A stretch of DNA of 38,800 nt from Sunxiuqinia sp. (lineage in GTDB: Bacteria; Bacteroidota; Bacteroidia; Bacteroidales; Prolixibacteraceae), in NCBI GenBank assembly GCA_024635605.1, contig JAGXIR010000195.1, forward strand, positions 1 to 38,800. The letters run 5' to 3'. This document shows positions 1-38,800 of this stretch, piece after piece. The position numbers were made by a program, and so were the translations under genes. How positions within the stretch are numbered: the stretch's first letter is position 1; every line of letters starts with the position of its first letter. Under the pieces are notes generated by a model that ran no database searches, was not told the DNA's origin, and saw only the letters and a list, made by a program, of their open reading frames with translations.

Positions 1-1
1 C

Positions 2-682
2 ACCGAAATCCGGAAGATGATGCGTCAGGAGTCGGAAGATAACCGCCGGAAAGAATACCGGGAACAAGCGGCACAGGAACGCCAGCCAGTTGTTCCGCAA
101 GAAAACAAGGTGATTAAGAACCTCTGCGAAATTGAGGAACGCGAAATACTGCGGGTGCTGCTTAAATATTTTCATGCTGAAGTGTTTGAAGAAGAAGGGG
201 AAGATCCGGAAGAAATCATTTCGATCTCGGTGGGGCGCTTTGTTTTGGAAGAAATTGAAAACGATGGCTTGTATTCGGACAACGAGCTGATCAGCCAGAT
301 TTTGGATCTGTTCCGGGAGAACCTGGAGAATGCCAGCTTCAAGCCCACACAGTTCTTCACCCACCATTCCGACCAGAAAATAAGCCAACTGGCCAGCGAT
401 TTGCTCTCGGAAAAGTATGTGGAAAGCAAACGTTGGAGTCGGGGTGGTGCCTTTGTGGAAGCCGAAAGCGAAATTCTGGATTTGATCGTTCCCAAGATTG
501 TGCAGGAATATAAACTTCGTAAAGTGAAAAACATGCTTTCCGATTTGGAAAAGGGGATTCAGCTCGCTCATTCTGAAAACGATTCCGAAAAGGTCATGGG
601 CATTCAAAACCAATACCTCAACCTGAAAAAAGTAGAAAAACACTTGTCCGTTCAGCTTGGCAACCGAACCGTTACCCGATAA
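2..682 (+). CDS. dnaG: DNA primase, C-terminal part (partial at window start)
   Basis: The reading frame is open from base 2, so only the C-terminal part of about 226 residues is present; the true start lies outside the window. The product looks like the C-terminal, DnaB-helicase-interacting part of bacterial DnaG as seen in Bacteroidota: a charged linker, then a helical region with an ISxxVGRFVLEEIE-like stretch, LFRENLENA, and a terminal Lys/Glu-rich helix ending NQYLNLKKVEKHLS. The zinc-binding and TOPRIM catalytic domains are not visible here. DnaG makes RNA primers at the replication fork. The next gene starts 11 bases downstream on the same strand and may be co-transcribed. The family call rests on overall resemblance of the C-terminal part, so it is good but not certain. 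Confidence 0.8.
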   Translation, partial: TEIRKMMRQESEDNRRKEYREQAAQERQPVVPQENKVIKNLCEIEEREILRVLLKYFHAEVFEEEGEDPEEIISISVGRFVLEEIENDGLYSDNELISQILDLFRENLENASFKPTQFFTHHSDQKISQLASDLLSEKYVESKRWSRGGAFVEAESEILDLIVPKIVQEYKLRKVKNMLSDLEKGIQLAHSENDSEKVMGIQNQYLNLKKVEKHLSVQLGNRTVTR

Positions 683-693
683 AAATAACCACC

Positions 694-1176
694 ATGAGAA
701 CCCTGTTTATTGAAGACCGCAAGGAGATTGATGAAGTTATTAAAGCTTGTAAAACCTGCTATGTTGCCATGTCGGATGGCGATACTCCCTACGTGCTGCC
801 TATGAATTTCGCGCTTGATGGCGACACAGTTATTTTGCACTCAGCCCAATCGGGGCGAATGTGGGAAACGATTCGTAAAAACCCGAAGGTGTGTATCAAC
901 TGGACGTTGGGAGAAGAACTGGCCTGGCAGGATGTCCGCGTGGGTTGCAGCTATCGCGTAAAATCAAAATCGGTTTTGGTAGAAGGTGAAATTGAAGTAA
1001 TTGACAGCTACGATGAAAAGTACCGCATGCTTCAGGAAACCATGGCGCAGTATAGCGACCGGGAATTTAAATTCAGCAAACCGGCAGTGGAGAATGTGGG
1101 TATCATGAAAGTACACATCAAAAAAATTACCGGTAAAGTATTTGGCACCAAGGCTGTCACTCCCTGGAATTCGTAA
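694..1176 (+). CDS. Pyridoxamine 5'-phosphate oxidase-like flavin-binding protein (Nim-like)
   Basis: The 160-residue product has the split-barrel FMN-binding fold pattern of the PNPOx/Nim family: an N-terminal helix (EIDEVIKACKTCYVAM), then YVLPMNFALDGDTVILHSA, where the HSA-x-GR(M/K) segment contacts flavin, then a KNPKVCINW strand and a C-terminal VGIMKVHIKKITGK strand. Proteins of this type are small flavin or F420 binding oxidoreductases; some (NimA) reduce nitroimidazoles. Whether this one confers any drug resistance cannot be read from sequence. It starts 11 bases after dnaG on the same strand and ends 3 bases before a convergent gene. Confidence 0.85.
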   Translation: MRTLFIEDRKEIDEVIKACKTCYVAMSDGDTPYVLPMNFALDGDTVILHSAQSGRMWETIRKNPKVCINWTLGEELAWQDVRVGCSYRVKSKSVLVEGEIEVIDSYDEKYRMLQETMAQYSDREFKFSKPAVENVGIMKVHIKKITGKVFGTKAVTPWNS

Positions 1177-1179
1177 GCA

Positions 1180-1659
1180 TTATTTCCCCTTTTGAAGCCT
1201 TATTCGGTGAAGCTCTTCCACATCAAGTCTGTCTTTTGCACGACCAGTGTTGATCTTACTGCTAATTAAATCCTGAAATGAAAGGATGTGATAAATTATA
1301 CCATCCCGGTGCACGATTTCACTGTCAGCATAGGCCTCGCGAAAAGATTTTCCCGGATTAAAATTCGTAATTAACTCGATTTCAATTAAAGGACTTATTT
1401 TGATTGAAATATTTTGATTTCCGGTCTTTACCTGATCCGGTAATTCCTCAATGGAATAGCCCAGATCTTGTAGTGCGTTGATCAGATTTGCTATGTTTTC
1501 CGGTGAAAGATCGATCCAAAAATCAACATCTGCTGAATGTCTCTGATAACCATGAAAATTCACTGCACCTCCGCCAACCAAAATCATTTTGACATCAAAC
1601 TTATTGGAAGCCTTGATAAAGTCATAAATCCTTTGCGGGTAATTCTGGAATGGCATCAT
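1180..1659 (-). CDS. Nucleotidyltransferase-fold protein (MNT/AbiEii-like)
   Basis: This 159-residue protein has the signature of small Pol-beta superfamily nucleotidyltransferases: ILVGGGAVNFHGYQRHSADVD, with the Gly-Gly-Gly loop at residues 29-31 and metal-binding Asp44 and Asp46, followed by a helix-rich C-terminal half with a DLISSKINTGRAKDRLDVEEL segment typical of the antitoxin/toxin-like nucleotidyltransferases. Its ATG overlaps the TGA of the upstream 62-residue gene by four bases (ATGA), so the two are translationally coupled. Such pairs are often toxin-antitoxin or abortive-infection modules, but they can also be unlinked housekeeping modifiers. The pair arrangement is seen; its function is inference. 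Confidence 0.75.
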   Translation of the reverse strand: MMPFQNYPQRIYDFIKASNKFDVKMILVGGGAVNFHGYQRHSADVDFWIDLSPENIANLINALQDLGYSIEELPDQVKTGNQNISIKISPLIEIELITNFNPGKSFREAYADSEIVHRDGIIYHILSFQDLISSKINTGRAKDRLDVEELHRIRLQKGK

Positions 1660-1844
1660 TCAACAATAAAGTTATCTTTCAATCGGTTAGGATGAGGTTC
1701 ATTGCTGTTGAAAAGCTGCATTTCTTCGCAAAGCCGGAGAAAAAAAACAAAACGTTCATGAGGATTGCGTTCAAGCGCCTCCCTGATCCTTCGTTGATTT
1801 GAATCTTCCTTTGTTTCAAAAAGTATGTTTCCTTTGTCATCCAT
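1656..1844 (-). CDS. Small partner protein of the nucleotidyltransferase (62 aa, unknown)
   Basis: This is a 62-residue soluble, charged protein with no recognised domain. It contains an RRIREALERNPHERFVFFLRLCEEM helix-like stretch and a C-terminal HPNRLKDNF segment. It is the first gene of a two-gene unit and overlaps the nucleotidyltransferase start by four bases. Similar short proteins precede nucleotidyltransferase genes in many Bacteroidota; a role as antitoxin or adaptor is possible but unproven. I rely on the overlap and the intact frame to call it real. Confidence 0.65.
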   Translation of the reverse strand: MDDKGNILFETKEDSNQRRIREALERNPHERFVFFLRLCEEMQLFNSNEPHPNRLKDNFIVE

Positions 1845-1909
1845 GTTTTAAAATTAGAAAATAAAAGCCATTCTACAAGATCACAGATTTTCAGAGATTT
1901 TTTAATTTT

Positions 1910-1917
1910 TATCTTTA
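1910..1917 (+). promoter_or_regulatory. Near-consensus -7 element (TATCTTTA) for the SDR gene
   Basis: TATCTTTA lies 15 bases before the SDR start codon and differs from the Bacteroidota -7 consensus TAnnTTTG only in the last base. The region is AT-rich and sits between divergent genes. No clear -33 element was found. Confidence 0.35.
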
Positions 1918-1932
1918 GATCAAAATTGAACT

Positions 1933-2955
1933 ATGATTTTTGTAACCGGAGGTACTGGATTGGTTGGTTCGCATGTGTTGTTCAACCTGTTGAGGTCAGG
2001 CGAAAAAGTGCGTGTGCTGAAACGTCCCACCAGCAACGTAAAATGGGTGAACAAGGTTTTTTCATACTACGCGGATCAGCCTGACGGGCTTTTCGAAAAA
2101 ATTGAATGGGTGGAAGGTGATATTTTAGATTACCACAGCATGGAAGAATTGCTGGCTGGTGCCACCGAAGTATACCATTGTGCAGCCATTGTATCGTTTC
2201 ATGCCAATGACCGTGACAGCATGCTAAACAACAACGTAAAAGGGACAGCCAATTTGATTAACGCGGCGATTCACCACAAGGTGAAAAAGTTTTGCCATGT
2301 GAGTTCTATTGCAGCTTTGGGAAAAACGCAAGATGGCAGCGAAATTAATGAAGACACCTATTGGACACCGTCGAAACAAAAGTCGGGCTACAGTTTGTCA
2401 AAGTTCTTTTCCGAAATGGAAGTATGGCGTGGTATCGAGGAAGGCTTGGATGCTGTGATTGTTAATCCTTCCATTATTTTGGGGCCTGGCAATTGGGATA
2501 TTGGAAGCCCCAAGCTTTTTCAGGCGATTGGCAAGGGGCTGAAATATTATACCAAAGGAGAGACCGGCTTTGTGGATGTGCGGGATGTAGCGCAAGTCAT
2601 GATTCAACTGATGGATGATCTGAACTTCGGGCACACCAAAAATCAGCGTTTTATCTTAAACGCCGGAAATATGAGCTACCAGGATTTTTTCAACAAGATT
2701 GCCGATGCTTTGCAAAAACCCCGTCCGCGAACTTTTGCGTCGGACATGGTTCTGCAAATGGCTTGGCGGGCGGCTCGTCTGGCGAGCTTCTTTTCCGGTA
2801 AGCGACCACAAATCACCAAAGAAGCCATTTCCGGGTCCAATAAAATTAACCGGTACAATGGGGATAAAATTCAGAAAACAATCGATTTTAAGTACCGAAA
2901 CCTGGACGATACGATAACCGATATTGCTGGTTTATTTCAGAAGGATATTAGCTAA
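1933..2955 (+). CDS. NAD(P)-dependent epimerase/reductase, extended SDR
   Basis: The 340-residue protein begins directly with the Rossmann dinucleotide motif TGGTGLVG (residues 5-12) and has the catalytic Tyr153-x-x-x-Lys157 (YSLSK) plus Ser124/Ser125 in CHVSSIAALG. It resembles the dihydroflavonol-4-reductase-like branch of extended SDRs, with NPSIILGPGNW after the active site. These enzymes reduce or epimerise sugar, steroid or aldehyde substrates; nothing here identifies the substrate. The gene stands alone, divergent from the small-protein pair, and ends at a strong bidirectional terminator. Confidence 0.85.
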   Translation: MIFVTGGTGLVGSHVLFNLLRSGEKVRVLKRPTSNVKWVNKVFSYYADQPDGLFEKIEWVEGDILDYHSMEELLAGATEVYHCAAIVSFHANDRDSMLNNNVKGTANLINAAIHHKVKKFCHVSSIAALGKTQDGSEINEDTYWTPSKQKSGYSLSKFFSEMEVWRGIEEGLDAVIVNPSIILGPGNWDIGSPKLFQAIGKGLKYYTKGETGFVDVRDVAQVMIQLMDDLNFGHTKNQRFILNAGNMSYQDFFNKIADALQKPRPRTFASDMVLQMAWRAARLASFFSGKRPQITKEAISGSNKINRYNGDKIQKTIDFKYRNLDDTITDIAGLFQKDIS

Positions 2956-2956
2956 G

Positions 2957-2991
2957 AAAAACGGGAACCCTTTTGGAGCTCCCGTTTTTTT
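2957..2991. terminator. Bidirectional rho-independent terminator
   Basis: AAAAACGGGA (2957-2966) pairs perfectly with TCCCGTTTTT (2980-2989) around a 13-base loop. Each strand reads a stem followed by a T run, so it can end both the SDR transcript (+) and the convergent sugar-transporter/glucokinase transcript (-), whose stop codon lies only 17 bases away. Confidence 0.85.
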
Positions 2992-3007
2992 ATTGAATTG
3001 AATACGC

Positions 3008-3985
3008 TTATTTTTCAACTTCTTTCCAAACCAAAGCACTGGCGCCAACAATAGCCGCATCACCCTGCTTCAGTTTTGAAGGTAAAATTTTGATCTTATT
3101 GTGGAAGATCGGCAACAAGTGATTTTCCATGCTTTCGATGGTTGGCTTGAAAATATAATCACCGGCAGCTGTCGGTCCGCCAAACAGAAAAATCGCTTCC
3201 GGGCTCAGGTGGTGAACGGTATCAGCCAGTCCTTGTCCCAGCCATTTGCCGGTTAGCTCAAATACTTCGAGAGCGACTTTATCACCTTTTTCAGCGGCAT
3301 CAAAAATCATTTTCGAATCCAGTTCCTTGAATGATTTATCAGCCAGCAAGCTGTCGGAAGCGTTATCGCGTGCCATGATCTCAAAAGCTGTACGCTTCAT
3401 CCCCGGAGCCGAACAGTAGGCTTCGAGATGTCCTTTAGACGTGCAACCGCACAAGCGTCCACCGGGAATCAAGGTTGTGTGACCGCACTCGCCGGCAAAG
3501 CCATCGTGCCCGTAAACCAAGTCGCCATTCACCACAATGCCGCTACCAACACCGGTTCCAAGGGTGTACATCACAAAGTTTTTCATTCCTTTTGCGCCAC
3601 CATAAATCATTTCGCCAATGGCAGCAGCGTTTGCATCGTTAGTCAAGGCCAGAGCAGGCATTTCAGGAAAGCTTTTCCGCAGCAGTTCTACAAAACGCAC
3701 TACGCCTTTAAATGACAGGTTTGGGGCATACTCAATGGTTCCGCTGTAATAATTCCCGTTTGGCGCTCCAATTCCGATTCCCAGAATCTCAACGTCGCTA
3801 TTGACTAGTTTTACAGATTTGATTAACTCCTTGATGGCAACGGTTAACTCGTTAATATATCTGTCAATGTCTCCGTGTGATGGTGTTAAAATCGAATCTT
3901 TCACCATCACATTGCCTTCGCTGTCTACCACTCCGATGGCCGTGTTTGTTCCGCCGACATCAACGCCTATTGCTACTTTTTTCAT
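3008..3985 (-). CDS. ROK-family glucokinase
   Basis: This 325-residue sugar kinase has the N-terminal phosphate loop DVGGTNTAIG (residues 9-18), the catalytic Asp117 in TNDANAAAIGE, the TLGTGVGSGI adenosine-binding stretch and the ROK zinc region GHTTLIPGGRLCGCTSKGHLE. The zinc set is H169, C179 and C181, but the usual third Cys is His186. It probably phosphorylates glucose or a related hexose delivered by the transporter encoded 28 bases upstream in the same operon (transporter first). Length and motifs match cytoplasmic ROK glucokinases; exact sugar specificity is not determined by sequence. The family is certain; the glucose assignment is probable. Confidence 0.87.
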   Translation of the reverse strand: MKKVAIGVDVGGTNTAIGVVDSEGNVMVKDSILTPSHGDIDRYINELTVAIKELIKSVKLVNSDVEILGIGIGAPNGNYYSGTIEYAPNLSFKGVVRFVELLRKSFPEMPALALTNDANAAAIGEMIYGGAKGMKNFVMYTLGTGVGSGIVVNGDLVYGHDGFAGECGHTTLIPGGRLCGCTSKGHLEAYCSAPGMKRTAFEIMARDNASDSLLADKSFKELDSKMIFDAAEKGDKVALEVFELTGKWLGQGLADTVHHLSPEAIFLFGGPTAAGDYIFKPTIESMENHLLPIFHNKIKILPSKLKQGDAAIVGASALVWKEVEK

Positions 3986-4013
3986 GTTATTCTATTTTTA
4001 AAGTTCGTAAAAT

Positions 4014-5477
4014 TTATTCGACAGGAATGTCTTTGTTAATGTTTTTACTTCCAATAACTGCATAAAAGAACAGGTATCCGAGGCAAGCTACAACCAACCA
4101 GTAACTCATCTGGTAATTAAGAACGTCAGCCAGCCATCCCTGTATTGCAGGCAGAATACCTCCACCAGCTACAAGCACCATAAAGATTCCTGAAGCAGCG
4201 GCCAGGTATTTACCAAGGCCTTCAACAGCCAGGTTGAAAATACTTCCCCACATAATCGAGGTACAAAGTCCTACCAGTGCAAGGAACATGAATTTCATTG
4301 GTACCGGAACAAGGCCAAAGCTCAGGCCGGCGGTTCCCGACTGGAAAGCGGGCATAGAGACGAGTGTGGTTTCTGGCCAGAAAATAGCCAAAGCAACAAG
4401 CAGCATACCAGCAAAAGAAGTAAAACCTAACATCTTTCTGCTGGAGACTGTGCTTCCAATAGCAGCACCCGTTAAACGGCCAACCAACATGAGCAGCCAG
4501 TAAAAACCGACGATACCTCCTGCAATACCAGCTCCAATGCCAAGTCCGGGGGTGTCATTGCCCTCAATAATCCGTTTTGAACTTTCGTAAGCTGTTTGGT
4601 TTACCACTTTCATGCGGTAGCCGTCAACACTGGCATTTGTTTGGTCAAGTACTGTAAGTTCTTCAAGGTAAGAAACATCAGCTTTTTGCTTTTCGTATTC
4701 AGCAATGATTGTTTCAGCTTGGTTTGCCGTTGGAGTAGTCATGTATAAGTTTGCAATCCCTGGTGTTCCAACTTCAATACCTACATACACAAAGATACCG
4801 ATCGCTCCAAAAACAAAGTGACGGAATTTCAACGCACCAGACATTAAGCCGCCAAGTGGTTCTTGCGGTTGGTCAGCGTGTGGTTCAGGAATTCGAGCCA
4901 TCCGAAGGATGAAGAATACAAGGGCAAAAACACCCATGGCAATGTACATAATAGGAAAGATGTCGGTAATACTGGCTTTTGTTGCCTCACCAATCAGGAT
5001 CCCTACAAAAACCGGAGTGAATGTGGCCATAACAGAGTTAAATGAACCACCTACCTGAATCAACTGGTTTCCTTTGTTTCCTTCGCCACCAAGGGTGTTC
5101 AGCATGGGGTTGACCACAATGTTTAACAAACACATGGAAAAACCTGCTACGAAAGCACCTAACAGATACACAGCGAAACTTTCAGCATGTCCGGACAGGT
5201 ACTGAATGCCAACACCTACAAAACCAACTGCGACTGCGATAAGCGCTGTTTTTTTGTATCCCACTTTTTGAAGTAAAATACCTCCCGGAATACCCATCAC
5301 CGCATAGGCGATAAAGTTTGCCAGGTTTCCAAGCATTCCTAAGCTGTTGGAAACATTGAATTGATTTTTTAACACGATACCCATTGGCGCTGCCAGGTTG
5401 GTCACAAACGAAATCATCCCGAAAAGCAGGATCATCATCAAAATGGGCAATAAAAGATTTTTCTTACTTTGTTGCAT
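4014..5477 (-). CDS. MFS sugar transporter, FHS family (glucose/galactose or fucose permease type)
   Basis: The 487-residue, very hydrophobic protein has about twelve membrane segments and the FHS sugar:proton symporter look: NLAAPMGIVLKNQFNVS at the first helices, the GIPGGILLQKVGYKKT loop 2-3 motif, and NIVVNPMLNTLGGEG before a QLIQVGGSFN helix. A hydrophilic insert around residues 240-310 separates the two halves. It should import a hexose by proton or sodium symport across the inner membrane. It is the first gene of an operon with the ROK kinase, which would trap the sugar by phosphorylation. Glucose, galactose and fucose are all possible; the downstream glucokinase favours glucose. Confidence 0.87.
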   Translation of the reverse strand: MQQSKKNLLLPILMMILLFGMISFVTNLAAPMGIVLKNQFNVSNSLGMLGNLANFIAYAVMGIPGGILLQKVGYKKTALIAVAVGFVGVGIQYLSGHAESFAVYLLGAFVAGFSMCLLNIVVNPMLNTLGGEGNKGNQLIQVGGSFNSVMATFTPVFVGILIGEATKASITDIFPIMYIAMGVFALVFFILRMARIPEPHADQPQEPLGGLMSGALKFRHFVFGAIGIFVYVGIEVGTPGIANLYMTTPTANQAETIIAEYEKQKADVSYLEELTVLDQTNASVDGYRMKVVNQTAYESSKRIIEGNDTPGLGIGAGIAGGIVGFYWLLMLVGRLTGAAIGSTVSSRKMLGFTSFAGMLLVALAIFWPETTLVSMPAFQSGTAGLSFGLVPVPMKFMFLALVGLCTSIMWGSIFNLAVEGLGKYLAAASGIFMVLVAGGGILPAIQGWLADVLNYQMSYWLVVACLGYLFFYAVIGSKNINKDIPVE

Positions 5478-5678
5478 AATAAAGTTTATTAATAATGGTT
5501 GGTTTAGATTTATTTATTATTTGAAATTATGTGTTTCAATCTTAAATGCTCACGCTTATTTCAGGATATCCTATTTCTGAAAAGCAAAAATTCAAAATCC
5601 GAAGTAGCAAATTTAAAAATTAAAATGGGTTTTCAGGATTTCCCATCTCAGATTCCCCTAATTTAGACTCAATCATGT
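5478..5678. other. Intergenic region upstream of the sugar transporter
   Basis: About 200 AT-rich bases between two minus-strand genes. They hold a candidate -7 element at 5608-5615 and a perfect 10-base palindrome AGGATATCCT at 5563-5572 that could be an operator between promoter and start codon. I see no gene or clear terminator here. Confidence 0.4.
5608..5615 (-). promoter_or_regulatory. Candidate -7 element (TAAATTTG) of the sugar operon
   Basis: The minus strand reads TAAATTTG, an exact TAnnTTTG match, about 130 bases before the transporter start. The long leader and AT-rich surroundings lower confidence. Confidence 0.35.
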
Positions 5679-6635
5679 TTAATTCTTCTGCTTCCCGTCG
5701 TCGGTTTCTGAGGGTTTGTCCACCCGAATAGTGCTTTGAAGGTCTTCATCTACTCCGGCCGGGTTGGTCGTATCCTGGTAGGGTGAAGTAATTCGGCGCC
5801 CGCCATATTCGAAGCGTTCATTCATGATATTCAGAATCTCGTTCGCTGTCGATTCAACAGGTTTGTTGGATACATGAACCACCGCAAATTTACCTTTTCT
5901 GAAAATAAACGAGGCATTCCTGATTTCAAGTTTGATCTTTGCTTCATCGGTGTAGTTGGAGCTGTCGTGCCGGGGAAGGCTTTTGAGCCTCTTAATGCGG
6001 TGAGCAATCAGATGCTGAATGCCGATATGCAAGCCAAACACGCGTTGCGGATCAATTTCAAACAGCTCTTTGGGGGGTTTAATGCCATCAACCAGCGGAA
6101 CATTAGCCACTTTCCAGCCATACATGGCCAGGTAAACACTCAGCGGCGTTTTGCCCGAACGCGAAACACCGCACAAAACGATCTCGGCTTTGTGTAAACG
6201 CTCGGGACTCATCCCGTCGTCGTGATTCAGCGTAAATTCAATGGCTTCAATCCGGTCGAAATAACGTTGGTTAATTTCGCGAAAAAGTCCTGGCGATTTC
6301 AGCGAGGCAATACCCAGCTCCTGATCCAGGTAATCGGCCAGCTCACCCATAAAATCAATCTGTTTTACCTCGTGTTCTTTTGTCAGGCTGATCAGGGCTT
6401 TTCTCAAAGCGGGATTAACCATGGTATGGGTAATCAGTCCATCGTCCTTTTTAGCGCGAAGGACGATCTCCTCCAGCTTTTCCTTATCCGATACATTCGG
6501 CACAATGGTGACCGGCACGTTGTTGTTCGGGTACTGGATGAGCACGGACTGGACCATGTTGTTGCCCGCCAGACCTTTTCCGCCCGACACCACGTAAATG
6601 GGTTTTCCTTTTTCTTTTTTTGCTGAATTTGGCAT
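5679..6635 (-). CDS. Pyruvate, phosphate dikinase (or PEP synthase) regulatory protein, DUF299
   Basis: The 318-residue product matches the bifunctional kinase/pyrophosphorylase family that switches PPDK or PEP synthase off by ADP-dependent threonine phosphorylation and on by phosphate-dependent dephosphorylation. Seen here: N-terminal YVVSGGKGLAGNNMVQS, VNPALR, LGIASLKSPGL, the P-loop-like GVSRSGKTPLSVYLA (about residues 156-170), NVPLVDGIKPPKELFEID and VFGLHI. The last 40 residues or so are a charged, probably disordered tail. It lies 57 bases downstream of the fucosidase gene; the gap has a near-consensus -7 element (AATCTTTG, 6669-6676, minus strand), so it may have its own promoter. The PPDK target itself is not in the window. 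Confidence 0.88.
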   Translation of the reverse strand: MPNSAKKEKGKPIYVVSGGKGLAGNNMVQSVLIQYPNNNVPVTIVPNVSDKEKLEEIVLRAKKDDGLITHTMVNPALRKALISLTKEHEVKQIDFMGELADYLDQELGIASLKSPGLFREINQRYFDRIEAIEFTLNHDDGMSPERLHKAEIVLCGVSRSGKTPLSVYLAMYGWKVANVPLVDGIKPPKELFEIDPQRVFGLHIGIQHLIAHRIKRLKSLPRHDSSNYTDEAKIKLEIRNASFIFRKGKFAVVHVSNKPVESTANEILNIMNERFEYGGRRITSPYQDTTNPAGVDEDLQSTIRVDKPSETDDGKQKN

Positions 6636-6692
6636 CGCTGTCGTGTTTACTTGCTGTTAAAGATTAAACAAAGATTCGTTCAAAAGGATGAG

Positions 6693-8519
6693 TTACTTTT
6701 TCAGCCACAACCACTGAAACTGCACCGGTGTGTTTTGCCCGGCTTCCACTTGCAAAGAAATTGGGTACTCGCCCGCTTCTGGAAAGTAAATCGTTCCCAG
6801 CCGGTGCGAGACGAAGTTCGGAATATGCCAATCGCTGTTGGGTTCGCCAACGGTCAGGCCGGTTGGAGCCAGCGTTTGACGCGCCGATGCGTTCGCCGCA
6901 GTAACCTGAATTTGTCCGGTTGGCTGCGTTCCCTGAAAGCTGTAGGAGGCATCCACCTGGTAGTGGCCCGGCTCATCGATAAATAGTTTCCAGCTCGCTT
7001 GGTAGGATTTTTTAATCAAGGCGTACGGAGGAACGGTGCCACGGTGTTTTGCGCTGATCAGTTCACGATCACCTTCTTCGGAGATGAGATTGCCGGGCTT
7101 CAGTGAGAAGCCACCATCCACGGTTTTGGCAACCAACCCTTGGCGGACAGCTGGTTTTGTAGCATACTCCAGCACCACCACCGAAATCAGCGGGTCGGGT
7201 TGCCTGGCTGGCAGGCTAATTTCAGTATAAACATCCTGATGTTTTACCGCCAGCGGACTTTGCAGTTTATCGCTCAGCACCCAGGCTTTATCCGGAGGCG
7301 TGCTTATTCCCGTTAGCGGCAATTTCTGGTTGAACGGCCAATTGTACACATGCAGGTAAATTTTGTAGCCATCGCTGGTTGACTTACAGGTCATTTTGCC
7401 CCAGTCGTGTTGGTTTTCGGGTAGGTCGAATGCTTCGCTGTTGTAGATCGACTCACCGTTTACTTCGAGCCACTGTCCCATTTCGAGCATGCGCTGCGAA
7501 ATTTCGTAAGGCACCTTTCCATCGGCCCGCGGACCAATATTCAGCATGTAATTCCCATTCAAACTTACATTGCCAATCAGTGCGTGCAGCAAGCCCGAAG
7601 TTGATTTCCATTCGGTGTCGAGCTGATGAAAACCCCAGGAGTGGGCTACTGTTCCGGGCGATTGCCACGGGTAGTCCAGTTTGGTGGATCCCAGTTGGTT
7701 GTCGCCCAAGGTACGGAAATCAATGTCGCTGTCTTCTTCCATCGAAAGGCCCAGGCGCGAGTTTACCAGGCAGTCGGGTTGCAGCTCCCTGATCAGACTT
7801 TTAAGTTGCAGCAGCTGTGCTTTGCTGACAATCGATTCGGAATGATTGATCCACATGTCAAACCAAATCATGCCTACAGGCCCGTAATTCGTAAGTAGCT
7901 CGCGCATTTGCGGCATCACTTTCTCCTGCCAGTACTGGTCGTATTGCCCGGCCGCAATGGGGTAAATCTCTTTCGAATGATCCCAGCCGTAAGGGTGCTC
8001 CCAATCCACCCAGTGCGAATAGTAAAGCCCCAGTTTGAGACCGTGTTTTTGGCAGGCCGCAGCCAGTTCTCCGACAATATCGCGACGCGGAAGGGTGTGG
8101 TCGGCCACATCGTAGTCCGACACCTGGCTGTCCCACAGCGCGAATCCATCGTGGTGCTTGGCGGTGAGGGTGACGTATTTCATACCCGACTTTTTGGCCA
8201 GCAGCACCCATTCTTCTGGGTCGATCGCATCCCAGTCGAAGCGGTCGAGCAGGCTCAGGTATTCGGTTTTTTCGATGCTGTTGCGGTAGAAAATCCACTC
8301 CGCGTAGTTGTTGTCGTGACGTAGTTTCTCGCCTTTCCAAACCCCTTCGGCACCGCTATAAATTCCCCAATGGATAAACATGCCAAAGCGGGCATCAACA
8401 AACCATTGTGCGCGCTTATTGGTTTGCGACTGGCCAAAAAGTTGCGTGACAATAAATACGAAAAACAACAGCGAAAGCAGGCTTCGCCAAATAGCGGTAG
8501 TTGGTTTGGATGGGTTCAT
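6693..8519 (-). CDS. Alpha-L-fucosidase, GH29
   Basis: The 608-residue exported protein starts with a Sec signal peptide (hydrophobic LLSLLFFVFIVTQLFG) and then the GH29 catalytic barrel: RFGMFIHWGIYS, YAEWI, KYVTLTAKHHDGFALWDS, GLKLGLYYSHWVDWEHP and the nucleophile Asp221 in GMIWFDMW. The C-terminal 200 residues or so form beta-rich domains. It removes alpha-L-fucose from glycans in the periplasm or at the cell surface. No SusC/SusD pair or other glycosidase adjoins it; the neighbour downstream is the PPDK regulator. A consensus promoter sits 38 bases before the start. The linkage cleaved cannot be told from sequence. Confidence 0.93.
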   Translation of the reverse strand: MNPSKPTTAIWRSLLSLLFFVFIVTQLFGQSQTNKRAQWFVDARFGMFIHWGIYSGAEGVWKGEKLRHDNNYAEWIFYRNSIEKTEYLSLLDRFDWDAIDPEEWVLLAKKSGMKYVTLTAKHHDGFALWDSQVSDYDVADHTLPRRDIVGELAAACQKHGLKLGLYYSHWVDWEHPYGWDHSKEIYPIAAGQYDQYWQEKVMPQMRELLTNYGPVGMIWFDMWINHSESIVSKAQLLQLKSLIRELQPDCLVNSRLGLSMEEDSDIDFRTLGDNQLGSTKLDYPWQSPGTVAHSWGFHQLDTEWKSTSGLLHALIGNVSLNGNYMLNIGPRADGKVPYEISQRMLEMGQWLEVNGESIYNSEAFDLPENQHDWGKMTCKSTSDGYKIYLHVYNWPFNQKLPLTGISTPPDKAWVLSDKLQSPLAVKHQDVYTEISLPARQPDPLISVVVLEYATKPAVRQGLVAKTVDGGFSLKPGNLISEEGDRELISAKHRGTVPPYALIKKSYQASWKLFIDEPGHYQVDASYSFQGTQPTGQIQVTAANASARQTLAPTGLTVGEPNSDWHIPNFVSHRLGTIYFPEAGEYPISLQVEAGQNTPVQFQWLWLKK

Positions 8520-8557
8520 TTCTTTGATTTAGCTAATGGAACAATGTGGACCAATAG

Positions 8558-8565
8558 CAAATGTA
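8558..8565 (-). promoter_or_regulatory. -7 promoter element (TACATTTG) of the fucosidase gene
   Basis: The minus strand reads TACATTTG, an exact TAnnTTTG, 38 bases before the GH29 ATG, with TTTA about 19 bases further upstream as a possible -33 element. The 13-base string TACATTTGCTATT is shared with the promoter of the Gfo/Idh/MocA gene at 21088. Confidence 0.7.
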
Positions 8566-8669
8566 TAAAATGTTACCGACTTTAAACCTTAACTGCGCCA
8601 GACATACGTCGATTTTTGACAGGCTGCTTTATTTGATCAGAACTGTTTTCGCAACGGTTTTCAACCGGC

Positions 8670-9347
8670 TTATTCTTCTTCGGAATCGTCCTCAAACGAA
8701 TGAACCTCACATTCGTATTCCAGGTTTGTAAATTCGTCTTTGGTGAGCCATTTTTCTGAAGTCGTCATGGAATAGTCATGGTTCCCCTTGTGTTGCAATT
8801 TCCACACAATTCCTTCAGCCTCGGGAAAAGGTGCTTTGCCTTCCAGTTGATCGCCCAGCAAGCGCTTGATCAAATTGTTTTCTGAAAGGCCATGGCTTAG
8901 TGCTTTCAACGCAGTTTCCTTGGTTATTTCCGCCTCATCATTCGGCTCACCCTTTATTTCGAATTGAACCCTATTGATCTTGGTCAGCGGAAATTTTCCA
9001 TTGTAAGCTTTGTACAGCAACTGGTTGATGTTGAATAACTCCTGATGAATGTAGATATCCGAATAGTTTTCAGCGACTTTTTCACGCAGCATTTCGTGCG
9101 AAATATTATCAACTTGCCCGTCAGCCAAAACATCCGAAAGCCTGTAATCGAGCAGGACTGCAGCCGCCTCGTTCGGTTCAAAATCAGAAATGGCCAGAAA
9201 CAGATATTCCTGCAGTTCGGCGGGTTTCAACTGCTCTGCGTCCGGGTACTCAAATCGTACCAACAGCTCTTTAAAGTCGTCATTATTCCACGCTCCTTCC
9301 AGCTCATCGGCTGTTTTTACATCTTTTATCTTCACTAAATACTTCAT
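8670..9347 (-). CDS. Acidic hypothetical protein (225 aa)
   Basis: I do not recognise the family. The product is 225 residues, soluble, without signal peptide or membrane segment, rich in Glu and Asp, and ends in the acidic tail EDDSEEE. The frame is long, starts with ATG and has Bacteroidota-like codon use. Seen features: a leading KYLVKIKDVKTADELE strand-helix and a helical middle (QEYLFLAISDFEPNEAAAVLLDYRLSD). It stands alone between the fucosidase and the DsrE gene; no consensus promoter was found upstream. It is real by length and composition, but its function is unknown. Confidence 0.75.
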   Translation of the reverse strand: MKYLVKIKDVKTADELEGAWNNDDFKELLVRFEYPDAEQLKPAELQEYLFLAISDFEPNEAAAVLLDYRLSDVLADGQVDNISHEMLREKVAENYSDIYIHQELFNINQLLYKAYNGKFPLTKINRVQFEIKGEPNDEAEITKETALKALSHGLSENNLIKRLLGDQLEGKAPFPEAEGIVWKLQHKGNHDYSMTTSEKWLTKDEFTNLEYECEVHSFEDDSEEE

Positions 9348-9506
9348 TCAACTTGTTTTTTGGTTTCTACTATACCAACCGTTGGGAAAGCGCATTGTTT
9401 TAGTTGTTTTGAAAGCAGGCCAACAAGTGCATCGAATCAAGATTGTTAAGCGAAAATGAAGGAAATGAAGGGAGCTGTTTTGTATCAGAAAACCTTTATC
9501 AAGTTT

Positions 9507-9845
9507 TTACAGATTAACCACCTTTTCGGCTGCCTTTTGAAGCAGCAGGATGTCCATCATGGTGCCGACAATGCCCACTTCCATTTGGTCAATCAGCCCA
9601 AAATGGTTCAAGCAGGTTTTACAGGCCATCAGTTTCACCCCTCTTTGCTCTAGGCTCTGCAGGGCGCTTACAGCAGGCGAACCAGAGCAAATTAACTTCA
9701 CCCCGCCGTTGTAAAAAGCAATCACTTGGGGAAGCTCCAGATCTTCGCTCAGCAACTTGAGGTAATTTTGAATGAGTAATAGCCCGAGCTCATCGTCTCC
9801 GGCTCCCATGCCGTTGTTGGTAATCTGGATGAGGGTTTGTTTCAT
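9507..9845 (-). CDS. DsrE-family protein, YedF C-terminal-domain type
   Basis: I place the start at ATG 9845 (112 residues, MKQTLIQITNNGMG), because a consensus -7 box lies just upstream at 9873-9880, which excludes the longer frame back to 9986. The sequence follows the DsrE-like C-terminal domain of the YedF selenium/sulfur-metabolism family: GAGDDELGLLLIQNYL, LPQVIAFYNGGVKL, a SPAVSALQSLEQRGVKLMAC segment with CKTCLNHFG and its two cysteines, then VGTMMDI. YedF itself usually adds an N-terminal TusA domain, absent here. It probably handles sulfur or selenium in persulfide form, but the exact role is unknown. It sits downstream of the betaine operon but has its own promoter. Confidence 0.85.
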   Translation of the reverse strand: MKQTLIQITNNGMGAGDDELGLLLIQNYLKLLSEDLELPQVIAFYNGGVKLICSGSPAVSALQSLEQRGVKLMACKTCLNHFGLIDQMEVGIVGTMMDILLLQKAAEKVVNL

Positions 9846-9872
9846 TTTGGTGTTTGTTGATTTGTTTGAATG

Positions 9873-9880
9873 CAAAGATA
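9873..9880 (-). promoter_or_regulatory. -7 promoter element (TATCTTTG) of the DsrE gene
   Basis: This exact TAnnTTTG on the minus strand, 28 bases before ATG 9845, fixes the start choice and separates this gene from the upstream betaine operon. A weak GCAGGT/ACCTGC hairpin (9913-9918 with 9929-9934) lies just before it and could attenuate read-through. Confidence 0.65.
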
Positions 9881-9989
9881 CACCAATCGGCGAACGAACC
9901 ATCGCTAAAGCCGCAGGTCGCTTCCAGCACCTGCTGCTTGTTATTTTTGAGGCGAAAGATTGGCTAAGCCCGTGAGCCAAGAACACGCT

Positions 9990-10874
9990 TTACATGATCT
10001 TTTTTCGCTCGGGTTTCAGGTCTTTTACCCACTGGTTGACGATGTATTCGTTTTTGCGAATCCATTCGCGCACGCCATCTTCGGGGTCGGCTTCGCTGTT
10101 CATCAGGTAGATGAGGCTGTTGATTTGCTGTTCCGAAAACTGCATGCGCTCGAAAAAGCGGACTACCGTTGGTAAGCGACCAGACAGGCTTTTGCTACCC
10201 ACCGCGTAAATATTTTCCTGGGCGCCAAAAACCTGTAGCGGATCATCCAGGAATCTGAGTTCGTAGCGGGCAAACAACCAGTGCGGTTCCCAGCCGGTAA
10301 TGACAATTTCTTCGCGCCGTTTAAACGATTCTGAAAAGGCTTTAGTCATGTCCTGCTCCGACAGGCTCAGGAGTTGTACGCTGCCAAGACCGTATTGATC
10401 GATCGCATGCCGTGTTTGGTACATCACGCCGGCTTCGGTTTCAATGCCCACCAAGTCAACATCACTGCCTTTTAAATCCTCAATGGACTGGTACTGGCTG
10501 TATGCTGGTACCACCAGCCCGGTTCGGGCATGCGGATAAATAATGCCCAGTTGTTCAATCGCGTTGGCGTGGTTCTCCAGGTAATGGCCGTGCGTTTCCG
10601 GAAGCCAAGCGTCAGCAAATACATCAGCCTGCCCGCTGGCCACTTCAGCATAGGCATTTTCCACATCGGTCAGTTTCATTTGTACTTCAAACTCCATCTG
10701 CTCTTCCAGCACAATCTTGGCCAGATTGGTAATGGCAATGGCTTCCGACCAATCGGTGTAAACCAGGTTTACCGTTCGTTCCTCATCAGATTGGTTGCTG
10801 CTTGGCGTTGTGCAGGCTGCCATCAGGCAAAGCGCCAGCATTGCTGCCAGGGTTGTTTTGATCTGTCTGTTCAT
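9990..10874 (-). CDS. Glycine betaine/choline-binding lipoprotein, OpuAC/ProX type, without ABC partners
   Basis: I use ATG 10874; a GTG at 10898 overlapping the upstream stop is the alternative. The product is 294 residues, with a lipoprotein signal (LALCLMAAC, Cys21) and the OpuAC binding fold. The aromatic residues that form the quaternary-ammonium cage are present: Trp42 in YTDW, Trp90 in DAWLPETHG, and Trp195/Trp199 in TGWEPHW, followed by FARYELRFLDDP. It should bind glycine betaine, proline betaine or choline in the periplasm. It is the third gene of an operon after the BCCT transporter and the universal stress protein. No ABC permease or ATPase gene is near, so how it passes on its ligand is open. 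Confidence 0.9.
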   Translation of the reverse strand: MNRQIKTTLAAMLALCLMAACTTPSSNQSDEERTVNLVYTDWSEAIAITNLAKIVLEEQMEFEVQMKLTDVENAYAEVASGQADVFADAWLPETHGHYLENHANAIEQLGIIYPHARTGLVVPAYSQYQSIEDLKGSDVDLVGIETEAGVMYQTRHAIDQYGLGSVQLLSLSEQDMTKAFSESFKRREEIVITGWEPHWLFARYELRFLDDPLQVFGAQENIYAVGSKSLSGRLPTVVRFFERMQFSEQQINSLIYLMNSEADPEDGVREWIRKNEYIVNQWVKDLKPERKKIM

Positions 10875-10897
10875 AATTTCTGATTTTAAGCCATTCA

Positions 10898-11818
10898 CTA
10901 ATCAAAGAGCGCTTCCAAAAATCCCAGGGTTTGTTTGCGGTCTTTCACAATCATCACCGGGATGTTTTTTTCAACCTCCGCCAAATCTTCCGCGGTTTGG
11001 TCAAGAATGACATTGGCCAGATCCGATTTCACTTTCGAGCCAATCATAATCAGGTCAGCGTGGTTGACCAGCCCGTGGTGATAAAGCAGCTGGGCTTCAT
11101 CGTAATGTTTGTCGTACAGATAAGTGCAGGGGATTTCCTGCGGATCGAGCTTCAGCTTTTTCATGAACTTGGCGTATTCTTTTTCACCATGTTTGCTCAT
11201 TCTCCTTTGAAGGCGTTGTTCGTCTTCCAGTGAATATTGCGGAAAATGGCTGATCGGAATTTTATAGGCGTTGATGGCGAAAATCGTGGCTCCGGTTAGC
11301 TGACTAAGCCCAACAGCGGTTTTCATCGCTATTTCCGACATTTTTGAGAAATCGGTGCGAACCAGGATCTTCTCGATTTTCGGGATGACGGTTTCACTCA
11401 GCAACAAGATCGAAGAGGGGGTTAGCGGCATGGTTCGCCGCGCCAGCGATCCTCTTCCCATGTAGCCGACCTTTTTGCCAAACAGGGTCAAATTGATCTT
11501 TTGATCGCGGGTGAACTGCAGCAACCGGTCGGACTTAACGCCTTCCAGCACGACTGCTTCAGTCTCAATATTTTCCTGATGGCGAAAAGACGTGGATATT
11601 TTCTCTTCCAGTTCTTCCTGAATAATTTTTGTGATCGGCTTTTTCATATCGGGAAACTCACTTAAGACTTCCCGCGGCAGGTCGTAGCTCTGTAACAAGT
11701 GAAGGAAATAGATTTTCCTGGCTTTGATTCGTTCCACCAGGTAGTTTGCATAGTTGATCAGGAAGTCATCCATCTCGGTCAGGTCCATGCAAACCAATAT
11801 GTTGTCCAATTTTTCCAT
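10898..11818 (-). CDS. Tandem universal stress protein (two UspA domains)
   Basis: The 306-residue cytoplasmic protein has two UspA domains. The first begins KLDNILVCMDL and ends with the nucleotide-loop-like GRGSLARRTMPLTPSSILLLSE. The second begins KIEKILVRTDFSKMSEIAM and ends IMIGSKVKSDLANVILDQTAEDL...IPVMIVKD. The G-x2-G-x9-G(S/T) ATP loop is only partly recognisable in each half, so nucleotide binding is uncertain. Its stop codon is adjacent to the betaine-binding protein gene, and it follows the BCCT gene by 59 bases without a terminator, so it belongs to the betaine operon. It may link transport to stress state. Confidence 0.88.
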   Translation of the reverse strand: MEKLDNILVCMDLTEMDDFLINYANYLVERIKARKIYFLHLLQSYDLPREVLSEFPDMKKPITKIIQEELEEKISTSFRHQENIETEAVVLEGVKSDRLLQFTRDQKINLTLFGKKVGYMGRGSLARRTMPLTPSSILLLSETVIPKIEKILVRTDFSKMSEIAMKTAVGLSQLTGATIFAINAYKIPISHFPQYSLEDEQRLQRRMSKHGEKEYAKFMKKLKLDPQEIPCTYLYDKHYDEAQLLYHHGLVNHADLIMIGSKVKSDLANVILDQTAEDLAEVEKNIPVMIVKDRKQTLGFLEALFD

Positions 11819-11877
11819 AATGCAATAATTTTGTCGTTTTCAATGAAATTCCTCGCGACGATCGCTACGCTGAAGGT

Positions 11878-13497
11878 TTATTTCGATTCTCTTTTTTTCA
11901 GAATGTCCACAATGATCTTCTGATAATCTTTGTGTTCGCGATCCCGCACCCGCTCCATCATTTCTTCGTATTCACCCCGCAGGCCTTTCATCAGGCTCCA
12001 GGCAATAATGATCAGAATAATGGCAAAAGGCAGTCCGGTTGAAATGGCTGCTGTTTGCAGGGCTTGTAATCCACCACCCAGCAAGAGTACCGCTGCTATA
12101 GCTCCTTCGGTGAGCGCCCAGAAAATTCGTTGGGCAACAGGCGCTTCCAGCTTGCCACCCGCTGTCAGACTGTCGACTACGAGGGAGCCGGAGTCGGAAC
12201 TGGTGACAAAAAAGCTGGTCACCAAGATGACACCAACCATGGACGTAACCTGCGAGATAGGAAACTGCTCAAGCAGAACAAAGAGAGAAGTGGCGACGTT
12301 TTCTTTCACGGCACCGCTAATGTCGGCCAGAGCATTCAGCTCAAGAAACAAGGCGCTGCCTCCAAAGGCCGAGAGCCAAAGGAAAGTTAGCAGCGTAGGA
12401 ACAATGAGTACGCCCAGTACAAATTCTTTCAGCGTGCGACCCCGCGATATGCGTGCGATGAACATGCCAACAAAAGGTGACCAGCTAACCCACCAAGCCC
12501 AGTAGAAGACCGTCCAGCCATTTTGCCAGTCCGATTGTTGGTAGGTTTCGGTCCAGAAACTCAATTCGAAGAAGTTTTGCATGTAGCTTCCCAGATTTTG
12601 TACAAACGAGTTGATGATAAATAAGGTGGGGCCAACAATGATAATAAAAAGTAAAAAAAGACCGGCTAGAACGATGTTAATTTCACTCAGTCGTTTTACT
12701 CCGGAACTCAGACCAGCCACGACCGAGCCAGTGGCAGCCAAGGTGATCAGTATAATCAGAATCACCTGGCTGTTTACGGTATCAGGCAGGTTAAACAAGT
12801 GAGCCAGTCCGGCACTCACCTGCTGAACGCCCATTCCCAGCGAAGTTGCCAAGCCAAAAAGTGTAGCGACCACCGCCAGCACGTTGATCATTTTTCCGAT
12901 CGGGCCATTCACTTTTCTTCCCAGCAAAGGGTAAAACACCGAGCTGATGGTCAGCGGTAAACCTCTGTTGAAAGTGAAAAAAGCCAGTGCCATTCCAACC
13001 AGCGCGTAGATGCCCCAAGCATGTAAGCCCCAGTGCAGAAAGGTGAGTTCCATCGCAATTCTAGCGGCTTCAACTGTTTGGCCTTCCGAAGTTGGCGAAT
13101 TAAAAAAGTGGTTTATTGGTTCCCCCACACTCCAGAATAAAATACCAATACCCATTCCGGCACTGAACAGCATGGCAAACCATGCTCCTTTCGAGAACTC
13201 AGGTTTGGCATTTCGGCCACCGAGCTTGATGGAGCCAAACTTGCTAAACGCTATGTACAAGACAAAAATAAGGAAGAAGTTGACGGCCAACACAAAAAAC
13301 CATCCGCCACTGCTGGAAATTGCGCCTTGAATTTTGCCAAAAATCTCCTCCATGGGATCACCAACCACCAAGGTGACTGTGATAAATAAGATGATTATAA
13401 TGGCTGAAGGCCAAAAAACGGGGGCGTCAACATCAAAATATTTTTTCTCTGTTTTTAATTCAGGATTGATTTCATCCTTCGGTTCTTGTTCTACCAT
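11878..13497 (-). CDS. BCCT-family betaine/choline/carnitine transporter
   Basis: The 539-residue membrane protein has about twelve helices. It carries the sodium/substrate motif GMGIGILFWSVGEP (around residues 114-127) and the aromatic substrate box YWAWWVSWSPFVGMFIARISRGRT (around residues 332-354), both diagnostic for BCCT carriers such as BetP, BetT and CaiT. The G-M-G-I-G form is usual for sodium-coupled betaine carriers. It should take up glycine betaine or a related solute across the inner membrane during osmotic upshift. First gene of the operon BCCT-USP-OpuAC. mscL lies 195 bases upstream behind a terminator. Exact substrate and coupling ion are not proven. Confidence 0.92.
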   Translation of the reverse strand: MVEQEPKDEINPELKTEKKYFDVDAPVFWPSAIIIILFITVTLVVGDPMEEIFGKIQGAISSSGGWFFVLAVNFFLIFVLYIAFSKFGSIKLGGRNAKPEFSKGAWFAMLFSAGMGIGILFWSVGEPINHFFNSPTSEGQTVEAARIAMELTFLHWGLHAWGIYALVGMALAFFTFNRGLPLTISSVFYPLLGRKVNGPIGKMINVLAVVATLFGLATSLGMGVQQVSAGLAHLFNLPDTVNSQVILIILITLAATGSVVAGLSSGVKRLSEINIVLAGLFLLFIIIVGPTLFIINSFVQNLGSYMQNFFELSFWTETYQQSDWQNGWTVFYWAWWVSWSPFVGMFIARISRGRTLKEFVLGVLIVPTLLTFLWLSAFGGSALFLELNALADISGAVKENVATSLFVLLEQFPISQVTSMVGVILVTSFFVTSSDSGSLVVDSLTAGGKLEAPVAQRIFWALTEGAIAAVLLLGGGLQALQTAAISTGLPFAIILIIIAWSLMKGLRGEYEEMMERVRDREHKDYQKIIVDILKKRESK

Positions 13498-13636
13498 AAG
13501 TGCGGTTTTACGGTTTCTACTCTATCGTTAATTCGGTGTCGAATTCCGGCTTTCCGTACAAGATAAGAAAATTGAAGGGGAATCAAAAAGATGATTTGGT
13601 ATAACTTTTCACATCCGTAGACATGCTTCGTATTAT

Positions 13637-13674
13637 AAAAGAGGCAGCTATCAGTCGACCACTGCCTCTTTTTT
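13637..13674 (-). terminator. Rho-independent terminator after mscL
   Basis: AAAAGAGGCAG (13637-13647) pairs with CTGCCTCTTTT (13662-13672), an 11-base perfect stem. On the minus strand the stem is followed by TTTTATAATA, so it ends the mscL transcript before the BCCT operon. The plus strand also has a T run, but no plus-strand gene ends here. Confidence 0.8.
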
Positions 13675-13691
13675 AGCATCCTTAATTGAGC

Positions 13692-14117
13692 TTATTCTTT
13701 TTTCAGCAAATCCCTGATTTCAGCTAATAACTCCTGATCCTTGGTTGGGATCAGCGGAGCGGGTTCGGCAGGTTTTTCGACCTCCTTCTTTTTCATGTTC
13801 ACCATGGCCCGGATCATCATAAAGACTGCAAAGGCAATGATAATAAAGTCGATGGTTGTTTGAATAAAATTACCGTACAGGATGGTTGCCCCTTTAGTAA
13901 CCACCTCGCCGGCGGCATTCACCACATCATCGCGCAGTACATACTGGAGTTCCTTGAAGTCTACTCCACCAATCAGCATGCCAATCGGCGGCATCAAGAT
14001 ATCATTCACAAACGAGGCCACAATTTTACCAAAGGCACCGCCAATGATAATGCCAATGGCCATGTCAACCACATTGCCGCGCATGGCAAAGGCTTTAAAT
14101 TCTTTCATTATGCTCAT
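13692..14117 (-). CDS. mscL: Large-conductance mechanosensitive channel MscL
   Basis: The 141-residue protein has the canonical MscL sequence: an N-terminal amphipathic helix ([18 protein letters not shown]), the pore-lining TM1 [26 protein letters not shown] (written here in part as [15 protein letters not shown]), a periplasmic loop, TM2 [18 protein letters not shown] and a cytoplasmic helix with [12 protein letters not shown] and EIRDLLKK. It opens under membrane tension on hypo-osmotic shock and releases solutes. It is next to the betaine uptake operon on the same strand, but its own terminator separates the transcripts. The N-terminal M-S-I-M allows a start at the first or fourth codon. 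Confidence 0.97.
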
Positions 14118-14231
14118 AAGAATAAGAATTAGATGAATATTGGAAATATGCAGTAGAAGGTACAGCTTATTTCAATCCATGTCAATGTCCTTTGTCAGCA
14201 TCATGAAATTGGGAAGGGTTCGAGTTCCAGC

Positions 14232-14291
14232 AAAAATTTTAGGGTTAACATCTCAGCGGACTTGAGCCCGGTTTCGATATTAACCCTAAAA
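14232..14291 (-). terminator. Rho-independent terminator after the SPOR lipoprotein gene
   Basis: TTTTAGGGTTAA (14237-14248) and TTAACCCTAAAA (14280-14291) are perfect inverted repeats. On the minus strand the hairpin is followed by TTTTTG, and it lies 20 bases after the SPOR gene stop. The loop contains a second, weaker CGGGCTC/AAGTCCG pairing. Confidence 0.7.
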
Positions 14292-14310
14292 TCAACAATC
14301 GGTAGAATGG

Positions 14311-14805
14311 TTATTTCTTAATCAGCAACCAGGTATCAGCGTACTGTGGAAAATCGCTGCGGACCTGGTGAACACGTGCCCGTGCTGCTGTTTCGTCGGT
14401 GTACGAATTGACACAAACACGGTAGTAGCCTGTTTCACTGTGCAACACAATAGGGCTAAATCCTTGTGGTATCAACTCCTGCTTGTACCGGTTGGCATTG
14501 GCGTTGCTGCTAAAACTTCCGATGATCACAAAAAAACTTTTGTTTTCATTTTTGGCCTGGTCTTCCTGTTGGTCGAACGAGAAACTTTCAGACTGAACCC
14601 GCACCGGTTTTTCAACCTCTTCGTACATGCGGTCTGAAGTTGGATTTTCCCTGACTTCAGATTTGGTACCAGGCACTGAGAACACTTTGGTGTTGTCCTG
14701 CATGGTTTCTGTTGCAGGTTCATTGTTCTTGCTTGTTTTCTGAAAAACTTTACAGCCGGAGGAAAGAATTCCGAGGGCTAAAACTGCAACCATTATTTTT
14801 TTCAT
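14311..14805 (-). CDS. SPOR-domain lipoprotein
   Basis: I choose ATG 14805 (164 residues) over a TTG at 14838, because the promoter -7 box overlaps that TTG. The signal peptide MKKIMVAVLALGILSSGC has a lipobox Cys18. A Ser/Asn/Glu-rich linker leads to a C-terminal SPOR domain (about residues 90-164): SFFVIIGSFSSNANANRYKQ, then YYRVCVNSYTDETAARARVHQ. SPOR domains bind denuded peptidoglycan at division sites. The protein is probably anchored in the outer or inner membrane and helps in septum or cell-wall work; the exact partner is unknown. It is a single-gene unit with its own promoter and terminator. Confidence 0.88.
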   Translation of the reverse strand: MKKIMVAVLALGILSSGCKVFQKTSKNNEPATETMQDNTKVFSVPGTKSEVRENPTSDRMYEEVEKPVRVQSESFSFDQQEDQAKNENKSFFVIIGSFSSNANANRYKQELIPQGFSPIVLHSETGYYRVCVNSYTDETAARARVHQVRSDFPQYADTWLLIKK

Positions 14806-14835
14806 CTCTTTTTGTTTTTTACTTAAATTAACTTT

Positions 14836-14843
14836 CAAAAATA
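14836..14843 (-). promoter_or_regulatory. -7 promoter element (TATTTTTG) of the SPOR gene
   Basis: This exact TAnnTTTG on the minus strand lies 31 bases before ATG 14805 and overlaps the rejected TTG start codon at 14838. Confidence 0.6.
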
Positions 14844-14906
14844 CGAAAAAGCGGCACTGCTTATTGTTCTTTGCAGAACAGATTATTAACTAACGATTGT
14901 TGAAAT

Positions 14907-15152
14907 CTAAAATTTTAAAATATTCTTCAAATAGCGCTGGCCGGCAACACTGCGATAAAAGCGGCTTCTGCGGCTGGCTTCCAGCTTGCTGGCAAATCCT
15001 TCGTGGTACATCATGATCCAGTTCGAATAATCTTTGGTCAGGTCAATCTTGCCTTCGTTGTGCGCCAACAGCGCTTTCTCCAAGTCCATGCAAAACCCGT
15101 AATAAAAACGGTGGTACTCCTGATTGTAGATAACGTAAGCGTAATAATTCAT
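14907..15152 (-). CDS. Degenerate GIY-YIG-like small protein
   Basis: Starting at ATG 15152 (81 residues; a GTG at 15179 is the alternative), the product follows the short GIY-YIG domain plan: YVIYNQEYHRFYYG, CMDLEKALLAHNEGKIDLTKDYSNW, YHEGFASKLEASRRSRFYRSVAG, given here in parts. Compared with active members, the catalytic Arg after DLxx is Ala27, while Tyr9, Tyr17, His31 and Glu58 remain. Nuclease activity is therefore doubtful. A consensus -7 box ends only 5 bases before the ATG, suggesting a leaderless mRNA. Single-gene unit. Confidence 0.75.
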   Translation of the reverse strand: MNYYAYVIYNQEYHRFYYGFCMDLEKALLAHNEGKIDLTKDYSNWIMMYHEGFASKLEASRRSRFYRSVAGQRYLKNILKF

Positions 15153-15156
15153 GCCG

Positions 15157-15164
15157 CAAAAATA
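15157..15164 (-). promoter_or_regulatory. -7 element (TATTTTTG) directly before the GIY-YIG-like start
   Basis: An exact TAnnTTTG on the minus strand with only four bases between it and ATG 15152. If used, transcription would begin at or next to the start codon; if the GTG at 15179 is the real start, the match is accidental. Confidence 0.4.
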
Positions 15165-15240
15165 GGAAAAGTGCACCACATCCGGCAGTTTATTTTACAT
15201 TCTGTTTCAGTTTCCGTCAAGATTAAATTTCCCATCCGAA

Positions 15241-15248
15241 TATTTTTG
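15241..15248 (+). promoter_or_regulatory. Candidate -7 element (TATTTTTG), distal, for GH31
   Basis: This exact match is 362 bases before the GH31 ATG. It would leave a very long leader, so it is less likely than the proximal site. Confidence 0.25.
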
Positions 15249-15413
15249 AACTACACGGCTTTTTAATAGCTGACAGACAGACTGTTATTCGCAATGCTGA
15301 CTGTGTGATCTTAACAAACAGAACATCAAAAAATAAACAAATGAACCGGTGGCTTAACGGATCGGGCACCCATTGGAAACATTTTACAAGATTGAAAATC
15401 AGTTGTCATCCAA

Positions 15414-15421
15414 TATATTTG
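15414..15421 (+). promoter_or_regulatory. Candidate -7 element (TATATTTG), proximal, for GH31
   Basis: This exact TAnnTTTG match is 189 bases before the GH31 ATG. It is preceded about 20 bases upstream by TTGAAAATC-type sequence, a poor -33 match. Confidence 0.4.
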
Positions 15422-15610
15422 AAACATGTTTCGTGTTGCGATCCGGTTTTGTGTTGATCGTACCGAGGCACTGACTGAACGAATTTGATAAATCTAATAT
15501 TTGTAAACTTTAACGTATGAAAGAAAAACGCAATGAAGTGGGGTTTCTTATCCAATTGACTAACTTGGTGTCAGCTTTTAAAAAATAACAACGATTAATA
15601 TAGAAGAGAG

Positions 15611-18448
15611 ATGAAGAAATTAGTGGCAATCGTATTCATGGCCGTCTGCGGCTTTTCATGTGCACAAAAAAACTGGGAAGCCAAGCCAGACGGGGTGATC
15701 GTGTTTTTAGACAACCCATCCGAAGGAGGGGCTGGGGCCGTTCGTGTAAAACCGGTCGGAGAAGAGATCTTTTACGTGTCGGCTAGCGCCAACGGAACGT
15801 TTAGTGGCGACTCAAGCCTAGTCACCTTGCCATTGGAAGCGGTTGATTATGAAGTGAACGAACAGGGCGATGAAGTGTTGGTTACGACTTCGAAAATGAA
15901 GGCCGCCATTTCAAAAACGAGTGGCGAGATTCGATTTTTTGATGCCGACGGAAACCTGTTGCTTCAGGAGAAGGAAAATGGCGGAAAGCAGTTCGAAGCC
16001 ATCGAAGTAGATGGAACCAAAGGATATGCTGTCCGGCAGGTGTTTGAATCGTCCGAAGACGAAGCGCTCTACGGGCTTGGACAGCACCAGGCCCACGAAT
16101 TCAACTACAAGGAAAAAAACGAAGAGCTCTTTCAATACAACACCAAAGTGTCGGTGCCCTTTATCATTTCAACCAAAAACTACGGTTTACTGTGGGACAA
16201 CTATTCCTTTTCGCGCTTTGGCGATGAGCGTCCATACGGGCAGATCGACCAGTTTGTGCTTTACAATCAGGATGGAGAAGAAGGTGGTTTGACCGCTACG
16301 TATATTGATGATACCGACGAGAACCACGTTTTTACGGTGCGTCAGGAAAGCACAATCGACTACGAAAACCTGGAAACCATTGAGAACTTTCCCGAAGGCT
16401 TCAACTTCAACAAAGCCAAAATTACCTGGGAAGGTGAGCTTTCGCCAAAGGAAAGTGGCTTGTTTCACTTCCTGCTTTACTACGCCGGCTACACGAAGAT
16501 CTGGATCGACGGCCAACTGAAAGTCGATCAGTGGCGCACAGCCTGGAACCCTTCGGTAGCCAAATTTCAATACCAGATGAGTGAGGGCGAAAAATACCAC
16601 CTGAAGCTGGAGTGGATTCCCGATGGCGGCGTGTCCTACATTGGCCTGAAAGCACTTTCGCCGGTGGCTCCCGAAGCGCAGGATGACATCGCATTTTGGT
16701 CGGAAATGGGCGACCAGATTGATTACTATTTCATGAAAGGCGACAACATGGACGGGGTAATTAAAAACTACCGCCAGCTAACCGGAAAAGCCCAGGTGAT
16801 GCCCAAGTGGGCCATGGGTTTCTGGCAAAGCCGCGAACGCTACAAAACACAGGACGAATTATTGAATACTCTGAAAGAATTCCGCAAACGGAACATTCCA
16901 ATCGACAACATTGTGCAAGACTGGTCCTACTGGGAAGTAGACCAATGGGGAAGCCACGAATTTGATGCGAGCCGTTTCCCCGATCCGGAAGGCATGATCC
17001 AGGAAGTGCACGACAACCACGCACGAATTATGATTTCGGTCTGGCCCAAATTTTACCTTGGAACCGAGCACTACAACGAATTTGATAAAAATGGCTGGAT
17101 GTATCAGCAGGCTATTAAAGACAGCATTCGCGACTGGATCCATCCGGGTTACATCGGTTCGTTTTACGATGCCTACCATCCGGAAGCCCGCCAGCTTTTC
17201 TGGGAACAAATTGACGAGCACTTGTATGAAAAAGGAATTGACGCCTGGTGGCTGGATGCTACCGAGCCGGACATTTTATCGAACGCCAGCATGGAATACC
17301 GCAAACAGCTGATGAACCCAACGGCTTTGGGGCCTGCAACCAAATATTTTAACGCCTTTGCCCTGATGAATGCCAAAGGAATTTACGAAGGGCAACGGGC
17401 CAAAAATCCGGATGATCGGGTGTTTATTCTCACCCGTTCGGGTTTTACCGGCATGCAACGTTTCGGAACCGTGACCTGGAGTGGCGACATTGGTACTTGC
17501 TGGGAAGATATGGAAGCACAAATTCCGGCAGGCATCAATTTCTCCATGTCGGGCTTGCCCTACTGGACCATGGATATTGGGGGTTTCAGTGTTCAAAAGC
17601 AATTTGAGCGAGCCAAAGAGGGTAGCCCTGAGATGGACGAATGGAGAGAACTAAACACCCGGTGGTACCAGTTCGGAGCTTTTGTTCCGCTGTTTAGGGT
17701 GCACGGCCAATATCCCAACCGCGAGATATACAACCTGGCACCCGAAAGTCATCCGGCCTATCAGTCCATGTTGTATTACAACAAATTACGCTATCGCCTT
17801 ATGCCGTACATTTACAGCCTAACCGGAGACGTTTATCACAAGGATTACACCCTGATGCGTGGTTTGGCCATGGACTTTCCCGATGATCGGCGGGTACACA
17901 ATATTGGCGACCAATACCTATTTGGTCCGTCGCTGATGGTTTGCCCGGTATATCACTACCAATCCCGCGAGCGCGACGTGTACTTCCCAAACAATGGCGG
18001 ATGGTATAATTTTTATTCGGGTGAATATGTGGCTGGCGGTCAAAAACTTAATGTGAGCGCACCGTACGAGCGGATGCCGCTCTTTGTTCGTGCCGGATCC
18101 ATTCTGCCTGTTGGACCCGAAATTGAATACACCACGCAAAAGAAAGCCGATCACATCAAGTTGTATGTGTACACCGGGGCCGATGCGCAGTTTGGTTTGT
18201 ATGAAGACGAAGGAACCAACTACGACTACGAAAAAGGAGCGTTTGCCAATATTCCGATGACTTATGATGAAGCCACAAAAAAGCTGACCATTGGAACGCG
18301 TGAAGGCGAATTTGAAGGCATGTTGAAGGAGCGGAAGTTTGAAGTCATTTTTTTATCGCAATCAAACGCCCAGACATTTAATCCTGAAAGAGATAAAGGT
18401 GTTGAAATCAATTACACTGGGGAAGCCGTAGAACTGTACAACAACTAA
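15611..18448 (+). CDS. GH31 glycosidase with PA14 insert, probable alpha-xylosidase
   Basis: The 945-residue exported protein has an N-terminal signal with a possible lipoprotein Cys17 (CGFSCAQ), a GH31 N-terminal beta-sandwich, a PA14 insert at about residues 222-350 (LTATYIDD, SGLFHFLLYYAGYTKIWIDG), the catalytic barrel and C-terminal DUF5110-type beta domains. The nucleophile is Asp549 in WWLDATEPD and the acid/base is Asp626 in TWSGDIGTCW. A PA14 insert at this place is known from alpha-xylosidases of xyloglucan loci such as the Bacteroides ovatus GH31, so alpha-xylosidase is the best guess; alpha-glucosidase cannot be excluded. It stands alone, with a long control region in front and a strong hairpin behind. 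Confidence 0.92.
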   Translation: MKKLVAIVFMAVCGFSCAQKNWEAKPDGVIVFLDNPSEGGAGAVRVKPVGEEIFYVSASANGTFSGDSSLVTLPLEAVDYEVNEQGDEVLVTTSKMKAAISKTSGEIRFFDADGNLLLQEKENGGKQFEAIEVDGTKGYAVRQVFESSEDEALYGLGQHQAHEFNYKEKNEELFQYNTKVSVPFIISTKNYGLLWDNYSFSRFGDERPYGQIDQFVLYNQDGEEGGLTATYIDDTDENHVFTVRQESTIDYENLETIENFPEGFNFNKAKITWEGELSPKESGLFHFLLYYAGYTKIWIDGQLKVDQWRTAWNPSVAKFQYQMSEGEKYHLKLEWIPDGGVSYIGLKALSPVAPEAQDDIAFWSEMGDQIDYYFMKGDNMDGVIKNYRQLTGKAQVMPKWAMGFWQSRERYKTQDELLNTLKEFRKRNIPIDNIVQDWSYWEVDQWGSHEFDASRFPDPEGMIQEVHDNHARIMISVWPKFYLGTEHYNEFDKNGWMYQQAIKDSIRDWIHPGYIGSFYDAYHPEARQLFWEQIDEHLYEKGIDAWWLDATEPDILSNASMEYRKQLMNPTALGPATKYFNAFALMNAKGIYEGQRAKNPDDRVFILTRSGFTGMQRFGTVTWSGDIGTCWEDMEAQIPAGINFSMSGLPYWTMDIGGFSVQKQFERAKEGSPEMDEWRELNTRWYQFGAFVPLFRVHGQYPNREIYNLAPESHPAYQSMLYYNKLRYRLMPYIYSLTGDVYHKDYTLMRGLAMDFPDDRRVHNIGDQYLFGPSLMVCPVYHYQSRERDVYFPNNGGWYNFYSGEYVAGGQKLNVSAPYERMPLFVRAGSILPVGPEIEYTTQKKADHIKLYVYTGADAQFGLYEDEGTNYDYEKGAFANIPMTYDEATKKLTIGTREGEFEGMLKERKFEVIFLSQSNAQTFNPERDKGVEINYTGEAVELYNN

Positions 18449-18524
18449 CTGTTGGAAGCCGGGTTTCGTCCACACTTCAACATTGACACTGCGCTTATTC
18501 CGATTTACTAAAATCAAAAAAAAC

Positions 18525-18603
18525 TGAATACGGTGGAAGACTTTTAAAAACGGTCAATCGCAAATGTTTTCCATCGTATTCAAGGTTCTTCGGCTGTTTT
18601 TTT
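18525..18603 (+). terminator. Long 3' hairpin and T run after GH31
   Basis: Bases 18525-18541 pair with 18566-18582 over 17 positions, two of them G-U on the plus-strand RNA (these become A-C mismatches on the other strand), around a 24-base loop. A seven-base T run follows 14 bases later (18597-18603) and touches the stop codon of the convergent receiver gene. The gap between stem and T run makes a classical terminator uncertain; the hairpin may be a 3'-end stabiliser. Confidence 0.5.
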
Positions 18604-19102
18604 AAAACCCAAAAGTTTCGGGATACATGATGGTAATTGCGATAATGGCAATGATAGCCAGTGACAACAAAATGAAAAATAAAATCACTCCGGTTTTGTA
18701 GCGCTTATTGGTTTTTTCAAGCTGAGTAACCGACAAAATCTTGTTAATTTTATTGACCATTTTTTTCAACGCCATCTGGTCTTTTACGATGTAGTCGTAA
18801 GCTCCGTATTTCATGGTGTTAATAGCAATGTCAATGCTATCCTGGCCCGAGAGAAAGAGAAATTCTACATCCGGAGCAATTTGCTTCGCCTTTTTCAGCA
18901 CTTCAATGCCATTCATCCCATCCAGTAAGTAGTCCTGTATCACAATTTTGGGTTGTCGCTCCATGGCTTTCAACACATCCTCTCCCGATGAAAATGTTTC
19001 GGTGTTGGTAAACTTATTGGTTTTTAGATAACTTGCAATAAGCTTGCTGTATACCGGATTGTCTTCAACAATAAAAATTAAAGGACTTTTATTATTTTGC
19101 AT
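18602..19102 (-). CDS. Receiver-domain protein with C-terminal membrane anchor
   Basis: The 166-residue protein is a CheY-like receiver (residues 8-125) plus one C-terminal transmembrane helix (about 138-160, TGVILFFILLSLAIIAIIA). The receiver has the acidic pair Glu13-Asp14 (IVEDN), phospho-acceptor Asp57 in VIQDYLLDGMNG, Ser85 in FLFLSGQD and Lys107 in DYIVKD, so phosphorylation looks possible. There is no DNA-binding, enzymatic or kinase domain. It may act as a membrane-docked phosphate sink or a protein-interaction switch. No histidine kinase lies in the window. It is a single gene, divergent from coaX. Confidence 0.88.
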   Translation of the reverse strand: MQNNKSPLIFIVEDNPVYSKLIASYLKTNKFTNTETFSSGEDVLKAMERQPKIVIQDYLLDGMNGIEVLKKAKQIAPDVEFLFLSGQDSIDIAINTMKYGAYDYIVKDQMALKKMVNKINKILSVTQLEKTNKRYKTGVILFFILLSLAIIAIIAITIMYPETFGF

Positions 19103-19153
19103 GATTTAAAAATAATAAGTTAAGTATGCTCTTGTGTAGAATAATTGCGTTTT

Positions 19154-19161
19154 TAATTTTG
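19154..19161 (+). promoter_or_regulatory. Possible -7 element (TAATTTTG) for coaX
   Basis: This exact plus-strand TAnnTTTG is 144 bases before the coaX ATG in a very AT-rich divergent intergenic region (19103-19305), so chance occurrence is quite likely. Confidence 0.25.
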
Positions 19162-19305
19162 TTAAAATTAGTAAAAATTTAAACACAACAACTTTGAAAC
19201 GAAATTAATGACGATAAAAGTATAAAAACGGTTTGAAAATAAGCCATTTGATCACATCTCTTTTTTCTGGTCTTTTTTGTTTCTTTGTTCTAAGAATGAT
19301 ATTTT

Positions 19306-20070
19306 ATGCAGTTAATAATCGACATTGGAAATACGAACATCGTTTTGGGAATCAACCAGAACGGAGGATGGAAAAATATTTGGCGAATCCGGACCGATAT
19401 TAAGAAAACAGCCGATGAGTATGAAGTCATTTTCCGTTCCCTTTTCTCCAGCGGGAAGGTATGTAAAAATGAGATTTCGAGGGTAATTTTAAGCAGTGTG
19501 GTGCCTGCCCTCAACGACGATTTTAAAGAGCTCACCGAACGATTTTTGAATCAGGAGGTGCTGTTGATTAAGCCAGATGTGTATGACCGCTTACCGATCA
19601 AAATACTGAATCCCTATCAAATAGGCACTGACCTGGTTGCCAATGCAATGGCCGCCTTCACCAAATTCGAGAAACCTTGCATGGTGATTGATTTTGGTAC
19701 CGCACTCACGTTTATTACGGTGTCTGGTTCAGGCGAAATTTTGGGTGTAGCTATTGCCCCGGGTTTAGGCACTGCGGTGCGTTCGCTGGCTGGCGATACA
19801 GCTCAGCTGCCGCACGTGCAATTGGTCCAGCCGCCTTCAGTTCTGGGAAAGAACACCGTGCATGCCATTCAGTCGGGGGTGCTTATTGGCTATGCCGGCT
19901 TGGTTGACCGGATGATTGAACGCACCGAAGACGAATTGAAGCAAAAACTGTATGTAATTGCTACCGGTGGTTTATCCGGGGTGCTGGATGGACAAAGCGC
20001 CCGAATCACTCATTTTGAAGCGAACCTGACACTTGACGGATTGAAGATCATTGGCGATTTAATCGGCTAG
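19306..20070 (+). CDS. coaX: Type III pantothenate kinase
   Basis: The 254-residue enzyme phosphorylates pantothenate, the first step from vitamin B5 to coenzyme A, in the cytoplasm. Type III motifs are clear: N-terminal DIGNTNIVLG (Asp6), IGTDLVANAMAAF with Asp109, VIDFGTALTFITV with Asp129, and the C-terminal ATGGLSGVLD nucleotide-binding stretch. The length fits the family. It begins at ATG 19306. The upstream gene is divergent; panC of the same pathway is found 18 kb away at the window end. Confidence 0.94.
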   Translation: MQLIIDIGNTNIVLGINQNGGWKNIWRIRTDIKKTADEYEVIFRSLFSSGKVCKNEISRVILSSVVPALNDDFKELTERFLNQEVLLIKPDVYDRLPIKILNPYQIGTDLVANAMAAFTKFEKPCMVIDFGTALTFITVSGSGEILGVAIAPGLGTAVRSLAGDTAQLPHVQLVQPPSVLGKNTVHAIQSGVLIGYAGLVDRMIERTEDELKQKLYVIATGGLSGVLDGQSARITHFEANLTLDGLKIIGDLIG

Positions 20071-20218
20071 CAGAAAATAGTAACCTGAGCGTGGGTAATT
20101 CTGGTTTACCGATAATTTTCACTGAATCAACGAAAATACTCGTCATGTTTCGAACAAGCTCCCTAACTTGTGTAACGGAATTTGAATTTCTGCGTCAATC
20201 CATTAAATGCTACATGCT

Positions 20219-20938
20219 ATGAAAAAGCGACTGATTCTATTCGTAACCATTATTGTCTGTTCTTTCTCTTTAACTTCGTGTTTCTTTTTAGGGCCATCAA
20301 TCAAGGGAAATGGCAATGTAACAACCGAATATCGTGATGTTAGTGATTTTGACAAGATCAAAGTTTCGACGGGCCTAAAAGTTGTGCTGATTCAATCTGA
20401 TAAAAATTTGCTGACTGTTGAGGCCGATGAAAACCTGCATGAGGTCATTCGAACCGAAGTGAGGCGCGGCGAGCTGAATATTTTCACCGAAGGGCGTATT
20501 AAGCGATTCCGAAAACTGTTGATTACCGTTGAGTTGATTGATTTGGAAGAATTGCAGTCCAGCTCCGGTTCGCAAATCAGCTCCAGTGGAATGCTTCGAT
20601 TGAAGAATTTTTCAACCAAAGCGAGCTCGGGCAGCCAGCAAAACCTGAGCATGAACACCTCAAAGCTGGAAGCAAAAGCTTCGTCGGGTGCCCATATTAA
20701 GCTGGACGGAAAAACCGGGGATGCAGATTTTACTGCTTCGTCCGGTTCACATCTTAAGGCCGGCGATTTGGATGCCAAAGATGGGAAGGCCGATGTGTCG
20801 AGTGGGGCTCATATCTACATGTCGGTACGCGACAATTTTGAAGGAGAAGCCTCCAGCGGCGGACACATCTACTACTCTGGCAGCCCATCATCGGTGGATA
20901 TTAAAACTTCGTCAGGCGGAAATATCATCAAACGATAA
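20219..20938 (+). CDS. DUF2807 (GIN-domain) lipoprotein
   Basis: Starting at ATG 20219 rather than the in-frame ATG 20207, because the signal peptide MKKRLILFVTIIVCSFSLTSC then has a normal length with lipobox Cys21. The mature part (about 220 residues) is a GIN/DUF2807 head: GNGNVTTEYRDVSDFDKIKVSTGLKV, given in part as GNVTTEYRDVSDFDKI, and then about seven copies of a short SSG(S/A/G)(H/Q) motif every 18-25 residues, expected to form stacked beta-helix turns. Such proteins are surface or periplasmic lipoproteins of unknown role in Bacteroidota. It follows coaX by about 150 bases on the same strand. Confidence 0.88.
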   Translation: MKKRLILFVTIIVCSFSLTSCFFLGPSIKGNGNVTTEYRDVSDFDKIKVSTGLKVVLIQSDKNLLTVEADENLHEVIRTEVRRGELNIFTEGRIKRFRKLLITVELIDLEELQSSSGSQISSSGMLRLKNFSTKASSGSQQNLSMNTSKLEAKASSGAHIKLDGKTGDADFTASSGSHLKAGDLDAKDGKADVSSGAHIYMSVRDNFEGEASSGGHIYYSGSPSSVDIKTSSGGNIIKR

Positions 20939-21087
20939 GTAAAAATAAAAAGTAGATTTGATTTGACCGTCATCAATCATCAAGTGACATCAACATAAAT
21001 TGTACAGGAGTAATTTGTTGATGTGAGCCAACCATTGCCAGCAAATCGAAAGCCAGAGAAAACTCGTTTTTGGTTATCAAAAATCAC

Positions 21088-21095
21088 TACATTTG
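21088..21095 (+). promoter_or_regulatory. -7 promoter element (TACATTTG) of the Gfo/Idh/MocA gene
   Basis: This exact TAnnTTTG is 58 bases before the ATG. The extended string TACATTTGCTATT is identical to that of the fucosidase promoter on the other strand at 8553-8565. Confidence 0.65.
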
Positions 21096-21153
21096 CTATT
21101 CCCATGTTTTAACAATAGCAAAACTCAATATAAACCACTAAAAATAATCACCA

Positions 21154-22593
21154 ATGAAATTCAAAGAATCTTCAAGGCGTTCGTTTCTGAAAAATGCGTT
21201 GGCGCTAACGGCAGTTGCTGCCGTTCCCACAATTTTGACCCAATCCGTTAGCGGGGCTGTTCATCCTGCCTCGAATCTGGCTCGGGCCAGTGAGCGGGTT
21301 AACCTGGCTTGCTGTGGTATTGGAAACCGGGGTGGTGAAATCATCCGGGCTTTATACGATACCGGTTTATGCAACATTGTAGCCCTTTGCGATGTGGATA
21401 TGGGCGCTCGACATACCGAACGGGTGCTGAAGATGTTTCCCGATGTCCCACGCTTTCAGGACTTCCGTGAGATGTTTGATCAAATGGGAAACCAGATCGA
21501 GGCCGTGAGCGTGGGCGTTCCTGATCATTCGCATTTCCCGATTACCATGCTGGCCATGAGTTTGGGCAAACCTGTGTATGTTGAAAAGCCGATGGCCCGA
21601 ACGTTCAACGAAGTGCAGCGGATGATGGATGGCGCCCAAAAGTACGGAGTCGTCACCCAGATGGGAAACCAGGGACACTCCGAAGCCAATTATTTTCAGT
21701 TTAAGGCCTGGAAAGAAGCCGGAATTATCAAGGATGTCACGGCGATGACGGCTCACATGAACAGCCCCCGGCGTTGGCATGGCTGGGATACGGCCATCAA
21801 AAGCTTCCCGGCTGCCGAACCCATTCCCGAAACATTGGATTGGGATCTCTGGCTCGCAGCCGCGCAGCACCACGACTACAACCACGATTACATTAACGGC
21901 CAATGGCGCTGCTGGTACGACTTCGGCATGGGTGCCCTCGGCGATTGGGGTGCACACATCATGGACACCGCTCATGAGTTTTTGGATCTGGGATTGCCGT
22001 ACGAAGTTGATCCGGTGATGCTGGAAGGACACAATAAATTTTTCTTTCCCATGTCGTCCACACTTTCCTTTAAATTTCCGGAGCGGGGAGCAATGCCTCC
22101 AGTCGAAATTACCTGGTATGACGGGGTGAACAATGTTCCGCAAGTTCCCGAAGGCTATGGCATTTCTAAGCTTGACCCCAACATTCCACCAGCAAGTAAT
22201 GGTAAAATACAGCCTGCCAAGCTAAATCCCGGAAAGGTCATTTACGGTAAGGATTTGACTTTCAAAGGAGGATCACACGGAAGTACGCTTTCCATTATTC
22301 CCGAGGAAAAGGCCAAGGACATGCAATCGAAATTACCGGAGGTTCCGAAAAGTCCGTCCAACCACTTTGCCAACTTTTTGCTGGCGTGTAAAGGGCAGGA
22401 GAAAACAAGGTCGCCATTCGAAATTGCCGGCCCGCTGAGCCAGGTTTTCAACTTGGGAGTTCTGGCGCAGCAGTTGAATATCAAACTGGCTTTCGACCGC
22501 GAAACCAAACAGATAACCAACAGCAAGCTGGCCAACGAACTGCTTACAGGAACGAAACCCCGCAAAGAGTGGAAGGAATTCTATAAGCTTTAA
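21154..22593 (+). CDS. Tat-exported Gfo/Idh/MocA oxidoreductase
   Basis: The 479-residue protein has a twin-arginine signal (SSRRSFLKNALALTAVAAVPT, here shortened as RRSFLKNALA) followed by a Rossmann domain with LACCGIGNRGGEI and the family hallmark VEKPMAR around residues 147-153, then the C-terminal substrate domain (GALGDWGAHIMDTAHEFLDLG). Members oxidise or reduce sugars or polyols with NAD(P); exported forms are common in Bacteroidota and Planctomycetes, and some GH109-type relatives act as glycosidases. I see no GH109-specific motif. The substrate is unknown. It has its own promoter and converges with the methyltransferase gene 13 bases downstream. Confidence 0.9.
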   Translation: MKFKESSRRSFLKNALALTAVAAVPTILTQSVSGAVHPASNLARASERVNLACCGIGNRGGEIIRALYDTGLCNIVALCDVDMGARHTERVLKMFPDVPRFQDFREMFDQMGNQIEAVSVGVPDHSHFPITMLAMSLGKPVYVEKPMARTFNEVQRMMDGAQKYGVVTQMGNQGHSEANYFQFKAWKEAGIIKDVTAMTAHMNSPRRWHGWDTAIKSFPAAEPIPETLDWDLWLAAAQHHDYNHDYINGQWRCWYDFGMGALGDWGAHIMDTAHEFLDLGLPYEVDPVMLEGHNKFFFPMSSTLSFKFPERGAMPPVEITWYDGVNNVPQVPEGYGISKLDPNIPPASNGKIQPAKLNPGKVIYGKDLTFKGGSHGSTLSIIPEEKAKDMQSKLPEVPKSPSNHFANFLLACKGQEKTRSPFEIAGPLSQVFNLGVLAQQLNIKLAFDRETKQITNSKLANELLTGTKPRKEWKEFYKL

Positions 22594-22606
22594 GCCAATA
22601 GTACAC

Positions 22607-23323
22607 TTACTGCCTTGGTTTTGCAATGACCATCAATTGCGGAGCCGTTTGGAAGCCATGGCTGGCCAGGCGTTCCCTGAAAAGTGGAAGCTGGTCTTTG
22701 GTTTGGTCAAACTCAGGTCGTCCCTGTAGTTCTTCCAGCAGGCTTTCCATCTGGCGGTACTTGTCTTCAAGGAAAAGCTCTTCGCGGTTCACCATCTTCA
22801 TTTTCAGGTAAAGAAAAGAATCAACCACTTCAAGCTTATTTTGGTCAACAATATCCAGAATTTCATCGGGAGTCCTGGTGGGGCGGTGGGTGATGCCATG
22901 CAAACGGTCAACAAACGATTTAAAATGATGTAGCATGCGTTGGTTTTCCTGCGCAGGATTTAGTTCTCCATCCGATATTTCATTGATCAGCAGCCAGCCA
23001 CCGGGTTTCACCACCCGTTTCATTTCGTTGAAGGTTTGCTCAATATTTTCGAGGTGGTGCAAGGCATTCGACAGGGTCACCACCTCAAAGGTGTTATCCT
23101 CAAAATCAAGTTGTTCGCCGCTCATACGAACAAAATCAATATGTTCCTGCGGAAAACGGACACGGGCTTCTTTCAGCCATTCTTCGCCCGGGTCGATGCC
23201 GGTTAACCGGGCTTTCCCTTCAAAAATACCGTCGAGCAATTTGATAAAATCGCCTGCTCCGCAGCCCACATCCAGAACACGGGCAACGGGCTTGTTACTG
23301 AAAAAATGCTGTAGTCGTTTCAT
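22607..23323 (-). CDS. Class I SAM-dependent methyltransferase
   Basis: The 238-residue soluble protein carries motif I VLDVGCGAGDF (about residues 17-27), TGIDPGEEWL for the ribose-binding acidic position, SGEQLDFEDNTFEVVTLSNALHH and VKPGGWLLINE, all standard for the Methyltransf_11 group. The substrate is unknown; a small molecule is likely. It starts one base after the TauE/SafE stop codon, so the two genes form an operon with the transporter first. Confidence 0.88.
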   Translation of the reverse strand: MKRLQHFFSNKPVARVLDVGCGAGDFIKLLDGIFEGKARLTGIDPGEEWLKEARVRFPQEHIDFVRMSGEQLDFEDNTFEVVTLSNALHHLENIEQTFNEMKRVVKPGGWLLINEISDGELNPAQENQRMLHHFKSFVDRLHGITHRPTRTPDEILDIVDQNKLEVVDSFLYLKMKMVNREELFLEDKYRQMESLLEELQGRPEFDQTKDQLPLFRERLASHGFQTAPQLMVIAKPRQ

Positions 23324-23324
23324 A

Positions 23325-24080
23325 TCAAATCAATAATAAAAAAGCCGAAATGGCGGTTATGACAATAATGGCGGTACGATAGGTCATTTCAGGAATTCTT
23401 CGCACCAGCAAAATTCCTAAAAACGCACCCAGCGCAATGGCCGGCAAAACCATGAAATCCATCTTCAGGCTTGGCCAGCTAATGGTTTCCCAAATAAAAA
23501 TATGGAGTGGAAATTTTGCGAAATTCAAGATCAGGAAAAACCAGGCGGAGGTACCGATAAAACTGTTTTTTGGCAGGTGCATGGCCAGCAGGTAAATGGC
23601 AAAAATGGGGCCGGCTACATTGCCAATCATGGTGGCAAATCCGCCCAGCACGCCCATCGATGCAGCAAACCACCAGCTATCGGGGACGAAAGTTTGGTCT
23701 TTCCGGCGATCTCGCCACAACATCAAGCCGATACAGACAAACACCAAAATGGCAATCAGGTCTTTGAATTGCTCGTCGTTCACCACTTCGCCAACCCACA
23801 AAGCCAGGCCAACGCCAACAAATGCCCAAGGCAGGATCTTCACCAGATAGCTCCATTGTGCGTGCCGACGATAATAGCCTACGCCAAACAGATCGGCCAT
23901 CATTAAAATAGGCAACAACACCCCGGTGGACTGTTTCCCGCCAAAAATAAAGGCTAACACAGGCACGACAATCATGGAAACGCCGGGCACGCCAACCTTC
24001 GACATACCAATGAGCATGCCGCAGACAGCCATTAAAACCCATTGCAAGGGAGTTAAATCGAAGGGTGAAAGGACTTCCAT
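23325..24080 (-). CDS. TauE/SafE family membrane permease
   Basis: The 251-residue, strongly hydrophobic protein has about eight predicted helices arranged as two repeats, with the family pattern GMLIGMSKVGVPGVSMIVVPVLA near the N terminus (here shortened as GMSKVGVPG) and GGFATMIGNVAGPIFAIYLLA at the start of the second half. TauE/SafE proteins are proposed exporters of sulfite or organosulfonates. The gene precedes the methyltransferase by one base. A consensus -7 element lies 19 bases before its ATG. The transported substrate is not defined. Confidence 0.88.
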   Translation of the reverse strand: MEVLSPFDLTPLQWVLMAVCGMLIGMSKVGVPGVSMIVVPVLAFIFGGKQSTGVLLPILMMADLFGVGYYRRHAQWSYLVKILPWAFVGVGLALWVGEVVNDEQFKDLIAILVFVCIGLMLWRDRRKDQTFVPDSWWFAASMGVLGGFATMIGNVAGPIFAIYLLAMHLPKNSFIGTSAWFFLILNFAKFPLHIFIWETISWPSLKMDFMVLPAIALGAFLGILLVRRIPEMTYRTAIIVITAISAFLLLI

Positions 24081-24098
24081 GGTGTTTGTTTAGAAGCA

Positions 24099-24106
24099 CA
24101 AATGTA
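24099..24106 (-). promoter_or_regulatory. -7 promoter element (TACATTTG) of the TauE/SafE operon
   Basis: This exact TAnnTTTG on the minus strand ends 18 bases upstream of the ATG at 24080. Confidence 0.65.
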
Positions 24107-24140
24107 ATAAAGTTGCTTCGGAATAGGCAGGAAGAATCGT

Positions 24141-24164
24141 AAAAAAGGCCGGATCGCTCCGGCC
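24141..24164 (-). terminator. Rho-independent terminator after the YXWGXW gene
   Basis: GGCCGGA (24147-24153) and TCCGGCC (24158-24164) form a GC-rich 7-base stem with a TCGC loop; on the minus strand it is followed by six T. It lies about 50 bases after the stop of the YXWGXW gene and before the TauE promoter. Confidence 0.88.
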
Positions 24165-24212
24165 TCTAACCCAAAAACACTCAACAAACAAGCATACAAA
24201 AACATCGAATCG

Positions 24213-24548
24213 TCAGAAGAAAAAGAATCGATTCTTCTCAATTTTTTCCCATTTTCCTGGAATCCATTTCCAGCCTTTTGGCTGCTTTTCCCAATGGCCG
24301 GGGCTCCATTGCTTATTTTCTTTTTCAGGGGCCCAGTGTGGACCCACCCAGACATACATTTTTGATTGCCGGTGCCAAATCCAGTGTCCCGGAATGAGCT
24401 GATAGTCGGAGCCGGGTTTTTCGGGAACCGGCAGCTTAACTTCGGGTGGGCTGGGTTTCTGCTCAACGGTTACTTGAGCTCGGACTGCTTCGGGATAAAG
24501 TAAAAAAGGAACAAGTCCAAAAAGTACGATCAGGATGGTTCGTTTCAT
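24213..24548 (-). CDS. YXWGXW-repeat exported protein
   Basis: I use ATG 24548 (111 residues), which gives a clean signal peptide MKRTILIVLFGLVPFLLY with a VRA-Q cleavage site; the frame can be extended upstream to 24602 without a signal. The mature protein has aromatic-Gly repeats: IPGHWIWH, VWVGPHWAPE, WSPGHWEK, WKWIPGKWEK, the pattern of YXWGXW proteins, thought to be periplasmic or outer-membrane associated; function unknown. It has its own promoter (24607-24614) and a strong terminator. The tail ends with FFFF. Confidence 0.85.
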   Translation of the reverse strand: MKRTILIVLFGLVPFLLYPEAVRAQVTVEQKPSPPEVKLPVPEKPGSDYQLIPGHWIWHRQSKMYVWVGPHWAPEKENKQWSPGHWEKQPKGWKWIPGKWEKIEKNRFFFF

Positions 24549-24606
24549 GGCTTCAAGGCTTTTAATTGTTTTCGGGGGTTTGAAATTCAAAAACAGTGCC
24601 AAGAAT

Positions 24607-24614
24607 CAAAATTA
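24607..24614 (-). promoter_or_regulatory. -7 promoter element (TAATTTTG) of the YXWGXW gene
   Basis: This exact TAnnTTTG on the minus strand, 59 bases before ATG 24548, supports the shorter start because the longer one would begin at the transcription start. Confidence 0.5.
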
Positions 24615-24630
24615 CAAATCGTCGGAATCG

Positions 24631-25014
24631 CTAAAATATTTTGGAATGAATTTCGTCCAGCTTGGCTTCGTCGAATTCTTTAAACCAGACGCGAAGTTGT
24701 GTTTTTGCCTTTTCCTGAAGTTCGGGCGTGATGTTACCGCTAATTTGTGAGAGGGCAAAGATCAGCACACCTAGATCATCGCTAAAGCCAACGATGGGCA
24801 GCAGGTCGGGAATGGCATCGGTTGGTAAAATAAAGTAGCCCAAAGCAGCGGCAATGGTCACTTTCGCTTTGAGAGAGACGGAGGGTTCCTTCATCAAATA
24901 AAAAAGCAACAAGGCCGAGTAGGCCACCTGAACACCAGCTGCTTTGCCAAACTTTTGCAGCTTTTGCCAGAACGACTGCTCATTAAAAAATTGCTTGTAA
25001 TCGTTCGAACTCAT
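24631..25014 (-). CDS. DUF1232 (YkvA-like) membrane protein
   Basis: The 127-residue protein has the DUF1232 core: a hydrophobic segment VAYSALLLFYLM, AKVTIAAALGYFILPTDAIPDLLPIVGFSDDLGVL, containing the conserved FILPTDAIPD and GFSDD motifs. The role of the family is unknown; members are small membrane proteins. Its start overlaps the dusB stop by four bases (ATGA), so it is translationally coupled to dusB. Confidence 0.88.
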   Translation of the reverse strand: MSSNDYKQFFNEQSFWQKLQKFGKAAGVQVAYSALLLFYLMKEPSVSLKAKVTIAAALGYFILPTDAIPDLLPIVGFSDDLGVLIFALSQISGNITPELQEKAKTQLRVWFKEFDEAKLDEIHSKIF

Positions 25015-26024
25015 TTTAAACTCACATTTGTATAATCAACCCGCAGGTGTCCATAGTGTTCAATAATTTCGTTGAGGGTCTGCTGCACATCGTCCAGCTC
25101 AATCGCCTGCAGTAATTTAATGCGGTGCAAACGAAAATCGGGCAGTCCCGGGAAGAATTTAGCAAAATGGCGTCGCATCATCAAAATGGCCGACCGTTCG
25201 TTTGCTTTCCAATCAATTGATTGTTGAAGTTGCTCGCGCAGGCGATGAACCACCTCGGAGACGGTTGGTGGAGGAAGGAGTTCGCCTGTTTTTAGGTAGT
25301 GCTTGATCTCCGTGAAGATCCAGGGGCGGCCAATGGACCCGCGTCCGATCATCAATCCATCGACCCCGCTTTGTTTCAGACAGGCCATGGCTTTTTCCGG
25401 TCCGTTGATATCGCCGTTTCCAATGATTGGAATCTTTATCCTGGGATTGTTCTTGACTTCAGCAATCCGGCTCCAATCAGCTTCGCCGGTGTATAACTGT
25501 TTGCGCGTGCGCCCATGAATAGCCAGCGCGGCTATGCCAACATCCTGCAAGCGCTCGGCTACTTCTTGAATAACCAGTGAATCTTCGTCCCATCCCAGGC
25601 GCGTTTTGGCTGTTACGGGCAGCGAAACGGCCTTGATAATCTCAGCCGTCATTTTTTGCATCTTCTCCAAATCCTGCAGCATGCCCGATCCTGCTCCCTT
25701 ATTGACGATCTTTTTCATGGGACAGCCATAGTTGATATCGATAAAATCAGGCTGAAATTCTTCGGCGGCCAGAGCTGCCCGCACCATCGAATCGATATTG
25801 GAGCCGTACACCTGGATGGCAATGGGCCGGTCGGCTTCAAACAGCTGCATTTTTTGCCGGGTTTTGTCCACCTCCCGAATCAGGGCTTCGGATGAAACAA
25901 ATTCGGTGTACATCACATCGGCGCCATGCTGCTTACAAATGTGGCGGAAGGGCTTGTAAGTGACATCTTCCATCGGCGACAAAAACAAGGGGGTTTCGCC
26001 CAATTCAATTGATCCAATCTTCAC
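25011..26024 (-). CDS. dusB: tRNA-dihydrouridine synthase, DusB type
   Basis: I choose GTG 26024 (VKIGSIELGE, 337 residues), where homologues begin and just after a consensus -7 box; the frame extends upstream to ATG 26084. The enzyme reduces uridines in tRNA using FMN and NADPH. Seen: LFLSPMEDVTYKPFR, GADVMYTEFVSSEALI, PIAIQVYGSN, the active-site Cys101 in DINYGCPMKKIVNKGAGS, AKTRLGWDED, AIHGRTRKQLYTGEADW and IIGNGDI. It is the first gene of an operon with DUF1232. Confidence 0.93.
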   Translation of the reverse strand: MKIGSIELGETPLFLSPMEDVTYKPFRHICKQHGADVMYTEFVSSEALIREVDKTRQKMQLFEADRPIAIQVYGSNIDSMVRAALAAEEFQPDFIDINYGCPMKKIVNKGAGSGMLQDLEKMQKMTAEIIKAVSLPVTAKTRLGWDEDSLVIQEVAERLQDVGIAALAIHGRTRKQLYTGEADWSRIAEVKNNPRIKIPIIGNGDINGPEKAMACLKQSGVDGLMIGRGSIGRPWIFTEIKHYLKTGELLPPPTVSEVVHRLREQLQQSIDWKANERSAILMMRRHFAKFFPGLPDFRLHRIKLLQAIELDDVQQTLNEIIEHYGHLRVDYTNVSLK

Positions 26025-26045
26025 GTTTCTAAAATTTTGGTGAGG

Positions 26046-26053
26046 CAAAGATA
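26046..26053 (-). promoter_or_regulatory. -7 promoter element (TATCTTTG) of dusB
   Basis: This exact TAnnTTTG on the minus strand lies 22 bases before GTG 26024 and inside the longer frame from ATG 26084, which is why the short start is preferred. Confidence 0.7.
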
Positions 26054-26095
26054 TAAAAACCTTGTGGATGGTTTTCATCCCCATGATATTCAGCG

Positions 26096-26410
26096 TTATC
26101 CCTCGAACATAGAATCACCACGCCATTTACTTACGACTTCAGGATGAATAACACTCAGTCCGCTGATCAAGGTAAAGTCGGGTGCCAGCGGAATGTAATC
26201 TTCCTGTTCGGCTTCTTCGGTGGCGCGGGCCAGGGTGTAGTTGGCATCCAAATCCCAGAACAGCCACGAAAGAGGCTGGTAGCGTAAAAGGTAAAATTCG
26301 AATACAGTTCAAAATCATAGCTCGAAAAATAGTGAGGCAAAAATGTTTCATCATTTTGATTCAAGAAGATCGGGGTTTAACGCCGTCCTGCTGATAAGCT
26401 GTTTCAGTCC
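26096..26410 (-). pseudogene. Frameshifted remnant of a TonB-dependent receptor C-terminal region
   Basis: The minus strand reads, in one frame, NDETFLPHYFSSYDFELYSN and FTFYAT, and then, after a shift near 26270, in another frame LFWDLDANYTLARATEEAEQ followed by EDYIPLAPDFTLISGLSVIH and a stop at 26098. The pieces together look like the late beta-strands of a TonB-dependent receptor barrel (the AxxEExxxEDYIPLAP-type segment is characteristic). No intact start, plug or C-terminal strand remains. It is neither in frame with nor similar in position to the intact receptor at 27444-29795. I take it as decayed remains of a second receptor gene; the exact borders are approximate. Confidence 0.65.
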
Positions 26411-26428
26411 TAAATCAATAGTTTGTGC

Positions 26429-27352
26429 TTACTTTTTAAACGAAAAGGTGGTGGTTCCGATGTTGTTGCCGTCGGCAAAAATATCGACCGTGTATTCTCC
26501 TGCGACGAGGGGCGGCTCGCCGGCATTGTCCCAGAAAATATTCACCGGCAAATCGTTGCCTTCGTAGGTCACTTCGCGCATGGCCGAGTAGGGTATGCGC
26601 AGGTCTTCGAAGCGAAACAGGTCATTACTCGACTTGAGCAGTAAAATCTGGTCGGGTCGCTGAATACGGACATAAATATTTTTAGCCCCACGCTGGGCCG
26701 TTATGTTTTTTGCGAGGGTGAAGTTGACTTGTATTTTCTCGGCTTTGTCACTGTTGCTGACATCATTTCCACGGGAATTAATTCCAAAAGCAGTCAGCCC
26801 CTGAGCTTCCAGTGTAGCCGCTTTCTCCACCCGCTGCGACAAGCGCTCCTTGTCTTTTTCCAGTTGCACCTTTTGGGTTTCAATCTGGGCATATTCCTGT
26901 TTTACCTGGGCATTTTCCTCCATCAGTTCCTGGTTCCGGCGATTCAGCGAATCGACCTGCACAATGTAATTCCGCATAATGCTCCGTAGCGAGCCCACCT
27001 CTTCGCGGTACTGCTCAATTTGCGCGTAGCTGGCTTTCTTAACTTGCCCAATTTCCAGCATCAGGTCTTTCACCTTGGTTTGGGCAATAAACAGCTGCGA
27101 ATTAACCGTGTCGTTATCTGTTTTCAGGCTGTCGTAACTTTGGACGATCTCGTTCAACTCAACCTGAATGGAGTCTTTCTCGGAATTCAACGATTGCATA
27201 ATTTGCTTGTGCTCGCCGCGCTGCATAAAAAACAGCACCACGACAACAATTAAAATGACCGCCAGAAAAATCACAATCAAGTTATTGCGCCTCTCCTTGT
27301 CGGTATCTCCCAGTGAAAATTTTTTCTTTGTATTCATTTCCGAATCACCCAT
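26429..27352 (-). CDS. Single-pass membrane protein with long coiled coil (Bacteroidota hypothetical)
   Basis: The 307-residue protein has a charged cytoplasmic N terminus, one transmembrane helix (about residues 24-43, NLIVIFLAVILIVVVVLFFM), a periplasmic coiled coil (about 50-185, with heptad-like SLNSEKDSIQVELNEIVQSYDSL, given in part) and a C-terminal beta domain of about 100 residues that reads like a small Ig-type fold (NIYVRIQRPDQILLL, GEYTVDIFADGNNIG). ATG 27337 is an alternative start. Function unknown; the shape suits an envelope spacer or scaffold. A -7 element is embedded in the hairpin just upstream. Confidence 0.82.
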   Translation of the reverse strand: MGDSEMNTKKKFSLGDTDKERRNNLIVIFLAVILIVVVVLFFMQRGEHKQIMQSLNSEKDSIQVELNEIVQSYDSLKTDNDTVNSQLFIAQTKVKDLMLEIGQVKKASYAQIEQYREEVGSLRSIMRNYIVQVDSLNRRNQELMEENAQVKQEYAQIETQKVQLEKDKERLSQRVEKAATLEAQGLTAFGINSRGNDVSNSDKAEKIQVNFTLAKNITAQRGAKNIYVRIQRPDQILLLKSSNDLFRFEDLRIPYSAMREVTYEGNDLPVNIFWDNAGEPPLVAGEYTVDIFADGNNIGTTTFSFKK

Positions 27353-27380
27353 ACTTCCAGATTTATAGCTCTATAAACAA

Positions 27381-27411
27381 CGCCCACAAAATTAGTATTA
27401 TTTTGTGGGCG
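27381..27411 (-). terminator. Hairpin after the TonB receptor, overlapping the next promoter
   Basis: CGCCCACAAAAT (27381-27392) pairs perfectly with ATTTTGTGGGCG (27400-27411) around a 7-base loop. It lies 33 bases after the stop of the minus-strand TonB receptor gene. On the minus strand the following T run is weak (TTGTTTAT). The 3' arm on the minus strand contains the TAATTTTG element of the next gene. Confidence 0.6.
27387..27394 (-). promoter_or_regulatory. -7 promoter element (TAATTTTG) inside the hairpin
   Basis: This exact TAnnTTTG on the minus strand lies 35 bases before the ATG of the coiled-coil protein gene, entirely within the terminator hairpin. Confidence 0.5.
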
Positions 27412-27443
27412 GTCAAATATTGAAAGGCGATGAAGCGTATGGT

Positions 27444-29795
27444 TTAAAAGATATTCCCCAGTTTGATTCCAAAATAGATGGTGCGCGGCGAAAGTGGCCC
27501 GTAAATGTAGCCAGGGTCGCGATCAATGCCATAGTCAAAATCATCCTGATAGGCATCGAACAGGTTTTTTACTCCAGCGTACAGTTGCAGCGACAAATCA
27601 CCAGACAGCTCGAACTCCTGGTTTACTTTCAGCCCCAGATCGAAAAACGGATCCACCTCGTTTAACTGCCCTTCTTCCGGATTGGACAGGGTATTTCCGA
27701 AGTACGGAACCAGCATTTTGCCGGTGTAGTTTCCGGTAACCGAAGCCTTAAAGGATGCCGTGGGCGAATAGCTTAGCGCCAGGTAACCATAGCTGTTTGG
27801 CGTACGGAAAAAACGGCGCTCGTGAAACTCCTGTGGCGTTTCAAACTTACTTTGTTGAACGGTAAAGCCCGATTGCAGCATCCAGCGGATTCCCGGCGAA
27901 GCGTTAAACTCCAGGTTTACTCCCTGCACTTTAGCACCATCTTCAGCATTGGTGCGGGTATAAATCACCTGCCCGTTTTCGTCGGCGGTTCCGTATTGGT
28001 TGGTGAATGGATTTTCAAGGGCGGTGTAAAAGCCTTCGGCCAGCAGTTGGGTTTGCCAACGCCCAAAAGTCTGCGAAATATCGATCGAGAAGGTGGCGCT
28101 GTGGGAGTTCTCCTGCTCCAGGTCCGGGTCATTTTCATGAATGACCTGGCGTGCTCCGGAAGTTTCAATGTGCAAATCCTCGTCGAAAATCTGCGGCGCA
28201 CGGTAGCCTTTGGCAAAGCTGGAACGCAGCTGAACCCTCTCCGTCAGGTTAAAAAGCGCACTGGCTCGCGGACTGAACACATTGCCGGAAATATCGCCAT
28301 TCGAATCGGCCTGGTCAGTAATGGCATAATGCTCCATCCGGAAGCCAAACGACAAACGCCACTTTTCAGTTACCCACTCGTTTTGCGCAAAAAAGCCAAA
28401 CGTTTTTACCGACTGATCGGTAATGGTGGTGGTGCCAACATGCTCCATTGTTTCTATGTCGAGGTACCCCAGCTTTTGATCAGTCAAATCATCACTGGAC
28501 ATTTCAAGGCCCATCACCAGTTCAGACGGTGAAAACAAAAACTGATCGATATCGCGATGGTACTGCGAACCCAGCGAATAAGCCAGATCTTTGGTATGGC
28601 CATAGGCGGACAGATCCTGCTCTGCGCCATAGTACGATCCGCGGTCGACATGCTGCATGGCCGCGAAAAAACTGAGTTTATCGTGGTCGCGCATGAACTG
28701 GTCAAACGTCAGGTTCACCGAGTTGATTTCGTGATCCACAGCTTCCGAAATATCGGCTTCGTGGTTTGGCACATCAAAATCGCTACCTCCCCGGCGCGAT
28801 TCATTGATAAAAAAGTAATCGAGGTTTACTTTTGAGCGGAGCCCCATCCGTTTGAAAAAGCTGGCGCCAAAGGTCCCATTTTCGATCGTTGACATTTCTG
28901 AAAAACCATCGCCATTGGCATCATACGGATCGCGCTGGCGTTTGAAGCCATAAAAGCTCATGCCCGAGCGGTAATCTTCGCTCACAATGGAGCCATTCAT
29001 GCTTAAATTGAAATCGGTATCGCCATTGTTGCCAATGACTGAAATGGAACTGTTGATGCTGTAAATATCCTGAACCGGTTCCTTGGTAATCAGATTGATG
29101 GTGCCGGCAATGGCGTTGCTGCCAAACAAAGCCGAACCACCGCCACGAACCACTTCGACCCGGTCGATCATGTTGGCCGGAATCAGCTCCAGCCCATACA
29201 CGCCCGCCAAGCCACTAAACACCGGGCGGCTGTTGATCAGGATTTGTGAATAGGGCCCTTCCAGTCCGTTCATGCGCACTTGGGTGAAGCCACAGTTTTG
29301 GCAGTTGTTCTCCATGCGCAGGCCGGGCGTAAAACTCAAGCCTTCGCTCAACGTAACACTTTGGGTACTTTCAAACAATTTCGGGCTGATGGTGCTGACA
29401 ATGGTGGAAGCTTCGCGGCGCGATTTTTCGCTGCGGTCGGCGGAAACAACGACCTGCTCCAAGCCAATGTCGTCAGTCTCCAGCTCAGCCAGTAAGGTGA
29501 CGGCTTCGCCAATCTTAAAACTCAGCTCATACGATCGGGACTGAAAACCAACAGCTGAAACCACCACCTGCTGCTTGCCTTCGGGAATACCGACGAGCTT
29601 ATAATGGCCGGTTACATCAGCAGCCGTTCCCATCGTGGTTCCTTTCACCATGACGGTTGCAAATGGAATGTGCTCAGCCCCGGAACGGACATCACCAAAA
29701 AGCATGGTGTCTTCTAACTTTTCATTTGTAATATCTTTGGCGTGAGCCAGAAAACAGGTCAGTGACAGGAGTGCCACAAAATAAAACTTCTTCAT
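27444..29795 (-). CDS. TonB-dependent receptor with CarboxypepD_reg domain
   Basis: The 783-residue outer-membrane receptor has a signal peptide (MKKFYFVALLSLTCFLAHA), a carboxypeptidase-regulatory-like domain (about residues 33-115), a plug (about 115-240) and a beta-barrel ending in the aromatic residue F783. The plug holds an unusual Cys pair, Cys165 and Cys168 (NNCQNCGF), next to VRMNGLEGPYSQILIN and EVVRGGGSALFGSNAIAGTIN. Such Cys-containing plugs occur in many Bacteroidota receptors of unknown ligand, often metal-linked. The gene upstream encodes a His-rich small protein, pointing to metal uptake. No SusD partner, so this is not a classical glycan locus. Confidence 0.92.
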   Translation of the reverse strand: MKKFYFVALLSLTCFLAHAKDITNEKLEDTMLFGDVRSGAEHIPFATVMVKGTTMGTAADVTGHYKLVGIPEGKQQVVVSAVGFQSRSYELSFKIGEAVTLLAELETDDIGLEQVVVSADRSEKSRREASTIVSTISPKLFESTQSVTLSEGLSFTPGLRMENNCQNCGFTQVRMNGLEGPYSQILINSRPVFSGLAGVYGLELIPANMIDRVEVVRGGGSALFGSNAIAGTINLITKEPVQDIYSINSSISVIGNNGDTDFNLSMNGSIVSEDYRSGMSFYGFKRQRDPYDANGDGFSEMSTIENGTFGASFFKRMGLRSKVNLDYFFINESRRGGSDFDVPNHEADISEAVDHEINSVNLTFDQFMRDHDKLSFFAAMQHVDRGSYYGAEQDLSAYGHTKDLAYSLGSQYHRDIDQFLFSPSELVMGLEMSSDDLTDQKLGYLDIETMEHVGTTTITDQSVKTFGFFAQNEWVTEKWRLSFGFRMEHYAITDQADSNGDISGNVFSPRASALFNLTERVQLRSSFAKGYRAPQIFDEDLHIETSGARQVIHENDPDLEQENSHSATFSIDISQTFGRWQTQLLAEGFYTALENPFTNQYGTADENGQVIYTRTNAEDGAKVQGVNLEFNASPGIRWMLQSGFTVQQSKFETPQEFHERRFFRTPNSYGYLALSYSPTASFKASVTGNYTGKMLVPYFGNTLSNPEEGQLNEVDPFFDLGLKVNQEFELSGDLSLQLYAGVKNLFDAYQDDFDYGIDRDPGYIYGPLSPRTIYFGIKLGNIF

Positions 29796-29886
29796 AACGA
29801 GTTGATGTGGTTTTTTTCCGTTCCTTTCATTCCAACTGGAATTGAAGAACGATTAAGTGATTATTCGGGTTGAATTCTTTAGGGGT

Positions 29887-29894
29887 CAAAATTA
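29887..29894 (-). promoter_or_regulatory. -7 promoter element (TAATTTTG) of the TonB receptor gene
   Basis: This exact TAnnTTTG on the minus strand lies about 92 bases before the receptor ATG in the 195-base gap after the His-rich gene, so the receptor can be transcribed independently. Confidence 0.5.
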
Positions 29895-29990
29895 TCTTCA
29901 GAAAACCGATCCGGCAATCCCCATTAATTGGTATTTCGGGAGCCTAAAAATCAACTTATTGACATAAAACAAGACAATTCCCCTGAAAAG

Positions 29991-30347
29991 TTATGAGTTG
30001 GGAGGACCACGGAGACCATTCGGTTTGGTGCTTTGGAGCGAATAGTTGAGGACGATGAGCTGCTCTATAATTTCGGCTGCCGGAACCTCAGCAACGAGTC
30101 GCTGCACCGGCTCCACCGTATCAAAATAATCCAGAAAAAACGCCTGGTAATAGCAGGTTTCTGAATCGGAATGCGAATGATGGTTCTGGCTGTCTGCCTC
30201 ACGGTCAAAGGGGTGTGCATGCTTTACCACCATTCCGTTTGACAGCACATGCAGGTGCATATTGCTCATGGAGTTGCCCAGGAGAACCAGGTAAACCGGC
30301 AAAACCAAAAGAATAAATAGTTTTATATATTTGCGCAAGTGCATCAT
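29991..30347 (-). CDS. Small His-rich exported protein upstream of the TonB receptor
   Basis: The 118-residue protein has an N-terminal hydrophobic segment (about residues 8-26, IKLFILLVLPVYLVLLG) acting as signal or anchor, then a His-rich region: HLHVLSNGMVVKHAHPF (His31, His33, His43, His45) and SQNHHSHSD (His56, 57, 59), likely to bind a transition metal. The H-L-H-x-L-S-N-G-x-x-x-x-H-x-H-P pattern recurs in small proteins beside TonB receptors of Bacteroidota. I infer periplasmic metal binding coupled to the receptor; the metal is unknown. The -7 element ends only eight bases before the first ATG, so the leader is short. Confidence 0.8.
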   Translation of the reverse strand: MMHLRKYIKLFILLVLPVYLVLLGNSMSNMHLHVLSNGMVVKHAHPFDREADSQNHHSHSDSETCYYQAFFLDYFDTVEPVQRLVAEVPAAEIIEQLIVLNYSLQSTKPNGLRGPPNS

Positions 30348-30355
30348 TCAGGGCC

Positions 30356-30363
30356 CAAATATA
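30356..30363 (-). promoter_or_regulatory. -7 promoter element (TATATTTG) of the His-rich gene
   Basis: This exact TAnnTTTG on the minus strand ends eight bases before the ATG at 30347, predicting an almost leaderless mRNA. Confidence 0.55.
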
Positions 30364-30422
30364 AAAACAGTTTTCTATTTGGAATTATTCTTAATAAGGA
30401 GAACTCAAAATTTAACATACCG

Positions 30423-30818
30423 TTGGCAAAGAAAAAGGTCGATATCATCCTACACAGTTATGGTCAATATACACCATGGAATCGTGCGAGTCGTGAACTT
30501 CCAAAAATTTTGGAAATCACCCATGTCATTCAGGCCGAAATTGGAACCGAGTTTGGCTACTTGCTGAAAATAAGAAAAGGGAAAGGCAAAAAGTTGGAAT
30601 TTCGAATCATTCATCCGCCTTTTAAAGACGAGCAGGGAAACATCGCGCCAGACTTTACCGGCGAATATTACGTCAACAGCAACGACTACAGCTTCTTTTT
30701 AGGCGACTGCGTTTGGGAACCGCTTGAAGACAAGTTGGGACCATGGCGTTTAATCACCTACCTTGACGGGCAGGTGATTGCTGATAAAACCTTACAATTA
30801 ATTGTGAAAGAAGACTAG
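30423..30818 (+). CDS. DUF3859 family protein
   Basis: The frame runs from ATG 30339, but that start would overlap the divergent His-rich gene and adds a non-conserved leader; family members begin where the TTG at 30423 (LAKKKVDIIL) stands, so I use it (131 residues). The protein follows the DUF3859 plan: SYGQYTPWNRASRELPKILE, AEIGTEFGYLLKIRKGKGKK, IIHPPFKDEQG, FFLGDCVWEPLEDKLGPW and LITYLDGQVIADKTL. The function is unknown; it is probably a small beta-sandwich. It converges with the 97-residue gene, and the stop codons overlap in a shared CTAG. Confidence 0.82.
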   Translation: MAKKKVDIILHSYGQYTPWNRASRELPKILEITHVIQAEIGTEFGYLLKIRKGKGKKLEFRIIHPPFKDEQGNIAPDFTGEYYVNSNDYSFFLGDCVWEPLEDKLGPWRLITYLDGQVIADKTLQLIVKED

Positions 30819-31108
30819 TTCTGTTTTTCAACCAACTGTGCGAGTTCGGCATAAGCTTCATCGCACACCACCAGCAAATCTTCGCCAATTTTCCGATAGT
30901 GCTTTTTTACAAGCTTAGGGTTGTCTTTTCCATCGGGATGGTTGATGCGTCTCCGCAAATCGGCATGCTTGCTCATAATATTCTGAACAATCTTATAGGC
31001 TGCTTCCTTGTCAGCATTTTCAAAATAATTGGCGTACTGAAAACAGTCAACCACAACCATTGAAACCAGGTAATCAATGTCTTTCTTAAGATCCCGAATG
31101 CTTGCCAT
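30815..31108 (-). CDS. Small helical hypothetical protein (97 aa)
   Basis: This is a 97-residue, all-helical, cytoplasmic-looking protein without signal peptide: DIDYLVSMVVVDCFQYANYF, then AAYKIVQNIMSKHADLRRRI and HYRKIGEDLLVVCDEAYAEL. I know no functional family; similar short proteins occur in Bacteroidota next to DUF3108 genes. It starts two bases after the DUF3108 stop, so it is the last gene of that operon, and its stop overlaps the stop of the convergent DUF3859 gene. Confidence 0.78.
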   Translation of the reverse strand: MASIRDLKKDIDYLVSMVVVDCFQYANYFENADKEAAYKIVQNIMSKHADLRRRINHPDGKDNPKLVKKHYRKIGEDLLVVCDEAYAELAQLVEKQN

Positions 31109-31110
31109 AG

Positions 31111-31947
31111 TTAGTTAATTTCTGAAGTTAATGGATATTTGATGTGTTCTAAGTCGGTTAAAATAGCGCTGACTGATCCGACCAGTATTTTCGTTTCCAC
31201 TTTCACCGGAATACGATTTTTGTCGGCGGTAAACCATACATTCATGTACTCGCCATCAGGAAAAAAATCGCCACCCAACAAAGTAATCAACACGTGGTAG
31301 CATCGAAACTTACGACCGTTGCGAGTCTTAATTTCTTCCTGCCCCAGATAACGAAAGTACAAATCTTCTGTCTTGTTATCAACCAACATGCGAAAATTAA
31401 CTTTCTCCCCTTTTTTCAGGCGGTCAAAGTCGTAAGCACGAAACGCATAAACAGTACTCAGCATATCTGAAGTAGTGGATTTCCACTCCAGGGTATCGCG
31501 AAAAACATCGGTCTTCTCGCGCTTAATATGAGAATAAATCTTCCTTTGGGCCAAATCAAAATCATATTCATGCATGGTCGAGCTTTTAGCATGATTCACT
31601 TTCCGAATAAAATAGTTGGGTTTAAACCCCTCATAAATCACACGACTTACGAACGTGTCGCGCACCGAATAAAACAAGTCGTATGCCTTAAAACTCTTGC
31701 CTGTTGCTGTAAAGTGCCATGTCTTCTGCGAGGCGTGTCGCATGGTGTCGGCTGCAAAGATCACTTCACCTGAGTTGACCCATATAAAATGCCAGTTGTA
31801 ATAAGCTCCATAGGTAAGTTTTTCGCCGGAAGAGAACGCCTGACTGGCTATTTTCTGCGCATTTGTGCCCGATGGATACAGAAAAACGGCCAAAAAGAAG
31901 AGTAGGCTAAAAATTACGGGAACCCGCCCGTTGCGATTGGGTATCAT
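31111..31947 (-). CDS. DUF3108 exported protein
   Basis: Starting at ATG 31947 (278 residues; in-frame ATGs at 31965 and 31989 are alternatives), the product has a signal peptide (VPVIFSLLFFLAVFLYPSGT, cleavage after TNA) and the DUF3108 body: FSSGEKLTYGAYYNWHFIWV, GEVIFAAD, FTATGKSFKAYDLFYSVRD and VWFTADKNRIPVKVE. DUF3108 proteins are periplasmic, lipocalin-like in appearance and of unknown role. The gene start overlaps the end of the upstream Ig-like lipoprotein gene by at least 41 bases, so the two are tightly coupled. Confidence 0.87.
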   Translation of the reverse strand: MIPNRNGRVPVIFSLLFFLAVFLYPSGTNAQKIASQAFSSGEKLTYGAYYNWHFIWVNSGEVIFAADTMRHASQKTWHFTATGKSFKAYDLFYSVRDTFVSRVIYEGFKPNYFIRKVNHAKSSTMHEYDFDLAQRKIYSHIKREKTDVFRDTLEWKSTTSDMLSTVYAFRAYDFDRLKKGEKVNFRMLVDNKTEDLYFRYLGQEEIKTRNGRKFRCYHVLITLLGGDFFPDGEYMNVWFTADKNRIPVKVETKILVGSVSAILTDLEHIKYPLTSEIN

Positions 31948-33790
31948 TCCTTTTATTCTTTGCATCTTCCTTTTGCTTGTCTTCATCAATTAATTCCTTC
32001 TCGTATTGAATCATCGGCAACGCCCAGGCCTCCCGAACCTCAAAGTTAGAGCGAAGCTTCAGAATCTTTGGGAAATACATCACCTGCTCGGGCTGAATAC
32101 CTTCATCCAGGTTTCCGGTATCCCATACCCCATTGTTATTTCGGTCCAGAATCAGACGAATTTTAAACTTATCCGGCTTCAAATACGGAAATTCGATTTC
32201 GCTGTCTTCGGCAATCCGGATTTGCTGCAGGACTTTTTCCTTATCCGTATTTTCCAACAGCTGCACGATGCCGTAATCCGTCAATCCACTAATATTCAAT
32301 ATAATTTTAGCATAATAACTTTCTTCCTGTATCCCGATCCGCTGATTCAGCATGTTGTTCGGATGTCCGGAGAAATTGTAGGCAGCAGCCGAATCAACCT
32401 GAAACCGGTATTCTTCTTCAAACTCCCAAGGGTAGCGAATATAAAACTTTCGTGCCGACAAGGAATCCTGTACTATTTCAAACGTGCGTGCTTCTTCCAG
32501 CGTGTCTACTTTCTGGTACAGACTGATCATCGACCAGTCGAAAGACTTTAATGGTTCCGGAGCTTCCAGCACAATATCGCGGTAAACATCGAAACCGTTA
32601 CTTTTCAAGTTGTGTTTGAAGGCAATGTGTGGAATCGGCTCTGGTTGATCCTCTTCGTCTTTTTTTGCCCTCCGCCTGACTGTGGCTTCAGGTTTTGTAT
32701 AAACCAAATCCAGGGTATCGCTGGTCATCACCAGGTTTTGAAGACTGTCTGCCACCTGGTAACTGAGCTTCATTTGGAGGGTATCCGCACGAACCAACAC
32801 CGTGTCGGTTAGCCACAACATCAGTGAATCGCGTGTGACATTGTATTCGAGGTAATTCCAGTCATCGATCGTTGGCGTTGGCTGAAGGAGTTCAAGCCGA
32901 AAAGAATCACTTACTGACTCGGCAAAATAGAAACGGATCAGGTTGTCCCTTTCGCGCCTATAGTCATCCAGATATTGATCAAAAAACTCTTCTTCAAAAA
33001 GCATTAAAAAGAAGGGGGTTTCCAGTGCGTTTCTTCGCTTGTCCTTGATGTTGACGGTATCTTCTGAATTGAGTTCTGATTCGTAATCAGGCAAGACCAA
33101 ATCCTGCGGAATGACCACCGAATCAAAAAAAGCGATCTGCTCCAATTCCTGGTTATACGTCATCGTATTGTCGGCATCGAGCAGGGCATACAAGCGATAG
33201 CTTCCGTGAGCGATGTTGCTGATCACATAAAAACCTTCTTCATCGGTTTTCGCAATGTAGTCTGGCATGCTGTCCTTAAAAGCCTCCACTTCTTTCATGG
33301 AGTGAAGTACAACCACGGCGTCTTCAATCGGCTCCAGGTTTTTTGCATCTTTCACAAAGCCGCCAATCATCAGCGTGTCGAAGTCAGGTCCGGTACTGAA
33401 AGAAAAGCGAAAAGCCTCCAGCGGATTTTTCTCGTTATTATCAGCAATGGCATCCTTAAAATCGAGCGAATAGGTTTGATTCTCCTTTAGCTCATCGCCT
33501 AAATCAATCATCAGTGTCTTTGACTTTGTCCGGATCATCGGCGGCTTTTGCAAGGGAGGAGAAACTACCAAGGCTTCACGAAGCTGATCGCTAACCACGA
33601 ACTCATCGAAGGTGAGGCTAATTTCCGATCCTTGATAGTTTCGCCCGTTAAAATCGGGGATGGTTCGCACAACTACTGGCGGAATCGAATCCTTGACACC
33701 ACCGGTTGGCATTCCGGGGTTGGCACATGAAGTGGTGAAAACCAGGTATCCAACGTAAGCAAAAAAAAGTATGGGAAAGATTCTTTTCAT
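31907..33790 (-). CDS. Ig-like-domain lipoprotein (Bacteroidota CANPG type)
   Basis: I use ATG 33790 (627 residues) because the -7 box at 33807-33814 lies between it and the upstream ATG 33817. The signal peptide MKRIFPILFFAYVGYLVFTTSC ends in a lipobox, followed by the typical NPGMPTGGVKDSIPP and an N-terminal Ig-like domain (Big_5-like, SLTFDEFVV, FRFSFSTG) and carboxypeptidase-regulatory-like repeats (GGFVKDAKNLEPIEDAVVVL). It is a large outer-membrane or surface lipoprotein of unknown role, widespread in the phylum. The C-terminal tail is charged and Gln-rich and is encoded in the region overlapping the DUF3108 start. Confidence 0.86.
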   Translation of the reverse strand: MKRIFPILFFAYVGYLVFTTSCANPGMPTGGVKDSIPPVVVRTIPDFNGRNYQGSEISLTFDEFVVSDQLREALVVSPPLQKPPMIRTKSKTLMIDLGDELKENQTYSLDFKDAIADNNEKNPLEAFRFSFSTGPDFDTLMIGGFVKDAKNLEPIEDAVVVLHSMKEVEAFKDSMPDYIAKTDEEGFYVISNIAHGSYRLYALLDADNTMTYNQELEQIAFFDSVVIPQDLVLPDYESELNSEDTVNIKDKRRNALETPFFLMLFEEEFFDQYLDDYRRERDNLIRFYFAESVSDSFRLELLQPTPTIDDWNYLEYNVTRDSLMLWLTDTVLVRADTLQMKLSYQVADSLQNLVMTSDTLDLVYTKPEATVRRRAKKDEEDQPEPIPHIAFKHNLKSNGFDVYRDIVLEAPEPLKSFDWSMISLYQKVDTLEEARTFEIVQDSLSARKFYIRYPWEFEEEYRFQVDSAAAYNFSGHPNNMLNQRIGIQEESYYAKIILNISGLTDYGIVQLLENTDKEKVLQQIRIAEDSEIEFPYLKPDKFKIRLILDRNNNGVWDTGNLDEGIQPEQVMYFPKILKLRSNFEVREAWALPMIQYEKELIDEDKQKEDAKNKRNDTQSQRAGSRNF

Positions 33791-33806
33791 GTTTTCAACA
33801 TCCGTA

Positions 33807-33814
33807 CAAACATA
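33807..33814 (-). promoter_or_regulatory. -7 promoter element (TATGTTTG) of the Ig-like lipoprotein operon
   Basis: This exact TAnnTTTG on the minus strand lies 17 bases before ATG 33790. The operon continues into DUF3108 and the 97-residue gene. Confidence 0.65.
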
Positions 33815-33881
33815 CAAATTTCAGTTCGTTTTGCAGACTTCGTAATTCTTCCAACCAGCGTAAGCAAGCTTCGCCTAAACC

Positions 33882-35720
33882 TTACTCCACGGTAACTGAT
33901 TTAGCCAGATTCCGGGGTTGATCTACATCACATCCACGCGCTACGGCAATGTAATAAGCAAACAACTGGAGCGGAACCACCGTTAATAAGGCCGCCACCG
34001 CCGGATGTGACTCCGGTACTTCAAACAGATCATCGGCCATTTGACGCAATCCGTTATCGCCTTCGGTTACTACTGCGATAATGTTTCCCTTGCGGGCTTT
34101 CACTTCCTGAATGTTACTGACCACTTTCTCGTAATAGCTGTCTTTGGCTGATACAACCACCACCGGGAGATTATCGTCCACCAGGGCAATAGGACCGTGC
34201 TTCATTTCGCCGGCAGCATATCCTTCGGCATGAATATAAGAGATTTCCTTCAGTTTGAGTGCACCTTCCAACGCAACAGGGAACAAGTATCCCCGGCCGA
34301 GGTAAAGTGCATTGATTGCGTCTTTATATTTTTCGGCCACCGTCTTAATGTATGGATGGCCCAACAGGATGGTCTCCAGTTTTTCCGGGATAGCCAACAG
34401 TTCACCGATCAGCATTTCGTAAAACTCCTGATCAATTTCACCCCGTTCCTTCGCCAATTTAAAAGCCAGCAAGGTTAAAACTGTAACCTGGGCAGTAAAA
34501 GCTTTGGTTGATGCCACGCCTATTTCGGTACCGGCATGGGTATAAACACCGGCATCGGTTTCGCGGGCAATGCTCGAACCAACGACATTGCAAATGCCCA
34601 AAATTAAAGCTCCTTTTGATTTGGCCATCTTCAGGGCAGCCAGCGTGTCGGCTGTTTCGCCACTCTGACTTATGGCAATCACGACGTCTCCTTCGCGAAT
34701 GATCGGTTTGCGATAACGAAATTCCGAAGCGTACTCGACTTCGACAGGCACACGTGCATATTCTTCAATCAGGTATTCGGCTACCAAAGCGGCATGCCAC
34801 GAGGTTCCGCAACCAATAATGATGATTCGGTTGGCAGCAACAATTTTAGGAAAAACATCGATCAATCCCCCCAGCACAATATCGTTTTGGTTGGGCCTGA
34901 TTCGTCCGCGATAAGTGTCGGAAATGGTTTTGGGCTGCTCAAAAATCTCTTTCAGCATGAAGTGCTCAAAATCACCCTTGTCCAAATCACCAATGCTTAG
35001 ATCGACTTTCGTGATTTTGAAGTTGGCCGGAATGTTCTGTACCGTTTTCAGGGTCAGGCTGTTTTTTTCCACGATTGCTACATCGCCATCATTCAAATAA
35101 ATCACGCTATCCGTATATTCTACAATCGGGCTGGCATCCGATGCCAAAAAGTACTCTCCCTCACCAATGCCAATCACCAGCGGGCTACCCATACGGGCGG
35201 CGATCATCCGGTCGCGTTCGGCCTTGCAAATCACTACAATTCCGTAGGCACCAACCACCTTCGACAGTGCCAGGCGAACTGCTGTTTCAGCATCTTCAAC
35301 CTCCTCCATCAGGTAAAAGTATTCCACCAAATTGGCCAGCACTTCGGTATCGGTGTCTGATTGGAACTCAAAACCTTTGGCTGTTAAATCTTTTTTCAAG
35401 CGGGCATAATTCTCGATAATGCCGTTGTGAACCAGTACAAAATTGCCATGCATGGATTGGTGAGGATGTGCATTCACATCGTTTGGCTCACCATGTGTAG
35501 CCCAGCGGGTATGTCCTATGCCCAGGTGTCCTTGAATGTTTTTGTCAGAGACAAAAGCTTCCAACTCGCTTACTTTCCCTTTTCGCTTATACACGTTCAG
35601 AGAGCTGTTATAAATAGCAATACCGGCGGAATCATATCCCCGGTATTCTAATCGTTGTAATCCCTTGAGCAGGATTGGATATACATCTTTATCGCCGATA
35701 TAGCCTACTATTCCGCACAT
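33882..35720 (-). CDS. glmS: Glutamine-fructose-6-phosphate aminotransferase (isomerising)
   Basis: The 612-residue GlmS makes glucosamine-6-phosphate from fructose-6-phosphate and glutamine, the entry to peptidoglycan and LPS amino sugars. The N-terminal Ntn amidotransferase starts MCGIVGYIG with nucleophile Cys2 and has GIGHTRWATHGEP; two SIS domains follow (GCGTSWHAALVAEYLIEEYA, AISQSGETADTLAAL), ending with the conserved NLAKSVTVE tail. It is the last gene of the operon starch-synthase-like, DUF4270, glmS, 39 bases after DUF4270. No glmS ribozyme is seen in the leader. Confidence 0.97.
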   Translation of the reverse strand: MCGIVGYIGDKDVYPILLKGLQRLEYRGYDSAGIAIYNSSLNVYKRKGKVSELEAFVSDKNIQGHLGIGHTRWATHGEPNDVNAHPHQSMHGNFVLVHNGIIENYARLKKDLTAKGFEFQSDTDTEVLANLVEYFYLMEEVEDAETAVRLALSKVVGAYGIVVICKAERDRMIAARMGSPLVIGIGEGEYFLASDASPIVEYTDSVIYLNDGDVAIVEKNSLTLKTVQNIPANFKITKVDLSIGDLDKGDFEHFMLKEIFEQPKTISDTYRGRIRPNQNDIVLGGLIDVFPKIVAANRIIIIGCGTSWHAALVAEYLIEEYARVPVEVEYASEFRYRKPIIREGDVVIAISQSGETADTLAALKMAKSKGALILGICNVVGSSIARETDAGVYTHAGTEIGVASTKAFTAQVTVLTLLAFKLAKERGEIDQEFYEMLIGELLAIPEKLETILLGHPYIKTVAEKYKDAINALYLGRGYLFPVALEGALKLKEISYIHAEGYAAGEMKHGPIALVDDNLPVVVVSAKDSYYEKVVSNIQEVKARKGNIIAVVTEGDNGLRQMADDLFEVPESHPAVAALLTVVPLQLFAYYIAVARGCDVDQPRNLAKSVTVE

Positions 35721-35759
35721 AATTTATGCTGATTTTAAAAGTGGAACGAACTGTTTGCG

Positions 35760-37130
35760 TTAGTCCAATTTAGTATAAGTCACTTCCAGACGAATTCCGA
35801 CATGGCTGGATGCTCCTTTCAGAACGACGCGCCGGGCTCTTTCATTCCGAAAGGAAGGCCCCAGGTAAAATCCGTAATTCTCCAGTTCACCATCAATAAG
35901 ATTCTGCAAATGATGGGTAATATTGAAGGTGTAAGTCGCACTGGTCGGATTGTAACGTCCACCATACAGACTGGATGAAAGGGAGAAATCCGCTGGCAAA
36001 TATTCTTTCTCTTTTTCATCAATTTTATCAATGCCCGTAAGTATCAATCCGGCTGGAATCCTATATTGGCGGTAGTCCGATGCCACGGTGTCCACCTGGA
36101 ATACCAAGGCGGCCTTGTTAATGATGATATTGCTGTCGCCGGAAACAGAATCTCTCCAGTTATCTAAAGTTGGAATATCGATCTTTGCCCTCAGTCCTCC
36201 CATGGTTTGAAGATAAATTAAACTGTCGGGCGATTCGGGATGTTCCACCAACTGATCAGCAAACTCAGTCGTTGAATAATCATGCCTAAAGCTACTAATC
36301 CGAGCAGAATTGGCGTTGATTCGGTAAACGAATTGAAGCGAGTCAGTAACTAAGGTATCGGTCACTTTTGTGTAGTGCATGGTCAGATTTGAACCCGTGG
36401 CCAGGGTGAACAAACTCATCAAGGCTCCACCACTGCTTAAATCCTGCGACTCCACGTAAAGGCCTTTGAAGAAATTCACAAAAGCGTCGTTGTTCACCAT
36501 ATCCAGCGAGTCGGCCTGAAAAAGCTTTTCGGCCACACTGTTATCCAGTTTAATGGCTAGTTCCTGGATCAATGTATCGGTTGCTGTAGAATCCATGCGG
36601 AAGACTGGATAATAATCCAATTCGCCGATTGGTGTTGGATCGGCCAGCGCCTTCAGATCCACATCCTGGTAATAGGGATAGTCACCCGAGCCAGTGGCAG
36701 CAATTGTGTCCAGAAAAATATCTTCGACTAGCTCGTACACTTTCAGTGACTGCATGGTGGTGGTATCGCCATATATTTCTTTATAGAGCAGGTACAGAAC
36801 CAAGGAATCTACCTGGATAGTTTCATCAAAATTTGGATAACCGGGTAAACGAACATGAAAAGCCACATCAGCCGTTGTTTTCCCAAAAACGGGATCATTG
36901 AATGTTCCAAACAAATTAAAATTTGGCTCGTCGGTCTTGAGCGGTCCATCTATTTCAGTATAAGCTGCAATCGACTCTTTTTCAATTGACTGCCCGACTG
37001 TTTTCAGATCCGATCCCGGCAGCAATTCCATTCCGGTACTGTTCGGATCTTCTCCACAATTCCAGAGCATAAAAGCCAATAAGGTAAAAACTATCGCTAG
37101 TTTTCCCGATTTTTCTAGTTTTCTTTTCAC
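35760..37130 (-). CDS. DUF4270 lipoprotein
   Basis: The 456-residue lipoprotein has the signal KLAIVFTLLAFMLWNC and then the DUF4270 pattern: GMELLPGSDL, FNLFGTFNDPVFGKTTADVA, a beta-rich middle, NITHHLQNLIDGELENYGFYLGP near the end and a final VGIRLEVTYTKLD strand. DUF4270 proteins are found only in Bacteroidota, usually between a starch-synthase-like gene and glmS as here; function unknown, probably outer-membrane located. It lies 32 bases after the starch-synthase-like gene and 39 before glmS. Confidence 0.93.
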   Translation of the reverse strand: MKRKLEKSGKLAIVFTLLAFMLWNCGEDPNSTGMELLPGSDLKTVGQSIEKESIAAYTEIDGPLKTDEPNFNLFGTFNDPVFGKTTADVAFHVRLPGYPNFDETIQVDSLVLYLLYKEIYGDTTTMQSLKVYELVEDIFLDTIAATGSGDYPYYQDVDLKALADPTPIGELDYYPVFRMDSTATDTLIQELAIKLDNSVAEKLFQADSLDMVNNDAFVNFFKGLYVESQDLSSGGALMSLFTLATGSNLTMHYTKVTDTLVTDSLQFVYRINANSARISSFRHDYSTTEFADQLVEHPESPDSLIYLQTMGGLRAKIDIPTLDNWRDSVSGDSNIIINKAALVFQVDTVASDYRQYRIPAGLILTGIDKIDEKEKEYLPADFSLSSSLYGGRYNPTSATYTFNITHHLQNLIDGELENYGFYLGPSFRNERARRVVLKGASSHVGIRLEVTYTKLD

Positions 37131-37162
37131 GTAAATATTGTTTTTTTTAGTCTATTCACACC

Positions 37163-37966
37163 TTACATCACCCGTTCGTACAAATCGTTGTAGGCATCAA
37201 TGTAAGTTTCCTCCGACTGATAATTTAAAAATAATTTTTCCTTGGCCTGAATATACGCAGCCAAATCCGGGTTGATCTGCTCACTGCCTTGAATGACAGC
37301 ATCGGCATATTCAATCGCGATTTTACTCATATTTTCATAGGTCGGTTCATTCAAAAGTTTTAAATCATCTTCAGTAACACCTTCCAACATCGCATTACGC
37401 ATTGTATTAGGACTCAACGAACTTTTAAAGTTTTCATTGTATAATGAATAGATCACTTTTGAATTGGCAAACAAGGGGTCATTACGATACGCCCTTTTGA
37501 TATAAAGTGGAACAAGTGAGGCTAACCAACCATGACAATGAATCAAATCAGGAGCCCAACGGAGTTTAATCACCGTTTCCAGAACTCCGCGTGCAAAAAA
37601 CACCGCACGTTCATCATTGTCTTCAAATTCTTTTCCCTTTTTATCTCTCAAAATCTCCTTTCGATGGAAATAATCTTCATTGTCAATAAAATAAACCTGC
37701 ATACGGGCAGCCTGAATGGAGGCCACCTTGATGATTAACGGGTGATCGGCATCGCTAATAACCAGGTTCATCCCGGATAAACGAATCACCTCATGCAATT
37801 GATTTCGGCGTTCATTCACATTACCATATCGCGGCATAAACGTCCTGATCTCACGGCCTTTCTCCTGAATGCCTTGGGGTAAAAACCTCGATTTAACCGA
37901 CATTTCTGATTCTGGAAGGTAAGGTGTAATTTCCTGAGAGATAAATAATACTCTTTTCTTTTCCAT
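37163..37966 (-). CDS. Truncated starch/glycogen-synthase-like protein (GT5 N-terminal domain only)
   Basis: The 267-residue protein covers only the N-terminal Rossmann half of GT5 glycogen synthase: KRVLFISQEITPYLPE, LPQGIQEKGREIRTFMPRYG, WAPDLIHCHGWLASLVPLYIK, KVIYSLYNENF, ADAVIQGSE. The usual KxGGL ADP-glucose motif near residue 15-20 is replaced by ESEMSVKSRF, and the whole C-terminal nucleotide-sugar domain is missing, so synthase activity is unlikely. The gene is full length for this Bacteroidota-specific subfamily, not a truncated pseudogene. It is the first gene of the operon with DUF4270 and glmS, and divergent from panC. Confidence 0.87.
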   Translation of the reverse strand: MEKKRVLFISQEITPYLPESEMSVKSRFLPQGIQEKGREIRTFMPRYGNVNERRNQLHEVIRLSGMNLVISDADHPLIIKVASIQAARMQVYFIDNEDYFHRKEILRDKKGKEFEDNDERAVFFARGVLETVIKLRWAPDLIHCHGWLASLVPLYIKRAYRNDPLFANSKVIYSLYNENFKSSLSPNTMRNAMLEGVTEDDLKLLNEPTYENMSKIAIEYADAVIQGSEQINPDLAAYIQAKEKLFLNYQSEETYIDAYNDLYERVM

Positions 37967-37991
37967 TGAAAAATAGCTGAATTTGAATATG

Positions 37992-37999
37992 CAAAATTA
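37992..37999 (-). promoter_or_regulatory. -7 promoter element (TAATTTTG) of the starch-synthase-like/DUF4270/glmS operon
   Basis: This exact TAnnTTTG on the minus strand is 26 bases before the ATG at 37966. Confidence 0.65.
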
Positions 38000-38120
38000 G
38001 TAAAAATATCGCGAATATTCAATTTTAGGCTGTTACGGGTATCTTAAAAAAACTTAAGAAGTCAGACTGCTGTTTGTTTTGAATTATTTATTTACTTTGC
38101 ACCTCTAATTTTTGTCCTGC

Positions 38121-38800
38121 ATGCTGGTAATAAAGGAAATAACAGAATTACAAAAACTGATTGAGCGGAAGAAGAAAGAAGGAAAAACCATTGGTTTTGT
38201 GCCCACCATGGGAGCGTTACATCCGGGGCACATATCGCTGGTTGAAAGCGCTGGGCAACAGGCTGACTACGTCGTGGTTAGCATCTTTGTCAACCCCACT
38301 CAATTCAATGATAAAAAAGATTTAATTAATTATCCGAGAACACTGAATCAGGATCTTGACTTGCTGGATAAAACACCCTGCCAACTGGTGTTTGCTCCTG
38401 AAGTGGAAACCATGTACCCGGAACCAGATACCCGCCAGTTCAACTTTGGCGAACTGGAACAGGCAATGGAAGGACAGTTTCGGCCCGGACATTTTAATGG
38501 CGTAGCACAAGTCGTTAGTAACCTGTTTGTTATGGTAAAACCCGACAAAACTTTTTTTGGGTTGAAAGATTTTCAACAGTTAGTTATTATAAAAGCTCTG
38601 GTAAAACAGTTAAATTTGCCAGTCGAAATTGTGGCTTGCCCAACCATGCGCGAACATGACGGACTGGCCATGAGCTCGCGCAACCAACGGCTAACCAGCG
38701 AACAACGGAACCATGCGACACACATTTACCAAACGCTGACAGCCGCACGGAACAAAGCCGGAGAGATGAGCGTAAAAGACCTTAAAAAGTGGGTCATTGA
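38121..38800 (+). CDS. panC: Pantoate-beta-alanine ligase (partial at window end)
   Basis: The frame opens at ATG 38121 and is still open at the last base; about 226 residues are present of the usual 280. The enzyme joins pantoate and beta-alanine with ATP to make pantothenate. Seen: the nucleotidyl-transferase HxGH motif in FVPTMGALHPGHISLV, VVVSIFVNPTQFNDKKDL, VFAPEVETMYP, FRPGHFNGVAQVVSNLF, KTFFGLKDFQQL and the SSRNQRL loop. It is divergent from the starch-synthase-like operon; a near-consensus TTACTTTG lies in the gap (38093-38100). It leads into the same pathway as coaX. Confidence 0.96.
   Translation, partial: MLVIKEITELQKLIERKKKEGKTIGFVPTMGALHPGHISLVESAGQQADYVVVSIFVNPTQFNDKKDLINYPRTLNQDLDLLDKTPCQLVFAPEVETMYPEPDTRQFNFGELEQAMEGQFRPGHFNGVAQVVSNLFVMVKPDKTFFGLKDFQQLVIIKALVKQLNLPVEIVACPTMREHDGLAMSSRNQRLTSEQRNHATHIYQTLTAARNKAGEMSVKDLKKWVI

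Follow-up and report, generated by a model that had tools for sequence, protein, structure and literature searches.

Organization of the locus

An OpuAC-type binding protein encoded beside a BCCT-family carrier, with no ABC importer in the neighbourhood, raises the question of which transporter such a protein serves. This arrangement is found in a Sunxiuqinia relative, in a stretch of 38,800 nucleotides (the window). A trio of minus-strand genes at positions 9990-13497 encodes the carrier, a tandem universal stress protein (USP) and the lipoprotein. The features are as follows.

13692..14117, minus strand: MscL mechanosensitive channel, upstream neighbour of the trio
11878..13497, minus strand: BCCT-family carrier, 539 aa (PF02028, 2.1e-194)
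10898..11818, minus strand: tandem USP, 306 aa (Usp, 8.9e-15)
9990..10874, minus strand: OpuAC-type lipoprotein, 294 aa from the ATG (PF04069, 1.6e-51)
10812..10814, minus strand: lipobox cysteine, residue 21 of the lipoprotein, invariant in 12 alignment rows
10278..10751, minus strand: stretch with the cage tryptophans W42, W90, W195 and W199
9993..10019, minus strand: clade-specific C-terminal tail of the lipoprotein, residues 286-294 (LKPERKKIM)

The original prediction described this gene order with a 59-base gap followed by a zero-base gap. The order and the 59 bases between BCCT and USP genes are as described. The zero-base gap holds only with an in-frame GTG at 10898 as the lipoprotein start, which shares one base with the USP stop; the start that aligns in relatives other than S. 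dokdonensis is the ATG at 10874, which leaves 23 bases. The absence of an ABC permease nearby is confirmed: the permease family PF00528 has no match on the window contig, its three matches in the genome lying on contigs C186 and C115, and no ABC ATPase occurs among the 26 window proteins run against Pfam, a subset of the window's open reading frames. Among the loci read, MscL was met again beside the trio only in S. dokdonensis and is context, outside the conserved unit.

Conservation of the gene order

The BCCT-USP-OpuAC order is conserved in 15 of 18 other genomes of the family, one of them with a broken BCCT gene, and in 8 of 9 genomes from elsewhere in the order. Intergenic gaps in these loci, measured on open reading frames taken from their first start, range from -53 to 67 and from -11 to 57 bases, with one of 219. 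When the relatives' loci beyond the trio were screened for homologues of the genes that flank it in the window, the trio was found to persist in other genera and families and the flanking genes were not kept. Because the order is maintained while the flanking genes vary, chance adjacency of the three genes is ruled out.

The lipoprotein clade is present in 19 of 140 family genomes, and each of the 19 also encodes the carrier, at no less than 73% identity; the carrier at this identity is found in 20 of the 140, one further genome (G123) has a 57-residue piece of it, and G073 possesses the BCCT-USP pair without the lipoprotein. Across the phylum the lipoprotein clade was found in 4 of 395 genomes, and the USP profile matched in 43 of the 395; in the phylum searches for the lipoprotein and for the place of OpuAB, up to six candidates were scored in each genome, and matches were considered to 1e-70 (to 1e-60 in one further set of matches). 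Among 29 loci sampled phylum-wide, the BCCT gene directly precedes the USP gene in 26; these loci were drawn from the best matches among the 43 USP-profile-positive genomes, window locus excluded. BCCT-USP, kept this widely, is the older association and the lipoprotein a later addition. Carrier and lipoprotein genes are linked across lineages, except in three Balneola-like genomes where the lipoprotein is encoded away from BCCT-USP.

The three components

The lactococcal OpuAC structure with bound glycine betaine (3l6h) matches the lipoprotein model with a Z score of 31.9 and 1.7 A over 252 residues (Z scores given here come from a re-examination of Foldseek matches). The cage tryptophans 42, 90, 195 and 199, previously reported as intact, are all present in the window protein (numbering from ATG 10874); in the operon rows W42, W90 and W195 are found in 24 of 24 and W199 in 23 of 24. 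From its sequence and modelled fold, the lipoprotein is predicted to bind betaine. The operon lipoproteins form a clade apart from the ABC-linked OpuAC proteins, on a single branch with support of 100/100. This tree included 24 of 33 distinct operon lipoproteins (G131, G068, G061, G070, G071, G041, G069, L076 and L078 were left out), whereas the residue comparison set the operon rows against 35 ABC-type rows. The latter represent 26 distinct genes, nine being doubled through overlapping loci; L077 was dropped for its long branch, and no ABC gene was seen beside L190 or the single gene L105/L083, which were dropped too. The C-terminal tail, modelled with low confidence and unaligned in ABC-type proteins, is also distinctive of the clade: R290 and K292 occur in 24 of 24 operon rows versus 0 of 35 ABC-type rows.

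The carrier belongs to the BCCT family by profile, over cut-off for both PF02028 (647 bits) and TIGR00842 (531 bits), and falls below the NCBI equivalog cut-off for glycine betaine uptake BCCT carriers (607.4 vs 650 bits). It possesses a GMGIG motif at residues 114-118 and, as aligned to the residues named for the trimethylamine transporter TmaT in the binding-site passages of PMC11708041, an aromatic box of W156, W161, Y164, W335, W336 and W339.

The Usp profile score of the stress protein derives from its second half only. In its AlphaFold2 model (pLDDT 83) the first half adopts a USP fold as well, and UspE matches the model over its whole length (Z 23.8); model and fold match together reveal two USP alpha/beta domains. 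ATP-binding USPs carry a G-2x-G-9x-G(S/T) loop, which was seen by eye in the alignment in neither half of the window protein. The C-terminal DRKQTLGFLEALF is kept in most Bacteroidales rows of the alignment. Read by eye, the N-terminus shows nothing resembling a signal peptide, and the protein is probably cytoplasmic.

A candidate three-part uptake unit

The reading we tentatively prefer, at somewhat less than even confidence, is a three-part osmolyte uptake unit composed of a BCCT symporter, a USP that regulates it and a lipoprotein that aids it from the periplasm. The symporter would be coupled to Na+ and would most likely import glycine betaine, or otherwise a related quaternary-ammonium osmolyte. 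The tandem USP may act as a cytosolic regulatory subunit of the carrier, as TeaD does for TeaABC. The lipoprotein would be an OpuAC-type protein that has departed from ABC service; it may capture betaine in the periplasm and present it to the carrier or otherwise assist it, perhaps docking through the clade-specific tail. A stricter form of this proposal, a binding-protein-dependent BCCT in which a LeuT-fold symporter receives its substrate from a recruited OpuAC-type lipoprotein under a detached tandem USP regulator, is rather less probable.

The conserved gene order, the intact cage, the lack of an ABC permease nearby, the separate clade and the presence elsewhere of an OpuA with its own binding protein together lend partial support to the original interpretation, in which the lipoprotein would pass betaine on to the carrier or sense it for the stress protein. 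The second of these roles is unlikely as worded: by eye the USP shows no sign of a signal peptide while the lipoprotein is exported, so that a signal would need to cross the membrane, for example through the carrier. Against the three-part unit, BCCT carriers are known to function alone, and BCCT-USP pairs commonly occur where the lipoprotein is missing, as in G073. Three Balneola-like genomes encode the lipoprotein apart from BCCT-USP, in G436 and G200 near OpuA genes; in G884 it is found where no BCCT was detected, and 24 of 27 operon genomes also possess OpuAB.

The periplasmic loops of carriers encoded next to the lipoprotein provide no further argument from conservation. A first pass gave p 0.004 for periplasm versus all other columns, with an equally large drop in the membrane segments. 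By a second measure, expressed relative to the ratio for the whole protein, loop 4 stood out at 0.51 (0.45-0.56 in half-samples) and loop 6 did so less, at 0.68; TM3, TM5, TM6 and one cytosolic loop were about as low. Because membrane and cytosolic segments are as low as the loops, loop conservation was not counted as evidence, and general extra conservation of the periplasmic loops was not found in this comparison. Loops and membrane segments were delimited by eye on the general topology of BCCT carriers, and the BCCT-USP set excluded L139 and L151. One carrier set took in, beside full-length sequences, 16 of the 23 others that are truncated by an edge of their locus.

Alternative explanations

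The lipoprotein may instead act as a receptor for betaine, gating or tuning the carrier (or some other protein of the envelope) with no transfer of substrate, carrier and USP then responding to betaine outside the cell. In most lineages seen BCCT-USP occurs without the lipoprotein, which makes an add-on regulator plausible, and several of the residues peculiar to the clade lie in the C-terminal helices and the tail, possibly a contact surface. Among the homologues of the window's flanking genes that were sought in the relatives, no conserved signalling partner was seen. We nevertheless consider a receptor unlikely.

Judged slightly less probable still is a role as second feeder for an OpuA importer, the lipoprotein being merely co-regulated with the carrier. 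Its fold and cage are those of OpuAC, and OpuAB permeases are encoded elsewhere in those 24 operon genomes, on another contig or more than 1 Mb from the trio. The lipoprotein lies about 4.9 kb from OpuA genes in Balneola-like G436 and about 8 kb from the OpuA permease in Balneola-like G200, and it accompanies OpuAB in G884. However, the OpuA systems of this genome, G436 and G421 each have their own binding protein, the operon occurs without detected OpuAB in G096 (97% complete), G118 (88%) and G660 (78%), and the clade separation and tail set the lipoprotein apart. The original prediction had raised an OpuA elsewhere in the genome that lacks a binding protein. In the Sunxiuqinia genome, 71% complete, this is not the case: the C186 permease sits in an ATPase-permease-binding-protein operon of OpuA type, and on C115 one of two permeases was typed, with a PBP_like_2 binding protein. 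Because the C186 operon encodes its own binding protein, the lipoprotein as the orphan of an incomplete OpuA is rejected for the assembled 71% of this genome. Where loci were screened with OpuA proteins, L076 alone has a full OpuA operon, binding protein included, near the trio, and weak ATPase matches lie kilobases off in L058, L059, L064 and L113.

Rather improbable is a periplasmic betaine scavenger or store without a fixed partner, the operon merely co-expressing osmolyte functions. The precedent is GbsU of Halobacillus and Virgibacillus, portrayed in the GbsU passages of PMC6207618 as an orphan OpuAC-type lipoprotein with an aromatic cage and no nearby ABC genes, features that the trio lipoprotein shares; GbsU differs in belonging to betaine synthesis clusters rather than accompanying a BCCT-USP pair. 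The unlinked lipoproteins of the three Balneola-like genomes and G884 would fit a scavenger. However, linkage to one carrier clade is near-fixed in Bacteroidales, and all three Balneola-like genomes, which do encode BCCT-USP, retain the tail apart from a single K-to-T change, whereas it is missing in the one genome without a detected BCCT (1 of 1, G884).

The carrier could by its sequence transport betaine or trimethylamine. Its closest solved relative is TmaT (8zw8; 1.4e-178, 53% identity over 522 residues), with BetP matching at about 1e-106. According to the TmaT passages of PMC11708041, TmaT is reported not to bind glycine betaine; all TMA-box residues named there are conserved in the carrier. 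That the unit serves trimethylamine through a TmaT-type Na+/TMA symporter is nonetheless very improbable, since the box residues are common to carriers of quaternary-ammonium substrates in that paper's alignment, operon carriers are no closer to TmaT than others among 54 BCCT sequences (45-58% identity), and the lipoprotein has a betaine-type cage. In 35 genomes no FMO-type monooxygenase was matched over its full length, but weak partial matches occur in 12 of these, the best stretch reaching 26.8 bits, the longest 218 of 532 positions and the highest summed frame 32.4 bits. Trimethylamine monooxygenase (Tmm), sought here as a sign of trimethylamine use, belongs to PF00743.

Relation to known systems

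The arrangement is novel, with no description of a BCCT-USP-OpuAC unit found in the open-licence papers searched, while its component families are known. Compared with OpuA (OpuAA-OpuAB-OpuAC), the trio shares the OpuAC fold and aromatic cage, and differs in lacking permease and ATPase and in the separate clade and extra tail of its lipoprotein. BetP and TmaT resemble the carrier in sequence, GxGxG motif and aromatic box; to our knowledge the BetP transport cycle involves neither a binding protein nor a USP. Neither partner appears in the TmaT transport cycle as described in the relevant passages of PMC11708041. In the TeaD passages of PMC2964678, the USP TeaD regulates the ectoine carrier TeaABC of Halomonas elongata; there too an osmolyte secondary carrier, a binding protein and a USP are co-encoded, and a profile match connects the trio USP with TeaD (6.8e-7). 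The trio differs in that its membrane part is a BCCT rather than TRAP TeaBC, its USP is tandem and its binding protein is of OpuAC type. TAXI-GltS of Bordetella pertussis, as presented in parts of PMC12344293, likewise places a binding protein of one transporter class beside an unrelated Na+ symporter; GltS is proposed there to be elevator-type and fusions exist, whereas BCCT carriers have the LeuT fold and no BCCT-lipoprotein fusion occurs in the loci read.

The orphan lipoprotein beside a BCCT hints at a carrier that borrowed a binding protein. If true, the binding-protein idea would apply to carriers of the LeuT fold as well, to which BetP belongs. The BCCT-USP pair, being conserved, further offers a testable case of a separate USP subunit controlling an osmolyte carrier. 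In the volume-regulating cation-chloride cotransporters KCC, NKCC and NCC the C-terminal domain is tandem and USP-like and forms part of the carrier polypeptide, whereas the trio USP is a separate gene; in fold likeness only, these domains match the USP model with Z scores of 12-16 over about 235-250 residues.

Gene organization and protein models

The unit consists of three genes in the window:

11878-13497, minus strand: BCCT carrier
10898-11818, minus strand: tandem universal stress protein (USP)
9990-10874, minus strand: OpuAC-type lipoprotein

The gaps between them are 59 and 23 bases, given the ATG start of the lipoprotein that is matched by most relatives. The original prediction gave 59 and zero bases; the first value holds, but the second requires a GTG start for the lipoprotein, with a one-base overlap with the USP stop. 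The cage tryptophans that it listed for the lipoprotein (W42, W90, W195 and W199) are all present, as is a lipobox cysteine, and the lipoprotein model (pLDDT 83.8) matches the glycine betaine complex of lactococcal OpuAC (Z 31.9, 1.7 Å over 252 residues). The carrier contains the GMGIG motif and, by alignment, keeps every residue of the aromatic box described for TmaT in excerpts of PMC11708041. The USP model is two-domain and UspE-like (Z 23.8), and the USP has a profile match to TeaD (6.8e-7).

With Z 12-16, this USP model (10898-11818) also matches the C-terminal domains of the cotransporters KCC, NKCC and NCC. Upstream, the uptake operon adjoins a gene for MscL, an osmotic release channel (13692-14117), which among the loci read is otherwise found there only in S. 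dokdonensis. A YedF-like gene (9507-9845), matching the C-terminal part of its family model only, comes after the operon in Sunxiuqinia relatives.

Conservation of the gene order

The original prediction would have been refuted by a gene order confined to this genome; the order is instead conserved in relatives. A family search of 140 genomes gave a match in 41, with a close relative of the lipoprotein (at least 51% identity) in 19 and all other matches at or below 35%. Besides the window's genome, 15 of 18 family genomes carry BCCT, USP and lipoprotein in this order on one strand, including G068 (locus L045), where the BCCT gene is broken into two frames. The unit is cut by contig ends in G131 and G121, and in G069 (locus L054) the USP and lipoprotein start are lost; L054 and L045 are decaying copies. 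In the order search 13 of 393 genomes match at 1e-70; nine of these, besides the window's genome, hold the lipoprotein clade, and eight of the nine have the trio. Many of the 22 named loci come from these same genomes; 21 are in the clade and 19 have the trio (three of them cut by contig ends), among them Sunxiuqinia, Draconibacterium, Maribellus, Tangfeifania, Plebeiobacterium and a Marinilabiliaceae isolate. Searches with nine genes flanking the unit find most of them again in S. dokdonensis; outside it, recurrence is limited to the downstream YedF-like gene, within the genus, and one weak hit at L054.

Relationship to the OpuA importer

A single branch with support of 100/100 separates the operon and orphan lipoproteins from OpuAC proteins linked to ABC genes. 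In 24 operon rows compared with 35 ABC-type rows (26 distinct genes), R186, R187, E242, R243, N252, Y256, N280, Q281 and, in the C-terminal tail (residues 286-294), L286, R290 and K292 are fixed in the former and rare in the latter. Any old clade would be expected to differ in this way, so these residues show separation and not a partner. The tail is modeled at low confidence.

No complete OpuA devoid of its own binding protein, which would have refuted the original prediction, occurs in the assembled part of the source genome (240 contigs, 71% complete), because the OpuA of contig C186 has ATPase, permease and binding protein together, and the remaining permease hits, a pair on contig C115, adjoin a PBP_like_2 binding protein. 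The window's lipoprotein gene and the binding-protein gene on C186 are the two OpuAC-family genes detected in this genome, in which one BCCT is detected. An OpuAB permease relative is found in 28 of 32 genomes searched and in 24 of 27 operon genomes; among the 32, none is detected in G130 (no operon) or in the operon genomes G096 (97% complete), G118 (88%) and G660 (78%). Missing contigs could explain the absence in G118 and G660 more easily than in G096.

Evolutionary history

From the distribution of the parts, BCCT-USP seems to be the older pair, with the lipoprotein added later, since in 395 genomes of the phylum the USP profile matches 43 at 1e-35, with BCCT directly upstream in 26 of 29 such loci read, and the lipoprotein clade occurs in four. 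At 1e-70 the lipoprotein matches nine genomes of this draw; five of the nine matches are ABC-type or lie outside the clade. In the carrier tree the operon carriers (24 rows) lie together to one side of a branch whose SH-aLRT is only 67.

Ten of 195 genomes from the class of G421 match the lipoprotein at 1e-60, and three (G200, G421 and G436) are placed in the clade; in all three the lipoprotein lies away from BCCT-USP, which each genome encodes at another site. In G436 the lipoprotein is about 4.9 kb from the end of an OpuA operon that includes a binding protein, in G200 it is about 8 kb from the OpuAB permease, and in G421 OpuA is on another contig. This proximity of an unlinked Balneola-like lipoprotein to OpuA, about 5-8 kb in two of three genomes (L103 of G436; G200:C4), may be the trace of an older neighbourhood of osmolyte genes. 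In G200 a Nramp-like transporter gene, named by eye, lies about 1.9 kb downstream of the lipoprotein. The tail is kept in all three, with a K-to-T change in G421, and is missing in G884 (93% complete), where lipoprotein and OpuAB are present and no BCCT was found. With three related genomes plus one counter-case as its basis, this pattern fits a link between tail and carrier. In G884 a different USP gene lies upstream of the orphan lipoprotein (L117:4557-5378), at a distance of about 620 bases.

Proposed function and known systems

The trio is a real, conserved unit of parts from known families. Within the reach of the literature searches it is undescribed as such, no published BCCT-USP-OpuAC unit having been found. 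Taken together, the parts point to a BCCT carrier assisted by a binding protein. Beyond the observed families, fold, cage, linkage and clade, we infer how its members would act. The carrier would take up Na+ together with a quaternary-ammonium osmolyte. The USP would adjust carrier activity from inside the cell, by analogy with TeaD, whose gene deletion, according to excerpts of PMC2964678, raised ectoine uptake with teaA mRNA unaltered. The lipoprotein would capture betaine outside and then assist the carrier. That it assists the carrier in this sense is a tentative reading, somewhat short of an even chance; actual delivery of substrate to the carrier is less probable still, though a real possibility.

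As to substrate, the excerpted TmaT paper suggests Phe markers for choline and DMSP carriers (PMC11708041); by alignment the window's carrier has Y164 and W339 instead. Across 35 genomes, no FMO-type enzyme match scores over its length, and 12 genomes give weak partial matches.

TeaABCD has the same three roles, but its carrier is a TRAP transporter. The nearest argument of this kind concerns TAXI-GltS, where a binding protein accompanies an unrelated Na+ symporter; gene fusions are reported there (excerpts of PMC12344293), whereas none is seen in the loci read. GbsU has been reported as an orphan lipoprotein of the OpuAC type that has a cage (PMC6207618, in excerpt). A review of multicomponent transporters covers ABC and TRAP systems, and a term search of its main text finds no mention of BCCT (PMC8276074).

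A protein of about 400 residues, outer-membrane porin-like by eye (GGAVRFN... YRFYPTF), is found repeatedly beside BCCT genes and, in a Balneola-like genome, next to an OpuA operon:

Loci of the porin-like protein
L139:4392-5600
L140:1726-2982
L147:4764-5915
L148:7704-8921
L152:7724-8908
L103:8037-9236 (Balneola-like genome)

The five of these proteins that were compared with Pfam match no family in it; the protein may be a betaine-type outer-membrane channel.
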